Positions 1 to 64,000 of a stretch of 64,000 nt of DNA are shown piece by piece (positions within the stretch are counted from its first letter, which is position 1; every line of letters begins with the position of its first letter). The notes below the pieces were generated by a model. That model was given only the letters and a program-made list of their open reading frames with translations. It was not told where the DNA came from and did no database searches. The position numbers and the translations under genes are program-made. The stretch is from an uncultured Eubacteriales bacterium (GTDB taxonomy: Bacteria; Bacillota; Clostridia; Christensenellales; Aristaeellaceae), in contig CACWLP010000001.1 in assembly GCA_902761755.1 (NCBI GenBank), positions 96,690 to 160,689 on the forward strand, written 5' to 3'.

Positions 1-22
1 GGCCTGGCTGCCGGGTCATCAT
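1..22 (-). CDS. Start of a truncated gene
   Basis: Only the first codons of a minus-strand gene are inside the window. An ATG at 22 follows a GGAGG with 8-base spacing, just downstream of the trmL stop codon. It would be the next gene of the trmL operon. The few residues visible (MMTRQP) identify nothing. Confidence 0.4.
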
Positions 23-37
23 CCTTCATTCCTCCGA

Positions 38-553
38 TCAAACGTAATCCATCCAGGGCGCGCTTTCGTCCTGCCGGCCGGTGAGGGCGCCTTCCGCGCT
101 CAGCCCCGGGAACCCCTGCTGCCGCAGGGCCTCGTAGAGCACCACGGCCACGGAATTGGCCAGGTTCAGGCTGCGGGCGTCGGGGCGCATGGGGATGCGC
201 ACGCACCGATCGTACACCCGGGACAGCAGCGATTCCGGCAGTCCCTTCGTTTCGCACCCGAACACCAGGAAATCCTCGGGCCCGTAGCGCGCCTCGGTAT
301 ACGCCCGGGGCGCCTTGGTGCTGGCGAAATGATACGCCGCATCCGGGTATTTCCGCATCAGCGCTTCAAAATCCGGCAGCACGGAAATATCCACCATGGA
401 AAAATAGTCCAGCCCCGCCCGCTTCATGTATTTGTCCGACAGGGAAAAGCCCAGGGGCTCGATGAGGATCAGATCCGTCCGCGTGGCGGCGCAGGTGCGG
501 GCGATGTTCCCCGTGTTCTGGGGGATCTCCGGCGCATATAAAACGACGTGCAT
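38..553 (-). CDS. trmL: tRNA (cytidine(34)-2'-O)-methyltransferase TrmL
   Basis: This is a SPOUT-class methyltransferase that 2'-O-methylates the wobble nucleotide (C34 or cmnm5U34) of leucine tRNAs using SAM in the cytoplasm. The 171-residue length is close to the family's 150-170. The N-terminal APEIPQNTGNIARTCAAT motif, the central FGCETKGLP loop and the C-terminal IPMRPDARSLNLANSVAVV motif form the knotted SAM site typical of TrmL. The ATG is preceded by AAAGGA. It lies 12 bases after the orphan UxaB-like gene on the same strand, so the two are probably co-transcribed. Assignment to TrmL rather than another SpoU member rests on the short length and the absence of an RNA-binding N-domain. 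Confidence 0.93.
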   Translation of the reverse strand: MHVVLYAPEIPQNTGNIARTCAATRTDLILIEPLGFSLSDKYMKRAGLDYFSMVDISVLPDFEALMRKYPDAAYHFASTKAPRAYTEARYGPEDFLVFGCETKGLPESLLSRVYDRCVRIPMRPDARSLNLANSVAVVLYEALRQQGFPGLSAEGALTGRQDESAPWMDYV

Positions 554-565
554 GCCTGTTTCCTT

Positions 566-1231
566 TCAGCTTTCCCGTTTGCTTTCCTGCCAGGCCCTCT
601 CCAGCGCGGCGCGCAGGCCCAGCAGCTGGATATCCTGCAGCTGGCTCCCGATCCTCTCCTCCAGCCCGGGCACCTCACGCAGATCCTCTTCCCAGATGGC
701 CCGGTCGCTGAGCACGGCGTAGGAAAGCGTTTCCGGGGGCATATCGCAGCTGAGGCGGGAGAAGGAATACAGCGCCTCGCCGTCGTCTGAAAGGGGCACT
801 TCCTCCCCGTCCGACAGGCAGGCGTACCGGCCGTCCTCCGTCCGCCGGGCCCCGGCATACAGCATGATCAGCGCCGAAAGGCCCATGCACAGGCAGGCGG
901 GCGTTTTCCCCTCCCGTTCCCCATAGGCCCGGATCAGGGGCAGCGCCTGCTTTTCCCATCCCGCCACGGCGCTGCGCAATACCAGCGCCAGGGGCTGCTC
1001 CACCGCGGGGGATTCCATCTCCGCGCAGACGGCCATGGCCACGGGATCCAGCGCCTCCCGGCTGCGGCCCATGGAGGGCATGATCTCGTGCAGCAGGGCA
1101 TGGCCGAGGAAAACGCGCATCTCCCCGTCCTTCATGCAGGCCCGCACCGTTTTCATGCCCAGCAGCGCGCCCGGCCCCGCCAGGGTGGAAAGCAGCGCGC
1201 CCTGCATCCGCGCCCGGTCCTCATTCGCCAT
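566..1231 (-). CDS. Orphan C-terminal domain of tagaturonate reductase/mannitol dehydrogenase type
   Basis: The 221 residues match only the C-terminal helical domain of UxaB-like tagaturonate or fructuronate reductases. Landmarks are GMKTVRACMKDGEMRVFL followed by HEIMPSM (family: G-DTV-EAM-D then EEIIP), GLSALIMLYAG, and IWEEDLREVPGLEE near the end. The NAD-binding Rossmann half is absent. It is not an obvious broken gene: the ATG has an AGAAGGA ribosome site and a promoter upstream. Where active enzymes carry an NGAH catalytic motif, this protein reads QGALL, so the catalytic Asn and His appear replaced. Dehydrogenase activity is therefore unlikely. It could be a repurposed or decaying domain. 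It sits directly upstream of trmL in one transcript and diverges from pgsA. Confidence 0.6.
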   Translation of the reverse strand: MANEDRARMQGALLSTLAGPGALLGMKTVRACMKDGEMRVFLGHALLHEIMPSMGRSREALDPVAMAVCAEMESPAVEQPLALVLRSAVAGWEKQALPLIRAYGEREGKTPACLCMGLSALIMLYAGARRTEDGRYACLSDGEEVPLSDDGEALYSFSRLSCDMPPETLSYAVLSDRAIWEEDLREVPGLEERIGSQLQDIQLLGLRAALERAWQESKRES

Positions 1232-1254
1232 GTTTCATTCCTTCTTTCCCGTAT

Positions 1255-1283
1255 ATTTTACCAAAGAATCCCGCCGCTGTAAA
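1255..1283 (-). promoter_or_regulatory. Sigma-A promoter for the UxaB-like/trmL operon
   Basis: On the minus strand TTTACA (1278-1283) and TAAAAT (1255-1260) are separated by 17 bases. The position fits the gene starting at 1231. It diverges from the pgsA promoter. Confidence 0.6.
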
Positions 1284-1294
1284 GCGATGCGGCA

Positions 1295-1323
1295 TTGTAA
1301 AGCGCGGAGAAAAATGCTATAAT
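1295..1323 (+). promoter_or_regulatory. Sigma-A promoter of pgsA
   Basis: TTGTAA (1295-1300), 17-base spacer, TATAAT (1318-1323) with a TG extension one base upstream of the -10 element. The pgsA ATG is 31 bases downstream. Confidence 0.75.
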
Positions 1324-1353
1324 ACCTGCGTGCTTACCAAGGAGGCTATCACC

Positions 1354-1944
1354 ATGACGCAAGAAAAAAAGAACGAAAAGATCCTGAACGTCCCCAACAC
1401 CCTCACCATGATCCGGGCGCTGCTGATCCCGGTCTACTGGGCGGTGTTCATGCAAGGCCACCACACCTGGGCGCTGGTGATCTTCATCGTCGCCAGCCTG
1501 ACGGACTTAGCGGACGGCTACATCGCCCGGAAATACGATCTGATCACCGATTTCGGCAAGCTGATGGACCCCTTCGCCGACAAGCTGATGGTGCTCAGCG
1601 TGATGCTTTCCCTGGCCCTGGAGGGCATGGCCCCCTGGCCCGCCCTGGCCATCATCCTGCTCAAGGAGCTGCTGATGGTGCTGGGCGGCATTATCCTGTA
1701 CAACAAGGGCGTGGTGGTATACGCCATCTGGATCGGAAAGATCGCCCAGGCCACCACGGTGGCGGGGCTGATACTGTGCTTCTTCCACGAGCAGTTCATG
1801 CAGCTGGGGGTTCCGGTGCACTGGATCGTGCTGTGGTGCGCCGTGGCGCTGACCCTCACCGCCCTGGTGATCTACGGCCGCAGCGCCATCCAGAAGTATA
1901 AAGCCGCAAGTGCTGAACAAACGGAAAACAAGACAGAAGAATAA
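1354..1944 (+). CDS. pgsA: CDP-diacylglycerol--glycerol-3-phosphate 3-phosphatidyltransferase
   Basis: This membrane enzyme makes phosphatidylglycerol phosphate from CDP-diacylglycerol and glycerol-3-phosphate, the committed step to phosphatidylglycerol and cardiolipin. The CDP-alcohol phosphotransferase signature is complete: DLADGYIARKYD, then DFGKLMDPFADK, giving the DG-AR-G-D-D pattern. Several hydrophobic helices follow, and the 196-residue length is normal. The ATG at 1354 is preceded by AAGGAGG; an in-frame GTG 24 bases upstream would place the ribosome site inside the gene and is rejected. The C-terminal tail after the last helix is short and polar. It is transcribed alone, from its own promoter to the terminator at 1960. 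Confidence 0.93.
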   Translation: MTQEKKNEKILNVPNTLTMIRALLIPVYWAVFMQGHHTWALVIFIVASLTDLADGYIARKYDLITDFGKLMDPFADKLMVLSVMLSLALEGMAPWPALAIILLKELLMVLGGIILYNKGVVVYAIWIGKIAQATTVAGLILCFFHEQFMQLGVPVHWIVLWCAVALTLTALVIYGRSAIQKYKAASAEQTENKTEE

Positions 1945-1959
1945 GACGCGTAAAAATAT

Positions 1960-1996
1960 AAAACAGCTCTCCCATTATAAGGAAAGCTGTTTTTTG
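1960..1996 (+). terminator. Intrinsic terminator after pgsA
   Basis: AAACAGCT (1961-1968) pairs with AGCTGTTT (1985-1992) and runs into a T-tract. Confidence 0.75.
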
Positions 1997-2036
1997 TGCC
2001 CTCACAAAAAGCCAGAGAAAGAAACAAGAAACGTTC

Positions 2037-2160
2037 ATCTGTCATCTTGAGCGGAGTGGAGCGAGAGCGGAACGGAGTCGAAAGATCTGTACGTTGGCTG
2101 AACGATTCACTCTTATAGCGAAGCGCCAGTGAAGAATCTCCCCCCCGTTTTTTCATTCAT
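2037..2160. repeat. Intergenic GAGCGGAG-type repeat, no gene
   Basis: The stretch contains GTCATCTTGAGCGGAGTGG, GGAGTCGAAAGATCTGT and a partly inverted GAAGAATCTCCCCCC. It resembles the short TCATCCTGAGCGGAGCGAAG...GATCT elements that recur in intergenic regions of many gut Clostridia (from memory, not searched). It marks the boundary between the GC-rich core and the AT-rich island. No coding signal is seen from 1997 to 2237. Confidence 0.5.
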
Positions 2161-2237
2161 GCTTTTAGGTGAGAATGAGCATTAGAAGGATAGACTTTTT
2201 TATTTATTTTATCGCTTGAATTATTTTTCCACATATT

Positions 2238-3131
2238 TCAGGCGTTAATGAGTTCGTGAATCAATGCGCTATCTGGATAATTCCTGATTAGCCAATCAGG
2301 CATAAGAGTCCCATCGTTTTTCATATAAGCCCGAATCTGAATCATAGGCACAAGATCAACAATCTTAAAAACTTTAAACATTTTCATTGCTTCTGCATGC
2401 TGAATTTTTGATTCTTCCATGATGCTATATATATTTTTCCCTTTACACCCATCTTGTTCTTCTGCTGTTTCGACAACCTGCAAAACGCTATCTCCCAATT
2501 TGATCTGCTGGATAAGTGAAGCTATGTCCTTCTGTGTATCGGCATCATTATCTGCCAGTTTGACACCAATCGAATCCCAGTTTCTTTTGAAATGTCCAAG
2601 AAGCACCAATTCCATTACTCTGCATAATAAATCTTCTATTTTCCCATTGCCCCGCTCATCTTCATAGTTTTTTATCAAACAAGCCGTGATTCCATAAGAC
2701 AATTGACGTATTATTTCTTCAATGCCGGGCTGTGATATAATCGCCATTTTGATGCTTGAAGGAAAAGCAGAACGATTTAAACAAAGTGCTTTCGCAAAAG
2801 GATCCCAGGAAATATTCACACTCCCATCTTCAAAATTCAAATTGTGCCGCTCATAAAAACGATTTATCTCTTCGGCTATCACTGAAAAACAGAGAGCTTC
2901 CTCAACACTTACTCCTTCATGGGACGGATAACCCGAAAAAGTGAATTTGACACCGTGCTCTGGCAGATCTGTTGGGATTTCATACGTTGGGTAGAAGCCT
3001 TTTGCATGGTCTTCTTCGATTTGTTTTTTCATGCCTTCATATGCATCAAATTCTTCTGGTGTCAATATCTTCGGCCTGGTGTCAGATATGGCGTATCCAA
3101 GCAAATCACGCCAAACTTTTTCTCTCAGCAT
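2238..3131 (-). CDS. Hypothetical protein, partner of the PD-(D/E)XK gene
   Basis: The 297-residue soluble protein was not recognised. It has no signal peptide or membrane helix, and is mixed alpha/beta with many charged residues. The ATG follows GAGGAGG by 11 bases. It is the downstream gene of a two-gene unit with the nuclease-like protein (79 bases apart), and both are much richer in A and T than the flanking genes, which suggests joint horizontal acquisition. By position it could be an accessory or specificity protein of the nuclease, but nothing in the sequence shows this. Confidence 0.6.
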   Translation of the reverse strand: MLREKVWRDLLGYAISDTRPKILTPEEFDAYEGMKKQIEEDHAKGFYPTYEIPTDLPEHGVKFTFSGYPSHEGVSVEEALCFSVIAEEINRFYERHNLNFEDGSVNISWDPFAKALCLNRSAFPSSIKMAIISQPGIEEIIRQLSYGITACLIKNYEDERGNGKIEDLLCRVMELVLLGHFKRNWDSIGVKLADNDADTQKDIASLIQQIKLGDSVLQVVETAEEQDGCKGKNIYSIMEESKIQHAEAMKMFKVFKIVDLVPMIQIRAYMKNDGTLMPDWLIRNYPDSALIHELINA

Positions 3132-3210
3132 TCCCGTGACATCCTCCTCTTTTAGTTCCCCTTTTCACAAACAATAATCATCAAATATGTATCTAAAGAG
3201 CGTGTGTCCG

Positions 3211-4455
3211 TCATTCATGGGTAAATATTTTTTTCAGTTTTTCTTCAAATTTTACTATTTCTTCGAAACACTTATCTAATTGACTAAAGATTTTCGCTTC
3301 ATCTAATTCCTCGTCGATTTTGACGTGTTTCGTCGAATAATGCGTACGCCATTGCCAGTTTTCCTTTTGTTGGCGTGAAGGATAATGCTCATTGATTTTT
3401 TCGCATATCACGCGAAGATTATCCGGAATATCTTTTGAGCTTAACGCAAATTGAATGCACGCTTCACTTCCTGCATTAAGATTTCTAATCTCATAAAAAT
3501 AATAATTTGATGTGCCCCATCCGCTCTGTGCATTTTGAGCATCCGGTATAATTTCAGTCATTGTCTTCGTCTTAAAACGAATATAGGTGTTATTTGATTT
3601 GTCCGGTACGTATTCGATTGTTCCTTCCTCTGATTTTTGAACAGCCCAGGCACGAAGAATATCGGCAACCATGGTGAATTTGTTTGGTCTGTTCTCAAAA
3701 ATCAGATCTAACGCTTTCTGGTGCTTTGCATAAATCTCCGCACAGATCTTTTTCAGCTTATCGTCGCCCACAATATCCCTCCTAATCGTATCAAGATAAT
3801 TGGTTACCAATAGCTCTGACTCAGGCAATAGCTTCGTCCGCCTTTTTGCTTTTTCCACAATATAAAGAATTTCCTGATAGCCTATGGAAGTCCAATTGTT
3901 CGGATCGCTGGATTCATAACCATCTGGCGACAAATAAATCAACATTTTCTTATAATCTGGATAAGCTTCCTCCAGTTGGTGTTGGTATCGTTTAAGCTGA
4001 TTATCGTGTTCCCCGGAATCTATTTTATTTTCAATGCATAGTACAAACTTTCTTAGATCGGATACGGCAAGAATATCTATATGATGCCATTCCCGATAAA
4101 CAGTAAAATCTCCGCAATCCATCAGCAGATTTTCGAAAACTTCATCGTCAGTTCCGGTTGTAGCAAGCTGGATAATCCCCCTGAGTATGCTGTCTCCAAG
4201 TCCATGATTCTCATTTGGATTCAGTAACCAGGCAAGCATATTACTATGACGGATTTCAACACGTGAAATTTTTAGAATATCAAAGAGATTAAATTTTCGC
4301 GTCCATTCTGCCAACGGATCAAGACATTCAATGTCCAGAAGGAATTCTTTTAATGCCTTCATATTATCTTTCTCTGGGTTCGTTTTATCATTATTATCTT
4401 TAGAACCATCGTCTAAAGATTGATTGGATTGTATTTGAGAATCCTTAATGCCCAT
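3211..4455 (-). CDS. PD-(D/E)XK nuclease superfamily protein (PDDEXK_4 type)
   Basis: A nuclease-like protein of 414 residues. The N-terminal segment VEIRHSNMLAWLLNPNENHG (about residues 66-85) is the conserved opening of the PDDEXK_4 family. The core follows: HIDILAV (Asp about 127), FVLCIENKI (Glu 142 and Lys 144, the E-x-K pair) and DNQLKRYQ (Gln about 153), so the catalytic set looks intact. The C-terminal half is unassigned. The start is the ATG at 4455 behind GGAAGGAGAGG; an in-frame ATG ten codons upstream lacks a ribosome site. It is AT-rich and has its own promoter. Family members are often linked to phage defence or restriction, but a role here is inference. Confidence 0.75.
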   Translation of the reverse strand: MGIKDSQIQSNQSLDDGSKDNNDKTNPEKDNMKALKEFLLDIECLDPLAEWTRKFNLFDILKISRVEIRHSNMLAWLLNPNENHGLGDSILRGIIQLATTGTDDEVFENLLMDCGDFTVYREWHHIDILAVSDLRKFVLCIENKIDSGEHDNQLKRYQHQLEEAYPDYKKMLIYLSPDGYESSDPNNWTSIGYQEILYIVEKAKRRTKLLPESELLVTNYLDTIRRDIVGDDKLKKICAEIYAKHQKALDLIFENRPNKFTMVADILRAWAVQKSEEGTIEYVPDKSNNTYIRFKTKTMTEIIPDAQNAQSGWGTSNYYFYEIRNLNAGSEACIQFALSSKDIPDNLRVICEKINEHYPSRQQKENWQWRTHYSTKHVKIDEELDEAKIFSQLDKCFEEIVKFEEKLKKIFTHE

Positions 4456-4499
4456 AACCACCTCTCCTTCCTTGTTTTGGTGCATTATTATCTATTCGA

Positions 4500-4527
4500 A
4501 TTATAACATATATATCTGATTTCACAA
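4500..4527 (-). promoter_or_regulatory. Promoter of the nuclease island
   Basis: TTGTGA (4522-4527) and TATAAT (4500-4505) on the minus strand are 16 bases apart, with a TG extension before the -10. Confidence 0.65.
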
Positions 4528-4590
4528 GCAAATATAAGCATAAAGGGTACAAATACCGGCCAGTTAGTGTCGGATCGTTTTCAAAAATGC

Positions 4591-5460
4591 TTACAGCAGC
4601 GCCTCGATCTCCGCCGGGGTGAATGAAAACTCGGGCACGTCGAAGGAAGGCTCCGCCAGCAGGGAGGGCGGGAAGAAAAATACGATCTTCCCTTCCGCCG
4701 ACACATAGAAATCCCGGCTCGGGATGAAGTCGATCTCGTAATCGTCCCGGTCCGCGTCGGCCCGGACGGCGCCCGCGGATTGCAGCTTCTCAAATTCCGC
4801 GTACAGCACCGGCAGCAGCGCCTCCTCCATTTCGTCGGAGGAGCCGTTCACCAGCCCGGGGAAATCCGGCAGATCCGCCGCCGTGATGCCCTCCAGCTTT
4901 TCCGGGTCCGCCCCGGCCAGGATCAGCGCCGCGCCCCGAAGGGTCATCACGTCCCCGGCGGTATCGCCGGATACGTTGAAGGTCTGCGCCTCCAGCTGCA
5001 GGGACGGGGGCCGCTCCCCCCGGGTCTGCCGCTGGCGCTGCAGGATGCTCAGCAGCCGTTCGGTGTTGCACAGGACGGAAAAATCATGCTCCACTTCGTT
5101 ATGCCCGTCGAATTGCATGTCCGGGGACGCGGCAAACATGGGCAGGGCGATGTCCTTCGTTTCCCCCAGCGCCATCTGGTAGGTATCGTTGATCAGCGCC
5201 GCGGTGTAGGTGTCCCCTTCCACGGCCGGATAGGCGTACGTGAAATGATACGTCCAGTTTTTTTCGTCGGGATAATAGGCTTCCCCCGCCAGGCGTTTGA
5301 CCGTGAAATATCCCTGATCGGCCACCGTTTCCTGCGTCCTGCGGGATGCGGAGGCGGCTTCTTCCCCTCCGCCGCCCGGCCGGTACAGCAGCGCGAATGC
5401 CAGCGCCGCCAGTGCCAGCGCGCCCGCCGCCAGGCAGTAGAGCTTTTTCTTCTTATCCAT
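4591..5460 (-). CDS. Membrane-anchored DUF3298-like protein
   Basis: The 289-residue protein has an N-terminal membrane anchor (residues about 6-25) and an extracytoplasmic body. The C-terminal stretch FYVSAEGKIVFFFPPSLLAE followed by DVPEF resembles DUF3298, the domain found in RsiV-type and peptidoglycan-associated proteins. No catalytic motif is visible. The start is the ATG at 5460, whose first bases overlap the stop of the preceding lipoprotein by 8 bases; GGGAG lies 8 bases upstream. Translational coupling with the gene at 5453-6484 suggests they act together at the cell surface. The function is unknown. Confidence 0.65.
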   Translation of the reverse strand: MDKKKKLYCLAAGALALAALAFALLYRPGGGGEEAASASRRTQETVADQGYFTVKRLAGEAYYPDEKNWTYHFTYAYPAVEGDTYTAALINDTYQMALGETKDIALPMFAASPDMQFDGHNEVEHDFSVLCNTERLLSILQRQRQTRGERPPSLQLEAQTFNVSGDTAGDVMTLRGAALILAGADPEKLEGITAADLPDFPGLVNGSSDEMEEALLPVLYAEFEKLQSAGAVRADADRDDYEIDFIPSRDFYVSAEGKIVFFFPPSLLAEPSFDVPEFSFTPAEIEALL

Positions 5461-6484
5461 TGGCAAGCTCCCACACGATAAAGGAATTGCGGATCAGCTC
5501 CGCATAGAAGGCGTATTCCGCCTGGCGCTCCGCGGGGAAACGCAATGTCAGGGCGTAGAGGCTGCCCGTATCTTCGGCCAGCACGGTCAGATGGTATTCC
5601 CCTTCCCCCAGGGCTTCCATGCAGCTGAACGCCCGGTCCGCGGCGATCCGGCAGCCGGGATGGGCCTGTTCAAAGGCCTTTTCCGCTTCGTCGAAGGACA
5701 TGTCCGCCAGGCCCCGCCGGATCTGCACCGCCGCGCTCCCGTCCGCGCTGCGCCATTCGCCCGCGTTTTCCCCGGGCAGCAGAAATTCCGGCAGCCGCAG
5801 GGAATACCCCGCCGCCTCGTCCGTTTCTTCCCGCCACAGGGCGGAGCAGCCGCTTTCGTACCGCGGCGTCAGCACGATGCCGTTCACCGTGTATCCGAAT
5901 TCCGCCTCCGCGTTTTTCCGCAGGGATACCTCCGCCCCCCGCAGCCAGAGCACCGCGTCCTCCGGCAGCAGAGAAATCTCCCCGCCGTCCTCCAGCGTCA
6001 CGTCGCTCATATAAAAATCGCAGTCCACGGTCACGTCCGCCCCGTCATCCTCCACGGCGTAGAGATACGCGCCGCAGGCGCCGGACGCATCCGGCGAAAG
6101 GGCGATCCCGTCCCGCTGAAACAGCATGCCCGCCGCGGCGGGGGCTTCCCCGGGGGCATAAGCCCCGGCGGTGAACAGCTGGCGGTACAGCGTTTCCGCC
6201 TCCGCCCAGGTGAGGAATGTGGTGGGCCGGCACTTCAGCGCCGCGGCGGCCAGCATCCGCTCGCCCAGCGCCGGCGCGGGGGCCGCTCCTTCCGGGAGCA
6301 CGCATCCCGTTTCTTCGGCATCCGCCAGGGCGGCGGCCAGGATGTCCAGGATCGTCTGCAGCCCTTCGTCCGGATCAAAAGCCATGGCCTGCGCCTCCCT
6401 CTGGGGGGCGGAAAAGGCCGCGGGGGCGCAGCCCGCCGCCAGCAGCAGGATCAAAAGGAACGCCGTCAGCTTTCGTATGCGCAT
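5453..6484 (-). CDS. Putative secreted lipoprotein of unknown function
   Basis: The 343-residue protein starts with a lipoprotein signal: a basic MRIRK, a hydrophobic stretch and the lipobox LLAAGC, with Cys 19 as the lipidation site. The body is acidic and has no recognised domain. A late segment (YSLRLPEFL, then YHLTVLAEDTGSLYALTLRF) looks like a small beta-rich fold. It follows the CBS-domain gene by 7 bases and overlaps the next gene by 8, so 7853-4591 is probably one operon. Confidence 0.7.
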   Translation of the reverse strand: MRIRKLTAFLLILLLAAGCAPAAFSAPQREAQAMAFDPDEGLQTILDILAAALADAEETGCVLPEGAAPAPALGERMLAAAALKCRPTTFLTWAEAETLYRQLFTAGAYAPGEAPAAAGMLFQRDGIALSPDASGACGAYLYAVEDDGADVTVDCDFYMSDVTLEDGGEISLLPEDAVLWLRGAEVSLRKNAEAEFGYTVNGIVLTPRYESGCSALWREETDEAAGYSLRLPEFLLPGENAGEWRSADGSAAVQIRRGLADMSFDEAEKAFEQAHPGCRIAADRAFSCMEALGEGEYHLTVLAEDTGSLYALTLRFPAERQAEYAFYAELIRNSFIVWELANG

Positions 6485-6491
6485 ATCGCCG

Positions 6492-7853
6492 TTATGCCTC
6501 CTCTTTCGTTTCCGGCCCGGGGACGGCCTTTTCTGCGGCCGGCTCCAGCACCGTCACCGTGGCCCATTCCACCCGCCGGTCGATGATCTCCTCCACCCGG
6601 ATGCGCAGCCCGCAGCACTCCACCACCGGGTGGCTGCCGTCCTTGGGAATGGTCATCATCCGGCTGTAGATCAGCCCGCCCAGGGATTCGTAGCCCTGAT
6701 CCGTGGGCAGGGAAAGCCCCAGGGCCTCGTTGATCACTTCGATGAGCGTGCCGCCCGCGATGCGGTACTGGTTCTCCCCGGTTTTCTGGATCTCCGGGGG
6801 CAGGGGCGGATCGTACTCATCGTAAATATTGCCCACGATCTCCTCCAGCAGGTCCTCCATGGTAATGAGCCCGCTGGTGCCGCCGTATTCGTCCACCACG
6901 ATGGCGATGTGGGTCTTTTTCTTCTGCATGTCCCGGAACAGCACGTCCGTCCGCACGGATTCCGGCACGAAATATGCCGGGCGCAGGATCTCCCGCAGCG
7001 TCTTTTTCCCGCCGGTGGACAGGGCCAGCAGATAATCCCTCGTGTTGATGGTGCCCAGCACGTCGTCCAGGTCCTCCCCGTACACCGGGAAGCGGCTCAG
7101 CCCGCTTTCCAGGATGGTGCGCATGATCTCCCGGTTCCCGGCATCCACCTGCAGGGCGGTCACGTCGGTGCGGTGGGTCATGCAGTCGGCGGCGGTCATG
7201 TTGTTGAACTCGAAAATGTTCTCGATCATGTCCCGCTCGTTGCCCGCGATGGCGCCCTTCTCCTCGCCCATGTCCACCAGCATGCGGATCTCGTCCTCGG
7301 TGACTTCTTCTTCATTGTCGTTGGGGTCGATGCCGAAAAGCCGCAGCACGCCGTTGACCGATTTGGTCAACAGCCACACCACCGGCTTCATCGCCTTCGA
7401 TACGCCCAGGATCACCCCGCTCACCGCCCGGGCCACCTTCTCCGGCTTCTTCATGGCCACCCGCTTGGGCACCAGCTCGCCGAACACCAGGGTGAAATAG
7501 GACAGGATCAGCGTGATGAGCACCACGCACAGGGTATTGAGCGCGGCGTCCGAAAAGGCCGTAAATCCCCAGCCGCGGATCGTCCGGACCAGCGGCGCGG
7601 CAAAATTATCCGCCGCGAAGGCGCTGGCCAGGAACCCCGCCAGGGTGATGGCCACCTGGATGGTGGACAGGAAGCCCGAGGGCTCCAGCACCATTTTCAG
7701 CAGCCGTGCGGAAGCCTTATCGCCCTCCTCCGCCCGGCGGCGCAGCTTCGTTTCGCTCAGGGACACCACGGCAATCTCCGCCGCGGCAAAAAACGCGTTG
7801 ACCGCGATCAGAACCACCTGGATCAGCAGCAAACCGCCCACCGGCGTTTCCAA
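6492..7853 (-). CDS. CNNM/CorC family protein (DUF21, CBS pair, CorC_HlyC domain)
   Basis: A membrane protein of 453 residues, the usual size for the family once called hemolysin C. A DUF21 transmembrane domain fills about residues 1-190 and contains FFAAAEIAVVSLSETKLR. A CBS pair follows (about 205-330, with MTHRTDVTAL and HIAIVVDEYGGTSGLITMED), then a C-terminal CorC_HlyC domain. Related proteins are linked to Mg2+ or Co2+ efflux and homeostasis. The start is the TTG at 7853, since AAAGGAGGA lies at the right distance and the nearby ATG at 7860 is in another frame. It is probably the first gene of an operon with the two downstream surface proteins. Confidence 0.88.
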   Translation of the reverse strand: METPVGGLLLIQVVLIAVNAFFAAAEIAVVSLSETKLRRRAEEGDKASARLLKMVLEPSGFLSTIQVAITLAGFLASAFAADNFAAPLVRTIRGWGFTAFSDAALNTLCVVLITLILSYFTLVFGELVPKRVAMKKPEKVARAVSGVILGVSKAMKPVVWLLTKSVNGVLRLFGIDPNDNEEEVTEDEIRMLVDMGEEKGAIAGNERDMIENIFEFNNMTAADCMTHRTDVTALQVDAGNREIMRTILESGLSRFPVYGEDLDDVLGTINTRDYLLALSTGGKKTLREILRPAYFVPESVRTDVLFRDMQKKKTHIAIVVDEYGGTSGLITMEDLLEEIVGNIYDEYDPPLPPEIQKTGENQYRIAGGTLIEVINEALGLSLPTDQGYESLGGLIYSRMMTIPKDGSHPVVECCGLRIRVEEIIDRRVEWATVTVLEPAAEKAVPGPETKEEA

Positions 7854-7897
7854 ACGTCATTCCTCCTTTTGTCCGCGGGCATACGCCCGCATGCTCC

Positions 7898-7903
7898 AGT
7901 ATA
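7898..7903 (-). promoter_or_regulatory. Possible extended -10 element for the CBS protein operon
   Basis: TATACT on the minus strand is preceded by TGC, an extended -10. No good -35 is visible (TGGAAA is the best candidate at 17 bases). Confidence 0.4.
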
Positions 7904-7968
7904 GCATACCGCCCGCGCTTTTTCCACATAAATTTGAAAAGAATTTGTAACATTATTGTCGTAAACGA

Positions 7969-7997
7969 TTGTATCCTTCCCCCGGTTGTGGTATAAT
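7969..7997 (+). promoter_or_regulatory. Sigma-A promoter for 8109-9048
   Basis: TTGTAT (7969-7974), 17 bases, TATAAT (7992-7997) with TG extension. The transcript would have a leader of about 105 bases containing a GCCGGCTT/AAGCCGGC hairpin near 8036-8058; no riboswitch class was recognised in it. Confidence 0.65.
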
Positions 7998-8108
7998 AAC
8001 AGGGCAGCCGACGCGGCAGCGCGGTTGGCCGTCCTGCCGGCTTCCGGAGAGAAAGCCGGCCGTGCCCACGGAAGCGGGCGGGCGGATCTCAGGGTACGGG
8101 AGAAGCGG

Positions 8109-8510
8109 ATGAACAGGCAAAGGACGGACGCGGTCGGAGGGTCCCTGCGCAGGGCGGGTTTTCGCTTTGCGGTGCTTGTCCTGTCCGCGCTGGCGCTGCA
8201 GGGCATCCCGTTTCTTTTCACGCTCATGGAGGGAGACGGCGGCGTGCTCCTGTATCTGATCCACCTTTACGCCGTGATCCCCCTGTGCGCATTTTTCCTG
8301 GCGCTGTGGGCGGGGCTGGGCGGCGTGCATCCCTTCGCCGCGTTTTTCCCGGTGGGCGGGGCGCTGCTGCTGCTGCCGGTATACGCCAGCGTGGGCATGG
8401 GGCTCATATGCCTGCTTCTGTCCCTGATCGGATCGGTGGCGGGCCAGGAATGGAAAAAGCGCAGTCAGCAAGGAGGACGCCGTGGCGGACAGAAACGGAA
8501 AGCAAGGTAA
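8109..8510 (+). CDS. Small integral membrane protein
   Basis: The 133-residue protein has three or four hydrophobic segments (FAVLVLSALALQGIPFLF, then LIHLYAVIPLCAFFLALWAG, then two in the C-terminal half) and a very basic tail. It was not recognised. The ATG at 8109 with GGGAGAAG upstream is preferred; an upstream in-frame ATG at 7986 overlaps the -10 element and cannot be used from this promoter. It overlaps the next gene by 29 bases, so the two are translationally linked. Confidence 0.6.
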   Translation: MNRQRTDAVGGSLRRAGFRFAVLVLSALALQGIPFLFTLMEGDGGVLLYLIHLYAVIPLCAFFLALWAGLGGVHPFAAFFPVGGALLLLPVYASVGMGLICLLLSLIGSVAGQEWKKRSQQGGRRGGQKRKAR

Positions 8511-9048
8511 GGCACGCCGTTGGGCGAAGCGGATCGGCGGCGCGCTGCTGTCGCTGCTGCTGATGGCGGCGGTATACCTGGCCGCCGTGCTGCTCCAGTC
8601 CCCCGACGAAACGAACAGGCCCCGGACGGCGGAGGAAAGCGCCCCGGCAGTCACCCGGATGCAGTCCGCCGCCATGGACGATCCAGCGGCCCTGGCCGGC
8701 CTGTTCGGCTGCCCTTTGCCCGTGGTGCCGGGCCGGAACTGCCGGGGGCAGGCCGGCAACAGCACCTACGACGGCAGCATCGCGCGGATGGCGTGCCTGC
8801 TCTATGACGACGCCGCCGTATACGCCGTGCAGCCCGCCGCGGCGGCCCCGCTTTTGCTGCGCGAACGGATGGAGGTTTCCGCCCGGGGAGACCTGGCGGT
8901 GCTGGGCCTGCCCGCGCTGCTGGCCGAAAGCGGGCAGGAGGCCTGCCTGTATTTTTCCAACGAGTCCGCCGCCTACGCCCTTTACGTCCCCGCCGGCGGA
9001 ACGGAAGCGCTCCTCTCCCTCGCCCGGCAGCTGGCTTGGACGCCCTGA
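8482..9048 (+). CDS. Single-pass membrane protein of unknown function
   Basis: The protein has 188 residues, with a basic N-terminus, one membrane helix (about residues 20-40) and an extracytoplasmic domain of about 145 residues with two cysteines close together (GCPLPVVPGRNC) and others further on. No family was recognised. The start is a GTG at 8482 with AAGGAGG at ideal spacing, inside the end of the previous gene. The pair could form a small envelope complex, but this is inferred only from the overlap. Confidence 0.6.
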   Translation: MADRNGKQGKARRWAKRIGGALLSLLLMAAVYLAAVLLQSPDETNRPRTAEESAPAVTRMQSAAMDDPAALAGLFGCPLPVVPGRNCRGQAGNSTYDGSIARMACLLYDDAAVYAVQPAAAAPLLLRERMEVSARGDLAVLGLPALLAESGQEACLYFSNESAAYALYVPAGGTEALLSLARQLAWTP

Positions 9049-9052
9049 CACC

Positions 9053-9081
9053 TTGCGCTCCGGCGCAAAAAACGGTATAAT
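9053..9081 (+). promoter_or_regulatory. Promoter of the cotH-like gene
   Basis: TTGCGC (9053-9058), 17 bases, TATAAT (9076-9081). Confidence 0.6.
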
Positions 9082-9135
9082 AATCGTGTTCCACCGCGAG
9101 TGGAATCAACCTCTTTCCCGAAAGGAGGCTGCACC

Positions 9136-12100
9136 ATGGCGCAGTCCCGGCGGAAAAAACGCAAATACGCCAACAAACAGGATGTCCGGCTGCCCCTGCT
9201 GCTGATCCTGGCGGGGGTTCTGGTGCTGTTTGTTGTTTTCATGCCGAAAGAGCCCTTTGTGAAAGCGCTGAACGTCACCGCCTCCGGCCAGGTGAGCACC
9301 CATGCCGGGCTGATCCTGTCGGAAGTCATGACGGACAACGCCTCCGCCATGCCCGACGAATCGGGCCGGTTCGGGGATTGGCTGGAGATCGAAAACACCC
9401 TGGACGAGCCCATGAACCTCAAGGGCGTGGGCCTTTCGGACCGCAGCGACCGCATCAAATTCCTCTTCCCGGACGTAACGCTTTCCGCCCACGGCCGGGT
9501 GGTGGTGTTCTGCGACGGGATCAATCAGGATGATCCTTCCGGCGTTTTCCACGCCAAATTCAAAATCAAATCCACGGGCAACGAAAACCTGTTCCTGTTC
9601 GACGCCTCCGGGGTATCCATCGACTCCGTGGCCGTGCCCACCCTCAACGCCAACGAAAGCTATATTTTCGCCCAAACGGAATCCGAAGACGAGAACGGGG
9701 AAACAGCCCCCGTTTACGGATGGATGAAAACGGAGGCTTATTCCCCCGGCTTTGAAAACACCCCCGAGGGCCACGCCCAGTATCTCTCCGCCTACATCGT
9801 CACGCCGGGCACGCTTTACATCAACGAGGTGATGCCCACGCCCATGTCCGTCTGGCTGGTGGACGGGGACGGGGATGTGAGCGACTGGCTGGAATTGTAC
9901 AACGCCGGGGATAAGGACATCCCGCTGGGCAATTTCGCCCTCTCCGACGATGAAACCAAGCGCGTCAAATGGACTTTCCCCAAGGACGCGGTGATCCCCG
10001 CGGGGGGATACTACATCGTCTTCTGCTCCGGCAAAGACAAAATCGAAGAAAACAGCGCCCGGTATGCCCACACCAATTTTTCCATCAACAACGAAAAGGA
10101 AACGCTGGTGCTCTCCACCCTGCTGGGCGAGATGGTGGACCGGGTGACGGTCACAGGCGTAGGCCGGGATATGAGCTACGGCCGGGATCCCCTGACGCTG
10201 GAATGGCGCGTGTTCACCCTGCCCACCCCCGGCGCGCCCAACGATCAAAGCGGGGCCAACCGGGCGGATCAGTTCCTTCGCGCCATGAACCATTCCGGCG
10301 TCTATATCTCCGAGGTCATGTCCTCCGCCAACAGGATCAAAGCCTTCGAGGATCTGGGCCCCGGCGATTATGTGGAAATCTACAATTCCTCCGCCCAGGT
10401 GCAGGATCTTTCCGGCTGGGGGCTGAGCGACAATATCGGCTGGCCGCACAAATGGACGTTCCCCGACGGAACGTCCATTTCTCCCGGAGAATACAAGGTG
10501 ATCCTGCTGGACAAGTACAGTGGGAACAGCGTGAACCTGTCCCAGCTGCGGGCTTCCTTCGGGCTCAAGCGGGCGGGCGGGGAGCTGCTCACCCTGGCCG
10601 ACGCCACCGGCCGGGTGCTGGACCGGATGTACCTGCCCGAGATCCCCACGGATATCTCCTACGGCCGCACCCTGGAGGCCAACGGTTTTTTTTATTATGA
10701 CGCGCCGACCCCCGGCCAGGCCAACGGCAGCGGCTTTTCCGGCTTCAGCCTCAAGCCTGCCTTCGATACCCCCAGCGGCCTGTACCTGGGAACCATCGCC
10801 GTGCAGCTGACGGCGGAAAACGGCGCCCAGATCCGCTATACCACGGACGGCTCCATCCCCACCCTGGATAACAGCCTGCCCTATTCCGGCCCCATCGAGA
10901 TCACCGAATCGGTGGTGATCCGGGCCCGGGCCTTCCAGGGCGGGCTGCAGCCTTCGGACACCGTCACCGCCTCCTACATCATGAACACCTACCACACCCT
11001 GGACGTGATCTCCCTGGTGTGCGAGCCCAACGAGCTGTGGGATCCCCAGACCGGCCTGCTTTCCGAGGAGCAGGACCACAGCGAGCGCAACCGCAAAAAC
11101 CCCAACGACACCGAAATCATCAAGCAGAAGGAAAACGGCGAGCCGGACCTGCCCTTCAGGACCCCCGTGTACCGCTCCTACGGCAAGGACGACCGGCCCG
11201 GCTATATCGAATTCTTCAATATCGAAACCGGGGAATGCTACATTTCCCAGGGCATCAAGATGGACCTGATGGGCGCCTACAGCCTGGACATGCCCCAGAA
11301 ATCCTTCAAGATCCGGGCCCAGGCCGCCCTGGGGGAAAAATATTTCAATTATCCCCTGTTCCCGGACAGGCCCTATACCCAGTATAAATCCTTCACCCTG
11401 CGCAATTCCGGCAACGACAACGTGTGGACCCGGGTAAACGACGGCATGCAGACCCGCCTCATCGACAAATACCTGGATTCCCCCATCCTCACCCTGGCCT
11501 GGCGGCCCGTGATCGTGTACCTGAACGGGCAGTACTGGGGCCACTACAACCTGCGGGAGCGCAAGGACCGCTTCTCCATCGCCCAGCACGAGGGGCTGGA
11601 CCTGGAAAAGGACAAGGAGATCTACGAAAACGCCACCATCCTCCGGGGCAGCTTCGCCGCCGATCAGGGCAGCAACAAGGAATACAAGGCGATGGTGGAA
11701 AAATTCAAAACCCTCAAGCCCAACCAAAACCCCGAGGACCTGCAGTATATCTACGATCACATCGACGTGGACAGCTACATCGAATGGCTGGCCATCAAGA
11801 TGTATTTCGGCGATTCCGACCCCGGCAATATCATGTATTACAAGCTGCCCGGGGGCAAATGGAAATGCCTGATGTTCGATCTGGATTACGGGCTGTACAA
11901 TTCCGAATTTGACAGCCCCAAGAGCTACCTCAAGGAAAAGGGCATGGGCACGGCGCATATCAACAACGTGATCTTCCGCAAAATGATGGAATCCGACGAG
12001 ATCCGGGATAAATTCCTCACCCGCCTGGGCTTTATCCTCAAGACCCTGACCACCGACGTCATGATCCAGGAGCTGAATGAGTGCACCGGCATGATCGAAA

Positions 12101-12342
12101 TCGAGCTGCCCATGCACTGGGCCCGGTGGGCGGGCCATCCGGACACCCGGATCATCAACAAGGAATCCCCCTCCACCTCGGAGGGCTATATGCGCTACTG
12201 GCGCTCCCGCGTCAGCCGCTCCGTAAACGTGCTGAGCAAACGCCCCCACTTCATCTGGGCGTTCATCCAGAAGCAATTCAACCTGACCAACGACCAGATG
12301 CTGCATTACTTCGGCCCGCAGCCCGAGAACAGAGGCACCTGA
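9136..12342 (+). CDS. Secreted CotH-family kinase with three lamin-tail domains and a chitobiase-like domain
   Basis: A surface-anchored protein of 1068 residues. A membrane anchor lies near residues 18-36. Three lamin-tail (LTD) domains follow, at about 58-130, 230-300 and 390-460, each opening with an SEVM or NEVM motif, then DWLEI or YVEIYN and later WTFPD-type strands. A CHB_HEX_C-type beta domain (about 541-615) contains IRYTTDGSIPT. The C-terminal CotH kinase domain (about 690-930) has SFKIRAQAALGEKYFNYPLF, YLNGQYWGHYNLRER and the metal-binding FDLDYGL. CotH proteins in Bacillus are atypical protein kinases of spore coat proteins. The ATG at 9136 has AAAGGAGG upstream. The next two genes, DUF4956 and a VTC polymerase, form a cluster with CotH that I recall from other Firmicutes. 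The substrate is unknown. Confidence 0.88.
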   Translation: MAQSRRKKRKYANKQDVRLPLLLILAGVLVLFVVFMPKEPFVKALNVTASGQVSTHAGLILSEVMTDNASAMPDESGRFGDWLEIENTLDEPMNLKGVGLSDRSDRIKFLFPDVTLSAHGRVVVFCDGINQDDPSGVFHAKFKIKSTGNENLFLFDASGVSIDSVAVPTLNANESYIFAQTESEDENGETAPVYGWMKTEAYSPGFENTPEGHAQYLSAYIVTPGTLYINEVMPTPMSVWLVDGDGDVSDWLELYNAGDKDIPLGNFALSDDETKRVKWTFPKDAVIPAGGYYIVFCSGKDKIEENSARYAHTNFSINNEKETLVLSTLLGEMVDRVTVTGVGRDMSYGRDPLTLEWRVFTLPTPGAPNDQSGANRADQFLRAMNHSGVYISEVMSSANRIKAFEDLGPGDYVEIYNSSAQVQDLSGWGLSDNIGWPHKWTFPDGTSISPGEYKVILLDKYSGNSVNLSQLRASFGLKRAGGELLTLADATGRVLDRMYLPEIPTDISYGRTLEANGFFYYDAPTPGQANGSGFSGFSLKPAFDTPSGLYLGTIAVQLTAENGAQIRYTTDGSIPTLDNSLPYSGPIEITESVVIRARAFQGGLQPSDTVTASYIMNTYHTLDVISLVCEPNELWDPQTGLLSEEQDHSERNRKNPNDTEIIKQKENGEPDLPFRTPVYRSYGKDDRPGYIEFFNIETGECYISQGIKMDLMGAYSLDMPQKSFKIRAQAALGEKYFNYPLFPDRPYTQYKSFTLRNSGNDNVWTRVNDGMQTRLIDKYLDSPILTLAWRPVIVYLNGQYWGHYNLRERKDRFSIAQHEGLDLEKDKEIYENATILRGSFAADQGSNKEYKAMVEKFKTLKPNQNPEDLQYIYDHIDVDSYIEWLAIKMYFGDSDPGNIMYYKLPGGKWKCLMFDLDYGLYNSEFDSPKSYLKEKGMGTAHINNVIFRKMMESDEIRDKFLTRLGFILKTLTTDVMIQELNECTGMIEIELPMHWARWAGHPDTRIINKESPSTSEGYMRYWRSRVSRSVNVLSKRPHFIWAFIQKQFNLTNDQMLHYFGPQPENRGT

Positions 12343-12352
12343 CGCCCCCGCA

Positions 12353-12381
12353 TTGACTTGCCGCAAAAAACGGTGTAGTAT
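12353..12381 (+). promoter_or_regulatory. Promoter of the DUF4956-VTC pair
   Basis: TTGACT (12353-12358), 17 bases, TAGTAT (12376-12381), between the cotH stop and the DUF4956 start. Confidence 0.6.
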
Positions 12382-12414
12382 TACAGCGTGGATTTTACAG
12401 GAGGAAAAGGCATT

Positions 12415-13110
12415 ATGAACACCAACATCACCTTCAACGACGTGGCCAACGGCAAAACCTTCGCGGACTGGTTTGCCAATCAGCTTTCCAATTTCACGCC
12501 GATCAACGTGGCCATCGCCCTGATCGCCGCGCTGATCATGAGCGTCATCATCGCGCTGGTATACAAAAAGACCTACCGGGGCGTGCTCTATTCCCCCTCC
12601 TTCGCCCTGACGCTGATCCTGCTCACCCTGGTCACCACCCCGGTGGTCATGGCCATCGGCAGCAACGTGGCGCTGTCCATGGGCATGGTGGGCGCGCTTT
12701 CCATCGTGCGTTTCCGCACCGCGGTCAAGGACCCGCTGGATACGGCCTATATGTTCTGGGCCATCACCATGGGCATCCTGATCGGCGCCAACGCTTACGT
12801 GATCGCGGTGGTGGCGGTGCTGGCCATCTCGGTGATCATGCTGGCCATTTCCTACCTGCGCCTGCGCAAGCAGAACAATTACCTGCTGGTGCTGCACTAT
12901 GACGAATCCGCCCTGCGGGATATCGAAAGCACCCTGAAGCGCAACACCCGGTCCTACCGCATGCGCAGCAAGACCGTCACCCGCTCCGGCGCGGAAATGA
13001 CCGTGGAAGTGCGGCTGGACGGCAGGGTGAACATCGTCACCGATATGCTGGATATCCAGAACGTATTCGACGCCACCCTGGTGGCCTGCCAAACCGAAAC
13101 GGGGGCGTAA
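12415..13110 (+). CDS. DUF4956 domain membrane protein
   Basis: The 231-residue protein has four hydrophobic helices between about residues 37 and 145 and a cytoplasmic C-terminal domain. The conserved core of DUF4956 is clear: SMGMVGALSIVRFRTAVKDP, then DTAYMFWAITMGI. The C-terminal part resembles a small ferredoxin-like fold (EMTVEVRLDG). The biochemical role is unknown. The ATG at 12415 follows AGGAGG; nine upstream in-frame codons are excluded. It is 3 bases from the polyphosphate polymerase gene, and this pairing recurs in many bacteria, so a role in polyphosphate synthesis or export is a reasonable inference. Confidence 0.85.
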   Translation: MNTNITFNDVANGKTFADWFANQLSNFTPINVAIALIAALIMSVIIALVYKKTYRGVLYSPSFALTLILLTLVTTPVVMAIGSNVALSMGMVGALSIVRFRTAVKDPLDTAYMFWAITMGILIGANAYVIAVVAVLAISVIMLAISYLRLRKQNNYLLVLHYDESALRDIESTLKRNTRSYRMRSKTVTRSGAEMTVEVRLDGRVNIVTDMLDIQNVFDATLVACQTETGA

Positions 13111-13113
13111 GCA

Positions 13114-13815
13114 ATGGCCCTCCCCCTTCGCCATGAACTGAAATTCCTGGTGACGCGCACCCAGCTGGAGGTGCTGCGGCACGTGGTCACGCCCGTTCTG
13201 CACCTGGACCCCAACGCCGTGAAAAACGGCGGGTTTTATCATATCCGGTCCCTGTATTTCGATACGGTGTTCGACGATTCCCTGTACGAAAAATACAGCG
13301 GCGTGATGAACCGCGATAAATACCGCATGCGCATTTATAACATGAACGGCCGGGAAATCTTCCTGGAATGTAAAACCAAGGTGGGCACGCTGATTTCCAA
13401 GCGCTCGGTGAAGATCCCCCGGGACCTGGCGGAGCAGCTCATCGCCGGGGATCCCACGGGCCTGGAAAACACCCGCAGCGGATTGCTCCGGGACGTGTAC
13501 CGGGAAATGCGCACCCGGCTTCTGCATCCCGTGGTCATCGTGGATTACGAGCGGGAAGCGTATCTGCACCCCGCCGAGGAGGTGCGCATCACCTTTGATA
13601 GGAAGGTGCGTTCGGGCCTGAGCAGCATCGACCTGTTCAACCCCGCCGTGCCCACCGTCCCGGTGCTGCCCCACGACGAAACGGTGCTGGAGGTGAAGTA
13701 CAACCGCGTCCTGCCTCCCCATATCCGGGATCTGCTTTCCTACGCCTGCCCCGAGGCCGTGCAGACCGCCGTATCCAAGTATACCCTGTGTAGGCAGTAC
13801 GAAGGAAAAGAATAA
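13114..13815 (+). CDS. VTC-domain polyphosphate polymerase-like protein
   Basis: A 233-residue VTC (triphosphate tunnel) domain. Basic tunnel motifs are visible: RHELKF at the N-terminus, YHIRSLYFDT, RDKYRMRIYN and the FLECKTKVG strand with its E-K pair, then ISKRSVKI and late VVIVDYEREAY and LEVKYN. In yeast Vtc4 this fold polymerises polyphosphate from ATP; bacterial versions are presumed to do likewise. It is co-transcribed with the DUF4956 membrane protein, which could anchor it or move product across the membrane. The length is typical for the stand-alone bacterial domain. No signal peptide is present. Confidence 0.85.
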   Translation: MALPLRHELKFLVTRTQLEVLRHVVTPVLHLDPNAVKNGGFYHIRSLYFDTVFDDSLYEKYSGVMNRDKYRMRIYNMNGREIFLECKTKVGTLISKRSVKIPRDLAEQLIAGDPTGLENTRSGLLRDVYREMRTRLLHPVVIVDYEREAYLHPAEEVRITFDRKVRSGLSSIDLFNPAVPTVPVLPHDETVLEVKYNRVLPPHIRDLLSYACPEAVQTAVSKYTLCRQYEGKE

Positions 13816-13852
13816 GGACCGTCGGGGGCTCCGCGCCCACACGAACGAAACA

Positions 13853-13885
13853 CCCCTCAGGCGAATATGTCTGAGGGATGCTTTT
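13853..13885 (+). terminator. Terminator after the VTC gene
   Basis: CCCTCAG (13854-13860) pairs with CTGAGGG (13871-13877), followed after three bases by a T-run. Confidence 0.65.
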
Positions 13886-13904
13886 TGTCCAAAAGATGTT
13901 CAGG

Positions 13905-14603
13905 TCAATCCCGGTTCAGCAGTTCGTTGTAGAACGCCGTAACCACTTTGAGCGCCTCGACACAGCCTCCGGTTTCATTTTCATCCGAGTAATCCATGCA
14001 AGACAAAAACTCATTCATTTTGTCCAGAAGGATCCGCATCCTGGCGGCCCTTGCATCCTCGGAAGGGGCGGAAAAATGATCCTTGTAGATCGTTTCCAGG
14101 AAACCGAGCTGACGCTGGCAGGTGGTTTCCCGGGCGATGAACGCCTGGCTGGCCGCTTCCGCGATGTGGCCCGCGTCGTCTTCACCGCCTTGATTCGTGA
14201 TGGCTTCCATGGTCGAAAGCAGCTCTTTCATGCCGAGCATTTCCCTGCGGATGGCATCCATCCGGTCCAGGAGGCTTTCCAGCGTCAGTCCGCCCGGTTT
14301 TCCCTCCGGCTGCTGCCTGATGCTTTCGATTTCAGCGATATGCTGCGTTACGGCTTCTGCCTGCTGATCGTTTTCCATTTCTTCGTCCTCCATCTTTTCC
14401 GGCGGACACGCAAGACAGATCGTTTTCTCATCCAGCCAGCGCGCCCTGCCTTTTTTCACAAGACCGTTGGCTCGTTTGGGCCAAGTGGATTCAAATACCG
14501 TTCCGTTTTCATCCACCACAACAATGTTTTTTTCGATGGGTATCCTCCCCCTTGCGGTGTAAGCCTGCCGTTTTTTCTGATGGGTGCCGTCCCCGAGGCT
14601 CAT
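13905..14603 (-). CDS. Conserved clostridial hypothetical protein
   Basis: The 232-residue soluble protein opens with NIVVVDENGTVFESTWPKRA, then KKGRARWLDEKTICLACPP, a domain I recall from many Clostridia but without an assigned function. The rest is helical and acidic. The annotated ATG at 14603 coincides with the expected transcription start of a near-perfect promoter, so this start would be leaderless. A strong AAGGGGGAGG occurs about 20 codons later, just before PIEKNIVVV, but with no standard start codon at the right distance. The true start is therefore uncertain. Confidence 0.6.
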   Translation of the reverse strand: MSLGDGTHQKKRQAYTARGRIPIEKNIVVVDENGTVFESTWPKRANGLVKKGRARWLDEKTICLACPPEKMEDEEMENDQQAEAVTQHIAEIESIRQQPEGKPGGLTLESLLDRMDAIRREMLGMKELLSTMEAITNQGGEDDAGHIAEAASQAFIARETTCQRQLGFLETIYKDHFSAPSEDARAARMRILLDKMNEFLSCMDYSDENETGGCVEALKVVTAFYNELLNRD

Positions 14604-14607
14604 AAGT

Positions 14608-14637
14608 ATTATAAGGAAAACAAGCTCTATGTGTCAA
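14608..14637 (-). promoter_or_regulatory. Strong sigma-A promoter of the 13905 gene
   Basis: On the minus strand, consensus TTGACA (14632-14637), 18-base spacer, consensus TATAAT (14608-14613). The predicted start point falls on or beside the ATG at 14603. Confidence 0.75.
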
Positions 14638-14710
14638 GAGAAGCTATGAAACAACCAAAAACCCCCCTATTTGTCTTTCTTGGAGAGGGGGCACGGGGGA
14701 GGACCGTTTC

Positions 14711-14885
14711 AGGAGCAAACCCCTTGTGGGTTTGCGACGCGGCAACGGTCAAGCAATATGGAGAAGTGGCGCGCCTCCCCGGTGAGAGGCGCGCGGATAA
14801 GGAGCAAACCCCTTGTGGGTTTGCGACGCGGCAACGGTCAAGCAATATGGAGAAGTGGCGCGCCTCCCCGGTGAGAGGCGCGCGG
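14711..14885. repeat. Tandem 89-bp intergenic repeat with GC-rich palindrome
   Basis: Two near-identical units start at 14711 and 14800. Each carries an inverted repeat of a GCAAACCC type around a short loop and a 9-bp stem GCGCGCCTC/GAGGCGCGC. The palindrome half recurs in inverted orientation after polC (42331-42360). The rest of the 14604-14922 gap holds no credible gene. Confidence 0.8.
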
Positions 14886-14922
14886 AGCAGCTCCAAAGAG
14901 CGTCCCTCCCCCGCTTTCTTTC

Positions 14923-15945
14923 TCATACATGCACGATATCAAACCCCGCGGCCCGGGCCATGCGGTTCATTACCGCCAGGGCGTCGCCCTCGGGCTCCCA
15001 GCCCTGGGCGAAAATGCGGCTGACGCCCAGATCGTCCATTTCCCGCAGCCGCTGGAAAAGAAGATGCGCGCCCTCCGCGGGCGTACTGCCGATGGAAAAC
15101 GCCCTTCTGTCCCCCAGCAGGGGCAGCACCTGGGTCTGGGCCAGGAGGGCGGCGTTTTCCGTCCGGTCGTACTGCTCCCGCAGCACCCGGGCCACCCGTT
15201 CATCCGCGCCGATATACACGGTCATTTTCGCTTTGGGGGCGTAATGCTTGTGCTTCATCCCGGGAGACGGTGCGGTTTCCCCCTCCATGAGGGGCCGCAT
15301 CACGCTGGGCGCCACGGCGCACTGCCCGGTGATCCCGGCGATCATCCGGGGCGTCACGGCCCCGGGCCGCAGCACCGTGGGGATCTCCCCCGTCAGATCC
15401 AGCACCGTGCTTTCCACCCCCACCCGGCATTCCCCGCCGTCCAGGATCAGGGGGATGCGGCCCCGCATGTCTTCCAGCACGTGGGCCGCGCTGGTGGGGC
15501 TGGGCCGGCCGGATCGGTTGGCGCTGGGGGCGGCAATGGGCAGATCGCAGGCTTTGAGCAGCGCCCGGGCCACGGGATGATCCGGGCTGCGCATGGCCAC
15601 GGAGGGCAGCCCGGCGGTGGTGACGTCGGGCACCTTCGGCGTTTTTTCCATCAGCAGCGTCAGCGGCCCCGGCCAGAAGGCGTCCATCAGCCTTTCCGCC
15701 GCTTCCGTCACCGCGCACAGCCCTGAGAGCTGCTCCCGCCGCCATACGTGCACGATCAGCGGGTTGTCCGCCGGGCGCTCCTTGGCGGCGAAAATCGCCC
15801 GTACGGCGCTCTCGTTCAGGGCGTCCGCACCCAGGCCGTACACCGTCTCCGTGGGAAAGGCCACCACCCGGCCCTGCCGCAGCAGCTCCGCCGCCAGCAA
15901 AAGGCTTTCCGCATCCGCCGGCAGGCAGCGCGTATCGAAAATCAT
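14923..15945 (-). CDS. tsaC: L-threonylcarbamoyladenylate synthase (Sua5/YrdC)
   Basis: This cytoplasmic enzyme makes threonylcarbamoyl-AMP from Thr, bicarbonate and ATP for the universal t6A37 modification of ANN-decoding tRNAs. The YrdC fold covers about residues 1-200, with VAFPTETVYGLGADA, KERPADNPLIVHV, FWPGPLTLL and PIAAPSANRSG. A C-terminal Sua5 domain follows a linker containing SPGMKHKHYAPKA, giving 340 residues, the long Sua5 form. The ATG at 15945 follows GGGAGG; the longer reading frame would start inside the upstream palindrome. It lies apart from the other tsa genes, and is divergent from nadK. Confidence 0.93.
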   Translation of the reverse strand: MIFDTRCLPADAESLLLAAELLRQGRVVAFPTETVYGLGADALNESAVRAIFAAKERPADNPLIVHVWRREQLSGLCAVTEAAERLMDAFWPGPLTLLMEKTPKVPDVTTAGLPSVAMRSPDHPVARALLKACDLPIAAPSANRSGRPSPTSAAHVLEDMRGRIPLILDGGECRVGVESTVLDLTGEIPTVLRPGAVTPRMIAGITGQCAVAPSVMRPLMEGETAPSPGMKHKHYAPKAKMTVYIGADERVARVLREQYDRTENAALLAQTQVLPLLGDRRAFSIGSTPAEGAHLLFQRLREMDDLGVSRIFAQGWEPEGDALAVMNRMARAAGFDIVHV

Positions 15946-15959
15946 CTTTTCCTCCCGAC

Positions 15960-15982
15960 GCATATACATTTTCTGTATATGC
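15960..15982. promoter_or_regulatory. Perfect palindrome in the tsaC leader
   Basis: GCATATACA (15960-15968), a 5-base loop and TGTATATGC (15974-15982) form a perfect 9-bp inverted repeat 14 bases before the tsaC start. A possible TATACT -10 lies further upstream at 16003-16008. It may be an operator or an mRNA hairpin next to the ribosome site. Confidence 0.5.
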
Positions 15983-16099
15983 ATCCTGTTTCTTCCTTAT
16001 TCAGTATATACAGTCCCCCCGGGACCGGTTTATCATAGGCGCAGGCGGCGGATTTGTCAAGTATTCCGCGGTTTTTTTCTGCATTTCCGGGAAATGGGG

Positions 16100-16128
16100 T
16101 TGAGAAAAATGTATAAATATGCTATGAT
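16100..16128 (+). promoter_or_regulatory. Promoter of nadK-argR-recN
   Basis: TTGAGA (16100-16105), 17 bases, TATGAT (16123-16128) with TG extension. Confidence 0.65.
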
Positions 16129-16152
16129 GTTCAGGCAGAACGGAGGCAGGAT

Positions 16153-17022
16153 ATGGACCGGCGATTCTATTTCTATGCAAATCCTTACCAGCCCCAAAGC
16201 GTGGACGCCGCCCGGGCGCTGCTGCGCGGGCTGACCGCCCGGGGCGCGCGTGTTTTTTCGGATCCGTGGCTGGCCGATCTGGGCATCGGCGAAAAGTGCG
16301 CGCCTGAAAGCATCCCGGAGGGAACGGAGGCCATGGCGGTTTTCGGCGGGGACGGCACGCTGCTGCGCGCCGCGCAGTACGCCGTCCGGCGGGGTCTGCC
16401 CATGCTGGGGGTGCACACCGGCACGGTGGGGTTCCTGATGCCCGGCAGTCCCGGGGATGCGGAGCGCCTGGCCGGGCTGCTGACGGAAAGCCGCTATGCC
16501 GTGATGGAATGTCCCCTGCTGCAGATCCGCTATGAAGGGGGCGAATACCTGGCCCTGAACGACCTGGCCTTCACCCGGGGGGAGCATCCGGGGGTCATGG
16601 AGATCCGGGTGACGGCGGACGGGGAAGAAATTTTCACCGCCCACGGGGACGGCGTGGTGGTATCCACCCCCCTGGGGTGCACCGGCTACGGCCTGAGCGC
16701 CGGCGGGCCCATCGTGCGGCCCGACGCGCCCTGCCTGATGATCACGCCGCTGTGCGCCCGGGAGCTGCTGCTGCGGCCCGTGATCCTGCCCCTCAGCGCC
16801 CGGATCGTTCTTCTGGCCCACGGCCAGGCCCGACGGCGGCTGCAGTTGGCCGTGGACGGGCAGACGCTTCTGCCGGTGACGGACGAAGCCCGGGTGGAAA
16901 TCACCCTGTCGGACGTGCGGGCAAAGCTGATCCAGCCCCGGGAGCACCGCTTTTTCGACACCCTGCGCCGGAAGCAGGTGGATTGGAATTTCATCGAAAA
17001 CAGACAAGAAAAACAGGAGTGA
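16153..17022 (+). CDS. nadK: NAD kinase
   Basis: NAD kinase phosphorylates NAD+ at the adenosine ribose 2'-hydroxyl to make NADP+ in the cytoplasm. The 289-residue protein has the diagnostic VFGGDGTLLRA (about residues 63-73), LALNDLAF with the Asn-Asp pair, and the second conserved block HGDGVVVSTPLGCTGYGLSA. GVHTGTVGFL is the family GxNxGxLGFL loop. The ATG is preceded by CGGAGG. It is the first gene of the conserved nadK-argR-recN block and is separated from argR by 5 bases. Confidence 0.95.
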   Translation: MDRRFYFYANPYQPQSVDAARALLRGLTARGARVFSDPWLADLGIGEKCAPESIPEGTEAMAVFGGDGTLLRAAQYAVRRGLPMLGVHTGTVGFLMPGSPGDAERLAGLLTESRYAVMECPLLQIRYEGGEYLALNDLAFTRGEHPGVMEIRVTADGEEIFTAHGDGVVVSTPLGCTGYGLSAGGPIVRPDAPCLMITPLCARELLLRPVILPLSARIVLLAHGQARRRLQLAVDGQTLLPVTDEARVEITLSDVRAKLIQPREHRFFDTLRRKQVDWNFIENRQEKQE

Positions 17023-17027
17023 GCACC

Positions 17028-17474
17028 ATGAAGAACGCGCGGCAGGCCGCCATTCTGAGCATCATCGAGCAGAACGACGTGGAAACCCAGGAGGATCTGG
17101 CCAAGAAACTCAAGGACATGGGCATCGTGGTCACCCAGGCCACCGTATCCCGGGACATCAAGGAGCTGCGGCTGCTGAAGGTCCTTTCCGCCAGCGGCGG
17201 CTATAAGTACGCCACCGCCGACAAGGCGGAGCACGGGCTGAGCGAAAGGTTCGTGCGCATGTTCAAGGATTCGGTCCTGTCCATCAGCTTTGCCGGGAAC
17301 ATCATCGTCATCAAAACCCTTTCCGGCAGCGCCAACGTGGCCGCCGAGGCCATCGATTCCATGCGCCTGCCCGAGATCCTGGGCACCATGGCGGGGGACA
17401 ACACCATCCTGGCCATCGTCCACAGCGAGGCGGAGGCCGCCCGCACCGTGGCGTCCTTCCAGGATATGCTGTAA
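17028..17474 (+). CDS. argR: Arginine repressor ArgR/AhrC
   Basis: A hexameric arginine-responsive DNA-binding regulator of 148 residues, the normal length. The N-terminal winged helix has the recognition region VVTQATVSRDIKELRLLKV, with the family-defining TQATVSRDI. The C-terminal oligomerisation and arginine-binding domain ends with GTMAGDNTILAIV, carrying the GD pair that contacts arginine. The start is the ATG at 17028 behind AGGAG; the longer upstream frame runs through nadK. No arginine biosynthesis gene is in the window, so its targets lie elsewhere. Confidence 0.95.
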   Translation: MKNARQAAILSIIEQNDVETQEDLAKKLKDMGIVVTQATVSRDIKELRLLKVLSASGGYKYATADKAEHGLSERFVRMFKDSVLSISFAGNIIVIKTLSGSANVAAEAIDSMRLPEILGTMAGDNTILAIVHSEAEAARTVASFQDML

Positions 17475-17501
17475 CCAGACCGCCGATCGCGAGGCAATCA
17501 A

Positions 17502-19157
17502 ATGCTGTTATCCTTATCGATCCGCAATATCGCGCTGATGGACAGGATGCAGGTGGAGTTTTCCTCCGGCCTGCACGTGCTCACCGGCGAAACCGGCGCG
17601 GGCAAATCCATCCTGGTGGACGCGGTGGCCCTGCTGCTGGGGGGCCGCGCCCAGAAGGAGCTGATCCGCACGGGCGAGGAAAAAGCCCGGGTGGAGGGCG
17701 TGTTCGACGTGACGGACTGCCCCGCCGTGCAGGCGCTTTTGAAGGAACAGGAGCTGGACGAGGGGACGGAGCTGATCCTCTCCCGGGAGATTACCGTTTC
17801 CGGGCGCTCCGCCTGCCGGGTGAACGGCGCGCTGCTGCCCCTTTCCCAGTATCAGCAGTTCACCGCCCTGCTCATGGACATCCACGGCCAGCACACCCAC
17901 CAGGCCCTGATGGATGAAAAGCACCATCTGGCTTATCTGGATGCCTCCGGCGACGAAGGCCACCGGGCGCTGCTTGCCCGGGTGCGGCAGGATTTTGAAG
18001 CCTGGCACGAGGCCCGGCGGGCGCTGGAGGCGCTGCAGAAGCAAAGCGAACAGGCCGGGGAACGGATGGAGCTATTGCGCATCCGGCAGAAGGAGCTGAA
18101 AAACGCCCGTCTGACGGCGGGCGAGGAAGAGGAGCTGCAAAGGGAGCGGGATCGGTTCCGCCACGCGGAAAAGATCGAATCCGGCCTGCGGGAAGCCTAC
18201 GGCGCGGTCTATGACGGCGCGTCCCCCGCCGCCGACGCCCTGCGCACGGCGGCCAGCGCCCTCAAGCCCATCGAAGGGCTGGACGACCGGTACGCCGCCC
18301 TGCGAAAGCGCCTGGAAGCGCTGTATTACGAGGCGGAGGACGCGGGCCTCACCCTGCGGGATCTGCTCTCCTCCCTGGATACGGACCCCGACCGCATGGA
18401 AGCCGTGGAAGCCCGGCTGGACCTGATCCGCCGCCTGAGCCGCAAGTACGGCGGCGCCTCCACCGGGGAGATGATCGAAAAGCTACGGGCCATCGAGGAA
18501 GAGTTGGCGGGGTTTGAAAGCCTGGACGCCGATCTGGACGACGCGGCGAAAAAAGAACAGCGCCTTTCCCGGCAGTATCAGCAGTCCGCCGGGCAGCTGA
18601 CGCAGGCCCGGGAAGCCCTGGCCCGGAAGTTTGAAAAGGACATGGAAACCCAGCTCAGCGATCTGAACATGGCCGGCACCCGGTTCCGGGTGTTCCTGCC
18701 CGCCTGCCCTCCCGGGCCCCTGGGCAGCGAAACCGCCGCCTTCCAGATTGCCCCCAACCGGGGCGAGGACATGCAGCCCCTGAGCAAGATCGCTTCCGGC
18801 GGCGAGCTGAGCCGCCTGATGCTGGCCATCAAAACCGTGGCCGCGCGGCGGGACGGCGTGCCCAGCATGATCTTCGACGAGATCGACACCGGCATTTCCG
18901 GCCGGGCCGCCCAGGTGGTGGGCGAAAAAATGGCCGCCATCGCCAAGGAGCGCCAGGTGCTCTGCGTCACCCATCTGCAGCAGATCGCCGCCCTGGCGGA
19001 TCATCATTACCTGGTGGAAAAGTACTTTGAGGACGGCCGCACCCACACCCGCCTGACGCCCCTCGCCGGGGAAGCGCGGGTCAGCGAGATCGCCCGGATG
19101 CTGGGCGGCGACGAGGACAGCGCCAAAAAGCACGCCCGGGAAATGATCCGGAAATGA
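17502..19157 (+). CDS. recN: DNA repair protein RecN
   Basis: An SMC-like ATPase of double-strand break repair, 551 residues, the usual length. The N-terminal head has Walker A GETGAGKS (about residues 29-36) and the Q-loop region MDIHGQHTHQAL. A coiled-coil arm spans about residues 150-370 with a central hinge-like break. The C-terminal head has the signature KIASGGELSRLMLAIK, Walker B SMIFDEIDTGISG and a D-loop, then VTHLQQIAALADHH. The start is an ATG 27 bases after argR with only a weak ribosome site (GCGAGG). No LexA-type site is visible near it. Confidence 0.96.
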   Translation: MLLSLSIRNIALMDRMQVEFSSGLHVLTGETGAGKSILVDAVALLLGGRAQKELIRTGEEKARVEGVFDVTDCPAVQALLKEQELDEGTELILSREITVSGRSACRVNGALLPLSQYQQFTALLMDIHGQHTHQALMDEKHHLAYLDASGDEGHRALLARVRQDFEAWHEARRALEALQKQSEQAGERMELLRIRQKELKNARLTAGEEEELQRERDRFRHAEKIESGLREAYGAVYDGASPAADALRTAASALKPIEGLDDRYAALRKRLEALYYEAEDAGLTLRDLLSSLDTDPDRMEAVEARLDLIRRLSRKYGGASTGEMIEKLRAIEEELAGFESLDADLDDAAKKEQRLSRQYQQSAGQLTQAREALARKFEKDMETQLSDLNMAGTRFRVFLPACPPGPLGSETAAFQIAPNRGEDMQPLSKIASGGELSRLMLAIKTVAARRDGVPSMIFDEIDTGISGRAAQVVGEKMAAIAKERQVLCVTHLQQIAALADHHYLVEKYFEDGRTHTRLTPLAGEARVSEIARMLGGDEDSAKKHAREMIRK

Positions 19158-19166
19158 ATGGACGAA

Positions 19167-19210
19167 AAAGAGGATGTTGCGTAAAGCCAATCTGCAACAT
19201 CCTCTTTGTT
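19167..19210 (+). terminator. Terminator after recN
   Basis: AAAGAGGATGTTGC (19167-19180) pairs with GCAACATCCTCTTT (19194-19207), a 14-bp perfect stem. Confidence 0.8.
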
Positions 19211-19503
19211 TACAGGGAAATTGGTTTTCATAAAAGAATGAGCAACAGTGAATACCGGGAAATCGAAGAACCCCGGGGTGGTTTGGAGGGGCCAAAAGCC
19301 CCTCCAAGTGTAATCCGCAGCAGCGACCTGTGCGCTGCGAGGAGCATTTTTGCTAAAGCAGAGCATGCCCTGCGAGAGCAAAAATGCTTTCCTTGCGCCT
19401 TTTCCGCCCGGGAGTCCCGCAGGGACGAGAGGAAAAGGCATTTTATGTCGATCAAATGGAGGATCCATTTGATCGAAGGGGCTGTGCAACAGCCCCTTTT
19501 TGA
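19211..19503. repeat. Intergenic array of strong hairpins, no gene
   Basis: Several inverted repeats follow each other: TTGGAGGGGC/GCCCCTCCAA (19283-19307), GCATTTTTGCT/AGCAAAAATGC (about 19343-19388), the 13-bp perfect palindrome TCGATCAAATGGA/TCCATTTGATCGA (19448-19476), and AAGGGGCTG/CAGCCCCTT with a T-run (19476-19503), which is a terminator in the plus direction. Short reading frames here have no ribosome site and look spurious. The region is probably a mosaic of dispersed repeats. Confidence 0.6.
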
Positions 19504-19559
19504 TGCGTCCGTTAGAAGGCTGCCCCCGTCCGGCAGTCCGGAGCCGGGCGCGTAAGTCC

Positions 19560-20828
19560 TTACAGGGTCACGGTAAAGGCCGTGCCCTTGCCTTCCTCGC
19601 TGATCACGCCGATCCTGCCCTTGTGGATGTCCACGATGCTCCGGGCGATGGCCAGGCCCAGGCCGTTGCCCTCCACGGCCCGGCTGTGGGCGGAATCCAC
19701 GCGGTAGAACCGATCGAAGATCTTTTCCCGGGCTTCCCTGGGGATGGCGGGGCCGGTATTGTGCACGGTGAGGACGCGCTTTTCCCCCCGGGCCTCCAGC
19801 GTCACGGTGATCTTTCCTCCGGCGTCCGAATATTTCTCCGCGTTGCTCAGCAGGATCACCGCCAGCTGCTTGATCATCTCCTCGTTCCCGGTATAGGCGA
19901 TGCCTTCCGGGATGCGCAGCTCCATGGTTTTCCCCGCTTCGAACACGGCGCTTTCAAAGGGCAGCGCCACTTCCTCCACCGCGCGGCCCAGATCAAACTT
20001 CGCCTTGGGCACGTTTCCGCCCTTTTCCATCCGGGCCAAAGTCAGCAGATGCTGGATCAGCTGATCGGTGCGCTTCACCTCGGACTGGATGTAGGAAAGC
20101 GCCTTGCTCTCCCCCGCTTCGGCGGCCAGGGCTTCGGCGTTGGCGGAGATCACCGCCAGGGGGGTTTTCAGCTCGTGGCTGGCGTCCCAGACGAACTGCT
20201 TCTGCTTCTCCATGGCTTCGTCCACGGGGCGCACCGCCCGGCGGATCAGCAGCACGGCGCCCAGGAAGAGCACCGCGTCCTCCGCCAGCGCCACCAGCAC
20301 CGTGGTGCGCAGCACCTGCCGGGCATTCCGGATCTCCATGCGGGCGTCCACCGCGATCAGCCGCTTTTCCCCGTCGATCTCCGTCACCCGGTAAAACTGC
20401 GTGTCCACCCGGCCGCTGTCCGTGCCCCGGGCCTTCACCTCCGCCGCCAGGGCAGCAATCTCCTCATCGGTATACAGGTCCGCCCGGTCGCTCTGCCAGG
20501 AGATCACCTCTCCGTTTTCATCCAGCTTCACCGTATAGTAATTGGAAAGCCCCGCGGCGTTCATTTGCTCGCCGCCGAAAAAGCGGCGCTGGCTCTCCCG
20601 TCCGGCGGCGCCGCGCTTTTCCCCGGCGGACAGCTCCCGGCTTTCCTTTTCCGGGGTGCGCACCGGGCGCTGCCCCCCGTTTTCCGCCAACATCTGCAGC
20701 GTTTCCCGGGCTTGGGCCTCCACGCTGTTCATATTCCGGATGTTGATCACCGCCACCAGCCCCGCGGAGGCCAGGATCAGCCCGCAGAGCACCACCAGGA
20801 TCAGCCGGATTTTCAACGTCCTGATCAT
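19560..20828 (-). CDS. Sensor histidine kinase
   Basis: The membrane kinase of the pair with the response regulator at 20825. The 422 residues include TM1 (about 8-28), an extracytoplasmic domain rich in Arg and Glu (about 30-170) and TM2 (about 175-196), leading almost directly into HisKA. The phosphorylated His 218 lies in WDASHELKTPLAV. The ATPase has the N-box ILLSNAEKYSD (Asn 329), then FDRFYRVD and GNGLGLAIARSIVDIHKG. No clear HAMP domain is seen. It starts at an ATG overlapping the regulator's stop by 4 bases, with a GGAGGAAG ribosome site. The ligand is unknown. Confidence 0.92.
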   Translation of the reverse strand: MIRTLKIRLILVVLCGLILASAGLVAVINIRNMNSVEAQARETLQMLAENGGQRPVRTPEKESRELSAGEKRGAAGRESQRRFFGGEQMNAAGLSNYYTVKLDENGEVISWQSDRADLYTDEEIAALAAEVKARGTDSGRVDTQFYRVTEIDGEKRLIAVDARMEIRNARQVLRTTVLVALAEDAVLFLGAVLLIRRAVRPVDEAMEKQKQFVWDASHELKTPLAVISANAEALAAEAGESKALSYIQSEVKRTDQLIQHLLTLARMEKGGNVPKAKFDLGRAVEEVALPFESAVFEAGKTMELRIPEGIAYTGNEEMIKQLAVILLSNAEKYSDAGGKITVTLEARGEKRVLTVHNTGPAIPREAREKIFDRFYRVDSAHSRAVEGNGLGLAIARSIVDIHKGRIGVISEEGKGTAFTVTL

Positions 20829-21505
20829 ACTTCTTCCTCCAGGGAATAGCCGACGCCCCGGGTGGCCCGGATCTTCACCCGGGAGCCCACGAAGGCCAGC
20901 TTCTTGCGCAGAAAGGACAGGTATACCTCCAGGTTGCCGTACTCCGCCTCGCTGTCATAGCCCCACACCCGGTCAAACAGCGTTTCCCGGGGCAGGATCT
21001 GGCGGGGATTGCGCAGCAGCAGCTCCATCAGCTGATATTCTTTGCCCCCCAGCTTCACGCTCTGGCCGGTGGCGGAGCAGGAGAGCTTCGCCTCCCGGGC
21101 GTTCAGCTCCACGTCCCCGAAAGAGAGCGCCATCACGGGCTTTTCTTCCTTCCGGCGGGTGATGGCCCGCAGGCAGGCGATCAGCTCCGCCATCTGGAAG
21201 GGCTTGGGCAGGTAATAATCCGCGCCGGTTTCCAGGCCCTTGACCCGGTCCTCCAGCCCGGCGCGGGCGGTGAGCATGCACACCGGGGTGCGCACGCCCT
21301 GTTCCCGCATTTTCTTCAGCACCTGAAACCCGTCCATTTCCGGCAGCATTACGTCCAGCACCACGGCGTCGTAATTCTCCGTCAGGGCATAGTCCAGCCC
21401 GTCGGTGCCGGTATACACCGGGTCCACCGAAAAGTTTTCTTTTTTCAGCACCTGGCAGATCGCGGAGGAGATGCCTTTTTCATCCTCCACCAACAATACG
21501 CGCAC
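20825..21505 (-). CDS. OmpR/PhoB-family response regulator
   Basis: The 226-residue regulator has a receiver domain (residues 1-120) with the acidic pair in VEDEKG, the phosphoacceptor Asp 51 in YDAVVLDVMLPEMDG and the conserved Lys in YLPKPF. A C-terminal winged helix follows, with LGGKEYQLMELLLRNPRQIL and RATRGVGYSLEE. It starts with GTG; GGCGGG lies upstream. It is 24 bases after the PHP phosphatase gene and overlaps the kinase gene, so the two-component system is part of a four-gene operon and may respond to cell-envelope state. Confidence 0.93.
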   Translation of the reverse strand: MRVLLVEDEKGISSAICQVLKKENFSVDPVYTGTDGLDYALTENYDAVVLDVMLPEMDGFQVLKKMREQGVRTPVCMLTARAGLEDRVKGLETGADYYLPKPFQMAELIACLRAITRRKEEKPVMALSFGDVELNAREAKLSCSATGQSVKLGGKEYQLMELLLRNPRQILPRETLFDRVWGYDSEAEYGNLEVYLSFLRKKLAFVGSRVKIRATRGVGYSLEEEV

Positions 21506-21529
21506 GGCATTTCCCGCCTTTCGAGGGTG

Positions 21530-22249
21530 TTATTCTTCCTGATTCAGCAGCAGCCGCCGGGCGTTCCCGCAGGTCAGGGCGCGGGCGATTCCCTCGCCCA
21601 GATCCTGGCACAGCCGCTCATAGGCCCGCTGCATGCGGTTCTTCCGCCCCGGCAGATCGTGGGAATCGGAGGACACAAAGTCGATCAGCCCTTCCCGAAG
21701 CAGCCGTCGGTTCCACCTCTCCTGGAAAAAGCCGTGCTTGTGCACCACGGTGGAATTGTTCATCTGGCACAGGGCGTTGCATTCCCGGCGCATTTTTTCC
21801 AGCTGCGCCATCTTTTTGATCTGCATATATCGTTCCACGTGGGCCAGGATGGGCACATACCCCGTGGACGCCACCTGGCTGACGGCGTCGAGAATGGATT
21901 TGTACTGCTCGTCCGGCGAGAACTCCAGCATCACGTACTGGCTGCCCGCCATGGTGGGGATGCGGCCCTCCTGCAGCAGCCGGGGGGTGTGGGCGGTATA
22001 GAGGATCTCGGCGCCGGTGTACAGCTTAAGATCGATCTTTTCCTTTTCCAGCCACGCCCGGATCTCCTCCAGGCGCTTCTGGTAATCCTCATACGGGAAG
22101 GGCTCCTGCCCGGGGGTGATATGGGGGGTGGTGATGATGGTGTCCACGTTGTTTTCCACCGCGTCCCGGATCATTTTTTCCGTCCCCTCGAAGGATTTCG
22201 CCCCGTCGTCGATCCCGTAAACCAAATGATGGTGCATATCAATAAACAC
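21530..22249 (-). CDS. CpsB/YwqE-like metal-dependent protein tyrosine phosphatase (PHP fold)
   Basis: The 239-residue PHP-fold protein has the metal-binding pattern of CpsB/CapC phosphatases: FIDMHHHLVYGIDDGAKS at the start, TTPHITPG, GAEILYT, PILAHVERY and a final VSSDSHDLPGR. In Gram-positives these Mn-dependent enzymes dephosphorylate the autophosphorylating tyrosine kinase that controls capsule polymerisation. The start is the GTG at 22249 behind AAAGGGG; twelve upstream codons are dropped. No capsule genes or BY-kinase are nearby, so the substrate here is open. It shares an operon with a two-component system. Confidence 0.85.
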   Translation of the reverse strand: MFIDMHHHLVYGIDDGAKSFEGTEKMIRDAVENNVDTIITTPHITPGQEPFPYEDYQKRLEEIRAWLEKEKIDLKLYTGAEILYTAHTPRLLQEGRIPTMAGSQYVMLEFSPDEQYKSILDAVSQVASTGYVPILAHVERYMQIKKMAQLEKMRRECNALCQMNNSTVVHKHGFFQERWNRRLLREGLIDFVSSDSHDLPGRKNRMQRAYERLCQDLGEGIARALTCGNARRLLLNQEE

Positions 22250-22288
22250 GGTTTTTCCCCTTTCTGTGCGCGCCGGGCGGCGCATGCG

Positions 22289-23518
22289 TCACCAGGCCCG
22301 CAGTTCCAATCCGGCTTTTTCGTTCATGGCGATCCGCTCCGTCATGGACGGCAGGGTGTAGAGCACCCCGGGCTCATCCTGCAGGGTAAAGGCCAGGAAC
22401 AGCCCCTCCGGCCAGTCCGCCGTACAGGCGCGCAGCGCTTCCCGGTCCCGCTGGAAAAACAGCACCGCCCCCCGGTAAGCCGCCTCCACGATCTCCTCCT
22501 GGCTGCAGCCCACGGACACGGTCATCGCCAGGTCCCCGAAGCCGCCCGTGCGGGCGTCCGTCAGCGGATGGCGCAGCCGCACCGCGGCCCCGTCCTGCAC
22601 GGCATAATAGCCGTAGCGTTTCCCCTCGGGATGAAACGCCGTCCACTGGCAATACGCGCTGGGCGAGGGCAGCGTGATTTCCCCGCACTCCGCCGCGGTA
22701 TCCCCCGCGGCGTACCAGATGCCGTAAGCCGCGGTTCCTTCCGCCTCCAGCATCACGGAGAGCCCGGAATCGGTGTACAGATACCCCTCCGTCCATCCGG
22801 TGCTCACCAGGTCACGGGCGATGATGCGCAGCATGTACGCGTCCCGCAGGAGGTTGAGATCCAGGATGGGCGCGTCCGTTTCCAGGTCCGAAAGGGTCCT
22901 CGCCGCGTCGGGTGCCACCGTCAGGCAGGCCGTGCGGTCTTCCGCGTTCAATGCCAGGGAAAAGCTGGCCGGATCGTTGACCAGGGCGGTCAAACGCGCC
23001 AGGCGCCCGGCTTCGTTTTCATTCATCACGGGATCGAAGGGCTGGGGCTCGTCCAGATACCTTAGATCCTGCCATTCCCGGTGCAGCGGCCCGGCGAACA
23101 GGCTGTAGCCCTCCCCGCGGGCGGTTTTTTCCAGGGCGTCCTCCAGGATCCGGTACAGATCCGGGTCCAGGGTGCCGCTTTCCCCCGGATGGCTGTTCAG
23201 CCAGGCCAGGTTCACGATCCCCGGCGTTTCCGTGTCCGCGCTGGTCAGCCGCCAGGCCCGCAGCGCCGCTTGGGAATACATATTCTGAACTTCTTTGATC
23301 TTCATGCGGATCTCGCCGCTGCTGCCCTCCGCATAATACTTGAGGTGCAGCCCGCTTCCGTAGATCTCCACCTTTGCCTGATCGGTGAACTCCACGTCCT
23401 GATAGCCGCTTTCCCGGTGCCCAAGGCCCAGTATGCCCGCGGTGAACGCGCCCACGGCCACCACCACCGCCAGAATAAACAGAATCAGACGGACCACCGT
23501 CTTGCGTTTTTTCGTCAA
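22289..23518 (-). CDS. Membrane-anchored ApbE-like protein, probable pseudoenzyme
   Basis: The protein is 409 residues from the TTG at 23518, which has GGAAGGAAAG upstream; longer versions run into the terminator at 23580. A membrane anchor lies near residues 6-29. The body follows the order of ApbE (FAD:protein FMN transferase): LNSHPGESGTLDPDLYRILE, FDPVMNENEAGRLARL, LDLNLLRDAYMLRIIARDL (family: DLGGIAKGYAVDR-A), and finally RYGYYAVQDGAAVRLRHPLT with DARTGG (family: H-IDPRTG). The FAD- and metal-binding residues of the active enzyme are mostly missing: no GGIAKG, and no Asp-Ala-x-x-Thr near the end. It may sense or scaffold rather than catalyse. It is the first gene of the operon with the PHP phosphatase and the two-component system. 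Confidence 0.55.
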   Translation of the reverse strand: MTKKRKTVVRLILFILAVVVAVGAFTAGILGLGHRESGYQDVEFTDQAKVEIYGSGLHLKYYAEGSSGEIRMKIKEVQNMYSQAALRAWRLTSADTETPGIVNLAWLNSHPGESGTLDPDLYRILEDALEKTARGEGYSLFAGPLHREWQDLRYLDEPQPFDPVMNENEAGRLARLTALVNDPASFSLALNAEDRTACLTVAPDAARTLSDLETDAPILDLNLLRDAYMLRIIARDLVSTGWTEGYLYTDSGLSVMLEAEGTAAYGIWYAAGDTAAECGEITLPSPSAYCQWTAFHPEGKRYGYYAVQDGAAVRLRHPLTDARTGGFGDLAMTVSVGCSQEEIVEAAYRGAVLFFQRDREALRACTADWPEGLFLAFTLQDEPGVLYTLPSMTERIAMNEKAGLELRAW

Positions 23519-23579
23519 AAGCGATCTTTCCTTCCCTGGAAAGCGCCGGCACAGGCACCGGGCGCTTCCCTGATTGCAG

Positions 23580-23611
23580 AAAAACTGCCGCATCCGTAAA
23601 GCATGCGGCAG
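23580..23611 (-). terminator. Terminator of the opp operon
   Basis: On the minus strand CTGCCGCAT and ATGCGGCAG (23603-23611 and 23585-23593) form a perfect 9-bp stem followed by TTTTT (23580-23584). Confidence 0.8.
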
Positions 23612-23623
23612 TCCAGGCGGCGT

Positions 23624-24724
23624 TTACTCGCCGAAACGGATCTTTTTGTATTCCGCGATTTCCTCGGAATCGCCGAACACCATGTGCCCGTTGCCGATAT
23701 CCACCAGCTGCGGCTGCTCGCCGTCCGCCGCGTATTCCCGGGGCTCGTAAACGAACAGCTTCTTTTTCTTCTCCAGGATGGGATCCGGGATGGGAATGGC
23801 GGACATCAGGGACTTGGTGTAGGGATGCAGCGGATACTGGAACAGCTCCTCCGTCTCAGCCACTTCCATGATGCGGCCCTTGTAAATGACCACGATACGG
23901 TCGCTGATGAAGCGGACGATGGACAGATCGTGGGCGATGAACAGGTAGGTCAATCCCCGCTCCCGCTGGAATTTCTTGAGCAGGTTCAGCACCTGGGCGC
24001 GGATGGACACGTCCAGGGCGGAAATGGGCTCGTCCGCCACGATGAGCTCGGGCTCCATGACGATGGACCGGGCCAGGCCCACGCGCTGGCGCTGGCCGCC
24101 GGAAAACTCGTGGGGATAGCGGGTCAGATGCTCGGGCAGCAGGCCCACGTCGTTGATGGCTTTTTCCACCTTGGCCATGCGTTCCTTTTCGCTGTTGAAC
24201 AGGTGGAAATTATACAGGCCCTCGGATACGATGTATTCGATGGTGGCGCGCTCGTTCAGGGACGCCGCGGGATCCTGGAACACCATCTGGATCTTGCGGA
24301 TCACTTCCCGGTCCAGCCAGCGGGGCAGCTTGCCGGAGATCTGCTTGCCCTTGAAGTAAATGGCGCCCTTGCTGCAGGGGTTGATGCGCACGATGGCGCG
24401 GCCGATGGTGGTCTTGCCGGAGCCGGATTCGCCTACCAGGGACAGCGTTTCGCCCTTGTAGATATCAAAGCTCACGTCGCTGACGGCCTTGAAGCTGTTC
24501 TTGCCCTGCTTGAACACCACGTCCAGATTCTGCACGGACAGAAGCACCTGCTTGCCGCCCGCCGCTTCCGCGGCGCGGACCTTTTCTTCGTATTCCTTTT
24601 CTTCCTTGGCGACCCGGGCCTGCATGCGCTTGTTCATGTAGATCCGGATGAAGATCACGATGGGAATGCTGATCACAGCGCCGATCAAAATGCCCCAAAG
24701 AATGGCCTGTCCCATAAAGCTCAT
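23624..24724 (-). CDS. oppF: Oligopeptide ABC transporter ATP-binding protein, OppF type, with N-terminal membrane helix
   Basis: One of the two ATPases of a peptide importer, 366 residues. The ABC core begins near residue 58: Walker [11 protein letters not shown]-loop [15 protein letters not shown], signature [13 protein letters not shown], Walker [13 protein letters not shown] and the His switch FIAHDLSIV. The C-terminal [12 protein letters not shown] is typical of OppF/DppF. Unlike usual OppF, residues about 5-30 form a hydrophobic helix ([19 protein letters not shown]) followed by a charged, coiled-coil-like linker. It overlaps oppD by 4 bases, with GAGGGGG as ribosome site, so the helix is part of the translated protein. 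Confidence 0.9.
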
Positions 24725-26532
24725 TGTGCCACCCCCTCTTCGTCGCCGTAAACCTTGACCATCTTTTCATGCAGGTTCTGAATGATCTCCGGGGTTTCGA
24801 TCTTGGGCGCCCGGGGATCCAGCAGCCAGGTCTTGGCAAAGTGGGTGTCGCTCACCTGGAACATGGGCGGCTCCTCCTTGAGGTCAATGGCCATGGCGTA
24901 CTGATTGCGCGGGGCGAAGGCGTCGCCCACGATCTTGTTATACAGGGAGGGCGGCGTGCCGGGGATGGAGAACAGCTCGCTGTCCCGGGGGGTCAGCTGC
25001 GGCAGGGAGGACAGCAGCGCCCAGGTATAGGGGTGCTTGGGATCGTAGAACACGTCCTCCACCGTGCCCAGCTCCACGATCTGGCCGGCGTACAGCACGG
25101 CCACGCGTTCGGCCACGTTGGCCACCACGCCCAGGTCGTGGGTGATATAAACGGTGGTGAACCCCAGATCCTTCTGCAGATCCTTGATCAGGCGGATGAT
25201 CTGGGCCTGGATGGTCACGTCCAGGGCGGTGGTGGGCTCGTCGCAGATGAGGATCTTGGGCTGGCAGGAAAGCGCGATGGCGATAACGATGCGCTGCCGC
25301 ATGCCGCCGGAATACTGGAAGGGATAATCGTCAAACCGCTTTTCCGGCTCCGGGATGCCCACCTTGTCCATGATCTCCAGGGTGCGTTTCTTCGCCTCAG
25401 CCTGGGAGCACTTCTGGTGCTTGAGGATCACGGTCATGATCTGCTTGCCAATGGGAATAACCGGGTTCAGGCTGGTCATGGGGTCCTGGAACACGGTGGC
25501 GATGCGGCGGCCGCGGATCTGCTGCCAGTCGTTGGTATACTTCACGTTGGCGCAGTCGATGACGGCGTAGCCTTCCAGCTGGTTTTCCGCCTTGTTCAGC
25601 TGGCGGAATTCCACGTACAGCGCGCAGGTCTGGATGATGCTGCGGCGCACTTCCTTGCTGTCCAGGTCCTCCCCCTGGATCATGGCCTGGCGGATCTGCT
25701 TGTTCAGCTTGTACACATACTTGATCTTGTCCTTGATGGGATACCGGCCCACGGACAGGAGCACATCGTAGGCCAGGCTGTTGCAGCGGTCCACCGCCTC
25801 GTCGCTGAGCCCGTGGGGGTTCTGCGGATTGTCCGGGGTGCTGATCTTCTGCTGGCGCAGGGCGCTGAGCTTTTCCAGTTCCTTTTTATCCGCGGCCTGG
25901 CGCGCCGTATCGCGCTGATAGCTTTCCGTGCGGCTCCTGATGAGCTGGGCGCGCTTGGACGTAAGCTCGCCTTCCTGCTGGATCAGGCTCTGGATCTTTT
26001 CCTGGCACTTTTTGATCTCGGGCTGGTCCTTGGCGCTGTGGCGGTCCAGGGTGAGCAGGTAGTTGTTGGTGTCCACCCGATCGTCCTGCAGCTCCTTGAT
26101 CCTGGCGCGGAATTCCGTTTCTTCTTCCTCGCTCAGGCCCTTGGCGCTCCGGATGGCGGCCTTCTTTTCTTCGATCTTGCGGTATTCCGCCGCGCCGCGG
26201 GTGGCCACGGCATAGCGGTAATACGTGTTCATCAGATGGTTCAGCAGCCGCTGATTGGCCGGCGTCAGCTTCACGTTGGTTTGGGAAAGATCGTCGTCGG
26301 CGAAGATGACGCTGCCCTCGGGAATGAAGCCGTTGGCGTCCAGCATGCCGGCGAAGGTCTTGGTCAGCACGGATTTACCGGAGCCGCTTTCGCCCACGAT
26401 GGCGATGGCCTCGTTTTCATAGATATCCAGGGACACATTGCGGATGGCCGTCAGGATGCGGCCGCGCACGTTGAACTTGACGCTGACGTTCCGCAGGGAA
26501 AGGAGGACTTTCCGCTTTTCATTTTCAGACAT
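24721..26532 (-). CDS. oppD: Oligopeptide ABC transporter ATP-binding protein, OppD type, with large internal insertion
   Basis: The protein has 603 residues against about 330 for a normal OppD. Walker A GESGSGKS is at 47-54, but the Q-loop [11 protein letters not shown] is only at 347-357. The extra segment (about 85-335) is helical and charged, with coiled-coil-like stretches ([34 protein letters not shown]). The rest is canonical: YSGGMRQR (about 407-414), Walker [23 protein letters not shown] and the C-terminal peptide-transporter tail with [14 protein letters not shown]. All catalytic motifs are intact, so it should be an active ATPase. The ATG has AAGGAGGG upstream and follows oppC by 12 bases. 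Confidence 0.88.
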
Positions 26533-26544
26533 GGTCGGCCCTCC

Positions 26545-27504
26545 TTACATATGGGTCCTGGGGTCAGAGGCGTCCGCCAGGTTCTGGCCCAGAACGTAGA
26601 GAATGATGGTCACCGCCGCGGCGATGGACACCGGCGGCCAGAATTCCCAGGGATAGGTGATGAACGCGCTCTGGGCTTCCTGCACCATGCGGCCCAGGGA
26701 GGGCACGTCCGCACTCAGGCCCGCGCCGATGAAGGTGAGGAACACTTCGAAGGAAATGTAGCCGGGCAGCTGGGTGGCAAGCAGGGTCACGATGACGGAG
26801 GTCAGGAAGGGCAGGATGTTCTTGCCGATCATCCGGGGAATGGGCGTGCCCAGGCACCGGGAAGCCAGGGAATATTCCCGGTCGCGGATGATCATGACCT
26901 GGGTGCGGAAGAAATACGCGATGCCCAGCCAGCCCGTCACTGTCAGGGCGAATACGAAGCTCCAGAACCCGGAGCCGATGATGTACACCAGCACCGTGAT
27001 CAAAAGGATATCCGGCACGTTGGCGATGATGTTGTACACCACCAGCATCACCTGGTCAAACCGCTTGCTGTAGCCCCACACGGCGCCCAGCAGGATGCCG
27101 ATGGTCATGTTGATGGAGGCGCAGATCACCGCCAGCACCAGGCTGGTCCGGGCGGAGGCCATGATGCCGGCGAATATGCTGTTACCCGCGCTGCCCGTGC
27201 CGAAGATCCACTTGAGGGACCCACCGAATTTGTTCATGGCCGCGGCGGGACTCAGGTGGTAGGTGGTGGCGTCGGTGACGTTTTCATAGGGGGAATAGGG
27301 CATGAAGATGGGAATGATGAAAACGCACAGGAACAAAAGCACGAACAGGCAGATCAGGACGATGTTGACCTTCTTGCGGAAAAATACCCGGAACACGCTG
27401 GCCCAGTAGGAATACCGGGGCGCCGTGATCTTTTCGGACTGGATGGTGTCTTTGTCGATAAAGCGGAACAGGTCGTCATTCTTTTGCATGGTGTTCTCAG
27501 ACAT
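26545..27504 (-). CDS. oppC: Oligopeptide ABC transporter permease, OppC type
   Basis: The 319-residue inner permease has a cytoplasmic N-terminus and a first membrane helix (about 38-60). An extracytoplasmic loop contains the HLSPAAAMNKFGG region and FGTGSAGNSIFAGIM. The core helices follow, with the EAA-like loop EYSLASRCLGTPIPRMIGKNILP that docks with the ATPases. The end, DPRTHM, matches the typical DPR ending of OppC proteins. The ATG at 27504 overlaps the oppB stop by one base and has AGGAGG upstream. It partners OppB. Confidence 0.9.
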   Translation of the reverse strand: MSENTMQKNDDLFRFIDKDTIQSEKITAPRYSYWASVFRVFFRKKVNIVLICLFVLLFLCVFIIPIFMPYSPYENVTDATTYHLSPAAAMNKFGGSLKWIFGTGSAGNSIFAGIMASARTSLVLAVICASINMTIGILLGAVWGYSKRFDQVMLVVYNIIANVPDILLITVLVYIIGSGFWSFVFALTVTGWLGIAYFFRTQVMIIRDREYSLASRCLGTPIPRMIGKNILPFLTSVIVTLLATQLPGYISFEVFLTFIGAGLSADVPSLGRMVQEAQSAFITYPWEFWPPVSIAAAVTIILYVLGQNLADASDPRTHM

Positions 27505-29096
27505 CACCTGCCACCTCCTTTGCTGGAAGAAAGGGAGATCCGCGGGTCATACTTGGCCAGCAGCAAATCGCCCAGGATGATGGAAACGATGGACAGGGTG
27601 GTGTAGAACACCGTGCAGGCCACGATGATGCCGTTGTCGTGGCCGCTGATGGCCTTGGTCAGCAAATTGCCCACGCCGGGCACGGAGTAAATGCTCTCGG
27701 TGTAGATGGCGCCCACCAGCGCGCCCAGGATGCTGCTGGGGATGCCGTGCACCAGGAAGATCATGGCGTTGGGGGAAATGTGCTTGCGGTAAATTTCCTT
27801 TTCGCTCATGCCCTCAGCCCGGGCGAACTTGACGTAGTCGCTGTTCATCTGGTCGATCATGTAGCGGCGCATCCACTTCATCAGGCCGCCGATGTCGCGC
27901 AGCGCCAGGGAGATCACAGGCAGGATGTACGCCAGGATCTTGATCTCGGCATTGGCGAACTTATACGGCAGATTGAACACCGTGGTGCCGATGGTGGCAA
28001 AGAGGAAGATATACGCCAGGGAAGGCACGGCCATGATGAAGATGATATAGCCGTTGCCGATTTTATCGAATAAGCCGTCCTTGTGCCGCGCCATCAGGAT
28101 GCCCAGGGGCAGGCCGATCAGGTACGCGATCACGGTGGCGATAAGGCCGATCACAAAGCTGTTTTCGATCATGGACAGCCCGCCGTACCGGTAGCTGTAA
28201 GTGGTATACTGGTCCGGGAACTGCTTTTCCTCCGTCTTGGTGCGGGGATTGTAGTTATAGGTAAGGCTGTGGAAATCGATGGCGGTTTCCACATATTCGT
28301 CCGTGCCCAGCTTGGCCGGATACTGGGTGCGCACCTTCTCCTGATCCCCTCTGGGCTGGTGGATCACGTCGGTGATCTCCTGGCCGCGGAAGCGGGTATA
28401 GGAGGTGCCCAGGTTGATATGAATGAAATTCTGGTGGATGAAGGGGAAGCGGCCGTCCACGAACAGCAGGTACTTATGCGTGGTCCCGCTGCCCACCAGG
28501 GCGTAGAAGCCGCTGTAAGGATCCTTCTCCAGGCGGATATACCGCTCCGCCAGCACCAGATCCTCGGTATCCTTGACGTCGTTGGTGGTTTCTACGGTGA
28601 TGAAGCCCGTGATGTAATTCCACAGGCGCGTAAACACGCTCTTTTCTTGGATGGCCAGCAGATAGCCGTTGCCGCCGGTTTTCACCTTGCCGCTCTTGGA
28701 GCGCATGGGCTCCAGGTACCGGATCTGCATGCCCTTCTTCTCGTTCTGCTCGATAAATTCCTGTACGGAAGCGTTCTCCAGGTACGTGTTTTCATCCTGG
28801 ATCGCTTCCTTATCCGCCTTATAATCCGGCTTTTTGGTGTATTCACTGCCGTACAGCGCTTCGTACTTGTTTTTCAGGAAGGCCGTGTAATCCGTATAAT
28901 CCAGATAGCCGTACCTGGCGTACTGGTTGTACTCGTACACGATGCGGTCGTTATTGTTCTTCTTGTTCCACGTATCGTCCATCTGGAAAATCACGTTGCG
29001 GTTGATCAGCGAAAAGACCAGCAGCATGACTGCGGCCACCACCACCAGCAGTGAAAAGATGGAAAACAGGATACGTTTTGCCATGTATCTTTTCAT
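27504..29096 (-). CDS. oppB: Oligopeptide ABC transporter permease, OppB type, with enlarged extracytoplasmic loop
   Basis: The permease has 530 residues against about 310 for standard OppB. TM1 is at about 9-31. It is followed by an extracytoplasmic region of about 270 residues before TM2 (SFVIGLIATVIAYLIGLPLG, near 310); E. coli OppB has about 70 residues there. The usual GDLGTS-like motif is still present late in that region (INLGTSYT, near 229). The remaining helices and the EAA loop (FARAEGMSEKEIYRKHISPNA) are canonical and the end, KYDPRISL, is typical. The start is not clear: ATG at 29096 or 29084, neither with a strong ribosome site. It follows oppA after a stable hairpin. Confidence 0.88.
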   Translation of the reverse strand: MKRYMAKRILFSIFSLLVVVAAVMLLVFSLINRNVIFQMDDTWNKKNNNDRIVYEYNQYARYGYLDYTDYTAFLKNKYEALYGSEYTKKPDYKADKEAIQDENTYLENASVQEFIEQNEKKGMQIRYLEPMRSKSGKVKTGGNGYLLAIQEKSVFTRLWNYITGFITVETTNDVKDTEDLVLAERYIRLEKDPYSGFYALVGSGTTHKYLLFVDGRFPFIHQNFIHINLGTSYTRFRGQEITDVIHQPRGDQEKVRTQYPAKLGTDEYVETAIDFHSLTYNYNPRTKTEEKQFPDQYTTYSYRYGGLSMIENSFVIGLIATVIAYLIGLPLGILMARHKDGLFDKIGNGYIIFIMAVPSLAYIFLFATIGTTVFNLPYKFANAEIKILAYILPVISLALRDIGGLMKWMRRYMIDQMNSDYVKFARAEGMSEKEIYRKHISPNAMIFLVHGIPSSILGALVGAIYTESIYSVPGVGNLLTKAISGHDNGIIVACTVFYTTLSIVSIILGDLLLAKYDPRISLSSSKGGGR

Positions 29097-29137
29097 GAAC
29101 ACACCAACTTACGCTTAAAATTTTTTCGTCCGGCAAA

Positions 29138-29187
29138 AGCAACACGTGGGGAAGCGGCATGACGCCGCTTCCCCATGGGCTGTTGCT
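29138..29187 (-). other. Stable hairpin between oppA and oppB
   Basis: GGGGAAGCGGC (29148-29158) and GCCGCTTCCCC (29164-29174) form a perfect 11-bp stem, extended outward by AGCAACA/TGTTGCT. On the minus strand it follows oppA without a long T-run. It may act as an attenuator or 3' stabiliser that keeps binding protein levels above those of the permeases. Confidence 0.65.
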
Positions 29188-29219
29188 TCTTGCTTATGAG
29201 GCAAGGCCGAACTGTTTTA

Positions 29220-31280
29220 TTAGAACAGGCCGATAACCTTGGTCATGTAGCCGGCGCCATTACCCAGGAAGGTATTCAGGTAGGTATTGGGATCGCCGTA
29301 GTCGGGGCCCCAGCCGGAGCCGTAGAACATATCGAAGTTGCCGGCTTCGCCGTTGGAAGCGCGGTAGCCGCAGGCGTAGAAGTCTTCGGTGGTGGTGGCT
29401 TCGATCAGGTTCACGATCACGCTGTCGGTGCCCAGGGTCTTTTCGATGACCTGCTTATAGGCCTGAGCTTGCGCGGTGTTGGCGGCAGAGGGGCCGTAGT
29501 ACACCACGTCGATCTGGATGGGCCAGGCAACGGTGTCGCCCAGTTCTTCCTTCGCGGCAGCCAGGTATTCCTGGGCAGCTTCGGGATTGTACCAGCCGTC
29601 GATGGCGTCGGTCACGTTGACCTTGCAGCCCATTTCGTCCAGATAGTACTGGACCATCTCGCCGTACATGGTGCCGGCGGGGAATTCATGGCCGTTCTGG
29701 TCCACGGTGGCTTCGCTCAGCTGCACGAACTCGGGATGGGTGTACATGTTGCGCAGGTTGGCGTACTTCAGGTCTTCGCCGCGGGAGGTGGCGTTCTGGG
29801 TGCCCTTGTCGAAGGCATGCTGCAGGGCCTTGCGGAAGTTCTTGTTCCACAGAGCGGTCTGGGTGTCGATCTTCTGCTGTTCGGTCTTGGGAGAAGCGCA
29901 GGCGCCGGACGCCAGGGCGAAGGTGCCGCGGTTCATGTTCAGGCCGCCGAAGTAGGAGGTGGAGGTGGTGTCGGACACGTAGGCATACTTGTCGAAGTTG
30001 CCGTCTTCCTTGGCCAGAGCCAGGGTGCCGGAGGCTTCGGTCAGGCCCATGCCGGCGTACACGCCGTCAACCACGTCTTTGTAGGTCTGGGTGGGATTCT
30101 CGCCCGCGTCGAAGATCCAGGTGATCTTGTTCATGTTGATCTTGTCGGCGTCGTAGTAGTTGGGGTTCTTTTCGCACACGATTTCAGAATCGGTGACCAG
30201 CTTCTTGAGCAGGAACGGGCCGCAGTAGACCTGGGAGGCCACGTCCGTGTTCATGCCGTAGGTGTAGGCGTTGGTGTCGGCGGAAGCAGCGGCATATTCT
30301 TCAACGCCGAAGACGCCGCCGTGGCTCAGATACCAATCCTCGCAGATGGGCAGGAAGCAGGAGTAGGTCAGCATGGTCATGAAGTAGGAAGTGGGAGCTT
30401 CCAGGGTGATGACCAGGGTGTAGTCATCCGCCGCTTCGTAGCCCACGTCTTCCCAGGCGCCGCCATTGCCGTAATATTCGCCGGCACCGGCCACAACGCC
30501 GTCCACCAGCCATTCCAGACCGGCCTTGGCATCCAGCATGTGACGGAAGCCAGCCACGAAGTCGTTGGCGGTCACAGGAGCGTATTCAGCGCCTTCAGAG
30601 GTGTACCACTTCGCATCCTGACGGATGTGGAAGGTGTAGGTCAGGCCGTCTTCGCTGATTTCCCAGCTTTCGGCCAGCTTGGGCTCCATAACGCCCAGGT
30701 TGTTGTACTGCACCAGGCCGTCCACGGTCTGCACGGTGATCTCGGTGTCGCTCTGGGAGGAGGTGTTCAGCCAGTCCAGGGTGACGGGAGCGGTGGAGAA
30801 GGTGGTCTTGTATTCGTTGGCCAGGGTGTAGCCCAGGTCGGTCAGGATCTTGGCGGGGTCGTAGGCTTCTTCGCCGGCCACGGCCTTTTTCCAGGCTTCC
30901 TTCATGACCTCGCGGTCTTCCTTCTTGATCAGCTCGTTGGCGGCCACCATGGTGCCCCAGCGGTCGTCATCGTTGCCCCAGTTGGCATAGGGGATGGTGC
31001 GATACGCAATGCGGGTCATGGTGTAGGCACCGCCCTGGGTGGTGGTGGGGATCATCACGGCGCTGTCCAGAAGATAGGCTTCAGCCTGCGCTTCCAGAAC
31101 AAAACGCTCGTCGATGGTCTCGGCGGCTTCCGCAGCGGCCATCAGGCCTTCGAAGTCGCCCAGCACTTCTTCGTAGATGTCTTCGTCGTCGCCGCGTTCA
31201 TAGGTCACGGCTTCAGCGCTGGCACCCACGACGCCCAGGACCATGATCATGGCCAGGAGCATAGACAGGAACTTTTTCAT
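29220..31280 (-). CDS. oppA: Oligopeptide-binding protein (SBP family 5), apparently circularly permuted
   Basis: The peptide receptor of the transporter, 686 residues, with a signal peptide (residues 1-22, ending ASA/E). There is no lipobox cysteine, so membrane attachment is unexplained. From about residue 158 it follows family 5: LDWLNTSS, LVQYNNLGVMEPKLAESWEI, YTFHIRQDAKW, VTANDFVAGFRHML, and at the C-terminus WGPDYGDPNTYLNTFLGNG. There it stops, about 90 residues early. The missing C-terminal piece appears after the signal peptide, at about 38-100: DFEGLMAAAE, DERFVLEAQAEAYLLDSAVM and IPTTT, which align with the end of E. coli OppA (FDSIMAE, then AEQQLDKDSAIVPVYYY). The ATG has GGAGG. 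It is first in the operon and divergent from the ribF-like gene. Confidence 0.85.
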   Translation of the reverse strand: MKKFLSMLLAMIMVLGVVGASAEAVTYERGDDEDIYEEVLGDFEGLMAAAEAAETIDERFVLEAQAEAYLLDSAVMIPTTTQGGAYTMTRIAYRTIPYANWGNDDDRWGTMVAANELIKKEDREVMKEAWKKAVAGEEAYDPAKILTDLGYTLANEYKTTFSTAPVTLDWLNTSSQSDTEITVQTVDGLVQYNNLGVMEPKLAESWEISEDGLTYTFHIRQDAKWYTSEGAEYAPVTANDFVAGFRHMLDAKAGLEWLVDGVVAGAGEYYGNGGAWEDVGYEAADDYTLVITLEAPTSYFMTMLTYSCFLPICEDWYLSHGGVFGVEEYAAASADTNAYTYGMNTDVASQVYCGPFLLKKLVTDSEIVCEKNPNYYDADKINMNKITWIFDAGENPTQTYKDVVDGVYAGMGLTEASGTLALAKEDGNFDKYAYVSDTTSTSYFGGLNMNRGTFALASGACASPKTEQQKIDTQTALWNKNFRKALQHAFDKGTQNATSRGEDLKYANLRNMYTHPEFVQLSEATVDQNGHEFPAGTMYGEMVQYYLDEMGCKVNVTDAIDGWYNPEAAQEYLAAAKEELGDTVAWPIQIDVVYYGPSAANTAQAQAYKQVIEKTLGTDSVIVNLIEATTTEDFYACGYRASNGEAGNFDMFYGSGWGPDYGDPNTYLNTFLGNGAGYMTKVIGLF

Positions 31281-31381
31281 GGGTCATTCCTCCATTTTTA
31301 ATATTTTCGTTCACCAAATAAAATTGATGAATGAAATCATTTTTTGTTCGGCCGGCGTGTTCGCCGCCACCGATGCGTACG

Positions 31382-31410
31382 ATTATACCGGATATCCGCC
31401 AAAAAATCAA
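31382..31410 (-). promoter_or_regulatory. Promoter of the opp operon
   Basis: On the minus strand TTGATT (31405-31410), 17 bases, TATAAT (31382-31387). The leader of about 95 bases is AT-rich near the gene; no riboswitch was recognised. Confidence 0.65.
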
Positions 31411-31501
31411 TCATAAATGTAATTTTTTCTTTATCGGCCTAAATTATATACAATAAAAATACAATTTTGGTCTTTCTCCTTTCCCCTGCCGGGCCCCGAT
31501 A

Positions 31502-31530
31502 TTGCACACAAAAGAAAATTATGATAATAT
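31502..31530 (+). promoter_or_regulatory. Promoter of the FAD-synthetase-like gene
   Basis: TTGCAC (31502-31507), 17 bases, TAATAT (31525-31530). It diverges from the opp promoter. Confidence 0.5.
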
Positions 31531-31574
31531 GAAAAAGCAATTTCTGAACGGCCGGAAAGGCGGAAGGAGGGGCC

Positions 31575-32147
31575 ATGGAAAAGCGGGATCGGGGCGCGGC
31601 GGTCTGCCTGGGCTTTTTCGACGGCGTGCATCTGGGCCACCGGGCGCTGCTGTCCGCCGCCCGGGAGATCGCCCGGCGGGAGGGCCTTTCCGTCTGCGCC
31701 CACACCTTCGATGTTCCCCCCGGCGGGAAGGGCGCGCCGCTTACCACCCTGGAGGAGCGGATCGCCCTGCTCCGGGAAGCCGGGGCGGATACCGTGGCCG
31801 TCAGCCCCTTTGACGACGGTATGCGCCGCATGCCCGGGGACGAGTTTTTCCGCCGGATCGTGCTGGACGAATTGAACGCCCGCCACGTGATCTGCGGCGA
31901 CGACCACCGCTTCGGCTACCGGGGCGCCTGGGGGGCGGAGGAGCTGCGCGCCCTGTGCGGCGAAGCGGGGATCGGCCTGACGGTGGTGCCTCCCGTCACC
32001 CTGCCCGACGGCAGCCGCATCTCCACCACCGCCCTGCGCGCCGCCCTGCAGGCGGGGGATTTTGCCCGGGCGGAGGAAATGCTGGGCCGGCCCGTGCCGG
32101 ACGCGCTGCGGCGGCGCTTCCCATCGGATGAAATATTAAATAAATGA
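31575..32147 (+). CDS. FAD synthetase-type nucleotidyltransferase, single domain
   Basis: The 190-residue protein matches the N-terminal FMN adenylyltransferase domain of RibF: CLGFFDGVHLGHRALL with the GxFDGVHxGH nucleotide site, HTFDVPP, LTTLEERIALL, FDDGMRRMPGDEFFRRIVL, VICGDDHRFGYRGAW and ISTTALRAALQAGD (family: SST-IR-AL--G). The riboflavin kinase half of bifunctional RibF (about 120 residues) is absent. A Lys-poor ISTTALR replaces the usual SSTxIR. It could make FAD from FMN, or act as a related nucleotidyltransferase. The ATG follows AAGGAGG. It stands alone between opp and frr. Confidence 0.75.
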   Translation: MEKRDRGAAVCLGFFDGVHLGHRALLSAAREIARREGLSVCAHTFDVPPGGKGAPLTTLEERIALLREAGADTVAVSPFDDGMRRMPGDEFFRRIVLDELNARHVICGDDHRFGYRGAWGAEELRALCGEAGIGLTVVPPVTLPDGSRISTTALRAALQAGDFARAEEMLGRPVPDALRRRFPSDEILNK

Positions 32148-32155
32148 AGAAACTA

Positions 32156-32184
32156 TTGCCTAACGCCCCAAAAAAGAGTAATAT
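32156..32184 (+). promoter_or_regulatory. Promoter of the frr-polC cluster
   Basis: TTGCCT (32156-32161), 17 bases, TAATAT (32179-32184), 37 bases before the frr ATG. Confidence 0.6.
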
Positions 32185-32221
32185 ATAGATCAGCAAATCG
32201 AATCTGAACGGAGGGAATCGT

Positions 32222-32779
32222 ATGTATCGCGCAGTCATTGACACCGCAAAAGGCAAAATGGAAAAAACGAAGGACTATTATCAGAAGGATATGCTGTCTC
32301 TGCGCGCCGGCCGCGCCAATCCCCAGATCCTGGACAAGATCACGGTGGATTATTACGGCACCCAGACGCCGCTGCGCCAGATGGGCAACATCAACAGCCC
32401 CGAGCCCCGGCTGCTGACCATCGCGCTGTGGGATCCCAAGGCCATCCCCCTGGTGGAAAAGGCCATCCAGAAGAGCGACCTGGGAATGAACCCCTCCAAC
32501 GACGGCAAGCTCATCCGCCTGGTGGTGCCCGAGCTCAACGAGGAACGCCGCCGGGAGCTGACCAAGGTGGTGCGCAAGAGCGCGGAGGAAGCCAAGGTAG
32601 CCATGCGGAACACCCGCCGGGACGCCATGGAGCAGATCAAGAAGCTCAAGAAGGATTCCCAGATCACCGAGGACGATCAGCGCAAGGCCGAGGACGAGCT
32701 GCAGAAGCTCACCGACGCCCAGATCAAGGACGTGGACAAGATCGCTGCCGAAAAGGAAAAGGAGATCATGGAGGTTTAA
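32222..32779 (+). CDS. frr: Ribosome recycling factor
   Basis: RRF splits post-termination ribosomes together with EF-G. The 185-residue length is standard. Typical features are LRAGRANPQILDKITVDYYG, the hinge region after TPLRQMGNI, LTIALWDPKAI, DGKLIRLVVPELNEERRREL and the helical C-terminal KKDSQITEDDQRKAEDELQK. The ATG is preceded by GGAGGG. Its stop codon overlaps the start of the small gene that follows, so it begins a tightly coupled cluster. Confidence 0.97.
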   Translation: MYRAVIDTAKGKMEKTKDYYQKDMLSLRAGRANPQILDKITVDYYGTQTPLRQMGNINSPEPRLLTIALWDPKAIPLVEKAIQKSDLGMNPSNDGKLIRLVVPELNEERRRELTKVVRKSAEEAKVAMRNTRRDAMEQIKKLKKDSQITEDDQRKAEDELQKLTDAQIKDVDKIAAEKEKEIMEV

Positions 32780-32988
32780 TGTCCGATTTATTGGGGCTCC
32801 CCCTGGAGGAAGCCTTGTCCCTGCTGCCCCCCGGCGCGCCTGCGCCCCGGGTGGCCGTCACCGCGGCGCCGGCGAAAAACGGGCAGACCCGCGGAGACGG
32901 CACCCTGCGGCTGGTCTGCCGCCGGGGGGATATCTGGATTGCGGCGCGGTTTTGGGATCTGCCGCCGCAAGGAAAAGAGGAAAAATGA
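32779..32988 (+). CDS. Small conserved-looking protein between frr and uppS
   Basis: The 69-residue protein starts at an ATG that shares a base with the frr stop (TAATG) and has GGAGG upstream; its stop overlaps the uppS ATG (ATGA). This strict coupling argues that it is real. The N-terminus LLGLPLEEALSLL looks like half of a PASTA-like helix, followed by two short strands (RVAVTAAPAK, TLRLVCRRGD). I recall small proteins of this kind at the same place in other Clostridia. No function is known to me. Confidence 0.6.
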   Translation: MSDLLGLPLEEALSLLPPGAPAPRVAVTAAPAKNGQTRGDGTLRLVCRRGDIWIAARFWDLPPQGKEEK

Positions 32989-33695
32989 GCCAGCCCCTTC
33001 CCCGTCACGTAGCCATCATCATGGACGGCAACGGCCGCTGGGCCAAGGCCCACAAAATCAAAGTGGCCCTGGGGCACCGCAAGGGCGTGGAAGCCCTGCG
33101 GGCCATCATCCGGGAAAGCAGCGATCTGGGCATCGAGGCCCTTTCTTTGTACGCTTTCTCCACCGAAAACTGGCGCCGCAGCCCCCAGGAGGTTGCGGCG
33201 CTGATGGGGCTGCTGCTGGAATACTTCACCTCCGAGATTGACGAGCTGGACGAAAAAAACGTCCGCATCCGCATCCTGGGGGACAAGGACGGCATGCCGG
33301 ATAAGCAGCGCGCCGCCCTGATCAACGCGGAAGCGCGCACCCGGGACAATACGGGGCTGAACCTGAACCTCGCCATCAATTACGGCGGCCGGGCGGAGCT
33401 GGCCCGGGCGGCGCGGCTGCTGGCGGAAAAGGCGGTCCGGGGGGAAATTGCCCCGGAGGACATCGGCGAAGACGCCCTGGCGAACGAATTGTACACCGCC
33501 GGGCTGCCGGACGTGGATCTTTTGATCCGCACCAGCGGCGAAATGCGGTTGAGCAATTTCCTTTTGTATCAGTGCGCGTACGCGGAATTCCTGTTCCCGG
33601 AAACGCTGTGGCCGGATTTCGGCCTGGAGGATTATCACGCGGCCCTGGCCGCCTTCGCCGGGCGGGACAGGCGCTTTGGGGGGCGCAAAGCATGA
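32985..33695 (+). CDS. uppS: Isoprenyl transferase (undecaprenyl diphosphate synthase)
   Basis: This cis-prenyltransferase makes the C55 carrier lipid for peptidoglycan and other wall polymers by adding isopentenyl units to farnesyl diphosphate. The 236 residues include HVAIIMDGNGRWA with the catalytic Asp, the GHRKGVEALR phosphate loop, LSLYAFSTENWRRSPQEV, AINYGGRAEL and the C-terminal DLLIRTSGEMRLSNFLLYQ. The ATG at 32985 overlaps the small gene by 4 bases and has AGGAAAAGAGG upstream. Its stop overlaps cdsA. Confidence 0.96.
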   Translation: MSQPLPRHVAIIMDGNGRWAKAHKIKVALGHRKGVEALRAIIRESSDLGIEALSLYAFSTENWRRSPQEVAALMGLLLEYFTSEIDELDEKNVRIRILGDKDGMPDKQRAALINAEARTRDNTGLNLNLAINYGGRAELARAARLLAEKAVRGEIAPEDIGEDALANELYTAGLPDVDLLIRTSGEMRLSNFLLYQCAYAEFLFPETLWPDFGLEDYHAALAAFAGRDRRFGGRKA

Positions 33696-34501
33696 TGCAG
33701 AGAATCGTGACCGGGCTGTGCCTGGTGGCCTTGCTGGCCTTCGCCCTGTGGATGGGCGGATGGGTTTTTTCCATTTTATTTATGCTGTTCCTGTGCGCGG
33801 CCATGTACGAGATGCTCAAGGCACTCAAGCAAGCGGGGCACCGGATCGTGGAATGGCCCTGCTGGCTTTGCATGGCGGTGAGCCTGGTGCTTTTCAACGT
33901 GGCGGGCAGCGTGACGCTGCTGACGCCGCTGCTGGCGGGCACGTTTTTCCTGATTTCCGTCGTGGTCATTTTCCGCTCCGGCCCCACCCTGGAGGATACC
34001 CTGCTTTCCGCCATGCCGCTGCTGGCGGTGGCCATGCCGGGGATCTGCATGCTGGGGCTTCAAAACGCCCCGGATAAGCCCCTGTGGCTGCTGCTGACGC
34101 TGCTGGCCTTCGGCGTGCCCCTGGCCGGGGACACCCTGGCCTACTTTATCGGCAGCCGCATCGGGAAGAGGAAGCTCTGCCCCGAAGTGAGCCCCCATAA
34201 ATCCGTGGAGGGCGCCGTGGCCGGGCTGGTGGGCAGCATCCTGTTCGCGCTGGGCTGCGCCGGCGCGGTATCGGCCTTCGCCCCCATCCCCCCCTTCTGG
34301 CACTTCCCCCTCCTGGGGCTTGCCGGCGGCCTGGCGGGGCAGATGGGCGATCTGTTCGCTTCCCTGGTGAAGCGCCACTGCGGAGTCAAGGATTTCAGCA
34401 ATATTTTCCCCGGCCACGGCGGCGTGATGGACCGGCTGGACAGCGTGCTGTGGGCCACGGTGGTACTGTATATCTACCTGAATCTGATCATGATGGCATA
34501 A
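33692..34501 (+). CDS. cdsA: Phosphatidate cytidylyltransferase
   Basis: This membrane enzyme makes CDP-diacylglycerol from phosphatidate and CTP, and so feeds PgsA, encoded at 1354. The 269-residue protein is almost entirely hydrophobic helices. The CdsA signature lies at the C-terminus: SLVKRHCGVKDFSNIFPGHG with GVMDRLDS. Upstream, DTLAYFIGSRIGKRKLCPEV and SPHKSVEGAVAG are also typical. The ATG at 33692 overlaps the uppS stop (ATGA), so the shorter start is preferred over the longer frame inside uppS. Confidence 0.95.
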   Translation: MMQRIVTGLCLVALLAFALWMGGWVFSILFMLFLCAAMYEMLKALKQAGHRIVEWPCWLCMAVSLVLFNVAGSVTLLTPLLAGTFFLISVVVIFRSGPTLEDTLLSAMPLLAVAMPGICMLGLQNAPDKPLWLLLTLLAFGVPLAGDTLAYFIGSRIGKRKLCPEVSPHKSVEGAVAGLVGSILFALGCAGAVSAFAPIPPFWHFPLLGLAGGLAGQMGDLFASLVKRHCGVKDFSNIFPGHGGVMDRLDSVLWATVVLYIYLNLIMMA

Positions 34502-34528
34502 AACAGCCAATCCGCAAAGGAGGCGCGC

Positions 34529-35704
34529 ATGCGCGGCATCGCCATTCTGGGCAGCACCGGCTCCATCGGCCGGCAGGCCCTGCAGGTCATCTCCCTGCAC
34601 CCGGACCGCTTTTTTGTGACGGCCCTCACCGCCCACAAAAACGCGGCGCTTTTATTTGAGCAGGTCCGCGCCTTCCGGCCCCGGCTGGCGGCGCTCACCG
34701 GGGAGGAAGCGCCGGTGCCCCCGGATCTTTCCTTCTGCCAATTCCTTTTCGGGCCCGACGCCCTGGAAAAAACCGCCCGGATCGCCGAAGGCCGGGATGT
34801 GCTGGCCGCGGTGGTGGGCGTGGCGGGCCTCAAGGCCGTGATGGCCGCCCGGCAGACGGGCAAGCGGGTGCTGCTGGCCAACAAGGAAACCCTGGTGGCC
34901 GGGGGCGAAATGGTGACGGCCGCCTGCCGGCCCGACGAAAACGGCCCCACCCTGCTGCCCGTGGACAGCGAGCACAGCGCCATTTTCCAGTGCCTGCAGG
35001 GGGCGGGCCCCAACGCCTACGAAAAGATCCTGCTGACGGCCTCCGGCGGGCCCTTCCGCACCTGGGAAAAATCGCGGATGGAAAACGCCACCGTAGCGGA
35101 AGCCCTGGGCCATCCCACCTGGAGCATGGGCGCCAAGATCACCGTGGACAGCGCCAGCATGTTCAACAAGGCCCTGGAGATCATCGAAGCGAAATGGCTC
35201 TTTGACGCGAGGCCGGAGCAGATCCAGGTGGTGGTGCACCCCCAGTCCATCGTTCATTCCGCGGTGCAGTTCCGGGACGGGGCGGTGATCGCCCAGATGG
35301 GCGTGCCGGATATGCGGCTGCCCATCCTCTACGCCATGAGCTATCCGGAGCGGCTGGAGACCGGCGCGCCGGAATTGGATCTTTTCGCCCTGAACCGGCT
35401 GACCTTTGAAAGGCCCGACACGGAAAAATTCCCCGCCATCAATATGGCGTATCAGGCCCTGCGCGCCGGGGGCGCCGCCTGCTGCGTGCTCAACGCCGCC
35501 AACGAGGAGGCGTGCTTTTCCTTCCTCCGGGGCGAGATCCCCTTCGGCCGCATCCCGCAGGCGGTGGACGCCGCGCTGCAGAAGCACGGCCATCTGCCGG
35601 CCCGCACCCTCGATGAGATCGACCGGGCCGACGCCCTGGCCCGGGAGGAAGCCCGGCGGGCCCTCCGGGCTCCGGATGAAGGCGGAGGGAAACGCATAGG
35701 ATAA
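34529..35704 (+). CDS. dxr: 1-deoxy-D-xylulose 5-phosphate reductoisomerase
   Basis: This enzyme converts DXP to 2-C-methyl-D-erythritol 4-phosphate with NADPH, the committed step of the MEP pathway. The 391-residue length is standard. The NADPH site GSTGSIGRQAL is at the N-terminus. The conserved LANKETLVAGGEMV, PVDSEHSAIFQCLQG, LTASGGPFR, HPTWSMGAKITVDSASM and VHPQSIVHSAVQF motifs contribute the metal and substrate residues. The ATG follows AAAGGAGG. IspG, encoded two genes on, belongs to the same pathway, whose product feeds UppS. Confidence 0.97.
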   Translation: MRGIAILGSTGSIGRQALQVISLHPDRFFVTALTAHKNAALLFEQVRAFRPRLAALTGEEAPVPPDLSFCQFLFGPDALEKTARIAEGRDVLAAVVGVAGLKAVMAARQTGKRVLLANKETLVAGGEMVTAACRPDENGPTLLPVDSEHSAIFQCLQGAGPNAYEKILLTASGGPFRTWEKSRMENATVAEALGHPTWSMGAKITVDSASMFNKALEIIEAKWLFDARPEQIQVVVHPQSIVHSAVQFRDGAVIAQMGVPDMRLPILYAMSYPERLETGAPELDLFALNRLTFERPDTEKFPAINMAYQALRAGGAACCVLNAANEEACFSFLRGEIPFGRIPQAVDAALQKHGHLPARTLDEIDRADALAREEARRALRAPDEGGGKRIG

Positions 35705-35751
35705 AGACGGAGAACCCATGAACCGAACGCTCCGAAAGGGGGTATTCCCAC

Positions 35752-36846
35752 TTGCTGCTTTATATTCTGGCGGCGCTTCTGCTGCTGGGCATCCTGATCA
35801 CCATTCACGAGGGCGGGCATTTTTTCGCCGCCCGGCTGACGGGCATCCCCGTGAAGGAATTCGCCATCGGCTTCGGGCCCAAACTGCTCTCCTGGAAAAG
35901 CAAAAAGCATGACACCACGTTCTTCCTCCGGGCCATTCCCGCCGGCGGCTACTGCATGTTTTACGGCGAGGACGACATCGAGGGCACGGAAGCGAAAAAC
36001 GATCCCCGTTCCTTCGGCAATTACCCCGTATGGCGGCGGTTCGTGACGGTGCTGATGGGGCCGGGCATGAATTTCGTGCTGGCCCTGGCGGTGGCCTTCG
36101 TGCTGTGCTGGGCCGTGGGCGAGGACACCCAGGGATACTACGATTATTCCTGCATTTCCGCTGTTTCGGAAGGCGGCCCCGCGGATCAGGCGGGCCTGCT
36201 GCCCGGAGACGTATTCCTGGCCGTGAACGGCGAAGACGCCCTGGGAAGGGATGAAACGGGCACAAAGATGAAGCTGTCCGCGCTGATCGACGGCTTTGAC
36301 CCCGCCCAGGGCCCGCTGCGCGTCACGGTGCGCCGGGGAGAGGAAGAAATGACCGTATCCGTCGCGCCCGTTTACGATGCGCAGTACGGCCGCTACATGC
36401 TGGGCGTCAATCTCAACACCGGCTACCACCCGGTCTACACCCCCGTGACGCCGGGCCGGGCGCTGTATCTGGCCGCGGATTACTGCGTGCAGGCCGGGGG
36501 CGCCATCCTTTCCTCCCTCCGGGACCTGATCACCACCGGCCGCGGCTTTGAGGAAAGCGCCGGCCCCGTGGGCATCGTGCAGCTGATCGCGGAGGAAACA
36601 AAGCGCACCGGCCTTGCCGCGTATACGGAGCTGCTGGTGCTGATCTCGGTGAACCTGGGGCTGTTCAATCTCCTGCCCATTCCCGGGCTGGACGGCAGCC
36701 GCCTGGTGTTCCTGGCCGTGGAAGGCGTCCGCCGCAAGCCCATTCCCCGGAAATGGGAGGCTTATGTGCACACGGCGGGCTTCATACTCCTGATGGGGCT
36801 GATGATCGTCCTGACCTATAAAGACCTGCTGCGTCTCTTCCGCTGA
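35752..36846 (+). CDS. rseP: RIP metalloprotease RseP (site-2 protease)
   Basis: An intramembrane zinc protease that cleaves membrane-bound regulators such as anti-sigma factors. The 364 residues include the active-site HEGGH in the first helix (about residues 20-24) and FAIGFGPKL, then a PDZ domain (about 110-205, with GGPADQAGLLPGDVFLAVNG). The second zinc motif LFNLLPIPGLDGSRLV is in the C-terminal helices. The start is the TTG at 35752, positioned behind AAAGGGGG; no ATG fits. An ECF sigma/anti-sigma pair elsewhere in this window (59153-60372) is a possible client, but that is speculation. Confidence 0.93.
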   Translation: MLLYILAALLLLGILITIHEGGHFFAARLTGIPVKEFAIGFGPKLLSWKSKKHDTTFFLRAIPAGGYCMFYGEDDIEGTEAKNDPRSFGNYPVWRRFVTVLMGPGMNFVLALAVAFVLCWAVGEDTQGYYDYSCISAVSEGGPADQAGLLPGDVFLAVNGEDALGRDETGTKMKLSALIDGFDPAQGPLRVTVRRGEEEMTVSVAPVYDAQYGRYMLGVNLNTGYHPVYTPVTPGRALYLAADYCVQAGGAILSSLRDLITTGRGFEESAGPVGIVQLIAEETKRTGLAAYTELLVLISVNLGLFNLLPIPGLDGSRLVFLAVEGVRRKPIPRKWEAYVHTAGFILLMGLMIVLTYKDLLRLFR

Positions 36847-36883
36847 GCGGAAAAAACGCGGCATACGAAAGGAAAGATCTCTG

Positions 36884-37945
36884 ATGGCAGCCACAAAGCA
36901 AGTGCGGGCGGGCGGCGTTCTCATCGGCGGCGGCGCGCCGGTATCCGTCCAGTCCATGACCAATACCGACACCCGGGATGTGAACGCCACCCTGGAGCAG
37001 ATCAAGGCCCTGGCCGCCGCCGGGTGCGATCTGGTGCGGGTCTCGGTGTACGACCGGGCCTGCGCCGGGGCGGTGAAACGCCTGGTGGAGCTCAGCCCCG
37101 TGCCCCTGGTGGCGGACATCCATTTCGACCACACCCTGGCCATCGCCGCCATGGAAAACGGCATCCACAAGCTGCGCATCAACCCAGGCAACATCGGCTC
37201 GGCGGAGAACGTGCGCCGGGTGGCGGACTGCGCCAAGGCCCACGGCGTGCCCATCCGCGTGGGGGTGAACGCCGGATCCCTGGAAAAGGACATTGTGGAG
37301 AAGTACGGCGGGGCCACGCCGGAGGGCATGGTGGAAAGCGCCCTGCGCCACATCCGGCTGCTGGAGGAAGCGCACTTTGACGACATCGTGATTTCCCTGA
37401 AGGCCAGCGACGTGCCCACCACCGTGCGGGCTTACCGCCTGATGCACGATACCTGCGATTATCCCCTGCACCTGGGGGTCACCGAAGCCGGGCTGCCGGG
37501 GCTGGGCACGGTGAAGAGCGCCATCGGCATCGGCTCGCTCCTGCTGGACGGCATCGGAGATACCATCCGCGTCTCCCTCACCGGCGATCCCGTCAACGAG
37601 CCCCGGGCCGCCCTGGACATCCTGCGGGCGCTGGGCCTGCGCCGGGGCATCCGCTTCGTTTCCTGCCCCACCTGCGGCCGCACCCAGATCGACGTGGAGC
37701 AGATCGCCAGCCGGGTGCAGAAGGAATTTGCCGACGTGGACAAGCCCGTCACCGTGGCCGTCATGGGCTGCGTGGTCAACGGCCCCGGGGAAGCCCGGGA
37801 CGCGGACATCGCCCTGTGTGGCGGCAAGGACTGCGGCGCGCTTTACGTCCGGGGCAAATTCATCCGCAAAATGACGGGAGCGCTGGATGAAGAATTTGTC
37901 CGGGCCGTCCGGGAATACCTGGGCCGGGATGCGGCCGAAAGGTAA
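36884..37945 (+). CDS. ispG: 4-hydroxy-3-methylbut-2-en-1-yl diphosphate synthase (IspG/GcpE)
   Basis: This [4Fe-4S] enzyme of the MEP pathway makes HMBPP from MEcPP. The 353-residue short form lacks the plant insert. Motifs are VSVQSMTNTDTRDV, VADIHFDHTLAI, KLRINPGNIGS, HLGVTEAGLPG and the cluster ligands SCPTCGRTQ, with the third Cys in VMGCVVNGPGEARDADI. The ATG follows AAAGGAAAG. It lies between rseP and polC, as in many Firmicutes. Confidence 0.96.
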   Translation: MAATKQVRAGGVLIGGGAPVSVQSMTNTDTRDVNATLEQIKALAAAGCDLVRVSVYDRACAGAVKRLVELSPVPLVADIHFDHTLAIAAMENGIHKLRINPGNIGSAENVRRVADCAKAHGVPIRVGVNAGSLEKDIVEKYGGATPEGMVESALRHIRLLEEAHFDDIVISLKASDVPTTVRAYRLMHDTCDYPLHLGVTEAGLPGLGTVKSAIGIGSLLLDGIGDTIRVSLTGDPVNEPRAALDILRALGLRRGIRFVSCPTCGRTQIDVEQIASRVQKEFADVDKPVTVAVMGCVVNGPGEARDADIALCGGKDCGALYVRGKFIRKMTGALDEEFVRAVREYLGRDAAER

Positions 37946-38000
37946 AAACCGCCCCGGGAAGCTTCCCTGCTAACGAATCAAAGGATGACGGAATCACAGC

Positions 38001-41000
38001 ATGACATACGATGAATTGCTCCGCGCCGTATCGGAAGCCCTGCCCGAAACCGAGGGCAAGCTGGCCATCGAGCGAGTGCGCTATGTGAAAAGCGAAAACA
38101 AGGCGTACATCTCTTTTCTCTCCGATATCCTCATCGGGGAGAAGGGCTTTTTCGAGATTAAAAAAACCCTGGCCCGGGCTTTTCCGGGGCTGAATTTTTC
38201 CCTGCGCATCGCCTCTCCCGGCCTGGCCAAAGAATTTCTCCAGAACCCGGACAAATACTGTGCGCCCCTCAACAATTTCCTCATCCGCCGCTTTCCCGCC
38301 GCGGCCTCCTGGGAATTCGACCTGCGCTGGACCCCGGGAAACGGCCGGGTAACGCTGGAGACTCCGGACGAGTTTTCCCGCTATTTCCTGGAAAGGGCCG
38401 GCGCCCGGGAGCAGCTGGCCACCGCCATCAAGGATGTGTTCCGGGTGGAAACGGAGGTGCTGCTCAAGGTCCGCGGCGACGAGGAAAAGCGGCTGCAGGC
38501 CCTGCGGCAGGAGCGCCAGGAGCAGGACCGGGTGGCGGCGGAGCGGGCCCAGCGCTACGAGGAGATCGCCGCCCAGATCCAGGAAAAGCCCAAGGAAAAG
38601 GACCCGCGCATCAAAGGCCGGGCCATCGCCGATCCGCCGGTGCCCATTTCGGAGCTCACCGACGATACCGGCGCCGCCGTGATCCGGGGCAAGGTGCTCT
38701 CCGTGGAGGATAAGGAGATCTCCGGCGGAGAAATGGTGCTGCTCACCTTCCTGGTGACGGATTTTACCAGCACCATCCGCTGCAAGGCCTTCCTGCGCTA
38801 CCGTCCCCGCCGCCGCAAGGACGAGGAGGACGCCCCGCCCATCACCGAGGAAGAACGGGAGACCGTGCGGAAAGTGGTCAAGGCCGTGAAGCCCGGCATG
38901 GGCGTCCTGGTCCGCGGCGACACCCAATACGACAACTATGCCCATGAAACCACCCTGATGGTGCGGGATATTTCCGCCTGCACCCTGCCCAAACGGGAGG
39001 ATAAAGCGGAAGAAAAGCGGATCGAGCTGCATCTGCACACCCAGATGAGCAACATGGACGCCGTTTCCTCCGCCACCGCCCTGATCCAGCGGGCGGCGGA
39101 ATGGGGCCACGAGGCCATCGCGGTCACGGACCACGGGGTGGCGCAGGCCTTCCCGGAAGCCTTCGGCGCGGCGAAAAAATACGGCGTCAAGCTGCTGCCC
39201 GGGGTGGAAGGATACCTGACGGACGACGATACCGCCGTCACCGGCGACCGGGAATGGGGCCTGGACGACCCCATCATCGTGCTGGACTTTGAAACCACCG
39301 GCCTGAACACCTCGAAGGACCGCATCATCGAAATCGGCGCGGTGAAGCTGCAGGGCGGCCACGTGGTGGATTCCTTCGGGGAGCTGGTGAACCCCGGGAT
39401 GCTGCTGCCTTCCAAAATCACCGAAATCACCCACATTTCCGATCAGATGCTGCGGGACAAGCCCGCCGCCGCGGAGCTGCTGCCCCGGCTGCTCCAGTTC
39501 ATGGACGGCTGCCCCATCGCCGCCCACAACGCCAAATTTGACTGCGCGGTGCTGGAAAGCGAGCTCAAGCGCCTGAACCTGACTTACGACGCGCCCCAGG
39601 TGGACACCCTGACCCTGGCCAGGAAGCTGTACCCCGAGCTCAAATCCCACCGGCTGGTCTCGGTGTGCAAGCGCCTGGGCGTTTCCCTCAAGGACGCCCA
39701 CCGGGCCGTCAACGACGCCGCCGCCACCGCCCAGTGCCTGGCCAGGATGATCGACGAGGCAAAGAAAAAGGGCGCCAAAACCCTGCGGGACCTGAACGAC
39801 GTGGGCGCGGGCTGCACCCTGGGCAATTCCTGGCATATCGTGCTGCTGGCCGCCAGCCAGGACGGCATGACCAACCTGAACCACATGATCTCCGAATCCC
39901 ACCTCAAATACTTCCGCCGCCGGCCCCATATTCCCCGGTCCCTGCTGCAGAAGTACCGCAAGGACGTGATCGTGGGCTCCGCCTGCGAAGCCGGGGAGCT
40001 GTACAGCGCCATGGTGGACGGGGCGACGGACGAAAAGCTGGCCCGGATCGCCCGGTTTTACGATTATCTGGAGATCCAGCCCATCGGCAACAACGAATTC
40101 CTCATCCGGGAAGGCCGGGTGGACAGCGTGAAGACCCTGCAGGAATACAACAAGCGCATCGTGCGCCTGGGGGAAAAGCTGGGCATCCCCGTGTGCGCCA
40201 CCGGCGACGTGCATTTCCTGGATCCGGAGGACAAGATTTTCCGCTCCATCATCCAGGCGGGCCAGGGCTACGCCGACGCGGACAATCAGCCGCCCCTGTA
40301 TTTCAAAACCACCAACGAAATGCTGCAGGAATTCAAATACCTGGGGAAGGAAAAGGCCTACGAGGTCGTCATCAAAAACCCCAAGCTCATCGCTTCCCGG
40401 ATCGGGGAAGTGAACCTTTTCCCCAAGCACCCCGAGGGTAAAACCACCTTCTCCCCCTTCTGGCCGGAAGCCGAGCAGGATATCAAGGATCTGACCTACG
40501 GCACCGCCCACCGCCTCTACGGCGACGACCTGCCCGAAATCGTCAGCAAACGCATCGACAAAGAGCTGTCCGCCATCGTGGGCTACGGCTACTGCACGCT
40601 GTATTCCATCGCCCAGAAGCTGGTGAAAAAATCCCTGGCGGACGGGTACGTGGTGGGCAGCCGCGGCAGCGTAGGCTCCTCCTTCGTGGCGTTTTTGACC
40701 GGGATCACCGAAATCAATTCCCTGCCGCCCCATTACCGGTGCGAGCACTGCCGGAAGGCGGATTTCGACGTGCCGCCCCAGTACACCATCGGCGTGGACC
40801 TGCCGGATAAGAACTGCCCCGTCTGCGGCAGGCCGCTGGTCAAGGACGGCTTCGATATCCCCTTCGAGGCGTTCCTGGGCTTCAAGGGCGACAAGGTGCC
40901 GGATATCGATTTGAATTTCTCCGGCGAATACCAGCCCCGGGCCCATCAATACGTCAAGGACCTCTTCGGCGAGGAATACGTCTTCCGGGCCGGCACCATC

Positions 41001-42326
41001 GGCACCCTGGCGGAAAAGACCGCCTACGGCTACGTGCTCAAATACCTGGAGGAAAGAAACCTCACCGTTTCCGAAGCGGAAAAGGACCGGCTGGCCCAGG
41101 GCTGCGTGGGCGTCAAGCGCACCACCGGCCAGCACCCCGCCGGCATGGTGGTGCTGCCCAAGGAATACGATATCTGCCAGTTCACCGCCGTGCAGCACCC
41201 CGCCGATGATATGGAATCCCAGACCGTCACCACCCACTACGATTTCGGCTCCATGCACGATATCCTGGTGAAGCTGGACATCCTGGGCCACGACGATCCC
41301 ACCATGCTGCACATGCTGGAGGAGCTCACCGGCGTCAATTTCAGAAAGATCCCCCTGGACGATAAAAAGGTGATGAGCCTGTTTTCCTCCCCGGAGGCCC
41401 TGGGGGTCACCCCGGAGGAGATCGGCTGCAATACGGGCACCTTCGGCGTCCCCGAAATGGGCACCACCTTCGTTCGCCAGATGCTGGAGGACACCCATCC
41501 CTCCACCATGCAGGAGCTGATCCGCATTTCCGGCCTTTCCCACGGCACCGACGTATGGCTGGGCAACGCCAAGGACCTGATCGACCAAGGCGTCGTGCCC
41601 CTCAGCCAGTGCCTGTGCACCCGCGAGGACATCATGAACCAGCTGATGCAGATGGGCGTGCCCGCAAAAATGGCCTTCGACACCATGGAATCCGTCCGCA
41701 AGGGCCGGGGGCTGAAGCCCGAAATGGTGGAGGCCATGCACGAGCATAACGTGCCCGCCTGGGTGGAAGACAGCTGCCGCAAGATCAAGTACATGTTCCC
41801 CAAGGGCCATGCCGCCGCCTACGTCACCATGGCCCTGCGGGTGGCCTACTATAAGGTGTATTACCCCCTGGCGTACTACGCCGCTTACTTCACCATCCGC
41901 GGCGATGGCTTCGACGCCTGCACCATGATCCTGCCCATCGAGCAGATCCGGCAGAAGCTCAGCGAAATGTACCAGCTGGACCAGGAAAAGAAAACCACCG
42001 CCAAGGACAAGGATTCCATCACCGCCCTGGAGATGGTGCTGGAAATGATGGCCCGGGGCTATTCCTTCCTGCCGGCGGATCTGTACAAGAGCGATGTCCG
42101 GCGCTTCCTCCCCGAAGGGGATCATTCCCTGCGGGTACCCTTCACCGCGCTGGGCGGCCTGGGCGAAGCCGCGGCCCAGGGCATCGTGGACGCCCGGCAC
42201 GATCCCTTCATCTCCGTGGAGGACCTGAAAAACCGGGGCAAGGTTTCCTCCGCCGTGCTGGACCTGCTGCGGGAGCACGGCTGTCTGGAGGGCCTGGCGG
42301 AAACCAATCAAGTCACCCTATTCTGA
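38001..42326 (+). CDS. polC: DNA polymerase III alpha subunit, Gram-positive type PolC
   Basis: The replicative polymerase of low-GC-type Gram-positives, 1441 residues, full length. An N-terminal domain is followed by an OB fold (about 225-275), then the PHP domain interrupted by the proofreading exonuclease, which identifies PolC rather than DnaE. The PHP domain begins at ELHLHTQMSNMDAVSSA with AVTDHGVAQAF. The DEDDh exonuclease (about 425-590) shows VLDFETTGLN, HNAKFDCAVLE and HRAVNDAAATAQ. Polymerase motifs are GSRGSVGSSFVAFLTGITEI, the zinc cysteines in HYRCEHC and CPVCGRPL, and the catalytic KVPDIDLNFSGE. The ATG has only a weak AAAGGA. It closes the frr cluster. Confidence 0.97.
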   Translation: MTYDELLRAVSEALPETEGKLAIERVRYVKSENKAYISFLSDILIGEKGFFEIKKTLARAFPGLNFSLRIASPGLAKEFLQNPDKYCAPLNNFLIRRFPAAASWEFDLRWTPGNGRVTLETPDEFSRYFLERAGAREQLATAIKDVFRVETEVLLKVRGDEEKRLQALRQERQEQDRVAAERAQRYEEIAAQIQEKPKEKDPRIKGRAIADPPVPISELTDDTGAAVIRGKVLSVEDKEISGGEMVLLTFLVTDFTSTIRCKAFLRYRPRRRKDEEDAPPITEEERETVRKVVKAVKPGMGVLVRGDTQYDNYAHETTLMVRDISACTLPKREDKAEEKRIELHLHTQMSNMDAVSSATALIQRAAEWGHEAIAVTDHGVAQAFPEAFGAAKKYGVKLLPGVEGYLTDDDTAVTGDREWGLDDPIIVLDFETTGLNTSKDRIIEIGAVKLQGGHVVDSFGELVNPGMLLPSKITEITHISDQMLRDKPAAAELLPRLLQFMDGCPIAAHNAKFDCAVLESELKRLNLTYDAPQVDTLTLARKLYPELKSHRLVSVCKRLGVSLKDAHRAVNDAAATAQCLARMIDEAKKKGAKTLRDLNDVGAGCTLGNSWHIVLLAASQDGMTNLNHMISESHLKYFRRRPHIPRSLLQKYRKDVIVGSACEAGELYSAMVDGATDEKLARIARFYDYLEIQPIGNNEFLIREGRVDSVKTLQEYNKRIVRLGEKLGIPVCATGDVHFLDPEDKIFRSIIQAGQGYADADNQPPLYFKTTNEMLQEFKYLGKEKAYEVVIKNPKLIASRIGEVNLFPKHPEGKTTFSPFWPEAEQDIKDLTYGTAHRLYGDDLPEIVSKRIDKELSAIVGYGYCTLYSIAQKLVKKSLADGYVVGSRGSVGSSFVAFLTGITEINSLPPHYRCEHCRKADFDVPPQYTIGVDLPDKNCPVCGRPLVKDGFDIPFEAFLGFKGDKVPDIDLNFSGEYQPRAHQYVKDLFGEEYVFRAGTIGTLAEKTAYGYVLKYLEERNLTVSEAEKDRLAQGCVGVKRTTGQHPAGMVVLPKEYDICQFTAVQHPADDMESQTVTTHYDFGSMHDILVKLDILGHDDPTMLHMLEELTGVNFRKIPLDDKKVMSLFSSPEALGVTPEEIGCNTGTFGVPEMGTTFVRQMLEDTHPSTMQELIRISGLSHGTDVWLGNAKDLIDQGVVPLSQCLCTREDIMNQLMQMGVPAKMAFDTMESVRKGRGLKPEMVEAMHEHNVPAWVEDSCRKIKYMFPKGHAAAYVTMALRVAYYKVYYPLAYYAAYFTIRGDGFDACTMILPIEQIRQKLSEMYQLDQEKKTTAKDKDSITALEMVLEMMARGYSFLPADLYKSDVRRFLPEGDHSLRVPFTALGGLGEAAAQGIVDARHDPFISVEDLKNRGKVSSAVLDLLREHGCLEGLAETNQVTLF

Positions 42327-42330
42327 GTTG

Positions 42331-42360
42331 GTCCGCGCGCCTCTCACCGGGGAGGCGCGC
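42331..42360. repeat. Dispersed palindromic repeat, copy 3
   Basis: GCGCGCCTC (42335-42343) and GAGGCGCGC (42352-42360) form the same palindrome as in the 14711-14885 repeats, in inverted orientation. Confidence 0.7.
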
Positions 42361-42436
42361 TACTGTTCTATGTCTCTTGTGTGCCCTCCGCCGCCCCGTT
42401 CGGCGCGGCTCCGGTGCGGGGCCGCGTGCAATGAAA

Positions 42437-42482
42437 ACAACTGCGAAGCTCGGGCTTGTCCCGGCTCCGCAGTTTTCGTTTT
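42437..42482. terminator. Bidirectional terminator between polC and the rseC-like gene
   Basis: AACTGCG (42439-42445) pairs with CGCAGTT (42468-42474), with further inner pairs. T-rich tracts follow in both directions, so it can serve the convergent genes on either side. Confidence 0.65.
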
Positions 42483-42491
42483 TCCCGTTTT

Positions 42492-42917
42492 TTATTTCCC
42501 GCAGGCGGTAGGCGCTTCCCAGCCCTCCTCGTGCACCGATACGATTTTCGGCTGCCAGCGGGGCTGGCTTTTCATTCTTTTTTCGATCCGGCGCAGGATG
42601 AACCAGGAGCAGCCCATCAGCGCGATCCCGCACACGCCCCAGAGCGCTTCGCTTTCAAAAATCAGGCTGCCCAGGCCCATGCCCGCCAGCAGCAGCGCCA
42701 AGGGCAGGGCGTACGCCAGCACGGAAGCCTTCAATACCTGGGCCTCGGGCATGTCCACATCCACCCACCGGCCCGCAGGTACGTTTCCGGGCATGCGGAT
42801 GTGGGTCTCCTCCTTCTGTCCGTGGCAGGCGCCGCAATGGGCGCAGGCCTCCGGCCGCTGAAAGGATACCTCGATCTCCCCGTTCTCCGCGCCGATCACC
42901 TTTCCGGTCCGCAGCAT
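42492..42917 (-). CDS. RseC/MucC-family membrane protein
   Basis: The 141-residue protein has an N-terminal soluble part with a cysteine cluster (ACAHCGACHG), two membrane helices (about 66-110) and a polar tail. The layout matches the RseC family (SoxR reducing system or sigma-E positive regulator); in Clostridia such genes often accompany Rnf-type electron transport. The cysteines could bind a metal or cluster. The ATG has GGGGAGGG upstream. It is 57 bases after spoIIIAH and may belong to the sporulation transcript, which is unusual. Confidence 0.75.
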   Translation of the reverse strand: MLRTGKVIGAENGEIEVSFQRPEACAHCGACHGQKEETHIRMPGNVPAGRWVDVDMPEAQVLKASVLAYALPLALLLAGMGLGSLIFESEALWGVCGIALMGCSWFILRRIEKRMKSQPRWQPKIVSVHEEGWEAPTACGK

Positions 42918-42974
42918 GCGCCTGCCCTCCCCGTTCTTTCCTTTGTATTTCTATCATATCATATGCGTCAAGGG

Positions 42975-43451
42975 TCAGAACACGGCGATGCGCACGCACT
43001 CCGCCGGCAGCCCCGCGCCGGACCGCACCGTATCCAGGATCAGCGCCGCCGCTGCCGCCGTCAATTCCCGCGTCACGTACACCGTCACCTCCCCGTCCCC
43101 CGCATCGCAGATCCCCTGCCCGTCCCCGGCCGCGGCCAGGGCCGCCTCCACGGAAAGCTCCGTTTCCATCCTTTCGCTCAGGGACAGCAGCCGCCTCCGG
43201 GCCTCCGCCTTCTCCTCCTCCGGGGCGGAGGCATCCTGCAGCACGGCCTGTAGGGCCGCCTGCTCCCGGGCGCGCTCCCGGGCGCGGCGGCTGCGGAAGG
43301 CGGACAGGGGCGCCTCGGTGGCGGCCGGAAGGGCCTGGGCGGCGGGAAAGGCGGACAGGGCAGGGGGCTCCTTTTCCCGCGTCCCCACGGAAAAATACAG
43401 CGCCGCCCCTACTGTGAGCAGCAGCAGCGCGTTCATGACCTTTCCCTTCAT
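42975..43451 (-). CDS. spoIIIAH: Stage III sporulation protein AH-like
   Basis: SpoIIIAH is the mother-cell half of the channel that joins SpoIIQ across the two membranes around the forespore. The 158-residue protein has an N-terminal membrane helix (about 6-22), a charged linker helix with many Arg and Glu (RSRRARERAREQAAL) and a C-terminal ring-building domain of the YscJ type (about 85-158, ending VRIAVF). The start at 43451 overlaps the spoIIIAG stop by 4 bases; the longer frame is a readthrough of spoIIIAG in another frame. It is the last gene in the canonical operon order. Confidence 0.8.
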   Translation of the reverse strand: MKGKVMNALLLLTVGAALYFSVGTREKEPPALSAFPAAQALPAATEAPLSAFRSRRARERAREQAALQAVLQDASAPEEEKAEARRRLLSLSERMETELSVEAALAAAGDGQGICDAGDGEVTVYVTRELTAAAAALILDTVRSGAGLPAECVRIAVF

Positions 43452-43822
43452 TCCGTTTCCTCCATGGGGAACACCTCCACCTGCCGGGCATCGATGCCCA
43501 GCAGCGCTTCCGCCGCCCGGGCAAGCGCTAGGCGCACCCCCGGGTCCCCCGCTCCCCGGGATACGATCACCGCACCCACGATCTCCTTGCGCCCGCTGCC
43601 AAAGGCGGAGGCGTCCTGGGCGCAGAACAGGGAAATGCGGGTTTCCCCCGCGCCGGAGATCCGGCTCAGGGTGGCGCTCAGGCGCTGCTCCTCCTCCGTC
43701 ATGCAGGCGGGGTCCGCCGGCGCGTTCAGGGGCAGCAGCAGCACGGCGATCAGGCAGCACGCCGCCGCCAGCATCCATCCCCCGCCCTTCACCCCCCTGA
43801 TCTTTTCCAGCCAGTCTTTCAT
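43448..43822 (-). CDS. spoIIIAG: Stage III sporulation protein AG-like, short
   Basis: The protein has 124 residues, shorter than the roughly 200 of typical SpoIIIAG. A membrane helix near 17-33 is followed by a ring-building motif domain: LSATLSRISGAGETRISLFC (family: L---LS-I-GVG-V-V) and GAVIVSRGAGDPGVRLALA with a final VEVFPM. The long linker of other SpoIIIAG proteins is missing. In Bacillus it forms the large ring of the feeding-tube channel. It lies between spoIIIAF and spoIIIAH; its start is 15 bases after spoIIIAF. Confidence 0.82.
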   Translation of the reverse strand: MKDWLEKIRGVKGGGWMLAAACCLIAVLLLPLNAPADPACMTEEEQRLSATLSRISGAGETRISLFCAQDASAFGSGRKEIVGAVIVSRGAGDPGVRLALARAAEALLGIDARQVEVFPMEETE

Positions 43823-43837
43823 GCCGCCTCCCCGGGC

Positions 43838-43993
43838 CTACAAAAGCTTGCGGATCTCCTCCAGCATACAGAGCGTCATGCACAGGCCCACCCCCAGGTC
43901 CGCATACCGCCCGGCGTCCCCCTCGGGCAGCATCATATCCAGGATCAGCCGGGCCAGGCCCAGCCCGATGATTTTCCTCAGAAACGCCGTCAT
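43838..43993 (-). CDS. spoIIIAF: Minimal SpoIIIAF-like protein
   Basis: Only 51 residues, against about 200 in Bacillus. They form two membrane helices (LRKIIGLGLARLILDMMLP and YADLGVGLCMTLCMLEEI) that match the N-terminal part of SpoIIIAF; the soluble C-terminal domain is absent. The ATG overlaps the spoIIIAE stop by 4 bases. Gene order and coupling support the assignment. The missing domain is either dispensable here or genuinely lost. Confidence 0.65.
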   Translation of the reverse strand: MTAFLRKIIGLGLARLILDMMLPEGDAGRYADLGVGLCMTLCMLEEIRKLL

Positions 43994-45132
43994 CGCAGCA
44001 TCACCGTCAAATTCCCCACCACCAGCATCTGGGCCACCAGCAGCAGGAACATGGCCCCCACCGACAGCTGGATGATGAACAGCAGCATCAGCACGTCCGA
44101 AAAATCCTGGATGCACCCGGGCGCCGCCCCGTCCCCCAGCGGCTCCAGCAGCGCGGCGCAGGCCCGGTACAGGATCACGCTGCCCAGGGTCTGGATCATG
44201 GGGGCCGCGGCCAGGGACAGAAGCATCATCAGCCCCGTAAGGCCCAGGGCGTTCCGGATCAGCAGCGACGCCCCCACCAGGGCGTCCATGGTGTCGGCAA
44301 ACATGCCGCCCACCACCGGCACGAACTGGTCCACCGCGTATTTGGCCGTGCGGATGGACACCCCGTCCGCCGCGGCGGCCCCCAGGGATTCCAGCGCCGT
44401 CACCGACAGGAACACCGTAAAGGCCGCCCCCAGCGTCCAGCACGCAGCGGTGCGCAGGAAAGCGGCCAGCCGCCCGATCCGCACCCGGGGGGACAAGCGG
44501 GACAGGATCACCGTCAGCCCGGAGGACATGGCCAGCGGCAGCGTCACGGACCGCACCAGCGCCGTCATGGTGCCGCAGGCCGCCACCACCGCGGGCTGGA
44601 AAAAGGCGGAGGACGCCTTGCCCCCCACCGCCGCCAGCAGCGTCAGCAGCAGGGGAAACAGCCCCTGCATCAATTCCGCCATGCGGTTCACCGCATCCCG
44701 GGCCAGGAGCATATGATCCCCCAGATCCTGGGCCAGCACGCCGGCCAGCAGCAGAAAACACGCCCCGTTCAGCGCGCTCCCCAGGGCGGACCGGGCAAAA
44801 GCGGTGCGCAGATGGGCAAACAGCCCGCAGAACACCGCCGGCAGCAGCAGCCGCGTCAGCCGCCACGCACTGCCCGTCAGCGTGCCCAGCAGCGACTGCG
44901 CCAGCTGCCGGAGCAGCCCTTCCCCGTCCACCACCCTTTCTCCCCGGGCCAGCCGCACGACCAGGCCGTCAAAATCCTCCCCTTCGGGAAAGATCCGGCC
45001 ATAGGCGGCGCGCCATTCCGTGAGGGGCAGCTCCTCCAGGACGGCGGAGAGGCTGTCCGTCAATTCCTCCCCCCGGGCGGGGCACGGAATCAGAAGCAGC
45101 AGCAGCGCCGCAGCCGCCAGCAGCCGCTTCAT
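43990..45132 (-). CDS. spoIIIAE: Stage III sporulation protein AE
   Basis: A polytopic membrane protein of 380 residues, the normal size, with a signal-like N-terminus (LLAAAALLLLLIPCPARG) and about eight hydrophobic segments. Family-like blocks are VTLPLAMSSGLTVILSRLSP, AVDQFVPVVGGMFADTMDAL and PLGDGAAPGCIQDFSDVLML. It resembles an ABC-permease-like component of the SpoIIIA channel. The start at 45132 overlaps the spoIIIAD stop (ATGA); the longer frame is rejected. Confidence 0.9.
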   Translation of the reverse strand: MKRLLAAAALLLLLIPCPARGEELTDSLSAVLEELPLTEWRAAYGRIFPEGEDFDGLVVRLARGERVVDGEGLLRQLAQSLLGTLTGSAWRLTRLLLPAVFCGLFAHLRTAFARSALGSALNGACFLLLAGVLAQDLGDHMLLARDAVNRMAELMQGLFPLLLTLLAAVGGKASSAFFQPAVVAACGTMTALVRSVTLPLAMSSGLTVILSRLSPRVRIGRLAAFLRTAACWTLGAAFTVFLSVTALESLGAAAADGVSIRTAKYAVDQFVPVVGGMFADTMDALVGASLLIRNALGLTGLMMLLSLAAAPMIQTLGSVILYRACAALLEPLGDGAAPGCIQDFSDVLMLLFIIQLSVGAMFLLLVAQMLVVGNLTVMLR

Positions 45133-45518
45133 GGCGTCAGCGACAGGGCCAGTTCCCCGATCCGCGCGGCCAGGGGCAGCGTTTCCGCCATCAGAAGCGC
45201 CTTTCCGCACAGGGCAGCCCGGGCAGCCAGCCCCTCTTCCCCCGCGTCCCGGCAGGCCTGCACGGAAAACTCGGTGAGGTACGCCATGGCCGCCAGCTTC
45301 ATCAGCAGCCCCGCCGTCTCCTCCCCGATCCCGGCCCGATCGCCCATTTCCCGCAGCAGGGCCGCCGCCGCGGACAAATGCTCCGATGCGAAAACAAAGA
45401 GCATCAGCCCCGCCGCCATGGCCACCGCGGCCCCCGCCTGACGGTTCGCCGCCCGCAGCAGGAACGCCGCAGCAGCCGTCACCGCGGCAAACGCCGTCAT
45501 TTTCAGCGCTTCGCTCAT
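45129..45518 (-). CDS. spoIIIAD: Stage III sporulation protein AD
   Basis: The 129-residue membrane protein has a hydrophobic profile typical of SpoIIIAD, a short helix-rich protein related to SpoIIIAC. Conserved-looking segments are LMKLAAMAYLTEFSVQACRD and ALCGKALLMAETLPLAARI, the latter matching the family GKAEL-MA-PI. It overlaps spoIIIAC and spoIIIAE by 4 bases on each side. Expression should be in the mother cell. Confidence 0.9.
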   Translation of the reverse strand: MSEALKMTAFAAVTAAAAFLLRAANRQAGAAVAMAAGLMLFVFASEHLSAAAALLREMGDRAGIGEETAGLLMKLAAMAYLTEFSVQACRDAGEEGLAARAALCGKALLMAETLPLAARIGELALSLTP

Positions 45519-45712
45519 GGCAGCTGAAACACGGACTGCACCTGGGAAAGCAGCTCCCCGGCCAGGGAAAGCACCGACAGAAGCACCACCAGCATCCCCG
45601 CCAGGCCCGCCAGGGTGGAAATATCCTCCCGCCCCGCCCGGGTCAGCGCCTGGCAGATCACCGTCACCAGCAGCCCCACCCCGGCGATTTTCAGCAGCAC
45701 GTCGATCCGCAT
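45515..45712 (-). CDS. spoIIIAC: Stage III sporulation protein AC
   Basis: A 65-residue protein with two membrane helices, the normal size. IDVLLKIAGVGLLVTVICQA and REDISTLAGLAGMLVVLL match the SpoIIIAC pattern (IF-IAGIGI, then G-EE-A-L--LAG). The ATG at 45712 has TTAGGAG upstream, where the TAG is the spoIIIAB stop. A GTG two codons earlier is possible but less well placed. Confidence 0.9.
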   Translation of the reverse strand: MRIDVLLKIAGVGLLVTVICQALTRAGREDISTLAGLAGMLVVLLSVLSLAGELLSQVQSVFQLP

Positions 45713-45722
45713 CCGCACGCTC

Positions 45723-46214
45723 CTAACACAGCAGAATAAATACCGCCGCCCCGGCCAGCCAACCCAGCTTCCGGTACAGCGCCGCGTTCTTTTCCCGGTT
45801 TTCCCGGGCCGCAAGGGTAAACCGCCGCCATTGCTCCCCGGCCCGCTGCAGGGCCCGGAGCTGGCTTTCCTTTTCCGGAGAAAACAGCCCCCGCAGGCAT
45901 TCCGTCAGCGCCGCTTTTTCCTCCGGGGAAAAGGCCGCGGGCCAGGGCAGCGCCCGGATCGCCGCTTCCCCGTCGGCGGCGGGCTCCGCCTCCAGCCGAT
46001 CCGCCAGGGCGCGCAGCGCGTCTGCTTCTCCCGCGCTTCCTTCCCGCAGCAGCGCGGGCAGGGCCGCCCCGCCCCGGCGCGCCTCGTCTTCCATCCGGAT
46101 CAGCTTTTCCTCCCAGGCCGAAAGCGTTTTCTCCCGTTCCGCCAGGCGCCGGGCCGCCCCGCCGCCCGCCAGGATGCAGGCCGCCGCCGCGATGCAGGCC
46201 GCCGCAATGCTCAT
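45723..46214 (-). CDS. spoIIIAB: Stage III sporulation protein AB
   Basis: The 163-residue protein has an N-terminal helix, a cytoplasmic helical body and a C-terminal helix (KLGWLAGAAVFILLC). The body pattern RRLAEREKTLSAWEEKLIRM and the C-terminal ENREKNAALYRKLGWLAG are characteristic of SpoIIIAB, whose fold is related to type II secretion GspF. The start at 46214 overlaps the spoIIIAA stop by 4 bases. The very long frame that includes it is out of frame with spoIIIAA and is ignored. Confidence 0.88.
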   Translation of the reverse strand: MSIAAACIAAAACILAGGGAARRLAEREKTLSAWEEKLIRMEDEARRGGAALPALLREGSAGEADALRALADRLEAEPAADGEAAIRALPWPAAFSPEEKAALTECLRGLFSPEKESQLRALQRAGEQWRRFTLAARENREKNAALYRKLGWLAGAAVFILLC

Positions 46215-47044
46215 CCGCCGTTTTCCTCCCCGCACGCTTCCACCCGGGGCGGCGTTCCCGGCCCCTCCAGCGTCACCGCCCAGGCGAAGGCCCCTTCCCG
46301 CATTAGCGCCCCCACCCCGGGCCGTTTCCGCACCTCCCGGAGGGACGATCCGTGGGCCGTGGTCAGCACGATCACGCCGCAGCGCGCCGCCTCCCGCACC
46401 GCGGAAACGTCCTGGGCGCCGCCGATCTCGTCCGCCGCCAGCACCCGGGGAGCCATGGCCCGCAGCAGAAGGAAAAACGCTTCGCTGCGCCGCATCCCCG
46501 TCACCACGTCCGTCATGGGCCCCACGTCCAGCTGCGCGGCCCCGTCCCGGCAGGCGGCGATCTCTCCCCGTTCGTCCGCTACCCCCACCGGCAGCCCGTC
46601 CCGGGAATACAGGCGCACCAGATCCCGCAGCAGCGTGGTTTTCCCCGATCCGGGCACGCCGATGATCAGGGCGCTTTTCCCCCGGATGCGGGCGTAGGTT
46701 TCCGTTCCCACGCCCCGTTTCTCCCGGGCCAGGCGCAGGCACAGGCTGGTGATTTCCCGCAGCCCCTCCGGCCCCATCACGCCGCACACGCCCAGCCGAT
46801 GTCCGCCCGGCAGGGGCAGGAACCCCCGGGCGGTCTCCCGCTGCCGCGCCGCCAGCGCATGGCCGGACAGCGCCTGGGCCGCCCGCACCACTTCGCCGGC
46901 GGTCAGCCTGCGCGTCCCCCACGCCGTTTCCGTGCCGGTGCACACCGCCGCCGGCGCGCCGCACCGGAGGCGCACCTCCCGGGCCTCCGCCAAGATCTGC
47001 GGCGGGATCCCCTCCGTTCCCGGAATCATCAGCTGCCAGTCCAT
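46211..47044 (-). CDS. spoIIIAA: Stage III sporulation protein AA (ATPase)
   Basis: The ATPase of the SpoIIIA channel, 277 residues from the ATG at 47044. EAREVRLRCGAPAAV begins the family domain. Walker A is GVPGSGKTT, followed by LPVGVADERGEIAAC, VGPMTDVVTGMRRSEAFFLL and the Walker B-like RVLAADEIGG, then VIVLTTAHG. It resembles secretion ATPases. The ATG at 47044 has little ribosome site; another ATG at 47086 has GGAAAG and would add 14 basic residues. No clear sigma-E promoter was identified upstream, although that is the expected control. Confidence 0.9.
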   Translation of the reverse strand: MDWQLMIPGTEGIPPQILAEAREVRLRCGAPAAVCTGTETAWGTRRLTAGEVVRAAQALSGHALAARQRETARGFLPLPGGHRLGVCGVMGPEGLREITSLCLRLAREKRGVGTETYARIRGKSALIIGVPGSGKTTLLRDLVRLYSRDGLPVGVADERGEIAACRDGAAQLDVGPMTDVVTGMRRSEAFFLLLRAMAPRVLAADEIGGAQDVSAVREAARCGVIVLTTAHGSSLREVRKRPGVGALMREGAFAWAVTLEGPGTPPRVEACGEENGG

Positions 47045-47184
47045 GCCACAGCCTATGCGCCGCTTTTCCCGTTTATGAACGCACATTTTTTCTTTCCGTC
47101 CCCGGCGCAGCGGCGCAGACTGATCGTCCGCGATCATAACTGCACGTTTCTTCCAGGCATTTCCTGTTTTTCCTCCGTCAGCGG

Positions 47185-47213
47185 TTGACATCCGGGTGAA
47201 AAAGAAGTATACT
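47185..47213 (+). promoter_or_regulatory. Sigma-A promoter of the SOS-like regulator pair
   Basis: TTGACA (47185-47190), 17 bases, TATACT (47208-47213). It points away from spoIIIAA. Confidence 0.75.
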
Positions 47214-47227
47214 GGCCCTGCAAATAA

Positions 47228-47243
47228 GGGAACGCTTGTTCCC
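47228..47243. promoter_or_regulatory. LexA-type operator (SOS box)
   Basis: The perfect palindrome GGGAACGCTTGTTCCC contains the Gram-positive LexA core GAAC-N4-GTTC. It lies about 10 bases beyond the predicted transcription start, a position where a bound repressor would block transcription. Confidence 0.6.
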
Positions 47244-47261
47244 ATTAGAGGTGAAGAAAGC

Positions 47262-47492
47262 ATGCGGGGAGAATGTATTTATCTGCAGGTGATGGTGCAA
47301 ATGTATCTGAAGGGCTGGGACAGCCGCACCCTGGCGGAGCAGGCCGGGGTGAGCTATCCGTCCCTGCGGCGGAAGCTGCGGGGCGCGTCGCCCCTGCACC
47401 TTTCGGAAGCCCGGCGCATCCAGCAGGCGCTGCAGTGCGGCATGACGCTGGATCAGCTCTTCGCCCTGCGGGAGGGCGGGAATGAAGCCTGA
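47262..47492 (+). CDS. Small phage-like helix-turn-helix protein
   Basis: The 76-residue protein has a predicted helix-turn-helix, SRTLAEQAGVSYPSLRRKLR (about residues 18-37), and a further helix SEARRIQQALQCGMTLDQLF, a layout seen in phage regulators and XRE-like proteins. The ATG at 47262 is preceded by GAGGTGAAG; longer in-frame starts would cover the operator. It overlaps the following sigma-like gene by 11 bases. The LexA-type box in its leader suggests induction by DNA damage. Confidence 0.7.
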   Translation: MRGECIYLQVMVQMYLKGWDSRTLAEQAGVSYPSLRRKLRGASPLHLSEARRIQQALQCGMTLDQLFALREGGNEA

Positions 47493-47946
47493 AGACCGGC
47501 TGTACGCCCTGGTCATGGACGCCGGGATCGCCCAGGCGCGCAAGGCGCTGTCCTCCGCCCTGCCGCTGGAAAGGCTGATCGCCCTGAAGCTGGCCCGGCT
47601 GGACCGGATCCGGGAGGAGGAAAAGCGCCTGCGGCCCATCGGAGGCGGGGCGGCAGCCGAGGATATCCGGCATCTGGAGGAGGAGCTGCTGGCCGATTAC
47701 CACGCGCTGACGCGCCGTCGGGAAAACGTGCAGCGCCTCATCGACCGGATCCCGGACGAAAGGCACCGGGCGGTGCTGGAAATGCGGTATCTGGAGGGGC
47801 TGCCCTTTTTCCGCATCGCCATGAACCTGCACTACGACGAAAGGCAGATCTACCGCTACCACAGGGCCGGCCTGCTGCATGCGGCCCTCCAGATGATGCA
47901 GGCCCAAGGGGCAGCCCCCCTTCCCAAGGATTCCGGCAAGCCGTGA
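47482..47946 (+). CDS. ArpU/DUF1492-like phage transcription regulator
   Basis: The 154-residue protein is helical, with a charged N-terminal half and a C-terminal sigma-70 region-4-like segment: RIPDERHRAVLEMRYLEGLP, then FFRIAMNLHYDERQIYRYHR. This is the arrangement of phage late-gene regulators (ArpU, RinA, DUF1492). No phage structural genes are nearby, so it is either a remnant or a domesticated regulator. It is coupled to the upstream HTH gene and ends in the terminator at 47938. Confidence 0.7.
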   Translation: MKPEDRLYALVMDAGIAQARKALSSALPLERLIALKLARLDRIREEEKRLRPIGGGAAAEDIRHLEEELLADYHALTRRRENVQRLIDRIPDERHRAVLEMRYLEGLPFFRIAMNLHYDERQIYRYHRAGLLHAALQMMQAQGAAPLPKDSGKP

Positions 47947-47967
47947 ACAAACACGGCTTGCTTTTTT
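47938..47967 (+). terminator. Terminator after the regulator pair
   Basis: AAGCCGTG (47938-47945) pairs with CACGGCTT (47952-47959) and is followed by TTTTTT. The upstream arm includes the last codons of the gene. Confidence 0.75.
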
Positions 47968-47987
47968 CGCTTTATCCGGTTTATAAT
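47958..47987 (+). promoter_or_regulatory. Promoter of the PP2C phosphatase gene
   Basis: TTGCTT (47958-47963), 18 bases, TATAAT (47982-47987). It partly overlaps the preceding terminator. Confidence 0.55.
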
Positions 47988-48132
47988 GAAAACAGCAGTC
48001 AGCCGGATCATGGGAAACCCCGACGGGAAAAGCAGCCCCGCAGAACGTGATCCGCCGGCCCTATGGGCTGCGCTTCGGGAACCGGCAGCCTTCCCTTGCT
48101 TCCCCAACGACCGGATAAAGGGAGAAACCAGC

Positions 48133-50346
48133 ATGAAAAAAATCTGGAAGCTCATCATCGGCGGCATCGAAACCAAGATCTTTAACCTGATCCTGCTGAC
48201 CGTGATCCTGCTGACCGGCGCGTTCGCCATCGTGACCGCCAGCCAGAGCAGGATGCTTGCTGCGCTGACCGCAGATACCAGCGTCCGCCAGCAGCAGGCC
48301 ACCTCCGGCATCATCTCCGAAACCATGAGCACAGTGGCCGTAAAAACCATGGAACGCACCACGGATACGGAAGCCCGGTTCGTGGATGAAATGTTTCAGG
48401 GGATTCGGGGCCACGTTCTGCTGGTGGCCGATTATGCAGCGAAGCTGTTTGCCGATCCGGACAGCTTCCAGGCCAGGCCCTACGCGGGCCCGCAGAAAGA
48501 GCTGGACGGACAGCTGACGGCGCAGCTGATCTGGGCGGACGGCACGGACCCGGACGACCCGGCGCTGCAGGCCCGGGCGGGGCTGGCGTCCAATCTTTCG
48601 GATCTGATGATTTCCCTGTGCGAAACTTCCGGGCTGGATAACATTTACATCGGTTTTCCGGAAGGCTTCTTTCTCATGGTCAACCGCACCTCCGGGGACT
48701 GGTTCCGGGAGGATGGATCGCAAATGAGCTATGATCCCCGGACCCGGTTCTGGTACAAGCAGGCGGTGGAGGCGAAAGACCTCGTTTTCTCCGATCTGGA
48801 AGTGGACGCCAACACGGGGGACCTGTGCGTGACGTGCGCCGTGCCGGTGTTCGGCCCCCAGGGAGAAGTGGCGGCGGTGGTGGCTTCCGACCTTTTCCTC
48901 CACACGATGGATACCGCGGTGAAGGGGCTGGCCGTCGACGGCGGGTACTGCTGGATCGTCAACCGGGAAGGGCATGTGATCTACTCTCCCAACCCGGAAG
49001 TGATGCAGGTGGAGGAAAGCGCCAACGCCATTGACCTGCGCAGCTCCGAAAACAGGGAGCTGGCCGGGCTGATCAGCGACGCCATGGCGGACCGTACCGA
49101 CGTGAGGACCGTCAGCGTCAACGGCGAAGCGTACTATATGCAGGGCATTTCCATTCCCACCGTGAACTGGACGCTGTTCAACGCGATATCCCGGAATACT
49201 GTGGATCAGGTGGAGAACACCCTGCTGGACAGTTATGCGGAAATCACGGACGAAGCCAGGACGACCTATCAGGAGAACGTCCACCAGCGGGGCGTTTCCT
49301 CCATGATCCTGCTGGGGCTTCTGGCCCTGGCGGCGGCCGCCGCCGCGCTGATCGTGGGCAAGCGGATCGTAAAGCCGCTGAACAGCATCACCAGGAAGAT
49401 CACTTCCCTGGACGAGCAGAATCCCGAATTCAAAATGGAGGACGCCTTCCGCACCGGGGACGAAATCGAGGTGCTGGCAGAATCCTTCGCCGAACTGTCC
49501 CACAAAACGATCGAGTATGTGGACGAGGTCCGGCGCGTGACCGCGGAAAAGGAAAGGATCGGCACGGAGCTGCACATGGCCAAGCGGATCCAGGAGGGCA
49601 TGCTGCCCGGCATCTTCCCGCCGTTCCCGGACAGGGTCGAATTTGATCTGTTCGCTTCCATGGACCCGGCCAAGGAGGTCGGCGGCGATTTCTACGATTT
49701 CTTCCTGATCGACGACGACCATCTGGCCCTGGTGATGGCGGACGTGAGCGGCAAGGGCGTGCCCGCGGCGCTGTTCATGATGGCATCCAAGATCATCCTC
49801 AAAAGCTGCGCCATGCAGGGCGGGACGCCCGCGGAGATCCTGGCCCGGACGAACCAGATCATCTGCGCCAACAACCCCATGCAGATGTTCGTCACCGTGT
49901 GGCTGGGCATCCTGGAAATCTCCACCGGCAGGCTCACCGCCGCCAACGCGGGCCACGAATATCCGGCCCTGTACCAGCGCAGCGACGGGCAGTTCTCCCT
50001 GTTCAAGGATCGGCACGGCTTCGTCATCGGCGGGCTTGAAGACGTCCGGTACAGGGAATACGCCATAGATCTGCAGCCCGGCGACAAGATCTTCGTCTAC
50101 ACGGACGGTGTGCCTGAAGCCACCGACGGGAACAAGGAGCTGTTCGGCACGGAGCGCATGATCGGCGCGCTGAATCAGGGCGTGGACGATACGCCCCGGA
50201 ACATCCTTCTGCGCATCCGCAAAGCGGTGGACGCCTTCGTGGGCGACGCGGAGCAATTCGACGATCTGACCATGCTGTGCCTGGAATATAAAGGGCCCGA
50301 CAGCAACAAACCCGCCCCTGTTCCTATCCCGGAAAAAAGCGATTGA
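48133..50346 (+). CDS. Transmembrane sensor PP2C/SpoIIE-type serine phosphatase
   Basis: The 737-residue receptor has TM1 (about 9-33), a dCache-like extracytoplasmic sensor (about 40-375, with FWYKQAVEAKDLVFSDLEVD typical of Cache domains), TM2 (about 389-411), HAMP (about 412-465) and a SpoIIE/RsbU phosphatase domain (about 480-730). Metal-binding motifs are ASMDPAKEVGGDFYDFF, LVMADVSGKGVPAALFM, NAGHEYPAL, VYTDGVPEATD and a final FDDLTMLCL. Such proteins dephosphorylate anti-anti-sigma factors, but no partner-switching genes are in the window. The ATG at 48133 has AGGGAG; the longer frame starts at the promoter. Confidence 0.9.
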   Translation: MKKIWKLIIGGIETKIFNLILLTVILLTGAFAIVTASQSRMLAALTADTSVRQQQATSGIISETMSTVAVKTMERTTDTEARFVDEMFQGIRGHVLLVADYAAKLFADPDSFQARPYAGPQKELDGQLTAQLIWADGTDPDDPALQARAGLASNLSDLMISLCETSGLDNIYIGFPEGFFLMVNRTSGDWFREDGSQMSYDPRTRFWYKQAVEAKDLVFSDLEVDANTGDLCVTCAVPVFGPQGEVAAVVASDLFLHTMDTAVKGLAVDGGYCWIVNREGHVIYSPNPEVMQVEESANAIDLRSSENRELAGLISDAMADRTDVRTVSVNGEAYYMQGISIPTVNWTLFNAISRNTVDQVENTLLDSYAEITDEARTTYQENVHQRGVSSMILLGLLALAAAAAALIVGKRIVKPLNSITRKITSLDEQNPEFKMEDAFRTGDEIEVLAESFAELSHKTIEYVDEVRRVTAEKERIGTELHMAKRIQEGMLPGIFPPFPDRVEFDLFASMDPAKEVGGDFYDFFLIDDDHLALVMADVSGKGVPAALFMMASKIILKSCAMQGGTPAEILARTNQIICANNPMQMFVTVWLGILEISTGRLTAANAGHEYPALYQRSDGQFSLFKDRHGFVIGGLEDVRYREYAIDLQPGDKIFVYTDGVPEATDGNKELFGTERMIGALNQGVDDTPRNILLRIRKAVDAFVGDAEQFDDLTMLCLEYKGPDSNKPAPVPIPEKSD

Positions 50347-50371
50347 CTTTCCCCCGGCGATTTGCTATAAT
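50343..50371 (+). promoter_or_regulatory. Strong promoter of the tRNA pair
   Basis: TTGACT (50343-50348), 17 bases, TATAAT (50366-50371) with TG extension. It overlaps the stop of the phosphatase gene. Confidence 0.8.
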
Positions 50372-50398
50372 ACCTGTTGCTGGCAAGATCGCCGGCGT

Positions 50399-50474
50399 GC
50401 CGATATAGCTCAGTTGGTAGAGCGGCTGATTCGTAATCATCAGGTCAAGGGTTCGAGTCCCTTTATCGGCTCCA
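50399..50474 (+). tRNA. tRNA-Thr (CGT)
   Basis: A 76-base cloverleaf: acceptor GCCGATA pairs with TATCGGC, with encoded CCA at 50472-50474. D-arm AGCTCAGTTGGTAGAGC, anticodon loop TTCGTAA giving anticodon CGT (codon ACG) and T-arm GGGTTCGAGTCCC are all normal. Confidence 0.93.
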
Positions 50475-50477
50475 CTC

Positions 50478-50554
50478 CGAGGTGTAGCGCAGTTTGGTAG
50501 CGCGTTTGGTTCGGGACCAAAAGGTCGTGGGTTCAAATCCCGCCACCTCGACCA
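50478..50554 (+). tRNA. tRNA-Pro (CGG)
   Basis: A 77-base cloverleaf: acceptor CGAGGTG pairs with CACCTCG, followed by A and encoded CCA. The anticodon stem TTTGG/CCAAA closes loop TTCGGGA with anticodon CGG (codon CCG). It is co-transcribed with tRNA-Thr. Its 3' end is repeated at 51022-51056. Confidence 0.93.
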
Positions 50555-50571
50555 AACACAGGCCTTGCAAA
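50537..50571 (+). repeat. Direct repeat, left copy: 3' end of tRNA-Pro and downstream DNA
   Basis: The 35 bases from ATCCCGCCACCTCGACCA to GGCCTTGCAAA are identical to 51022-51056. A tRNA 3' end duplicated downstream is the usual footprint of an integrase attachment site. Confidence 0.75.
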
Positions 50572-50593
50572 TCAAAAGTTTGCAGGGCTTTTT
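50562..50593 (+). terminator. Terminator of the tRNA operon
   Basis: GCCTTGCAAA (50562-50571) pairs with TTTGCAGGGC (50579-50588), then TTTTT. Confidence 0.75.
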
Positions 50594-50624
50594 GCTTGTA
50601 TTTGGGGAAACGGTGCGCCCTGCC

Positions 50625-50653
50625 TTGACAAAATTGCCCCTGTTTCCTATAAT
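50625..50653 (+). promoter_or_regulatory. Consensus promoter of the GlsB-like gene
   Basis: TTGACA (50625-50630), 17 bases, TATAAT (50648-50653): both elements match the sigma-A consensus exactly. Confidence 0.8.
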
Positions 50654-50703
50654 TCTGACTGGAAAAGGCGTTTGCCAAATTGTCAGTAAGGGAGCGAAAC
50701 GAA

Positions 50704-50946
50704 ATGTTGATTCAACTGTTGGTTTCACTGGCTATCGGCGCTGTATGCGGATACGTTGCCAATACCATCATGAAGGGCAATTCAAAAGGGATTCTCTGGA
50801 ATGCGCTGCTTGGGATCGTCGGCGGTCTCGTGGGCGGATTCCTGGGGAACCTGATCGGAATCGGCGGCGGCTGGGTTTCCAGCATCATTCTGGCAATCGC
50901 AGGCTCTTGCCTGGTCGTATGGCTTGTCAGAAAGATCGCCAAATAA
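50704..50946 (+). CDS. GlsB/YeaQ/YmgE-family stress response membrane protein
   Basis: An 80-residue membrane protein with three hydrophobic, glycine-rich segments: LLVSLAIGAVCGYVANTIMK, LLGIVGGLVGGFLGNLIGIG and SSIILAIAGSCLVVWLV. The pattern GxxxGxxA, then G-VGG-VGG-LG matches the transglycosylase-associated protein family, small stress proteins of unclear function. The ATG at 50704 follows GGGAGCGAAACG. It is the only gene between the two copies of the tRNA-Pro 3' end and has a full consensus promoter and its own terminator. Confidence 0.85.
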   Translation: MLIQLLVSLAIGAVCGYVANTIMKGNSKGILWNALLGIVGGLVGGFLGNLIGIGGGWVSSIILAIAGSCLVVWLVRKIAK

Positions 50947-50954
50947 TCGCAGAA

Positions 50955-50993
50955 AAGGCTTTCCTCCCATCGGAGGAAGGCCCTTTTTCTTTT
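50955..50993 (+). terminator. Terminator after the GlsB-like gene
   Basis: GGCTTTCCTCC (50957-50967) pairs with GGAGGAAGGCC (50972-50982) with one offset, then a T-run. Confidence 0.75.
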
Positions 50994-51021
50994 CGGCGGA
51001 ACGGGCCGCCCCGAATTTGGT

Positions 51022-51056
51022 ATCCCGCCACCTCGACCAAACACAGGCCTTGCAAA
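51022..51056 (+). repeat. Direct repeat, right copy of the tRNA-Pro 3' end
   Basis: Identical to 50537-50571 over 35 bases and followed by a similar terminator hairpin. The 5' part of the tRNA is absent, so this is a fragment and not a second tRNA gene. Confidence 0.75.
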
Positions 51057-51078
51057 CCATGGGTTTGCAGGGCTTTTT
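51047..51078 (+). terminator. Terminator copy at the tRNA-Pro fragment
   Basis: GCCTTGCAAACC (51047-51058) pairs with GGTTTGCAGGGC (51062-51073), followed by TTTTT. It diverges from the first copy only in the loop-proximal bases. Confidence 0.7.
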
Positions 51079-51097
51079 CATTGCTCCCCGCCCGCGC

Positions 51098-51126
51098 TTG
51101 ACACGCCGCGGAAACTATTATACAAT
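51098..51126 (+). promoter_or_regulatory. Promoter of the DUF6273 gene
   Basis: TTGACA (51098-51103), 17 bases, TACAAT (51121-51126). Confidence 0.7.
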
Positions 51127-51189
51127 TCAGGAAAGAAAGCAAGTCCGCGCAGTGTCGAATACAAGATTTGAAAAAACGGAGGTTTCCCC

Positions 51190-52185
51190 ATGGCAGATAC
51201 AGAAAAGGACGTTTCCGTCCGGAACGCGCAGGACCCTCACGCGGAGACAGACAGCCTGTCGGAGGAACAGATGGCCGAGCAGGCCTGGGAGGCCGCCATT
51301 CTGAAAAAGCGCAAGGCCCGCCGGCGTCTCGCTGCCGCCGCCGCCGCGGCGGTCCTTCTCATCGCCGGATTCCTGGCGGTCACCCGATACATCATTCCCG
51401 AGCGGAAATATCAATCCGCCCTCGCCCTGATTCAGGAAGAAAAATACGGGGAGGCCACCGCCATCCTCACCGGGATCCGGGGATACAAGGATACGGACAG
51501 CCTGCTGGCCAGCAACGACGCCCTGGCCCGGGAAGCGAAGCGGCAGTCCTTCCAGACGGTGGGCAATACGGTCCTTTTCGGCGCCTATCCCCAGACGGAG
51601 GAAGGCGGCGACAGCACGCCCATCGAATGGATCGTGCTGGATACGCAGGAAGAAAAATCGCTGCTGATCAGCAAATACGGCCTGGACGCCAGGCAGTACC
51701 ATACGGACAGAAACGATATCACCTGGGAAACCTGCAGCCTGCGGGCCTGGCTGAACGGGGAATTCCTGCAAAGGGCGTTTTCGGAGGAGGAACAGAAGCA
51801 GATCCTCACCACAGCGGTGGACAACAGCAAAGAGCAGGCCTTCCGGAACGGGCTCAGGGAGGACCAGAACACCACCCAGGATAAGATCTTCCTCCTGAGC
51901 TATGCGGAAACCGCCCGGTATTTCGGCGATTCCTCCAGCGACAGCGACAGGGCGCGCATCACGCCCACCCCCTACGCCATCAAAAACGGGGCGTTTTCCT
52001 ACAGCAATTATAAAACCGCGGGCGGCTATCTGGCCGGATACTGGTGGCTGCGCACCCCCGGCGCCGTGCGCACCTTCCCCTCGCTCATCTTCCCCGACGG
52101 CTCTCTGTACCACAATTATGACAACGTGGTCACCCTCGTGGTCCGCCCCGTTTTCTGGATCGATCTTTCCGCCGAAAGCATCTGA
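51190..52185 (+). CDS. Membrane-anchored DUF6273 protein
   Basis: The 331-residue protein has a charged cytoplasmic N-terminus, one membrane helix (about residues 46-67) and an extracytoplasmic part. A short TPR-like segment (YQSALALIQEEKYGEATAIL) is followed by the DUF6273 domain: VLFGAYPQTEEGG, PIEWIVLD, LLISKYGLDARQYH, TWETCSLRAWLNGEFLQRAF, then GYWWLRTPG and VVRPVFWIDL. I recall the domain in many surface proteins of gut Clostridia; its function is unknown. The ATG has CGGAGG. It is the first gene beyond the tRNA repeat. Confidence 0.8.
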   Translation: MADTEKDVSVRNAQDPHAETDSLSEEQMAEQAWEAAILKKRKARRRLAAAAAAAVLLIAGFLAVTRYIIPERKYQSALALIQEEKYGEATAILTGIRGYKDTDSLLASNDALAREAKRQSFQTVGNTVLFGAYPQTEEGGDSTPIEWIVLDTQEEKSLLISKYGLDARQYHTDRNDITWETCSLRAWLNGEFLQRAFSEEEQKQILTTAVDNSKEQAFRNGLREDQNTTQDKIFLLSYAETARYFGDSSSDSDRARITPTPYAIKNGAFSYSNYKTAGGYLAGYWWLRTPGAVRTFPSLIFPDGSLYHNYDNVVTLVVRPVFWIDLSAESI

Positions 52186-52352
52186 TCCGGGTGCGTTTCC
52201 TTTGAACTCCCCACCGCCCACAGCGCAAAAAAATCCCTGCCGGAGCAAGGCCGGGCAGCTGCCGCAAAAAAGCCCGGGCCAACGTATCGGAAGCTATCAG
52301 AGATTTATCAGTTTATTCAAAAAACGACCTGTGGATAAGGAGCGCGTTCCCG

Positions 52353-53336
52353 ATGAAAAAAGTGCTGTTTCTGTTCTTTGCGCTGATTCTGGCCGCGGGC
52401 GCCGTCTCTCTGGCGGAAGATGAAATTCCGGGCGCCGTCGAGGTCCCCGAAGCAGGTTTTTGCTTTGCGTTCCCGGAATCATTCCGGGATACGGCAGGGC
52501 TCGCGGTCCTGGACGGTACATATAAAATCGGCGAGGGGGTCCTGCTTTCCTCCTGGATGTACTATGCCATGACGGAAGAAGAGGTGACGGCATGGTACAG
52601 CGACCACAATTCCAACGCCCCTGCGGAATATCGGATCATTCCCCTGTTCTATGTGCTCTCTATCGGAAACGGCATGACATTCAAAAGCTTTAACGCACAG
52701 AACGGGAATGCCATTCCGGCAAAATATATCCGTGAAATCGGCAAGCATGGCGATATCACCTACTATTTGTTTATGGAAGGTCCTAACGCTGATTTTCTGG
52801 AGGTGATTGATCCCACTTACAAGGCGGAGTATACCGTGCTGGCAGGCGCCGCGGATGATATTGCCGCTGCATTTTCCTTCTTTGATGTGCAGGAAAAGCC
52901 CGACCCGTATATCGGCCTGGTCGGCTCCAGATTTGAATTCACCACCACGGATCTTGACGGGAACCCCGTTTCATCCGCAGTTTTGTTCGGACAAAACGAG
53001 ATCACCATGGTCAACCTTTGGGCCACCTGGTGCAACCCCTGCACCGCAGAAATGGAGGACCTGCAGGCGATTCATGCCCGCATGCAGGAAAAGAAAAGCG
53101 GCGTCGTCGGCTTGCTGTTGGATGATGATCTGGAAACCGCCCGTCGGCTGATGGAGGAAAACAGCATCACCTATCCCGTCGTTTTTGCACCGGAAACGCT
53201 GAACGACTTCTTCTCTTTGGAGTCTGTTCCGTGCACAATCTTCGTCGGTGGGGACGGACTTGTGCTCGCTGATCCGATCATCGGCGCTTATCCGGAAAAA
53301 TATGAAGCCGCCTTGGATTCCCTGCTCCAGGAATAA
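52353..53336 (+). CDS. Secreted TlpA/ResA-like thioredoxin-fold protein with N-terminal extension
   Basis: The 327-residue protein has a signal peptide (1-21), an unrecognised N-terminal domain (about 25-180) and a C-terminal redoxin domain. The redoxin part starts IGLVGSRFEFTTTDLDG and carries the active site NLWATWCNPCTAEMEDL (CxxC), and later VPCTIFVGGDG with the cis-Pro region VPCTIF. TlpA-like proteins reduce disulfides outside the cell. The N-terminal domain could be a partner-binding module; it has no similarity I recognise. The ATG follows AAGGAG. No convincing promoter was found in the 167 bases upstream. Confidence 0.8.
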   Translation: MKKVLFLFFALILAAGAVSLAEDEIPGAVEVPEAGFCFAFPESFRDTAGLAVLDGTYKIGEGVLLSSWMYYAMTEEEVTAWYSDHNSNAPAEYRIIPLFYVLSIGNGMTFKSFNAQNGNAIPAKYIREIGKHGDITYYLFMEGPNADFLEVIDPTYKAEYTVLAGAADDIAAAFSFFDVQEKPDPYIGLVGSRFEFTTTDLDGNPVSSAVLFGQNEITMVNLWATWCNPCTAEMEDLQAIHARMQEKKSGVVGLLLDDDLETARRLMEENSITYPVVFAPETLNDFFSLESVPCTIFVGGDGLVLADPIIGAYPEKYEAALDSLLQE

Positions 53337-53393
53337 TCTTTTCCAAAGCGGCCGATCAGCCTGTATTCCTCACATCGCGTCCTGCTTGCAAAC

Positions 53394-53431
53394 GGAGACG
53401 GCCCCGTCCGGGGCCGTCTCCGGCTTTTTTT
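53394..53431 (+). terminator. Terminator after the TlpA-like gene
   Basis: GGAGACGGCCCC (53394-53405) and GGGGCCGTCTCC (53410-53421) form a perfect 12-bp stem followed by seven T. It separates convergent genes. Confidence 0.8.
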
Positions 53432-53433
53432 CG

Positions 53434-54693
53434 TCAGCGGATCAGCGTCAGCAGGGGGCGGCTGTCCTTGGTTTCGATGCGCACGGCGCCGCCGTCCGTC
53501 AGGTTCGCATAGGCGGTCATGGTGCCCTCCTCGGTGGGCGCGCCGCCCAGGTCCTCCTCCAGCCAGCTCCACAGCCTGCCGTTTTCATCGGTGCAGCCGC
53601 AGTAGCGGAAGGAAAGGCCGGTGTACGCCCACAGCAGGTTCACGGATACGATCGCGCCCTCCAGAGTGCCGTCCTCCGTTTCCACGTAGAACCAGCTGCC
53701 CTCCTCCGGGGTGAAGCCGAAGGTGCCGTCGCTTTCCTGCTCCCAGGCCCAGCCCGCGTCCACCAGCTCCTGCGCGGTGCTCTTTCCCAGCACGTAATCC
53801 TTATCGCCGATGCCGATTGTCAGCGCATCCCTGTCCAGGGGCGTGGTGTAGCGCACTTCCAGGTTGTACATCCCGTCCCGGGCAACCAGCAGCCCCCGGT
53901 ACAGGGTGAACCAGCACACGTCCTTGCCGTTTTCGTCCGCGAAGCTGATGGTGTAGGTGCCGCCGGTGACGCTGGTGGCGTTTTCCTTGCCCGTCACCCA
54001 GCCGTACTGGATCAGCGTCAGCGCTTCCACCGCGTCCTCCGGGGTCACTTCCGTTTCGATACGGCCGGCCTCGCAGTCGTTGTAGGCGATCTCCACCCGG
54101 CAGCCCTTCACGCTCACGCCGTTCTGCCTGAGGAAGGTGCGCAGGGGCACCGCCTGAAAGCCCCAGCTTTCATCGGCATAGCAGTGGACGAAGGGGAACA
54201 GCGCGTGCACTTTCCGGTAGAGGGCCTGGGCGTTGGGGTCCTTGTTCTCAAACAGATCGTCCCCGGACATGCCCAGCAGGATCTGCTCCGCTTTCCCGTC
54301 CGAATCGTAGCGCACGGCCCGGCTGGTTTCGGTGCCGGCGTCGTTCATCCAGCCCCGGGGCTTGCCTTCGCCCTCTTCCGCGCAGCTGATGAGGCCCTTG
54401 AGGTCGAACAGATCGTCAGAATCCATTTCGCCGATCTTTTCTTTTTTGCTCTTTCTCAGATACTCGATCTGGTCCTCCCAGCCGTAGGGCCAGCCCAGCT
54501 CCCCGTCGTAGCCTACGATCTTCCAGAGGTTCCCGTCCTCGTCCACGCAGCCGATCTCCACCAGGTCGCCCCAGCCCACCTGCCGGTAAGCCGTGTATAA
54601 AATGATCCGGGGCTGACTGCCCCAGGCCTGGACGGGCGCCGTCAGGCACGTCAGCAGGCACACCGCCAGCATTACCCAGCACAGCTTCTTCAT
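53434..54693 (-). CDS. Secreted protein of unknown function, likely ECF regulon member
   Basis: The 419-residue protein has a signal peptide (MKKLCWVMLAVCLLTCLTAP, cleaved near VQA). The mature part has no recognised domain. It is rich in Asp, Glu and Trp, and two similar phrases (GCVDEDGNLWKIVGYDG near the start, GCTDENGRLWSWLEEDLGG near the end) suggest repeated beta modules. The ATG at 54693 follows AAGGAGG. Its promoter closely resembles that of the ECF sigma operon at 59153, suggesting shared control. Confidence 0.6.
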   Translation of the reverse strand: MKKLCWVMLAVCLLTCLTAPVQAWGSQPRIILYTAYRQVGWGDLVEIGCVDEDGNLWKIVGYDGELGWPYGWEDQIEYLRKSKKEKIGEMDSDDLFDLKGLISCAEEGEGKPRGWMNDAGTETSRAVRYDSDGKAEQILLGMSGDDLFENKDPNAQALYRKVHALFPFVHCYADESWGFQAVPLRTFLRQNGVSVKGCRVEIAYNDCEAGRIETEVTPEDAVEALTLIQYGWVTGKENATSVTGGTYTISFADENGKDVCWFTLYRGLLVARDGMYNLEVRYTTPLDRDALTIGIGDKDYVLGKSTAQELVDAGWAWEQESDGTFGFTPEEGSWFYVETEDGTLEGAIVSVNLLWAYTGLSFRYCGCTDENGRLWSWLEEDLGGAPTEEGTMTAYANLTDGGAVRIETKDSRPLLTLIR

Positions 54694-54735
54694 CTTCTTT
54701 TCCTCCTTATGCCCTTCCGGGCTTCCTTTCGTCTT

Positions 54736-54765
54736 ATTGGACGCAGCATCGCGGAAAAAGTTCCC
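54736..54765 (-). promoter_or_regulatory. ECF-type promoter of the 53434 gene
   Basis: On the minus strand GGGAAC (54760-54765), a 16-base spacer and CGTCCAAT (54736-54743). The AAC-N16-CGTCYAAT layout equals that before the ECF sigma gene. Confidence 0.6.
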
Positions 54766-54877
54766 ATATCTGCATAATTTTTTCGCCGTAAAACACATTG
54801 ATTCCTGCAAGCGGGGCCTTCCCGGCCCTCCCCGCGACATTTGAGCCGCCGTTTTTGACAGGTTGATCCGCCCGGCG

Positions 54878-54906
54878 TTGCGTTCCGGGCCGGAGTGTGC
54901 TATCCT
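54878..54906 (+). promoter_or_regulatory. Promoter of the flotillin-like gene
   Basis: TTGCGT (54878-54883), 17 bases, TATCCT (54901-54906) with TG extension. Confidence 0.55.
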
Positions 54907-54977
54907 GTATTCCGATGAAAGTTTTCCTTCCCGCTTTCATAAGCGGCGTGCATCCCGACAGAAAAGGAGGATTCACT

Positions 54978-56405
54978 ATGGATGAAGTGGTAAAATTCCT
55001 CAGCAATTATTGGTGGATCATTCTGGCGGCGGCATTGGGGCTGATCCTGCTGATCAAGCTGCTGCCCCGCTACAAGGTGGCCCCGCCGGACACCGCGCTG
55101 ATCATCTCCGGCCTGCTGCGCCGCAGCTATAAGGTGCGCAACCCCGACGGCAGCGTATCCACCAAAAAATTCGGCTACCGCATCGTCCGCGGCGGCGCCA
55201 CCTTCTACATCCCCGCCATCGAGCGCATCGACCGGCTGGATATGTGCCTGAACCAGGTGGACATCCGCACGGCCCAGCCCGTGCCCACCAAGGAATACAT
55301 TTCCGTGCTGGTGGACGCGGTGGCGAACATCAAGATCGGCTCCGACGATCTGAGCATCGCCACTGCGGCGGAACAGCTGCTGCACTACAACGGCGAGCAG
55401 ATCAAGATGCTGGCCAAGGACGTGCTGGAAGGCAACATGCGCGAGATCATCGGCCAGATGACCATTGCCGAGCTGGTGCAGAACCGCGATAAATTCGCCC
55501 AGGAATCCATCAAGGCCGCCATGGCCGATATGGCCAACATGGGCCTGGAGATCATCAACCTCACCATTCAGAACTTCTCCGACAAGGACGGCAACGTCAT
55601 CGACACCATGGCCGCCCGGAACGTGGCCGAAAAGGAGCAGGACAAGCGCATCGCCCAGGCCGAGGCGGAAAAGGAATCCCAGTTCGCCGAAATGCAGGCC
55701 GCCGCGGAGATCGCCCGCCAGAACCGCGACCTGGAGGTGCAGAAGGCCGCCTTCAAGCAGGAAACCGAGGAAGCCCGGGCCAAGGCGGAAATGGCCTATA
55801 AGATCGAGCAGGAGCGCATCAACAAAACCTTCGTCACCGAGCACGCCGCCGCCGAAATGACCCGCCTGGAAAGGGAGACCGAGCTCAAACGCCAGGCCGT
55901 GGAAATCGAGCGCGAAAAGCTGAACGTGGAGATCCGCGAAAAGGCCGCCGCTGAAAAGGACCGCCAGATCGCGGAGGCCGAGGCGGAGAAATACCGCCGC
56001 CAGGCCGAGGCGGACGCGGCGCTCTACGCCGCTCAGAAGGAAGCCGAGGCCATCCGCATGCGGGGCGAAGCCGAAGCCGAAGCCATCCGGCGCAAGGCCG
56101 AGGCCATGCAGCTCTACGGCCAGGCCGCCATGCTGGAAATGGTGGTGAACAAGCTGCCCGACATCGCCCATTCCGTCAGCGAGCCCCTGAGCAAGACCGA
56201 AAAGATCATCCTCTTCGGCGAGGGCGGGGCCTCCTCCATGGCCCGGGACACCGCCGGCACCATGCTGCAGACCTTCGAGGCCGTGAAGCAGTCCGTGGGC
56301 CTGGACATCCCCAAGATGCTCCGGGATGTCAGCACCGGCGGGCTGGTGGGCAAAGCGGCCAAGGAAGCCGACGCGCCGGCGCCCGATCCCGCCCCGGAAG
56401 CCTGA
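54978..56405 (+). CDS. Flotillin-like SPFH-domain protein
   Basis: A membrane-associated scaffold of 475 residues. An N-terminal helix (about 12-29) is followed by the SPFH domain (about 30-200, with PDTALIISGLLRRS, GGATFYIPAIERIDRLDM and a VPTKEYISVLVDAVANIKIG block). A long Glu/Ala-rich coiled coil (about 215-400) has the EAEAE repeats of flotillins. The C-terminus after KTEKIILFGEGG is typical. Flotillins organise membrane microdomains. The ATG at 54978 has AAAGGAGG. No NfeD partner gene is adjacent, which is less usual. Confidence 0.9.
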   Translation: MDEVVKFLSNYWWIILAAALGLILLIKLLPRYKVAPPDTALIISGLLRRSYKVRNPDGSVSTKKFGYRIVRGGATFYIPAIERIDRLDMCLNQVDIRTAQPVPTKEYISVLVDAVANIKIGSDDLSIATAAEQLLHYNGEQIKMLAKDVLEGNMREIIGQMTIAELVQNRDKFAQESIKAAMADMANMGLEIINLTIQNFSDKDGNVIDTMAARNVAEKEQDKRIAQAEAEKESQFAEMQAAAEIARQNRDLEVQKAAFKQETEEARAKAEMAYKIEQERINKTFVTEHAAAEMTRLERETELKRQAVEIEREKLNVEIREKAAAEKDRQIAEAEAEKYRRQAEADAALYAAQKEAEAIRMRGEAEAEAIRRKAEAMQLYGQAAMLEMVVNKLPDIAHSVSEPLSKTEKIILFGEGGASSMARDTAGTMLQTFEAVKQSVGLDIPKMLRDVSTGGLVGKAAKEADAPAPDPAPEA

Positions 56406-56420
56406 TTCTCTTATCTTCCG

Positions 56421-56452
56421 CGCCCCGGCTGTGCCCGGGGCGTTTTCGTTTG
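56421..56452 (+). terminator. Terminator after the flotillin-like gene
   Basis: CGCCCCGG (56421-56428) pairs with CCGGGGCG (56435-56442), then TTTTCGTTT. Confidence 0.7.
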
Positions 56453-56455
56453 GGC

Positions 56456-56485
56456 TTGCCATTCCGCCTGCGGATATGCTAATAT
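56456..56485 (+). promoter_or_regulatory. Promoter of the carboxylesterase gene
   Basis: TTGCCA (56456-56461), 18 bases, TAATAT (56480-56485), immediately after the terminator. Confidence 0.5.
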
Positions 56486-56541
56486 ATTTCCAGCATCATT
56501 CCGTCTTCTCATGCATACGCCGCACACAGGAGGAAAACCCC

Positions 56542-58095
56542 ATGCAAAGCTTCCGTTTCGAGAGGGATTACCCCATTGCCGACACCACCGAAGGCCGGGT
56601 CCGCGGCTTTGAGCAGGGCAGGGTGCTCTGCTTCCGGGGCATCCGCTACGCCGTGGCCAAACGCTTCCACGCCCCCCGGCGGGCCCCCCGGCACGCGGAC
56701 ATATTCGACGCTACCAGCTATGGCTACGTCTGCCCGCTGCTTGCGAAGGACCATCCCCAGGGCGAACTGTACGTGCCTCACCGCTTCTGGCCCCAGGACG
56801 AGGACTGCCTGAACCTGAATATCTGGACGCCCGCCCTGGACGGCGGGAAGCGCCCGGTGCTGGTGTGGCTCCACGGCGGCGGGTTCTCCTTCGGCTCCGC
56901 CATCGAGCAGATCGTCATTGACGGCCGGAACATGGCGCTGCTGGGGGACGCGGTGGTGGTGTCGGTCAATCACCGGCTGAACATCCTGGGGTATTTCGAC
57001 CTGTCCGATTTCGGGAAGGAATACGAAAACAGCGGCAACGCCGGTACCGCCGATTTGATCGCCGCCCTGCGCTGGATCCGGGACAATATTGCTTCCTTCG
57101 GCGGCGACCCGGAGAACGTGACCCTCTTCGGCCAGTCCGGCGGCGGCGGGAAGATCACCGCCCTGCTCCAGTCCCCGGCGGCGGACGGGCTGTACGCCAA
57201 GGGCTTCAACATGAGCGGCGTGCTGGACCGGCTCACCGACGCGGTGGGCAGCGGAAAGGAACTCGCCCGGGCCATGATGCGCGCCTTGAAAATCGGCAGC
57301 GTGAAGGAACTGGAAAAGGTGCCCTACGCCGATCTGGCCGCGGCCTATAACCGCCTTGCCCCGCGGTTCCGCAAGGCGGGCAAATACGTGGGCTGCGCGC
57401 CCCACCCCAACCGGCACTACCTGGGCGATCCCCTGGTGCACGGCTTCCGAAAGGAGACGGCCCGCGTGCCGCTGCTGGTGGGCACGGTGTACGGCGAATT
57501 CACCGCCTTCGCCCCCGGCCCCTGGGACAAACACGCCATGACGGAAAAGGAGCAGCGCGCCGTGGTGCTCCAATACCTGGACGCCCGGGACGAAAAAAAA
57601 CTGGAAAAGCTGTTCCGGGAAGCGTACCCGGAGCGGCCGCTCATGGATCTTCTGCGGCTGGATCTGCTCTTCCGCCTGCCCACGGTGCGCTACCTGGCGG
57701 CCCGGTCCGCCCTGAATGAGAAAACCTACGCCTACCTGTTCAATATGGATCAGCCCCTGTACGGCGGGCTGTGCCCCTGGCACTGCAGCGATATCCCCTA
57801 CGTGTTCCACAACGCGGACATGATCGAATACCCCGGCGGCGTGCCCGGCGCGGAAAAGCTGCAGGAGCAGATCTTCCGGTCCGTCATGGCCTTTGCCCGC
57901 ACCGGCAGCCCGGCGACGGATCTCCTGCCCGCCTGGCCAAATTGCACCCCGGAGGAGGAGCACACCATGGTGCTGGATGCAAACCCCCGCTGCCTGATCA
58001 ATTACGATCACGCCCTGCTGGCCGAAGCGGAAAAAGCCCTCCAGCCCGTCTTCCCCCGGATCATGGCGGATCTTTCCGGCCAGGTGCAGCGCTGA
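56542..58095 (+). CDS. Type B carboxylesterase/lipase family protein
   Basis: An alpha/beta-hydrolase of 517 residues without a signal peptide, so probably cytoplasmic. Family motifs are EDCLNLNIWTP, VLVWLHGGGFSFGSA (oxyanion hole), VVVSVNHRLNILGYFDL, NAGTADLIAALRWIRDNIAS and the nucleophile elbow FGQSGGGGK with Ser 199; the usual sequence is GESAG, so this elbow is atypical but keeps G-x-S-x-G. The late CPWHCSDIPYVF probably supplies the catalytic His. The ATG at 56542 has AGGAGG. The substrate is unknown; related enzymes hydrolyse short aryl or alkyl esters. Confidence 0.88.
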   Translation: MQSFRFERDYPIADTTEGRVRGFEQGRVLCFRGIRYAVAKRFHAPRRAPRHADIFDATSYGYVCPLLAKDHPQGELYVPHRFWPQDEDCLNLNIWTPALDGGKRPVLVWLHGGGFSFGSAIEQIVIDGRNMALLGDAVVVSVNHRLNILGYFDLSDFGKEYENSGNAGTADLIAALRWIRDNIASFGGDPENVTLFGQSGGGGKITALLQSPAADGLYAKGFNMSGVLDRLTDAVGSGKELARAMMRALKIGSVKELEKVPYADLAAAYNRLAPRFRKAGKYVGCAPHPNRHYLGDPLVHGFRKETARVPLLVGTVYGEFTAFAPGPWDKHAMTEKEQRAVVLQYLDARDEKKLEKLFREAYPERPLMDLLRLDLLFRLPTVRYLAARSALNEKTYAYLFNMDQPLYGGLCPWHCSDIPYVFHNADMIEYPGGVPGAEKLQEQIFRSVMAFARTGSPATDLLPAWPNCTPEEEHTMVLDANPRCLINYDHALLAEAEKALQPVFPRIMADLSGQVQR

Positions 58096-58117
58096 AAACC
58101 GGCTTTGGAAAATTAAA

Positions 58118-58150
58118 ACGAACGGACACAGTTTTCATGTGTCCGTTCGT
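58118..58150. other. Hairpin between the esterase and the 58214 gene
   Basis: ACGAACGGACAC (58118-58129) and GTGTCCGTTCGT (58139-58150) form a perfect 12-bp stem. The better T-run is on the minus strand, but it may still end the esterase transcript. Confidence 0.6.
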
Positions 58151-58151
58151 A

Positions 58152-58180
58152 TTGATCAAAAATGCCGGCAATGATACAAT
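58152..58180 (+). promoter_or_regulatory. Promoter of the 58214 gene
   Basis: TTGATC (58152-58157), 17 bases, TACAAT (58175-58180). Confidence 0.6.
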
Positions 58181-58213
58181 TCAGAAGAAAAGATCGCAAG
58201 GAGGCAAATCCCC

Positions 58214-58936
58214 ATGAAGAAAAGATCGGCAATTTTCTTATTCATCCTTCTGATTACGGCCTGTCTGCTGCTGACCGGCTTTGGCGGCATCGGGAATCTG
58301 GATCGGCTGAACGGCAGCTGGGTCCCGGCGGAAGGCCACGGCAGCATATCTTTCACGCCGGACGGCATCGTGCTGGGGTACGCAAGCAGCGGCGTTACCA
58401 TGTGGACGCTCAAATCCTTCGACGAAAAGCAGTTTGTGCTTGCGCAGACCCTTGATTACGGTTCCTATTCCGAAAGCAGCGAGATCACCATGTCCTATGT
58501 CCTGTCCGAAGACGGCAAAGAACTGACCCTGACAATGTCTGAGATGGTCGTTTATGACGCGGAAGGAAAGGAACAGGCGCGGCAGCAAAGCAGCGGCGAC
58601 TCCGTTTTCCGGCGCTTCGACGAGATCTTCGGCACCTGGGAGAGCGAGGATCACCAGGCGGTGATGGAACTGAGGCAGGACGGCACGGCCTCGTCCACCG
58701 TCGCCGGGGAGCAGGGGCCGGAGCAGCTGCTGATGGTCGAGCCCGACAGATTCAATATCGTTACGCTCAGCGAAGAAACCGGCCTCATAGAGACCGTGGA
58801 GCAATTCAGCTATACCCTGTCCGAGGACGGGAACACCATGACCGTCACCTATGAAACGATGTGCTTCTACGATGAAAAGGGGAGCCCCTACAGTGAGGAA
58901 TACCAGCCGATCGAAATGGTGCTGATCCGGAAATAA
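58214..58936 (+). CDS. Exported two-module protein of unknown function
   Basis: The 240-residue protein has an export signal; LLITAC could be a lipobox (Cys 17), although the hydrophobic stretch continues beyond it, so lipidation is uncertain. The body seems to consist of two similar modules: LNGSWVPAEGHGSISFTPDG with SYVLSEDGKELTLT, and FGTWESEDHQAVMELRQDG with SYTLSEDGNTMTVT. This lipocalin-like small beta-barrel pattern is common in exported proteins of Clostridia. The ATG has AAGGAGG. It stands as a single gene between hairpins. Confidence 0.65.
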   Translation: MKKRSAIFLFILLITACLLLTGFGGIGNLDRLNGSWVPAEGHGSISFTPDGIVLGYASSGVTMWTLKSFDEKQFVLAQTLDYGSYSESSEITMSYVLSEDGKELTLTMSEMVVYDAEGKEQARQQSSGDSVFRRFDEIFGTWESEDHQAVMELRQDGTASSTVAGEQGPEQLLMVEPDRFNIVTLSEETGLIETVEQFSYTLSEDGNTMTVTYETMCFYDEKGSPYSEEYQPIEMVLIRK

Positions 58937-58950
58937 CGGCCCGTTGCTTT

Positions 58951-58988
58951 ACCGCCCGGTCTCCGCTTGAGGGACCGGGCGGTTTTTT
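58951..58988 (+). terminator. Terminator after the 58214 gene
   Basis: ACCGCCCGGTC (58951-58961) and GACCGGGCGGT (58973-58983) form a perfect 11-bp stem followed by TTTTT. Confidence 0.85.
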
Positions 58989-59092
58989 CTGTCCTATTGA
59001 TAGGGGAGCGCTTGACAGCGCCCCGCACTGCCGTTATCATGAAGCACTGGGACGCGGCAATAAACCGTCCCAAAAAACTTTTTGAATTTTCC

Positions 59093-59122
59093 TGTAACGA
59101 ATCTTCCCTTGGCCCGTCTAAT
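59093..59122 (+). promoter_or_regulatory. ECF-type autoregulated promoter of the sigma operon
   Basis: TGTAAC (59093-59098), 16 bases, CGTCTAAT (59115-59122). This is a typical ECF sigma promoter (AAC in the -35, CGTC in the -10) and suggests autoregulation. Confidence 0.7.
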
Positions 59123-59152
59123 CGGCGAGACCGGATGGAAGGAGGTGTGGAT

Positions 59153-59638
59153 GTGGCCCAGGATGCGCGCGAAAAGCTGTACGAGGCGTACTACATGCGG
59201 GTGTTTTCCTACGCGATGACCCTTTCCGGAAACCGGGAGCAGGCGGAGGAGATCACCCAGGAGACCTTCTTCCGGGCGTTCGCCAGGCAAAGCGCCTTCC
59301 GCGGGGATGCGGACGAAGCCACCTGGCTGTGCGCCATCGCAAAAAACCTGTTCGTGGACGGCAGACGCCGGGAAAGCAGGCAAGCGCCCATGCCGGAGGA
59401 GATGCCGGACACGGCGGGGAGCATCGAGCAGCGGGCCGCAGACCGGGACACCTCCTTCCGCATCCACGTGGCGCTGCACGCCCTGGAGGAGCCGTACCGG
59501 GAGGTCTTCGAGCTCAGGATCTTCGGCGAGCTCAGCTTCCGGGACGTGGGGGCCATCTTCGGAAAAACCGAGAACTGGGCCCGGGTCACATATCACCGGG
59601 CCCGGCTGAAACTGCGGGAAAGGATGGAAGAGCAATGA
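59153..59638 (+). CDS. ECF-family RNA polymerase sigma factor
   Basis: A sigma-70 family regulator of 161 residues with regions 2 and 4 only. Region 2 has YYMRVFSYAMTLSGNREQAE and EITQETFFRAFARQSAFRG; region 4 has ALEEPYREVFELRIFGELSF then RDVGAIFGKTENWARVTYHR. The start chosen is the GTG at 59153, 7 bases after AAGGAGG; an ATG at 59135 would leave almost no leader behind the ECF promoter. Its stop overlaps the anti-sigma gene (ATGA). By position it is held inactive by the next protein. Confidence 0.92.
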   Translation: MAQDAREKLYEAYYMRVFSYAMTLSGNREQAEEITQETFFRAFARQSAFRGDADEATWLCAIAKNLFVDGRRRESRQAPMPEEMPDTAGSIEQRAADRDTSFRIHVALHALEEPYREVFELRIFGELSFRDVGAIFGKTENWARVTYHRARLKLRERMEEQ

Positions 59639-60372
59639 CAAACGACTGTGAAGTGATCCGCGACCTGCTGCCGCTGTACGCAGACGATGCCTGCAGCGCA
59701 AAAAGCCGCGATATGGTGGCCGCCCACCTGGCGGAATGCCCGGCCTGCCGGGAGATGCTGGAACAGCTGAAAAAAACCGAAATCGAAAGCGACCTGCGCA
59801 CCGAAAAGGATACCGTCATCGAATACGGCGCAAAGAAATTCAAGCGCCGCTCCGCCCAGGCGGGCTCGGTAATCGCCGGGATCTTCATGGTGCCGATCCT
59901 GGTATGCCTGATCGTGAACCTGGCGTCCGGCGCGGCGCTGGATTGGTTCTTCGTGGTGCTGTCCGCCCTGGCTGTGGCGGGTTCCCTGGTGATCGTGCCG
60001 CTGATGGTGGCCCGGGACAAGGCGTTCTGGACCTTCTGCGCCTTCACCGCCAGCCTCATGGTGCTGCTGGCCGTCACCTGCATTTATTCTCACGGCTCCT
60101 GGTTCTTCATCGCGGCCAGCGCGTCGCTTTTCGGCCTGGCGGCGGTGTTCCTGCCCTTCGTGATCCGGGCACGGCCGGTGAAAAAGTGGATCGGCGGCAG
60201 CAAGCCGTGGCTGATGGTGCTGGTACTGGACGCGGCGCTGTTTGTGAACATGATGAACATGATTTTTTTCCGGGAGGGCTTCAGCCTGCGCACCGTGCTG
60301 TTCACCGTCGGGGTGATTGCCGGCGCCGGCTATGTGGTATCTGAAATCCTGCGGAACAGAAAGGAAGATTGA
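59635..60372 (+). CDS. Zinc-finger membrane anti-sigma factor
   Basis: The 245-residue protein begins with a putative zinc-finger (zf-HC2) anti-sigma domain: DLLPLYADDACSAKSRDMVA then HLAECPACREML, giving His-x3-Cys-x2-Cys. About six membrane helices follow between residues 75 and 235, with a short cytoplasmic tail, instead of the single helix of classic anti-sigma factors. It overlaps the sigma gene by 4 bases. The signal that releases the sigma factor is unknown; cleavage by RseP (35752) is conceivable but untested. Confidence 0.85.
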   Translation: MTNDCEVIRDLLPLYADDACSAKSRDMVAAHLAECPACREMLEQLKKTEIESDLRTEKDTVIEYGAKKFKRRSAQAGSVIAGIFMVPILVCLIVNLASGAALDWFFVVLSALAVAGSLVIVPLMVARDKAFWTFCAFTASLMVLLAVTCIYSHGSWFFIAASASLFGLAAVFLPFVIRARPVKKWIGGSKPWLMVLVLDAALFVNMMNMIFFREGFSLRTVLFTVGVIAGAGYVVSEILRNRKED

Positions 60373-60373
60373 C

Positions 60374-61375
60374 ATGAAAAAGGGCTTGAAGATCGTATCC
60401 GTCATTTGCGCCGCGCTGGTGTTCTGCGCGGTGGCGGCAGGGCTGACCGGCGTGTTCGGCCTTGCGGGGTATCACTACGCCAACGCCGAAAAATACACCG
60501 CCGGGCCCACGGAAATTGCCGGCCCGGTAAAGAACCTGGACGTGGACTGGACCAGCGGCGAAGTGAAGATCGCCTACCACAGCGGCAATACCGTCTCCGT
60601 TCAGGAAACCGCCAACAAGGATCTGGACCCCGATACCCGGCTGCGCTGGTGGCTGGACGGGGACACCCTGCGCATCCGCTATGAGAAGGAAGGCTTCCGC
60701 CTGCACTGGAACCTGCAAAAGACGCTCACCGTCACCCTTCCCGAAGGCGCGGCGCTGGAAAACGTGAGCCTGGCCGTCACCTCCGGAAAGCTCACCGTCC
60801 CCGCCCTGACGGCGGATACCCTGGCCCTGAGCGCCACCTCCGGCCGCATGGACATTGACGCCGCCGCCCGCCGGATCACCGCCGGGGCTACCTCCGGCGA
60901 CATCGTGCTGCGGATCAGCGGCAATGCCGACGAAATCACCGCCGGGGCTACCTCCGGCAGCATCCGCCTGGAGGCGCCCGCGGGCTGCGGCGCCGTGCAT
61001 GTGAGCACCACCTCCGGCAGCATCCGCGCCGCGGTGAAGGAGACGGAGGATTTTACCGCCGCGTCCACCTCCGGCAGCATCGAAGCCGTGCTGGGCCGGG
61101 CCAAGGCCGTGAAGATCGGCAGCACCAGCGGCCGCATCGACTTGAAGGCCGCGGCGTTCGACAGCCTGAAGATCGGCGCCACCTCCGGCGCCGTCACCGT
61201 GGCCCTGCCCGCGGAGCTGGGCTTCACCGCTCGCCTGAATCGCACCAGCGGCGGCCTGGACTACGATCTGCCCCTGGTCAAGCAGGGCGACGTCTACGTC
61301 TGCGGCGACGGCAGCGCCAGCGTGGAGATCGGCACCACTTCCGGCAGCATCCGCCTGACGGCGCTGACGGAATAA
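60374..61375 (+). CDS. DUF4097 family exported beta-repeat protein
   Basis: The 333-residue protein has a membrane anchor or signal (about 7-30) followed by a repetitive beta-solenoid-like domain. Most turns carry a T-S-G triplet (VTSGKLTV, ATSGRMDI, ATSGDIVL, ATSGSIRL, TTSGSIRA, STSGSIEA, STSGRIDL and more), the hallmark of DUF4097, a putative adhesin or bactofilin-like fold. The repeat is visible in the DNA: the same 20 or so bases occur near 60890 and 60941. It follows the anti-sigma stop by one base, so it is an output of the ECF operon. Confidence 0.88.
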   Translation: MKKGLKIVSVICAALVFCAVAAGLTGVFGLAGYHYANAEKYTAGPTEIAGPVKNLDVDWTSGEVKIAYHSGNTVSVQETANKDLDPDTRLRWWLDGDTLRIRYEKEGFRLHWNLQKTLTVTLPEGAALENVSLAVTSGKLTVPALTADTLALSATSGRMDIDAAARRITAGATSGDIVLRISGNADEITAGATSGSIRLEAPAGCGAVHVSTTSGSIRAAVKETEDFTAASTSGSIEAVLGRAKAVKIGSTSGRIDLKAAAFDSLKIGATSGAVTVALPAELGFTARLNRTSGGLDYDLPLVKQGDVYVCGDGSASVEIGTTSGSIRLTALTE

Positions 61376-61797
61376 TACGATTCTTCTAAGAAAGTTGCCG
61401 GAAAGGGTGAAGGAAGAGCAGGGGGCACGACGAGGGCTCCGCCCTCGTGCTCCCGCTGGGGTGCAAGGTGCGCCCCAGACCCCGCCGGCTGCGGATAGTA
61501 CGAAACTTGCTCATCAAACAGCTTCCCGCAGCTGCGGGAAGTTTCCGGGCAGGTCAGCTTCGCTGGCCGGGCTGTGCGCAAAGCGTACAGCAAAAGCCGG
61601 GCAGCAGACCGAAAATGAATTCATTCATTTTGCGGTCTGCCGTCCGGCTTTTCTTTGCCCGGAAACTCGCCTGGCGTGGTTCAAGCTACAGGCGCAGTTT
61701 GTTTGTTCGTCTTTTCTGCAAACATCGCCCGAATGGGTCCAGGGGGCGATAGCCCCTGGTGCAGGGTTTCAGGGGCTGCGCAGGCCCCTGAAGTGAG
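61376..61797. repeat. Intergenic mosaic of hairpin repeats, no gene
   Basis: Several nested inverted repeats fill this gap. AAAAGCCGG...CCGGCTTTT (61592-61652) encloses GCAGACCG/CGGTCTGC, the outer AGTTTCCGGGCA (about 61541) matches TGCCCGGAAACT (about 61656), and CAGGGGC-type hairpins lie near 61735-61797. Reading frames here lack ribosome sites. It resembles dispersed repeats seen elsewhere in the window. A terminator for the DUF4097 operon is presumably included. Confidence 0.6.
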
Positions 61798-62793
61798 TTA
61801 TCGCTCATGCAGCTGACCGTTGCCGAACTGCATCACTTCCATGATCCGGTAGCGATCCATCTGCAAATGCTTTTCCATTTTCATGGCTTCCTCGATGGGG
61901 ATTTCCACGATGCTGCCCTCCTGGGTGGCAATGATGCAGTTGCCCCGGCCCTCCACGAAGGACTGCACGGCGTAATACCCCATACGGGTGGCGGTTTCGC
62001 GGTCGCGTCCCGTGGGCGAACCGCCGCGCTGGATGTGCCCGATGACGGTGATCCGCGGGCTGATGCCCAGGGCTTCGTGGATCTTCTGGCCGATATCCAT
62101 GGCGTTGCCCGCGCCCTCGGCCACCACCACCATGAAATGAGTGTACCCCGCCAGCCGGGACGCCCGGATGCGCTCCACCACGTCGCGCTCGAAATCCACC
62201 TTATGCTCCGGCACCAGCACGGCGGTGGCGCCCACAGCGGTGCCCACGTACAGCGCCAGGAACCCCGCGCTGCGGCCCATCACCTCCACCACGGAGCACC
62301 GCTCGTGGGACTGCATGGTATCCCGCAGCTTGTCGATGCATTCGATGGCCGTGTTGCAGGCGGAGTCGAAGCCGATGGTATAGTTGGTGCAGCCCACGTC
62401 GTTGTCGATGGTGGCGGGGATGCCCACCACGGGAACCCCCAGGCGGGACAGCTCCAGCGCGCCGCGGAACGTGCCGTCGCCGCCGATGGCGATGATGCCG
62501 TCCAGCCCCAGCATCCGGCAGGTGGCCACCGCCTTCTGCCGGCCCATTTCCGTCATAAATTCCTCGCTCCGCGCGGTATAAAGCACGGTGCCGCCACGGG
62601 ACAGCAGATGGGCCACGCTCTCCCGGGTGAGCTGCACGAAATCGCAGTTGATCAGCCCCTGCCAGCCCCGGCGGATGCCGATGCACTCCAGGCCGTTGGC
62701 AATGGCGGTGCGCACCACGGCCCGGACGGCGGCGTTCATGCCCGGCGCGTCCCCGCCGCTGGTCAAAACCCCAATCCTCTTGATCGTTTCCAT
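61798..62793 (-). CDS. pfkA: 6-phosphofructokinase
   Basis: Glycolytic enzyme that phosphorylates fructose 6-phosphate, 331 residues. Motifs are GVLTSGGDAPGMNAAVRAVV, IGIRRGWQGLI, the nucleotide-site GIIAIGGDGTFRGA, GIPATIDNDVGCTNYTIGFD with catalytic Asp, VEVMGRSAGFLALYVG and HIQRGGSPTGRDR. The glycine in GGDGT points to ATP rather than pyrophosphate as donor. The ATG at 62793 has AGGGAGTGAAAG upstream; the longer frame begins too close to the promoter. It is a single-gene transcript. Confidence 0.95.
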   Translation of the reverse strand: METIKRIGVLTSGGDAPGMNAAVRAVVRTAIANGLECIGIRRGWQGLINCDFVQLTRESVAHLLSRGGTVLYTARSEEFMTEMGRQKAVATCRMLGLDGIIAIGGDGTFRGALELSRLGVPVVGIPATIDNDVGCTNYTIGFDSACNTAIECIDKLRDTMQSHERCSVVEVMGRSAGFLALYVGTAVGATAVLVPEHKVDFERDVVERIRASRLAGYTHFMVVVAEGAGNAMDIGQKIHEALGISPRITVIGHIQRGGSPTGRDRETATRMGYYAVQSFVEGRGNCIIATQEGSIVEIPIEEAMKMEKHLQMDRYRIMEVMQFGNGQLHER

Positions 62794-62876
62794 TTCTTTC
62801 ACTCCCTCTGTTCGTTCGATGGGAAGGATGGCTCCCGGTATCATTATTCTTGGTTTGCTTTCCGGATTCTGCATTC

Positions 62877-62905
62877 AATATACCATATTTTCCCCAAAAT
62901 CACAA
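62877..62905 (-). promoter_or_regulatory. Promoter of pfkA
   Basis: On the minus strand TTGTGA (62900-62905), 17 bases, TATATT (62877-62882). The -35 lies close to the stop of the esterase gene. Confidence 0.6.
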
Positions 62906-62914
62906 GCCCGGATC

Positions 62915-63766
62915 TCAGAAGATCTCCCCCTCCGGCCCGGCGTCCTCTTCCAGGGGCAGCAGGAACCGCAGCCCGTCGTACAGGCCGTTGAACCAGGTGC
63001 TCCAGTCATGGCCGTAGGCGTACACCGCCATTTCCGCCTGTCCGGCGAAGGGCTTCACCCCTTCGTAGGTCCATTTGGTGCGGGAATAAAAGGTTTCATC
63101 CCTGGCGCCGATGCCCGCAAAATAGCGGCTCAGGCCGTAGGGCGTATTTTTGAGCGCCGCTTCCAGGGCATCCCGCCTGCCCCCGCAGGACAGGCACAGG
63201 TAATTGGCCGCGTACTCCGGCTCGTTTTCCAATACGGAATAAGCGTAAATGCAGCCCCGGGACAGGCCGCCCACGGTAAAGTGCTCCCGCGCTTCGATGA
63301 CGGCTTCGGCGCTTCCCTCCGCCGCGTAGGTGGAAAACCTGCCCGCCACGAAAACCAGGGCCTTCGGCAGATCCTCCAGGATCTGCGCGCCGTAGGTGTC
63401 TTCGTTGTTGTCTATGGCCACCGCCAGGAACGGCCGGCACACCTGCTCGTAGGCCATCCAGTCCAGGATATTCCGGCCCGTGGTTTTGCCGCCGGCCACC
63501 GCATGGGGCTGGCGGAACCAGCCGTTGATATCGTCCAGATCCCCGTGCATGAGGAACACCACTTCATACTTCTCCCCGGCGTCGTAGCCGTATGGGGTCC
63601 AGACCAGCAGCTCCCTCTCCCCCTGGAACAGCAGGGAATGGATTTCCCCGTGCTCCGGGCAGTCGGTCAGATACCGGGCCGGCAAGGACCGCCTTTCCTC
63701 CCCCCGGGTCCCCCCGGCCGGCAGCATCAGCAAAAGCGCCAGCAGACATACGGCGATTTTTTTCAT
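62915..63766 (-). CDS. Secreted esterase (esterase D/feruloyl esterase-like)
   Basis: The 283-residue protein has a signal peptide (1-21, ending GGTRG) and an alpha/beta-hydrolase domain of the PF00756 type. Motifs are LLVWTPYGYDAGEKYEVVFL then MHGDLDDINGWF, the nucleophile elbow VGGLSRGCIYAY, and YAYGHDWSTWFNGLYDGL with the catalytic His. The family includes feruloyl and acetyl-xylan esterases of plant-fibre degraders, which would suit a gut or rumen lifestyle; the real substrate is unknown. The ATG at 63766 follows a weak CCGGGAAAA. It is transcribed towards pfkA. Confidence 0.8.
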   Translation of the reverse strand: MKKIAVCLLALLLMLPAGGTRGEERRSLPARYLTDCPEHGEIHSLLFQGERELLVWTPYGYDAGEKYEVVFLMHGDLDDINGWFRQPHAVAGGKTTGRNILDWMAYEQVCRPFLAVAIDNNEDTYGAQILEDLPKALVFVAGRFSTYAAEGSAEAVIEAREHFTVGGLSRGCIYAYSVLENEPEYAANYLCLSCGGRRDALEAALKNTPYGLSRYFAGIGARDETFYSRTKWTYEGVKPFAGQAEMAVYAYGHDWSTWFNGLYDGLRFLLPLEEDAGPEGEIF

Positions 63767-63811
63767 TTTTCCCGGGCTCCTTTTTGTTTCTCGTCTTTTG
63801 ATCCCGCCTCT

Positions 63812-63840
63812 ATTATTATGCCTCGCGCGCCGGCTGTCAA
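63812..63840 (-). promoter_or_regulatory. Promoter of the secreted esterase
   Basis: On the minus strand TTGACA (63835-63840), about 17 bases, AATAAT (about 63812-63817). Confidence 0.5.
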
Positions 63841-63868
63841 CGGAAATTTTCCAATGCTGACGACGCTC

Positions 63869-63904
63869 AAAAAACGGACGGAAGCGTATCTGCTTCCGCC
63901 CGTC
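63869..63904 (-). terminator. Terminator of a gene beyond the right edge
   Basis: On the minus strand a GGAAGC/GCTTCC stem is followed by a run of six T (63869-63874). Confidence 0.6.
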
Positions 63905-63963
63905 AGGGTGTCGACAAAGTCGACACCCTGCCATCGAAAGCCAGCTAAAGCAGTCTTTCGATG
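63904..63963. repeat. Two adjacent palindromes at the right edge
   Basis: CAGGGTGTCGAC (63904-63915), AAA, GTCGACACCCTG (63919-63930) is a perfect 12-bp inverted repeat. CATCGAAAG (63932-63940) pairs with CTTTCGATG (63955-63963). They look like intergenic repeat units; no gene is seen from 63767 to 64000. Confidence 0.6.
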
Positions 63964-64000
63964 GGTACATCAATTTTCTGTAAAATGGCATTTCTGGGCA

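Follow-up and report, generated by a model that had tools for sequence, protein, structure and literature searches.

Receptors of ABC importers have a fixed architecture in which the anchor stands at the start of domain I. The pneumococcal proteins AmiA, AliB, AliC and AliD (PDB 8a42, 8qlj, 8qlh and 8qlc; cluster C, SBP_bac_5 family) were the best sequence and fold matches to the receptor described here; their chains follow the canonical order, and the lipid anchor precedes domain I, on lobe 1. According to those parts of PMC11192437 that deal with the peptide site, a Trp and an Asp (W500/D503 in AliB, W504/D507 in AmiA) bind the peptide by its amino end, and the pocket that takes peptide residue 2 is lined in AmiA by residues 523-530 and 532-538. 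Domain III is given there as residues 297-582 in AliD numbering, and the permease AmiC as a protein of 498 residues with a large extracellular part (31-278).

The window, i.e., the whole stretch of 64,000 nucleotides that was analyzed, carries on its minus strand, on which all features given below lie, a gene set A-B-C-D-F that is like streptococcal AmiC-AmiD-AmiE-AmiF, to the extent that the source passages describe that importer, in having a permease with a large extracellular part, an OppC-like partner and two ATPases. Family models identified gene B (27504..29102) as an AmiC/OppB-type permease of 532 residues, gene C (26545..27507) as an OppC/AmiD-type permease of 320 residues and gene D (24721..26532) as an OppD-type ATPase of 603 residues; gene F (23624..24724), an OppF-type ATPase of 366 residues, was assigned from its position, its sequence and operon homologues. 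In NCBIfam, gene D matched nearly the whole 561-position OppD model of the Mycoplasma OppBCDF set (MMSYN1_0165-0169) with 691 bits (cut-off 740), and genes A, B and C were also matched best by the Mycoplasma Opp set, all of these matches, including that of gene D, being below the curated cut-offs. Positions 38-136 of the Mycoplasma OppA model corresponded to residues 155-250 of the gene A protein, that model having the canonical order there.

Order of the receptor chain

Gene A (29220..31280) was annotated from its reading frame, its Pfam match and PDB and profile comparisons as coding for a circularly permuted family-5 oligopeptide-binding protein of 686 residues. The frame is intact in the ORF listing of the window, and a ribosome-binding site, GGAGGA, was read from the sequence 7 nt upstream of the ATG (31288..31293). 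Residues 1-22 form a signal peptide (31215..31280) with an ASA-EA cleavage site judged by eye; no lipobox cysteine was found by eye or by pattern, and no linker follows the signal. The SBP_bac_5 model (PF00496) matched residues 198-676 with 163.7 bits, compared with a curated cut-off of 32.4. In its own genome, which is 73% complete, the protein matched only itself at E<=0.001 and thus may be the only peptide receptor of its type in the cell.

The C-terminal segment of the family stands directly behind the signal peptide of this protein, i.e., the order of the chain is permuted. The moved segment, residues 38-135 (30876..31169), was delimited by phmmer, HMM, hhalign and PDB profile searches as the equivalent of the canonical C-terminus and, when mapped on AliD, comprises the rest of domain III, the last part of domain I and the Ali-type last helix. 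It is followed by a new linker, residues 136-156 (30813..30875; delimited by the structure model and dN/dS), between the old C-terminus and the old N-terminus. Residues 157-671 (29268..30812; phmmer and hhalign) run from the canonical N-terminus through the peptide-amine-site motif, GSGWGPDYGDP (residues 654-664, 29289..29321), in which W657 and D660 were located by alignment to AmiA, and a new C-terminal tail, recognized from sequence and alignment, occupies residues 672-686 (29223..29267). The protein ends in ...WGPDYGDPNTYLNTFLGNGAGYMTKVIGLF, 22 residues past the DP of the motif, compared with 115-137 residues after the motif in 17 of the 18 canonical relatives (from a set of 20) with a scorable motif and 81 in the remaining one (L007); an earlier sequence-only reading had noted that this end lacks the roughly 90 residues with which family 5 binding proteins normally go on.

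In phmmer comparisons with the PDB, AmiA, AliB, AliC and AliD were the clear best matches, residues 152-685 at most aligning with their N-terminal and middle parts up to about chain position 500 (residues 157-671 with AmiA 16-497). A second stretch was seen for all three proteins shown as alignments, pairing residues 27-133 with AliC 506-616 (iE 7.4e-4), residues 38-135 with AmiA 522-623 (iE 0.02) and residues 50-100 with AliB 525-571 (iE 4.2, which alone is not significant). Thus, the last part of the canonical chain stands first in the gene A protein. When a profile of the moved segment (residues 27-159, 67 homologues) was compared with 177,635 distinct PDB sequences, five were found at E<=0.1, every one a peptide-binding protein: AliC (511-625 of 633, E 1.5e-13), AmiA (520-623 of 638, E 5.7e-9), AliB (514-610 of 626, E 3.2e-8), AliD (503-610 of 627, E 1.6e-7) and DppE (451-489 of 521, E 0.0069). 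The matches in the four Ami/Ali proteins stopped at most 17 residues before the C-terminus.

Comparison with the family C-terminus, which the sequence-only reading had proposed, gave clear matches by two further methods. Against 11 canonical full-length relatives, hhalign placed residues 40-135 on columns 556-652 of 667 (probability 99.1, E 4.6e-19) and residues 157-679 on columns 76-542 (E 2e-103), from which it follows that the two parts of the protein are complementary. The canonical C-termini of 18 of the 20 canonical relatives (L012 and L027, in which the motif was not scorable, were left out) were made into an HMM, which matched the gene A protein at iE 1.5e-17. In all 78 of the 78 permuted proteins its match lay within the first 35% of the chain and had an iE of 7.7e-13 or better, and it matched none of 780 shuffled proteins up to E 10. 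When this HMM was used to seek a second copy in the latter half of the 78 chains, it gave 29 matches, the best at iE 2.0; late matches in four further permuted proteins searched singly (L112-L115) were weak (iE 0.048-0.42). Duplication of the segment was therefore rejected, in keeping with the earlier view that it had been moved. The same reading had placed the moved piece at residues 38-100 and the canonical N-terminus near residue 158; its position behind the signal peptide was borne out, its length was not, since the profile extends it to about residues 38-135 with the Ali-specific last helix included, and the phmmer and hhalign matches to the canonical N-terminus start at 157.

Both parts are homologous to the family, their order is swapped and neither is duplicated or missing. 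With domains mapped on AliD, as far as its limits are given in the source, segments follow one another as III'-I'-helix-linker-I-II-I-III, as opposed to I-II-I-III-I in the canonical chain. In contrast with AmiA and the Ali proteins, the last approximately 100 residues come first, the signal or anchor belongs to the side of domain III, and a linker connects the last helix to the first strand. Features held in common with these proteins, within the limits of the published description used, are the W/D pair for the peptide N-terminus, the extra last helix and an AmiC-type permease partner.

Structure model and alternative readings

An AlphaFold2 model of the full chain, made from a 67-row alignment, had a mean pLDDT of 92.0 and a pTM of 0.87. 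The moved segment was modelled as helices 32-51, 56-73 and 120-134 and strands 76-81 and 86-89, and mean pLDDT was 94-98 in the blocks containing the linker (136-156). The top Foldseek matches of this model were AliB, AliD, AliC and AmiA, with 541-543 columns, rmsd 2.7 and TM 0.67/0.73 (the second value normalized by the target) for both AmiA and AliB; coverage of about 541 columns was as expected because this sequential aligner can use the unmoved part only. For domain-swapped AliC, TM was 0.36/0.40. Judging from the model, the chain probably folds to the same three-domain shape as AmiA and the Ali proteins. Three lines of evidence, namely sequence profiles, independent homologues and the structure model, support circular permutation of the gene A protein. 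Very probably, its chain arose in nature by circular permutation from an AmiA/Ali-type ancestor and serves an ABC importer of the Ami/Opp type (A-B-C-D-F) as its receptor.

If the protein were a dimer with swapped domains or exchanged strands, the N-terminal segment of each chain completing the fold of its partner, it would not be a permuted monomer in the strict sense. There is precedent in AliC, reported in the relevant part of PMC11192437 to have crystallized as a three-dimensional domain-swapped dimer, yet we regard such an arrangement as improbable here because a single chain was modelled with confidence, blocks with the short linker included; the order of the sequence is permuted in either case.

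Less probable still is that residues 31-135 are an extra N-terminal domain descended from the C-termini of binding proteins, attached to a chain that lacks the canonical last strands. The Pfam match, limited to residues 198-676, would fit such a domain, which the sequence-only reading had named as the alternative to be decided by structure prediction. Predicted alone, however, the segment gave pTM 0.52 and pLDDT 82.6 and lost both strands, so that it does not resemble a free-standing domain, and the separate domain was disfavored. In the models the segment was well formed only together with the rest of the chain. Against an extra domain stand also the complementary coverage of the canonical profile by the two parts and the joint conservation of the segment and the C-terminal tail in 67 proteins. 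A Foldseek search with the isolated segment found no PDB fold at E<=0.001, which is expected for a non-autonomous piece yet gives no support.

W657 and D660 correspond to W504 and D507 of AmiA (phmmer alignment, chain position + 21), as numbered in the source passages, and are invariant in 67 aligned permuted proteins. Family, site and operon together point to an oligopeptide receptor feeding the importer, which would bind peptides by W657/D660 and deliver them to the AmiC-like permease. By sequence mapping and the AliD domain limits available from the same source, the cut lies at approximately AmiA 533-543, within domain III and beside the pocket for peptide residue 2. The chain of the ancestor would have been cut in this loop, soon after the motif for the peptide N-terminus, and its old C-terminus joined through a new linker of about 20 residues to the old N-terminus. 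Because the cut is inside domain III, the new N-terminus, with its secretion signal or lipid anchor, should sit on lobe 2 near the residue-2 pocket instead of on lobe 1 (domain I). The homologue of the extra last helix (alpha19) is helix 120-134 near the N-terminus, which has about 15 residues as opposed to 30 in AliD as described there.

Homologues, spread and descent

The best 80 of 100 relatives from a search of genome contigs, with 30 loci from a search of the genus, gave 110 loci, in 109 of which an ORF had a BLASTP match. Seventy-eight proteins were colinear with the gene A protein from residue 30 or earlier to residue 680 or later. These included the window's own protein and one fetched twice (L002 = L039), i.e., 77 distinct proteins, of which the 76 others come from other assemblies and are 40-85% identical to the gene A protein. 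A search for homologues of the same order, as the sequence-only reading had advised, was thus productive, and its view that gene A is a working gene and not a cut agrees with the intact frame, the ribosome site and the recurrence of the order. An assembly error or a decayed gene, for which one could cite that the assembly is in 46 contigs and 73% complete, is refuted to near certainty by these independent colinear homologues, by conserved ends and by dN<dS.

For comparisons among homologues, 67 of the 73 named permuted loci were kept after removal of L071 and L081, which have no Met start, and of four near-copies (>=93% identity); L054, of which the start is cut, was then removed, so that the alignment consisted of 66 loci and the window protein. 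In the moved segment, dN was 0.09-0.24, dS was 0.60-0.86 and dN was below dS in six of six comparisons, which shows purifying selection. The new linker, with just 21 codons, is looser (dN 0.22-0.51; dN>dS in two of six).

By record titles, the 73 named homologues are from metagenome-assembled or uncultured-organism records. Submitter labels assign 64 to Bacillota (Clostridia, Erysipelotrichia and some without class) and nine to Spirochaetota, and goat, buffalo, sheep, deer, horse or cattle is named in 34 titles. Within the window's genus, the full-length permuted gene was found in five of 29 genomes (G000, G005, G010, G012 and G016); in G027 the contig ends within the gene, leaving residues 1-241, and G026 gave a match of only 29 residues. 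In an even sample of the class, six of 391 genomes matched at E<=1e-80 (permuted in G000, G041, G054, G209 and G307, canonical in G273), and in a sample of the phylum five of 398 matched at E<=1e-50 (permuted in G000 and G054, canonical in G702, G707 and G793); both counts are lower bounds because at most two candidates were scored per listed genome. Neither a relative of gene A nor the canonical control was found in viral contigs.

A tree of the shared core, with all 25 canonical sequences and a selection of 32 of the 82 permuted ones (57 rows in total), required one change of order. The permuted rows formed one side of a single branch with support of 100/97, so that one event suffices, and the same result was obtained in 100% of 200 bootstrap trees. 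Canonical rows adjoining this branch were L116, L117, L120 and the genus paralogues L007-L012. The tree program warned of long end branches (L027, L116 and permuted L115), of long branches joined at L023-L025 and of odd letter composition in L117 and L120, so that the single branch is more secure than the exact identity of its sister group. The tree was rooted at the midpoint, and the direction of the change rests on the canonical order of solved relatives. Spirochaete-labelled L063, L072, L075 and L081 were nested within Bacillota rows, which, if the labels are right, suggests transfer of the operon between phyla. Because it occurs in many related gut bacteria and in some spirochaetes, the permuted receptor appears to be a long-established, functional variant and not an error.

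The attachment of the receptor varies among homologues. A lipobox-like cysteine was found by pattern in 52 of 81 scorable permuted proteins, at a median distance of 53.5 residues from Y36; by eye, L043 was probably counted falsely and L072 probably missed, and the N-terminal ends of L071 and L081 are missing. Linkers behind this cysteine have a high content of Thr, Glu, Ala and Pro and are long in most lipidated members, which would permit the receptor to reorient. Most members without a lipobox, including that of the window, have a plain signal peptide and no linker, and four spirochaete-labelled proteins (L063, L074, L075 and L082) have a linker without a lipobox. Among canonical paralogues of the genus, the pattern was absent in 14 of 19 and looked by eye like chance in L007 and L009-L012. 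The permuted receptor and most of these paralogues (L007-L030) look plainly secreted, which would be unusual if the cells are single-membraned.

A possibly rebuilt importer and what it may mean

Family models matched gene B only from residue 311, with about 280 residues, as judged by eye, after the first membrane helix. The sequence-only reading had called the permease as unusual as the receptor, but this did not hold. A long AmiC is known from the described part of PMC11192437, and canonical relatives also have the long OppB type (L121-L125 and L138, open frames of 498-523 residues), those of the same genus (L121-L125) having frames of 504-523 residues; OppB is short (328-358 residues) in canonical L126-L130 and L140. 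In the canonical genus operons L129 (3437-5446) and L130 (6186-8186), the sole ATPase match was one frame of 667-670 residues, apparently an OppD-OppF fusion. The order A-B-C-D-F was noted in 68 of 80 permuted loci, and in the other 12 the sequence ends before the operon does. Between genes A and B, folding indicated a strong GC-rich hairpin (29147..29175; -50.4 kcal/mol and z -5.75 for a 120-nt stretch), perhaps a partial terminator that holds the level of receptor above that of permease.

The unusual partner of the permuted receptor is the ATPase OppD, with an insert that goes with the permutation. In gene D, 292 residues separate Walker A from the Q-loop, and spacing and profile comparison placed an insert of about 240 residues between them (residues 80-319, 25576..26295). 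Beside full-length permuted receptors, with the window uncounted, the insert was present in 74 of 74 readable OppD proteins (spacing 279-376 residues), whereas beside canonical receptors it was absent in ten of ten (spacing 47). Left out of this count were the ATPase of L079 (spacing 151), which belongs to a neighboring operon upstream of the receptor (3287-4009 vs 6001), and that of L103 (292), of which the receptor is cut. In comparison with the streptococcal Ami importer, the window's OppD probably stands out by its 603 residues and spacing of 292, the value of 47 having been measured in the ten canonical-operon relatives. A profile of the insert found five of 29 genomes of the genus, four of 391 of the class and two of 398 of the phylum, each with a permuted receptor. 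Two genomes with a permuted receptor were unmatched: in G041 the operon runs off the contig, the best OppD candidate being 34% identical, and in G027 the receptor gene itself does so. Alone, the insert did not match the NCBIfam OppD model; its one hit there, a weak one, was with a model of TrlF-family ATPases (17.8 bits vs a cut-off of 350, E 0.0011) and was read as chance.

The earlier claim that circular permutation has not been described in OppA/DppA-type receptors fits the open-access literature, in which we found no such description, although a search of this kind cannot prove it. The natural circular permutations of CIRPIN (PMC12667903, a preprint) are the same kind of rearrangement, and the permutation of gene A could be among the thousands of pairs reported there; its main text, as available, does not contain the words ABC, solute or periplasmic. 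Engineered permutations and insertions of periplasmic binding proteins, for example in PMC6335823, show that solute-binding proteins tolerate new termini, but they are man-made switches and sensors and not a natural family. In the accessible text of PMC2588589, SBP_bac_5 is confined to a table and 'circular permutations' to a reference. As far as the open-access literature goes, the novelty lies in the order, the position of the anchor and the link to the OppD insert; fold and function were known already.

The new termini may affect docking to the permease. A wider reading, possible although doubtful, is that the permutation is half of a rebuilt importer: transfer of the anchor from lobe 1 to lobe 2 would change how the receptor approaches and docks, would have arisen with and depend on the approximately 240-residue OppD insert, and would define a distinct, co-inherited importer class in gut Clostridia, Erysipelotrichia and spirochaetes. 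Because Pfam sees just an ordinary SBP_bac_5 domain, the permutation escapes domain annotation. A permutation through domain III that is natural and widespread would demonstrate that the chain can enter this fold at a new point, and it would set the anchor on the other lobe. In the permuted receptors, nature thus provides an experiment on the links among tethering, closing and docking, and their close association with the ATPase insert suggests a connection, open to testing, of the receptor outside with the motor inside.
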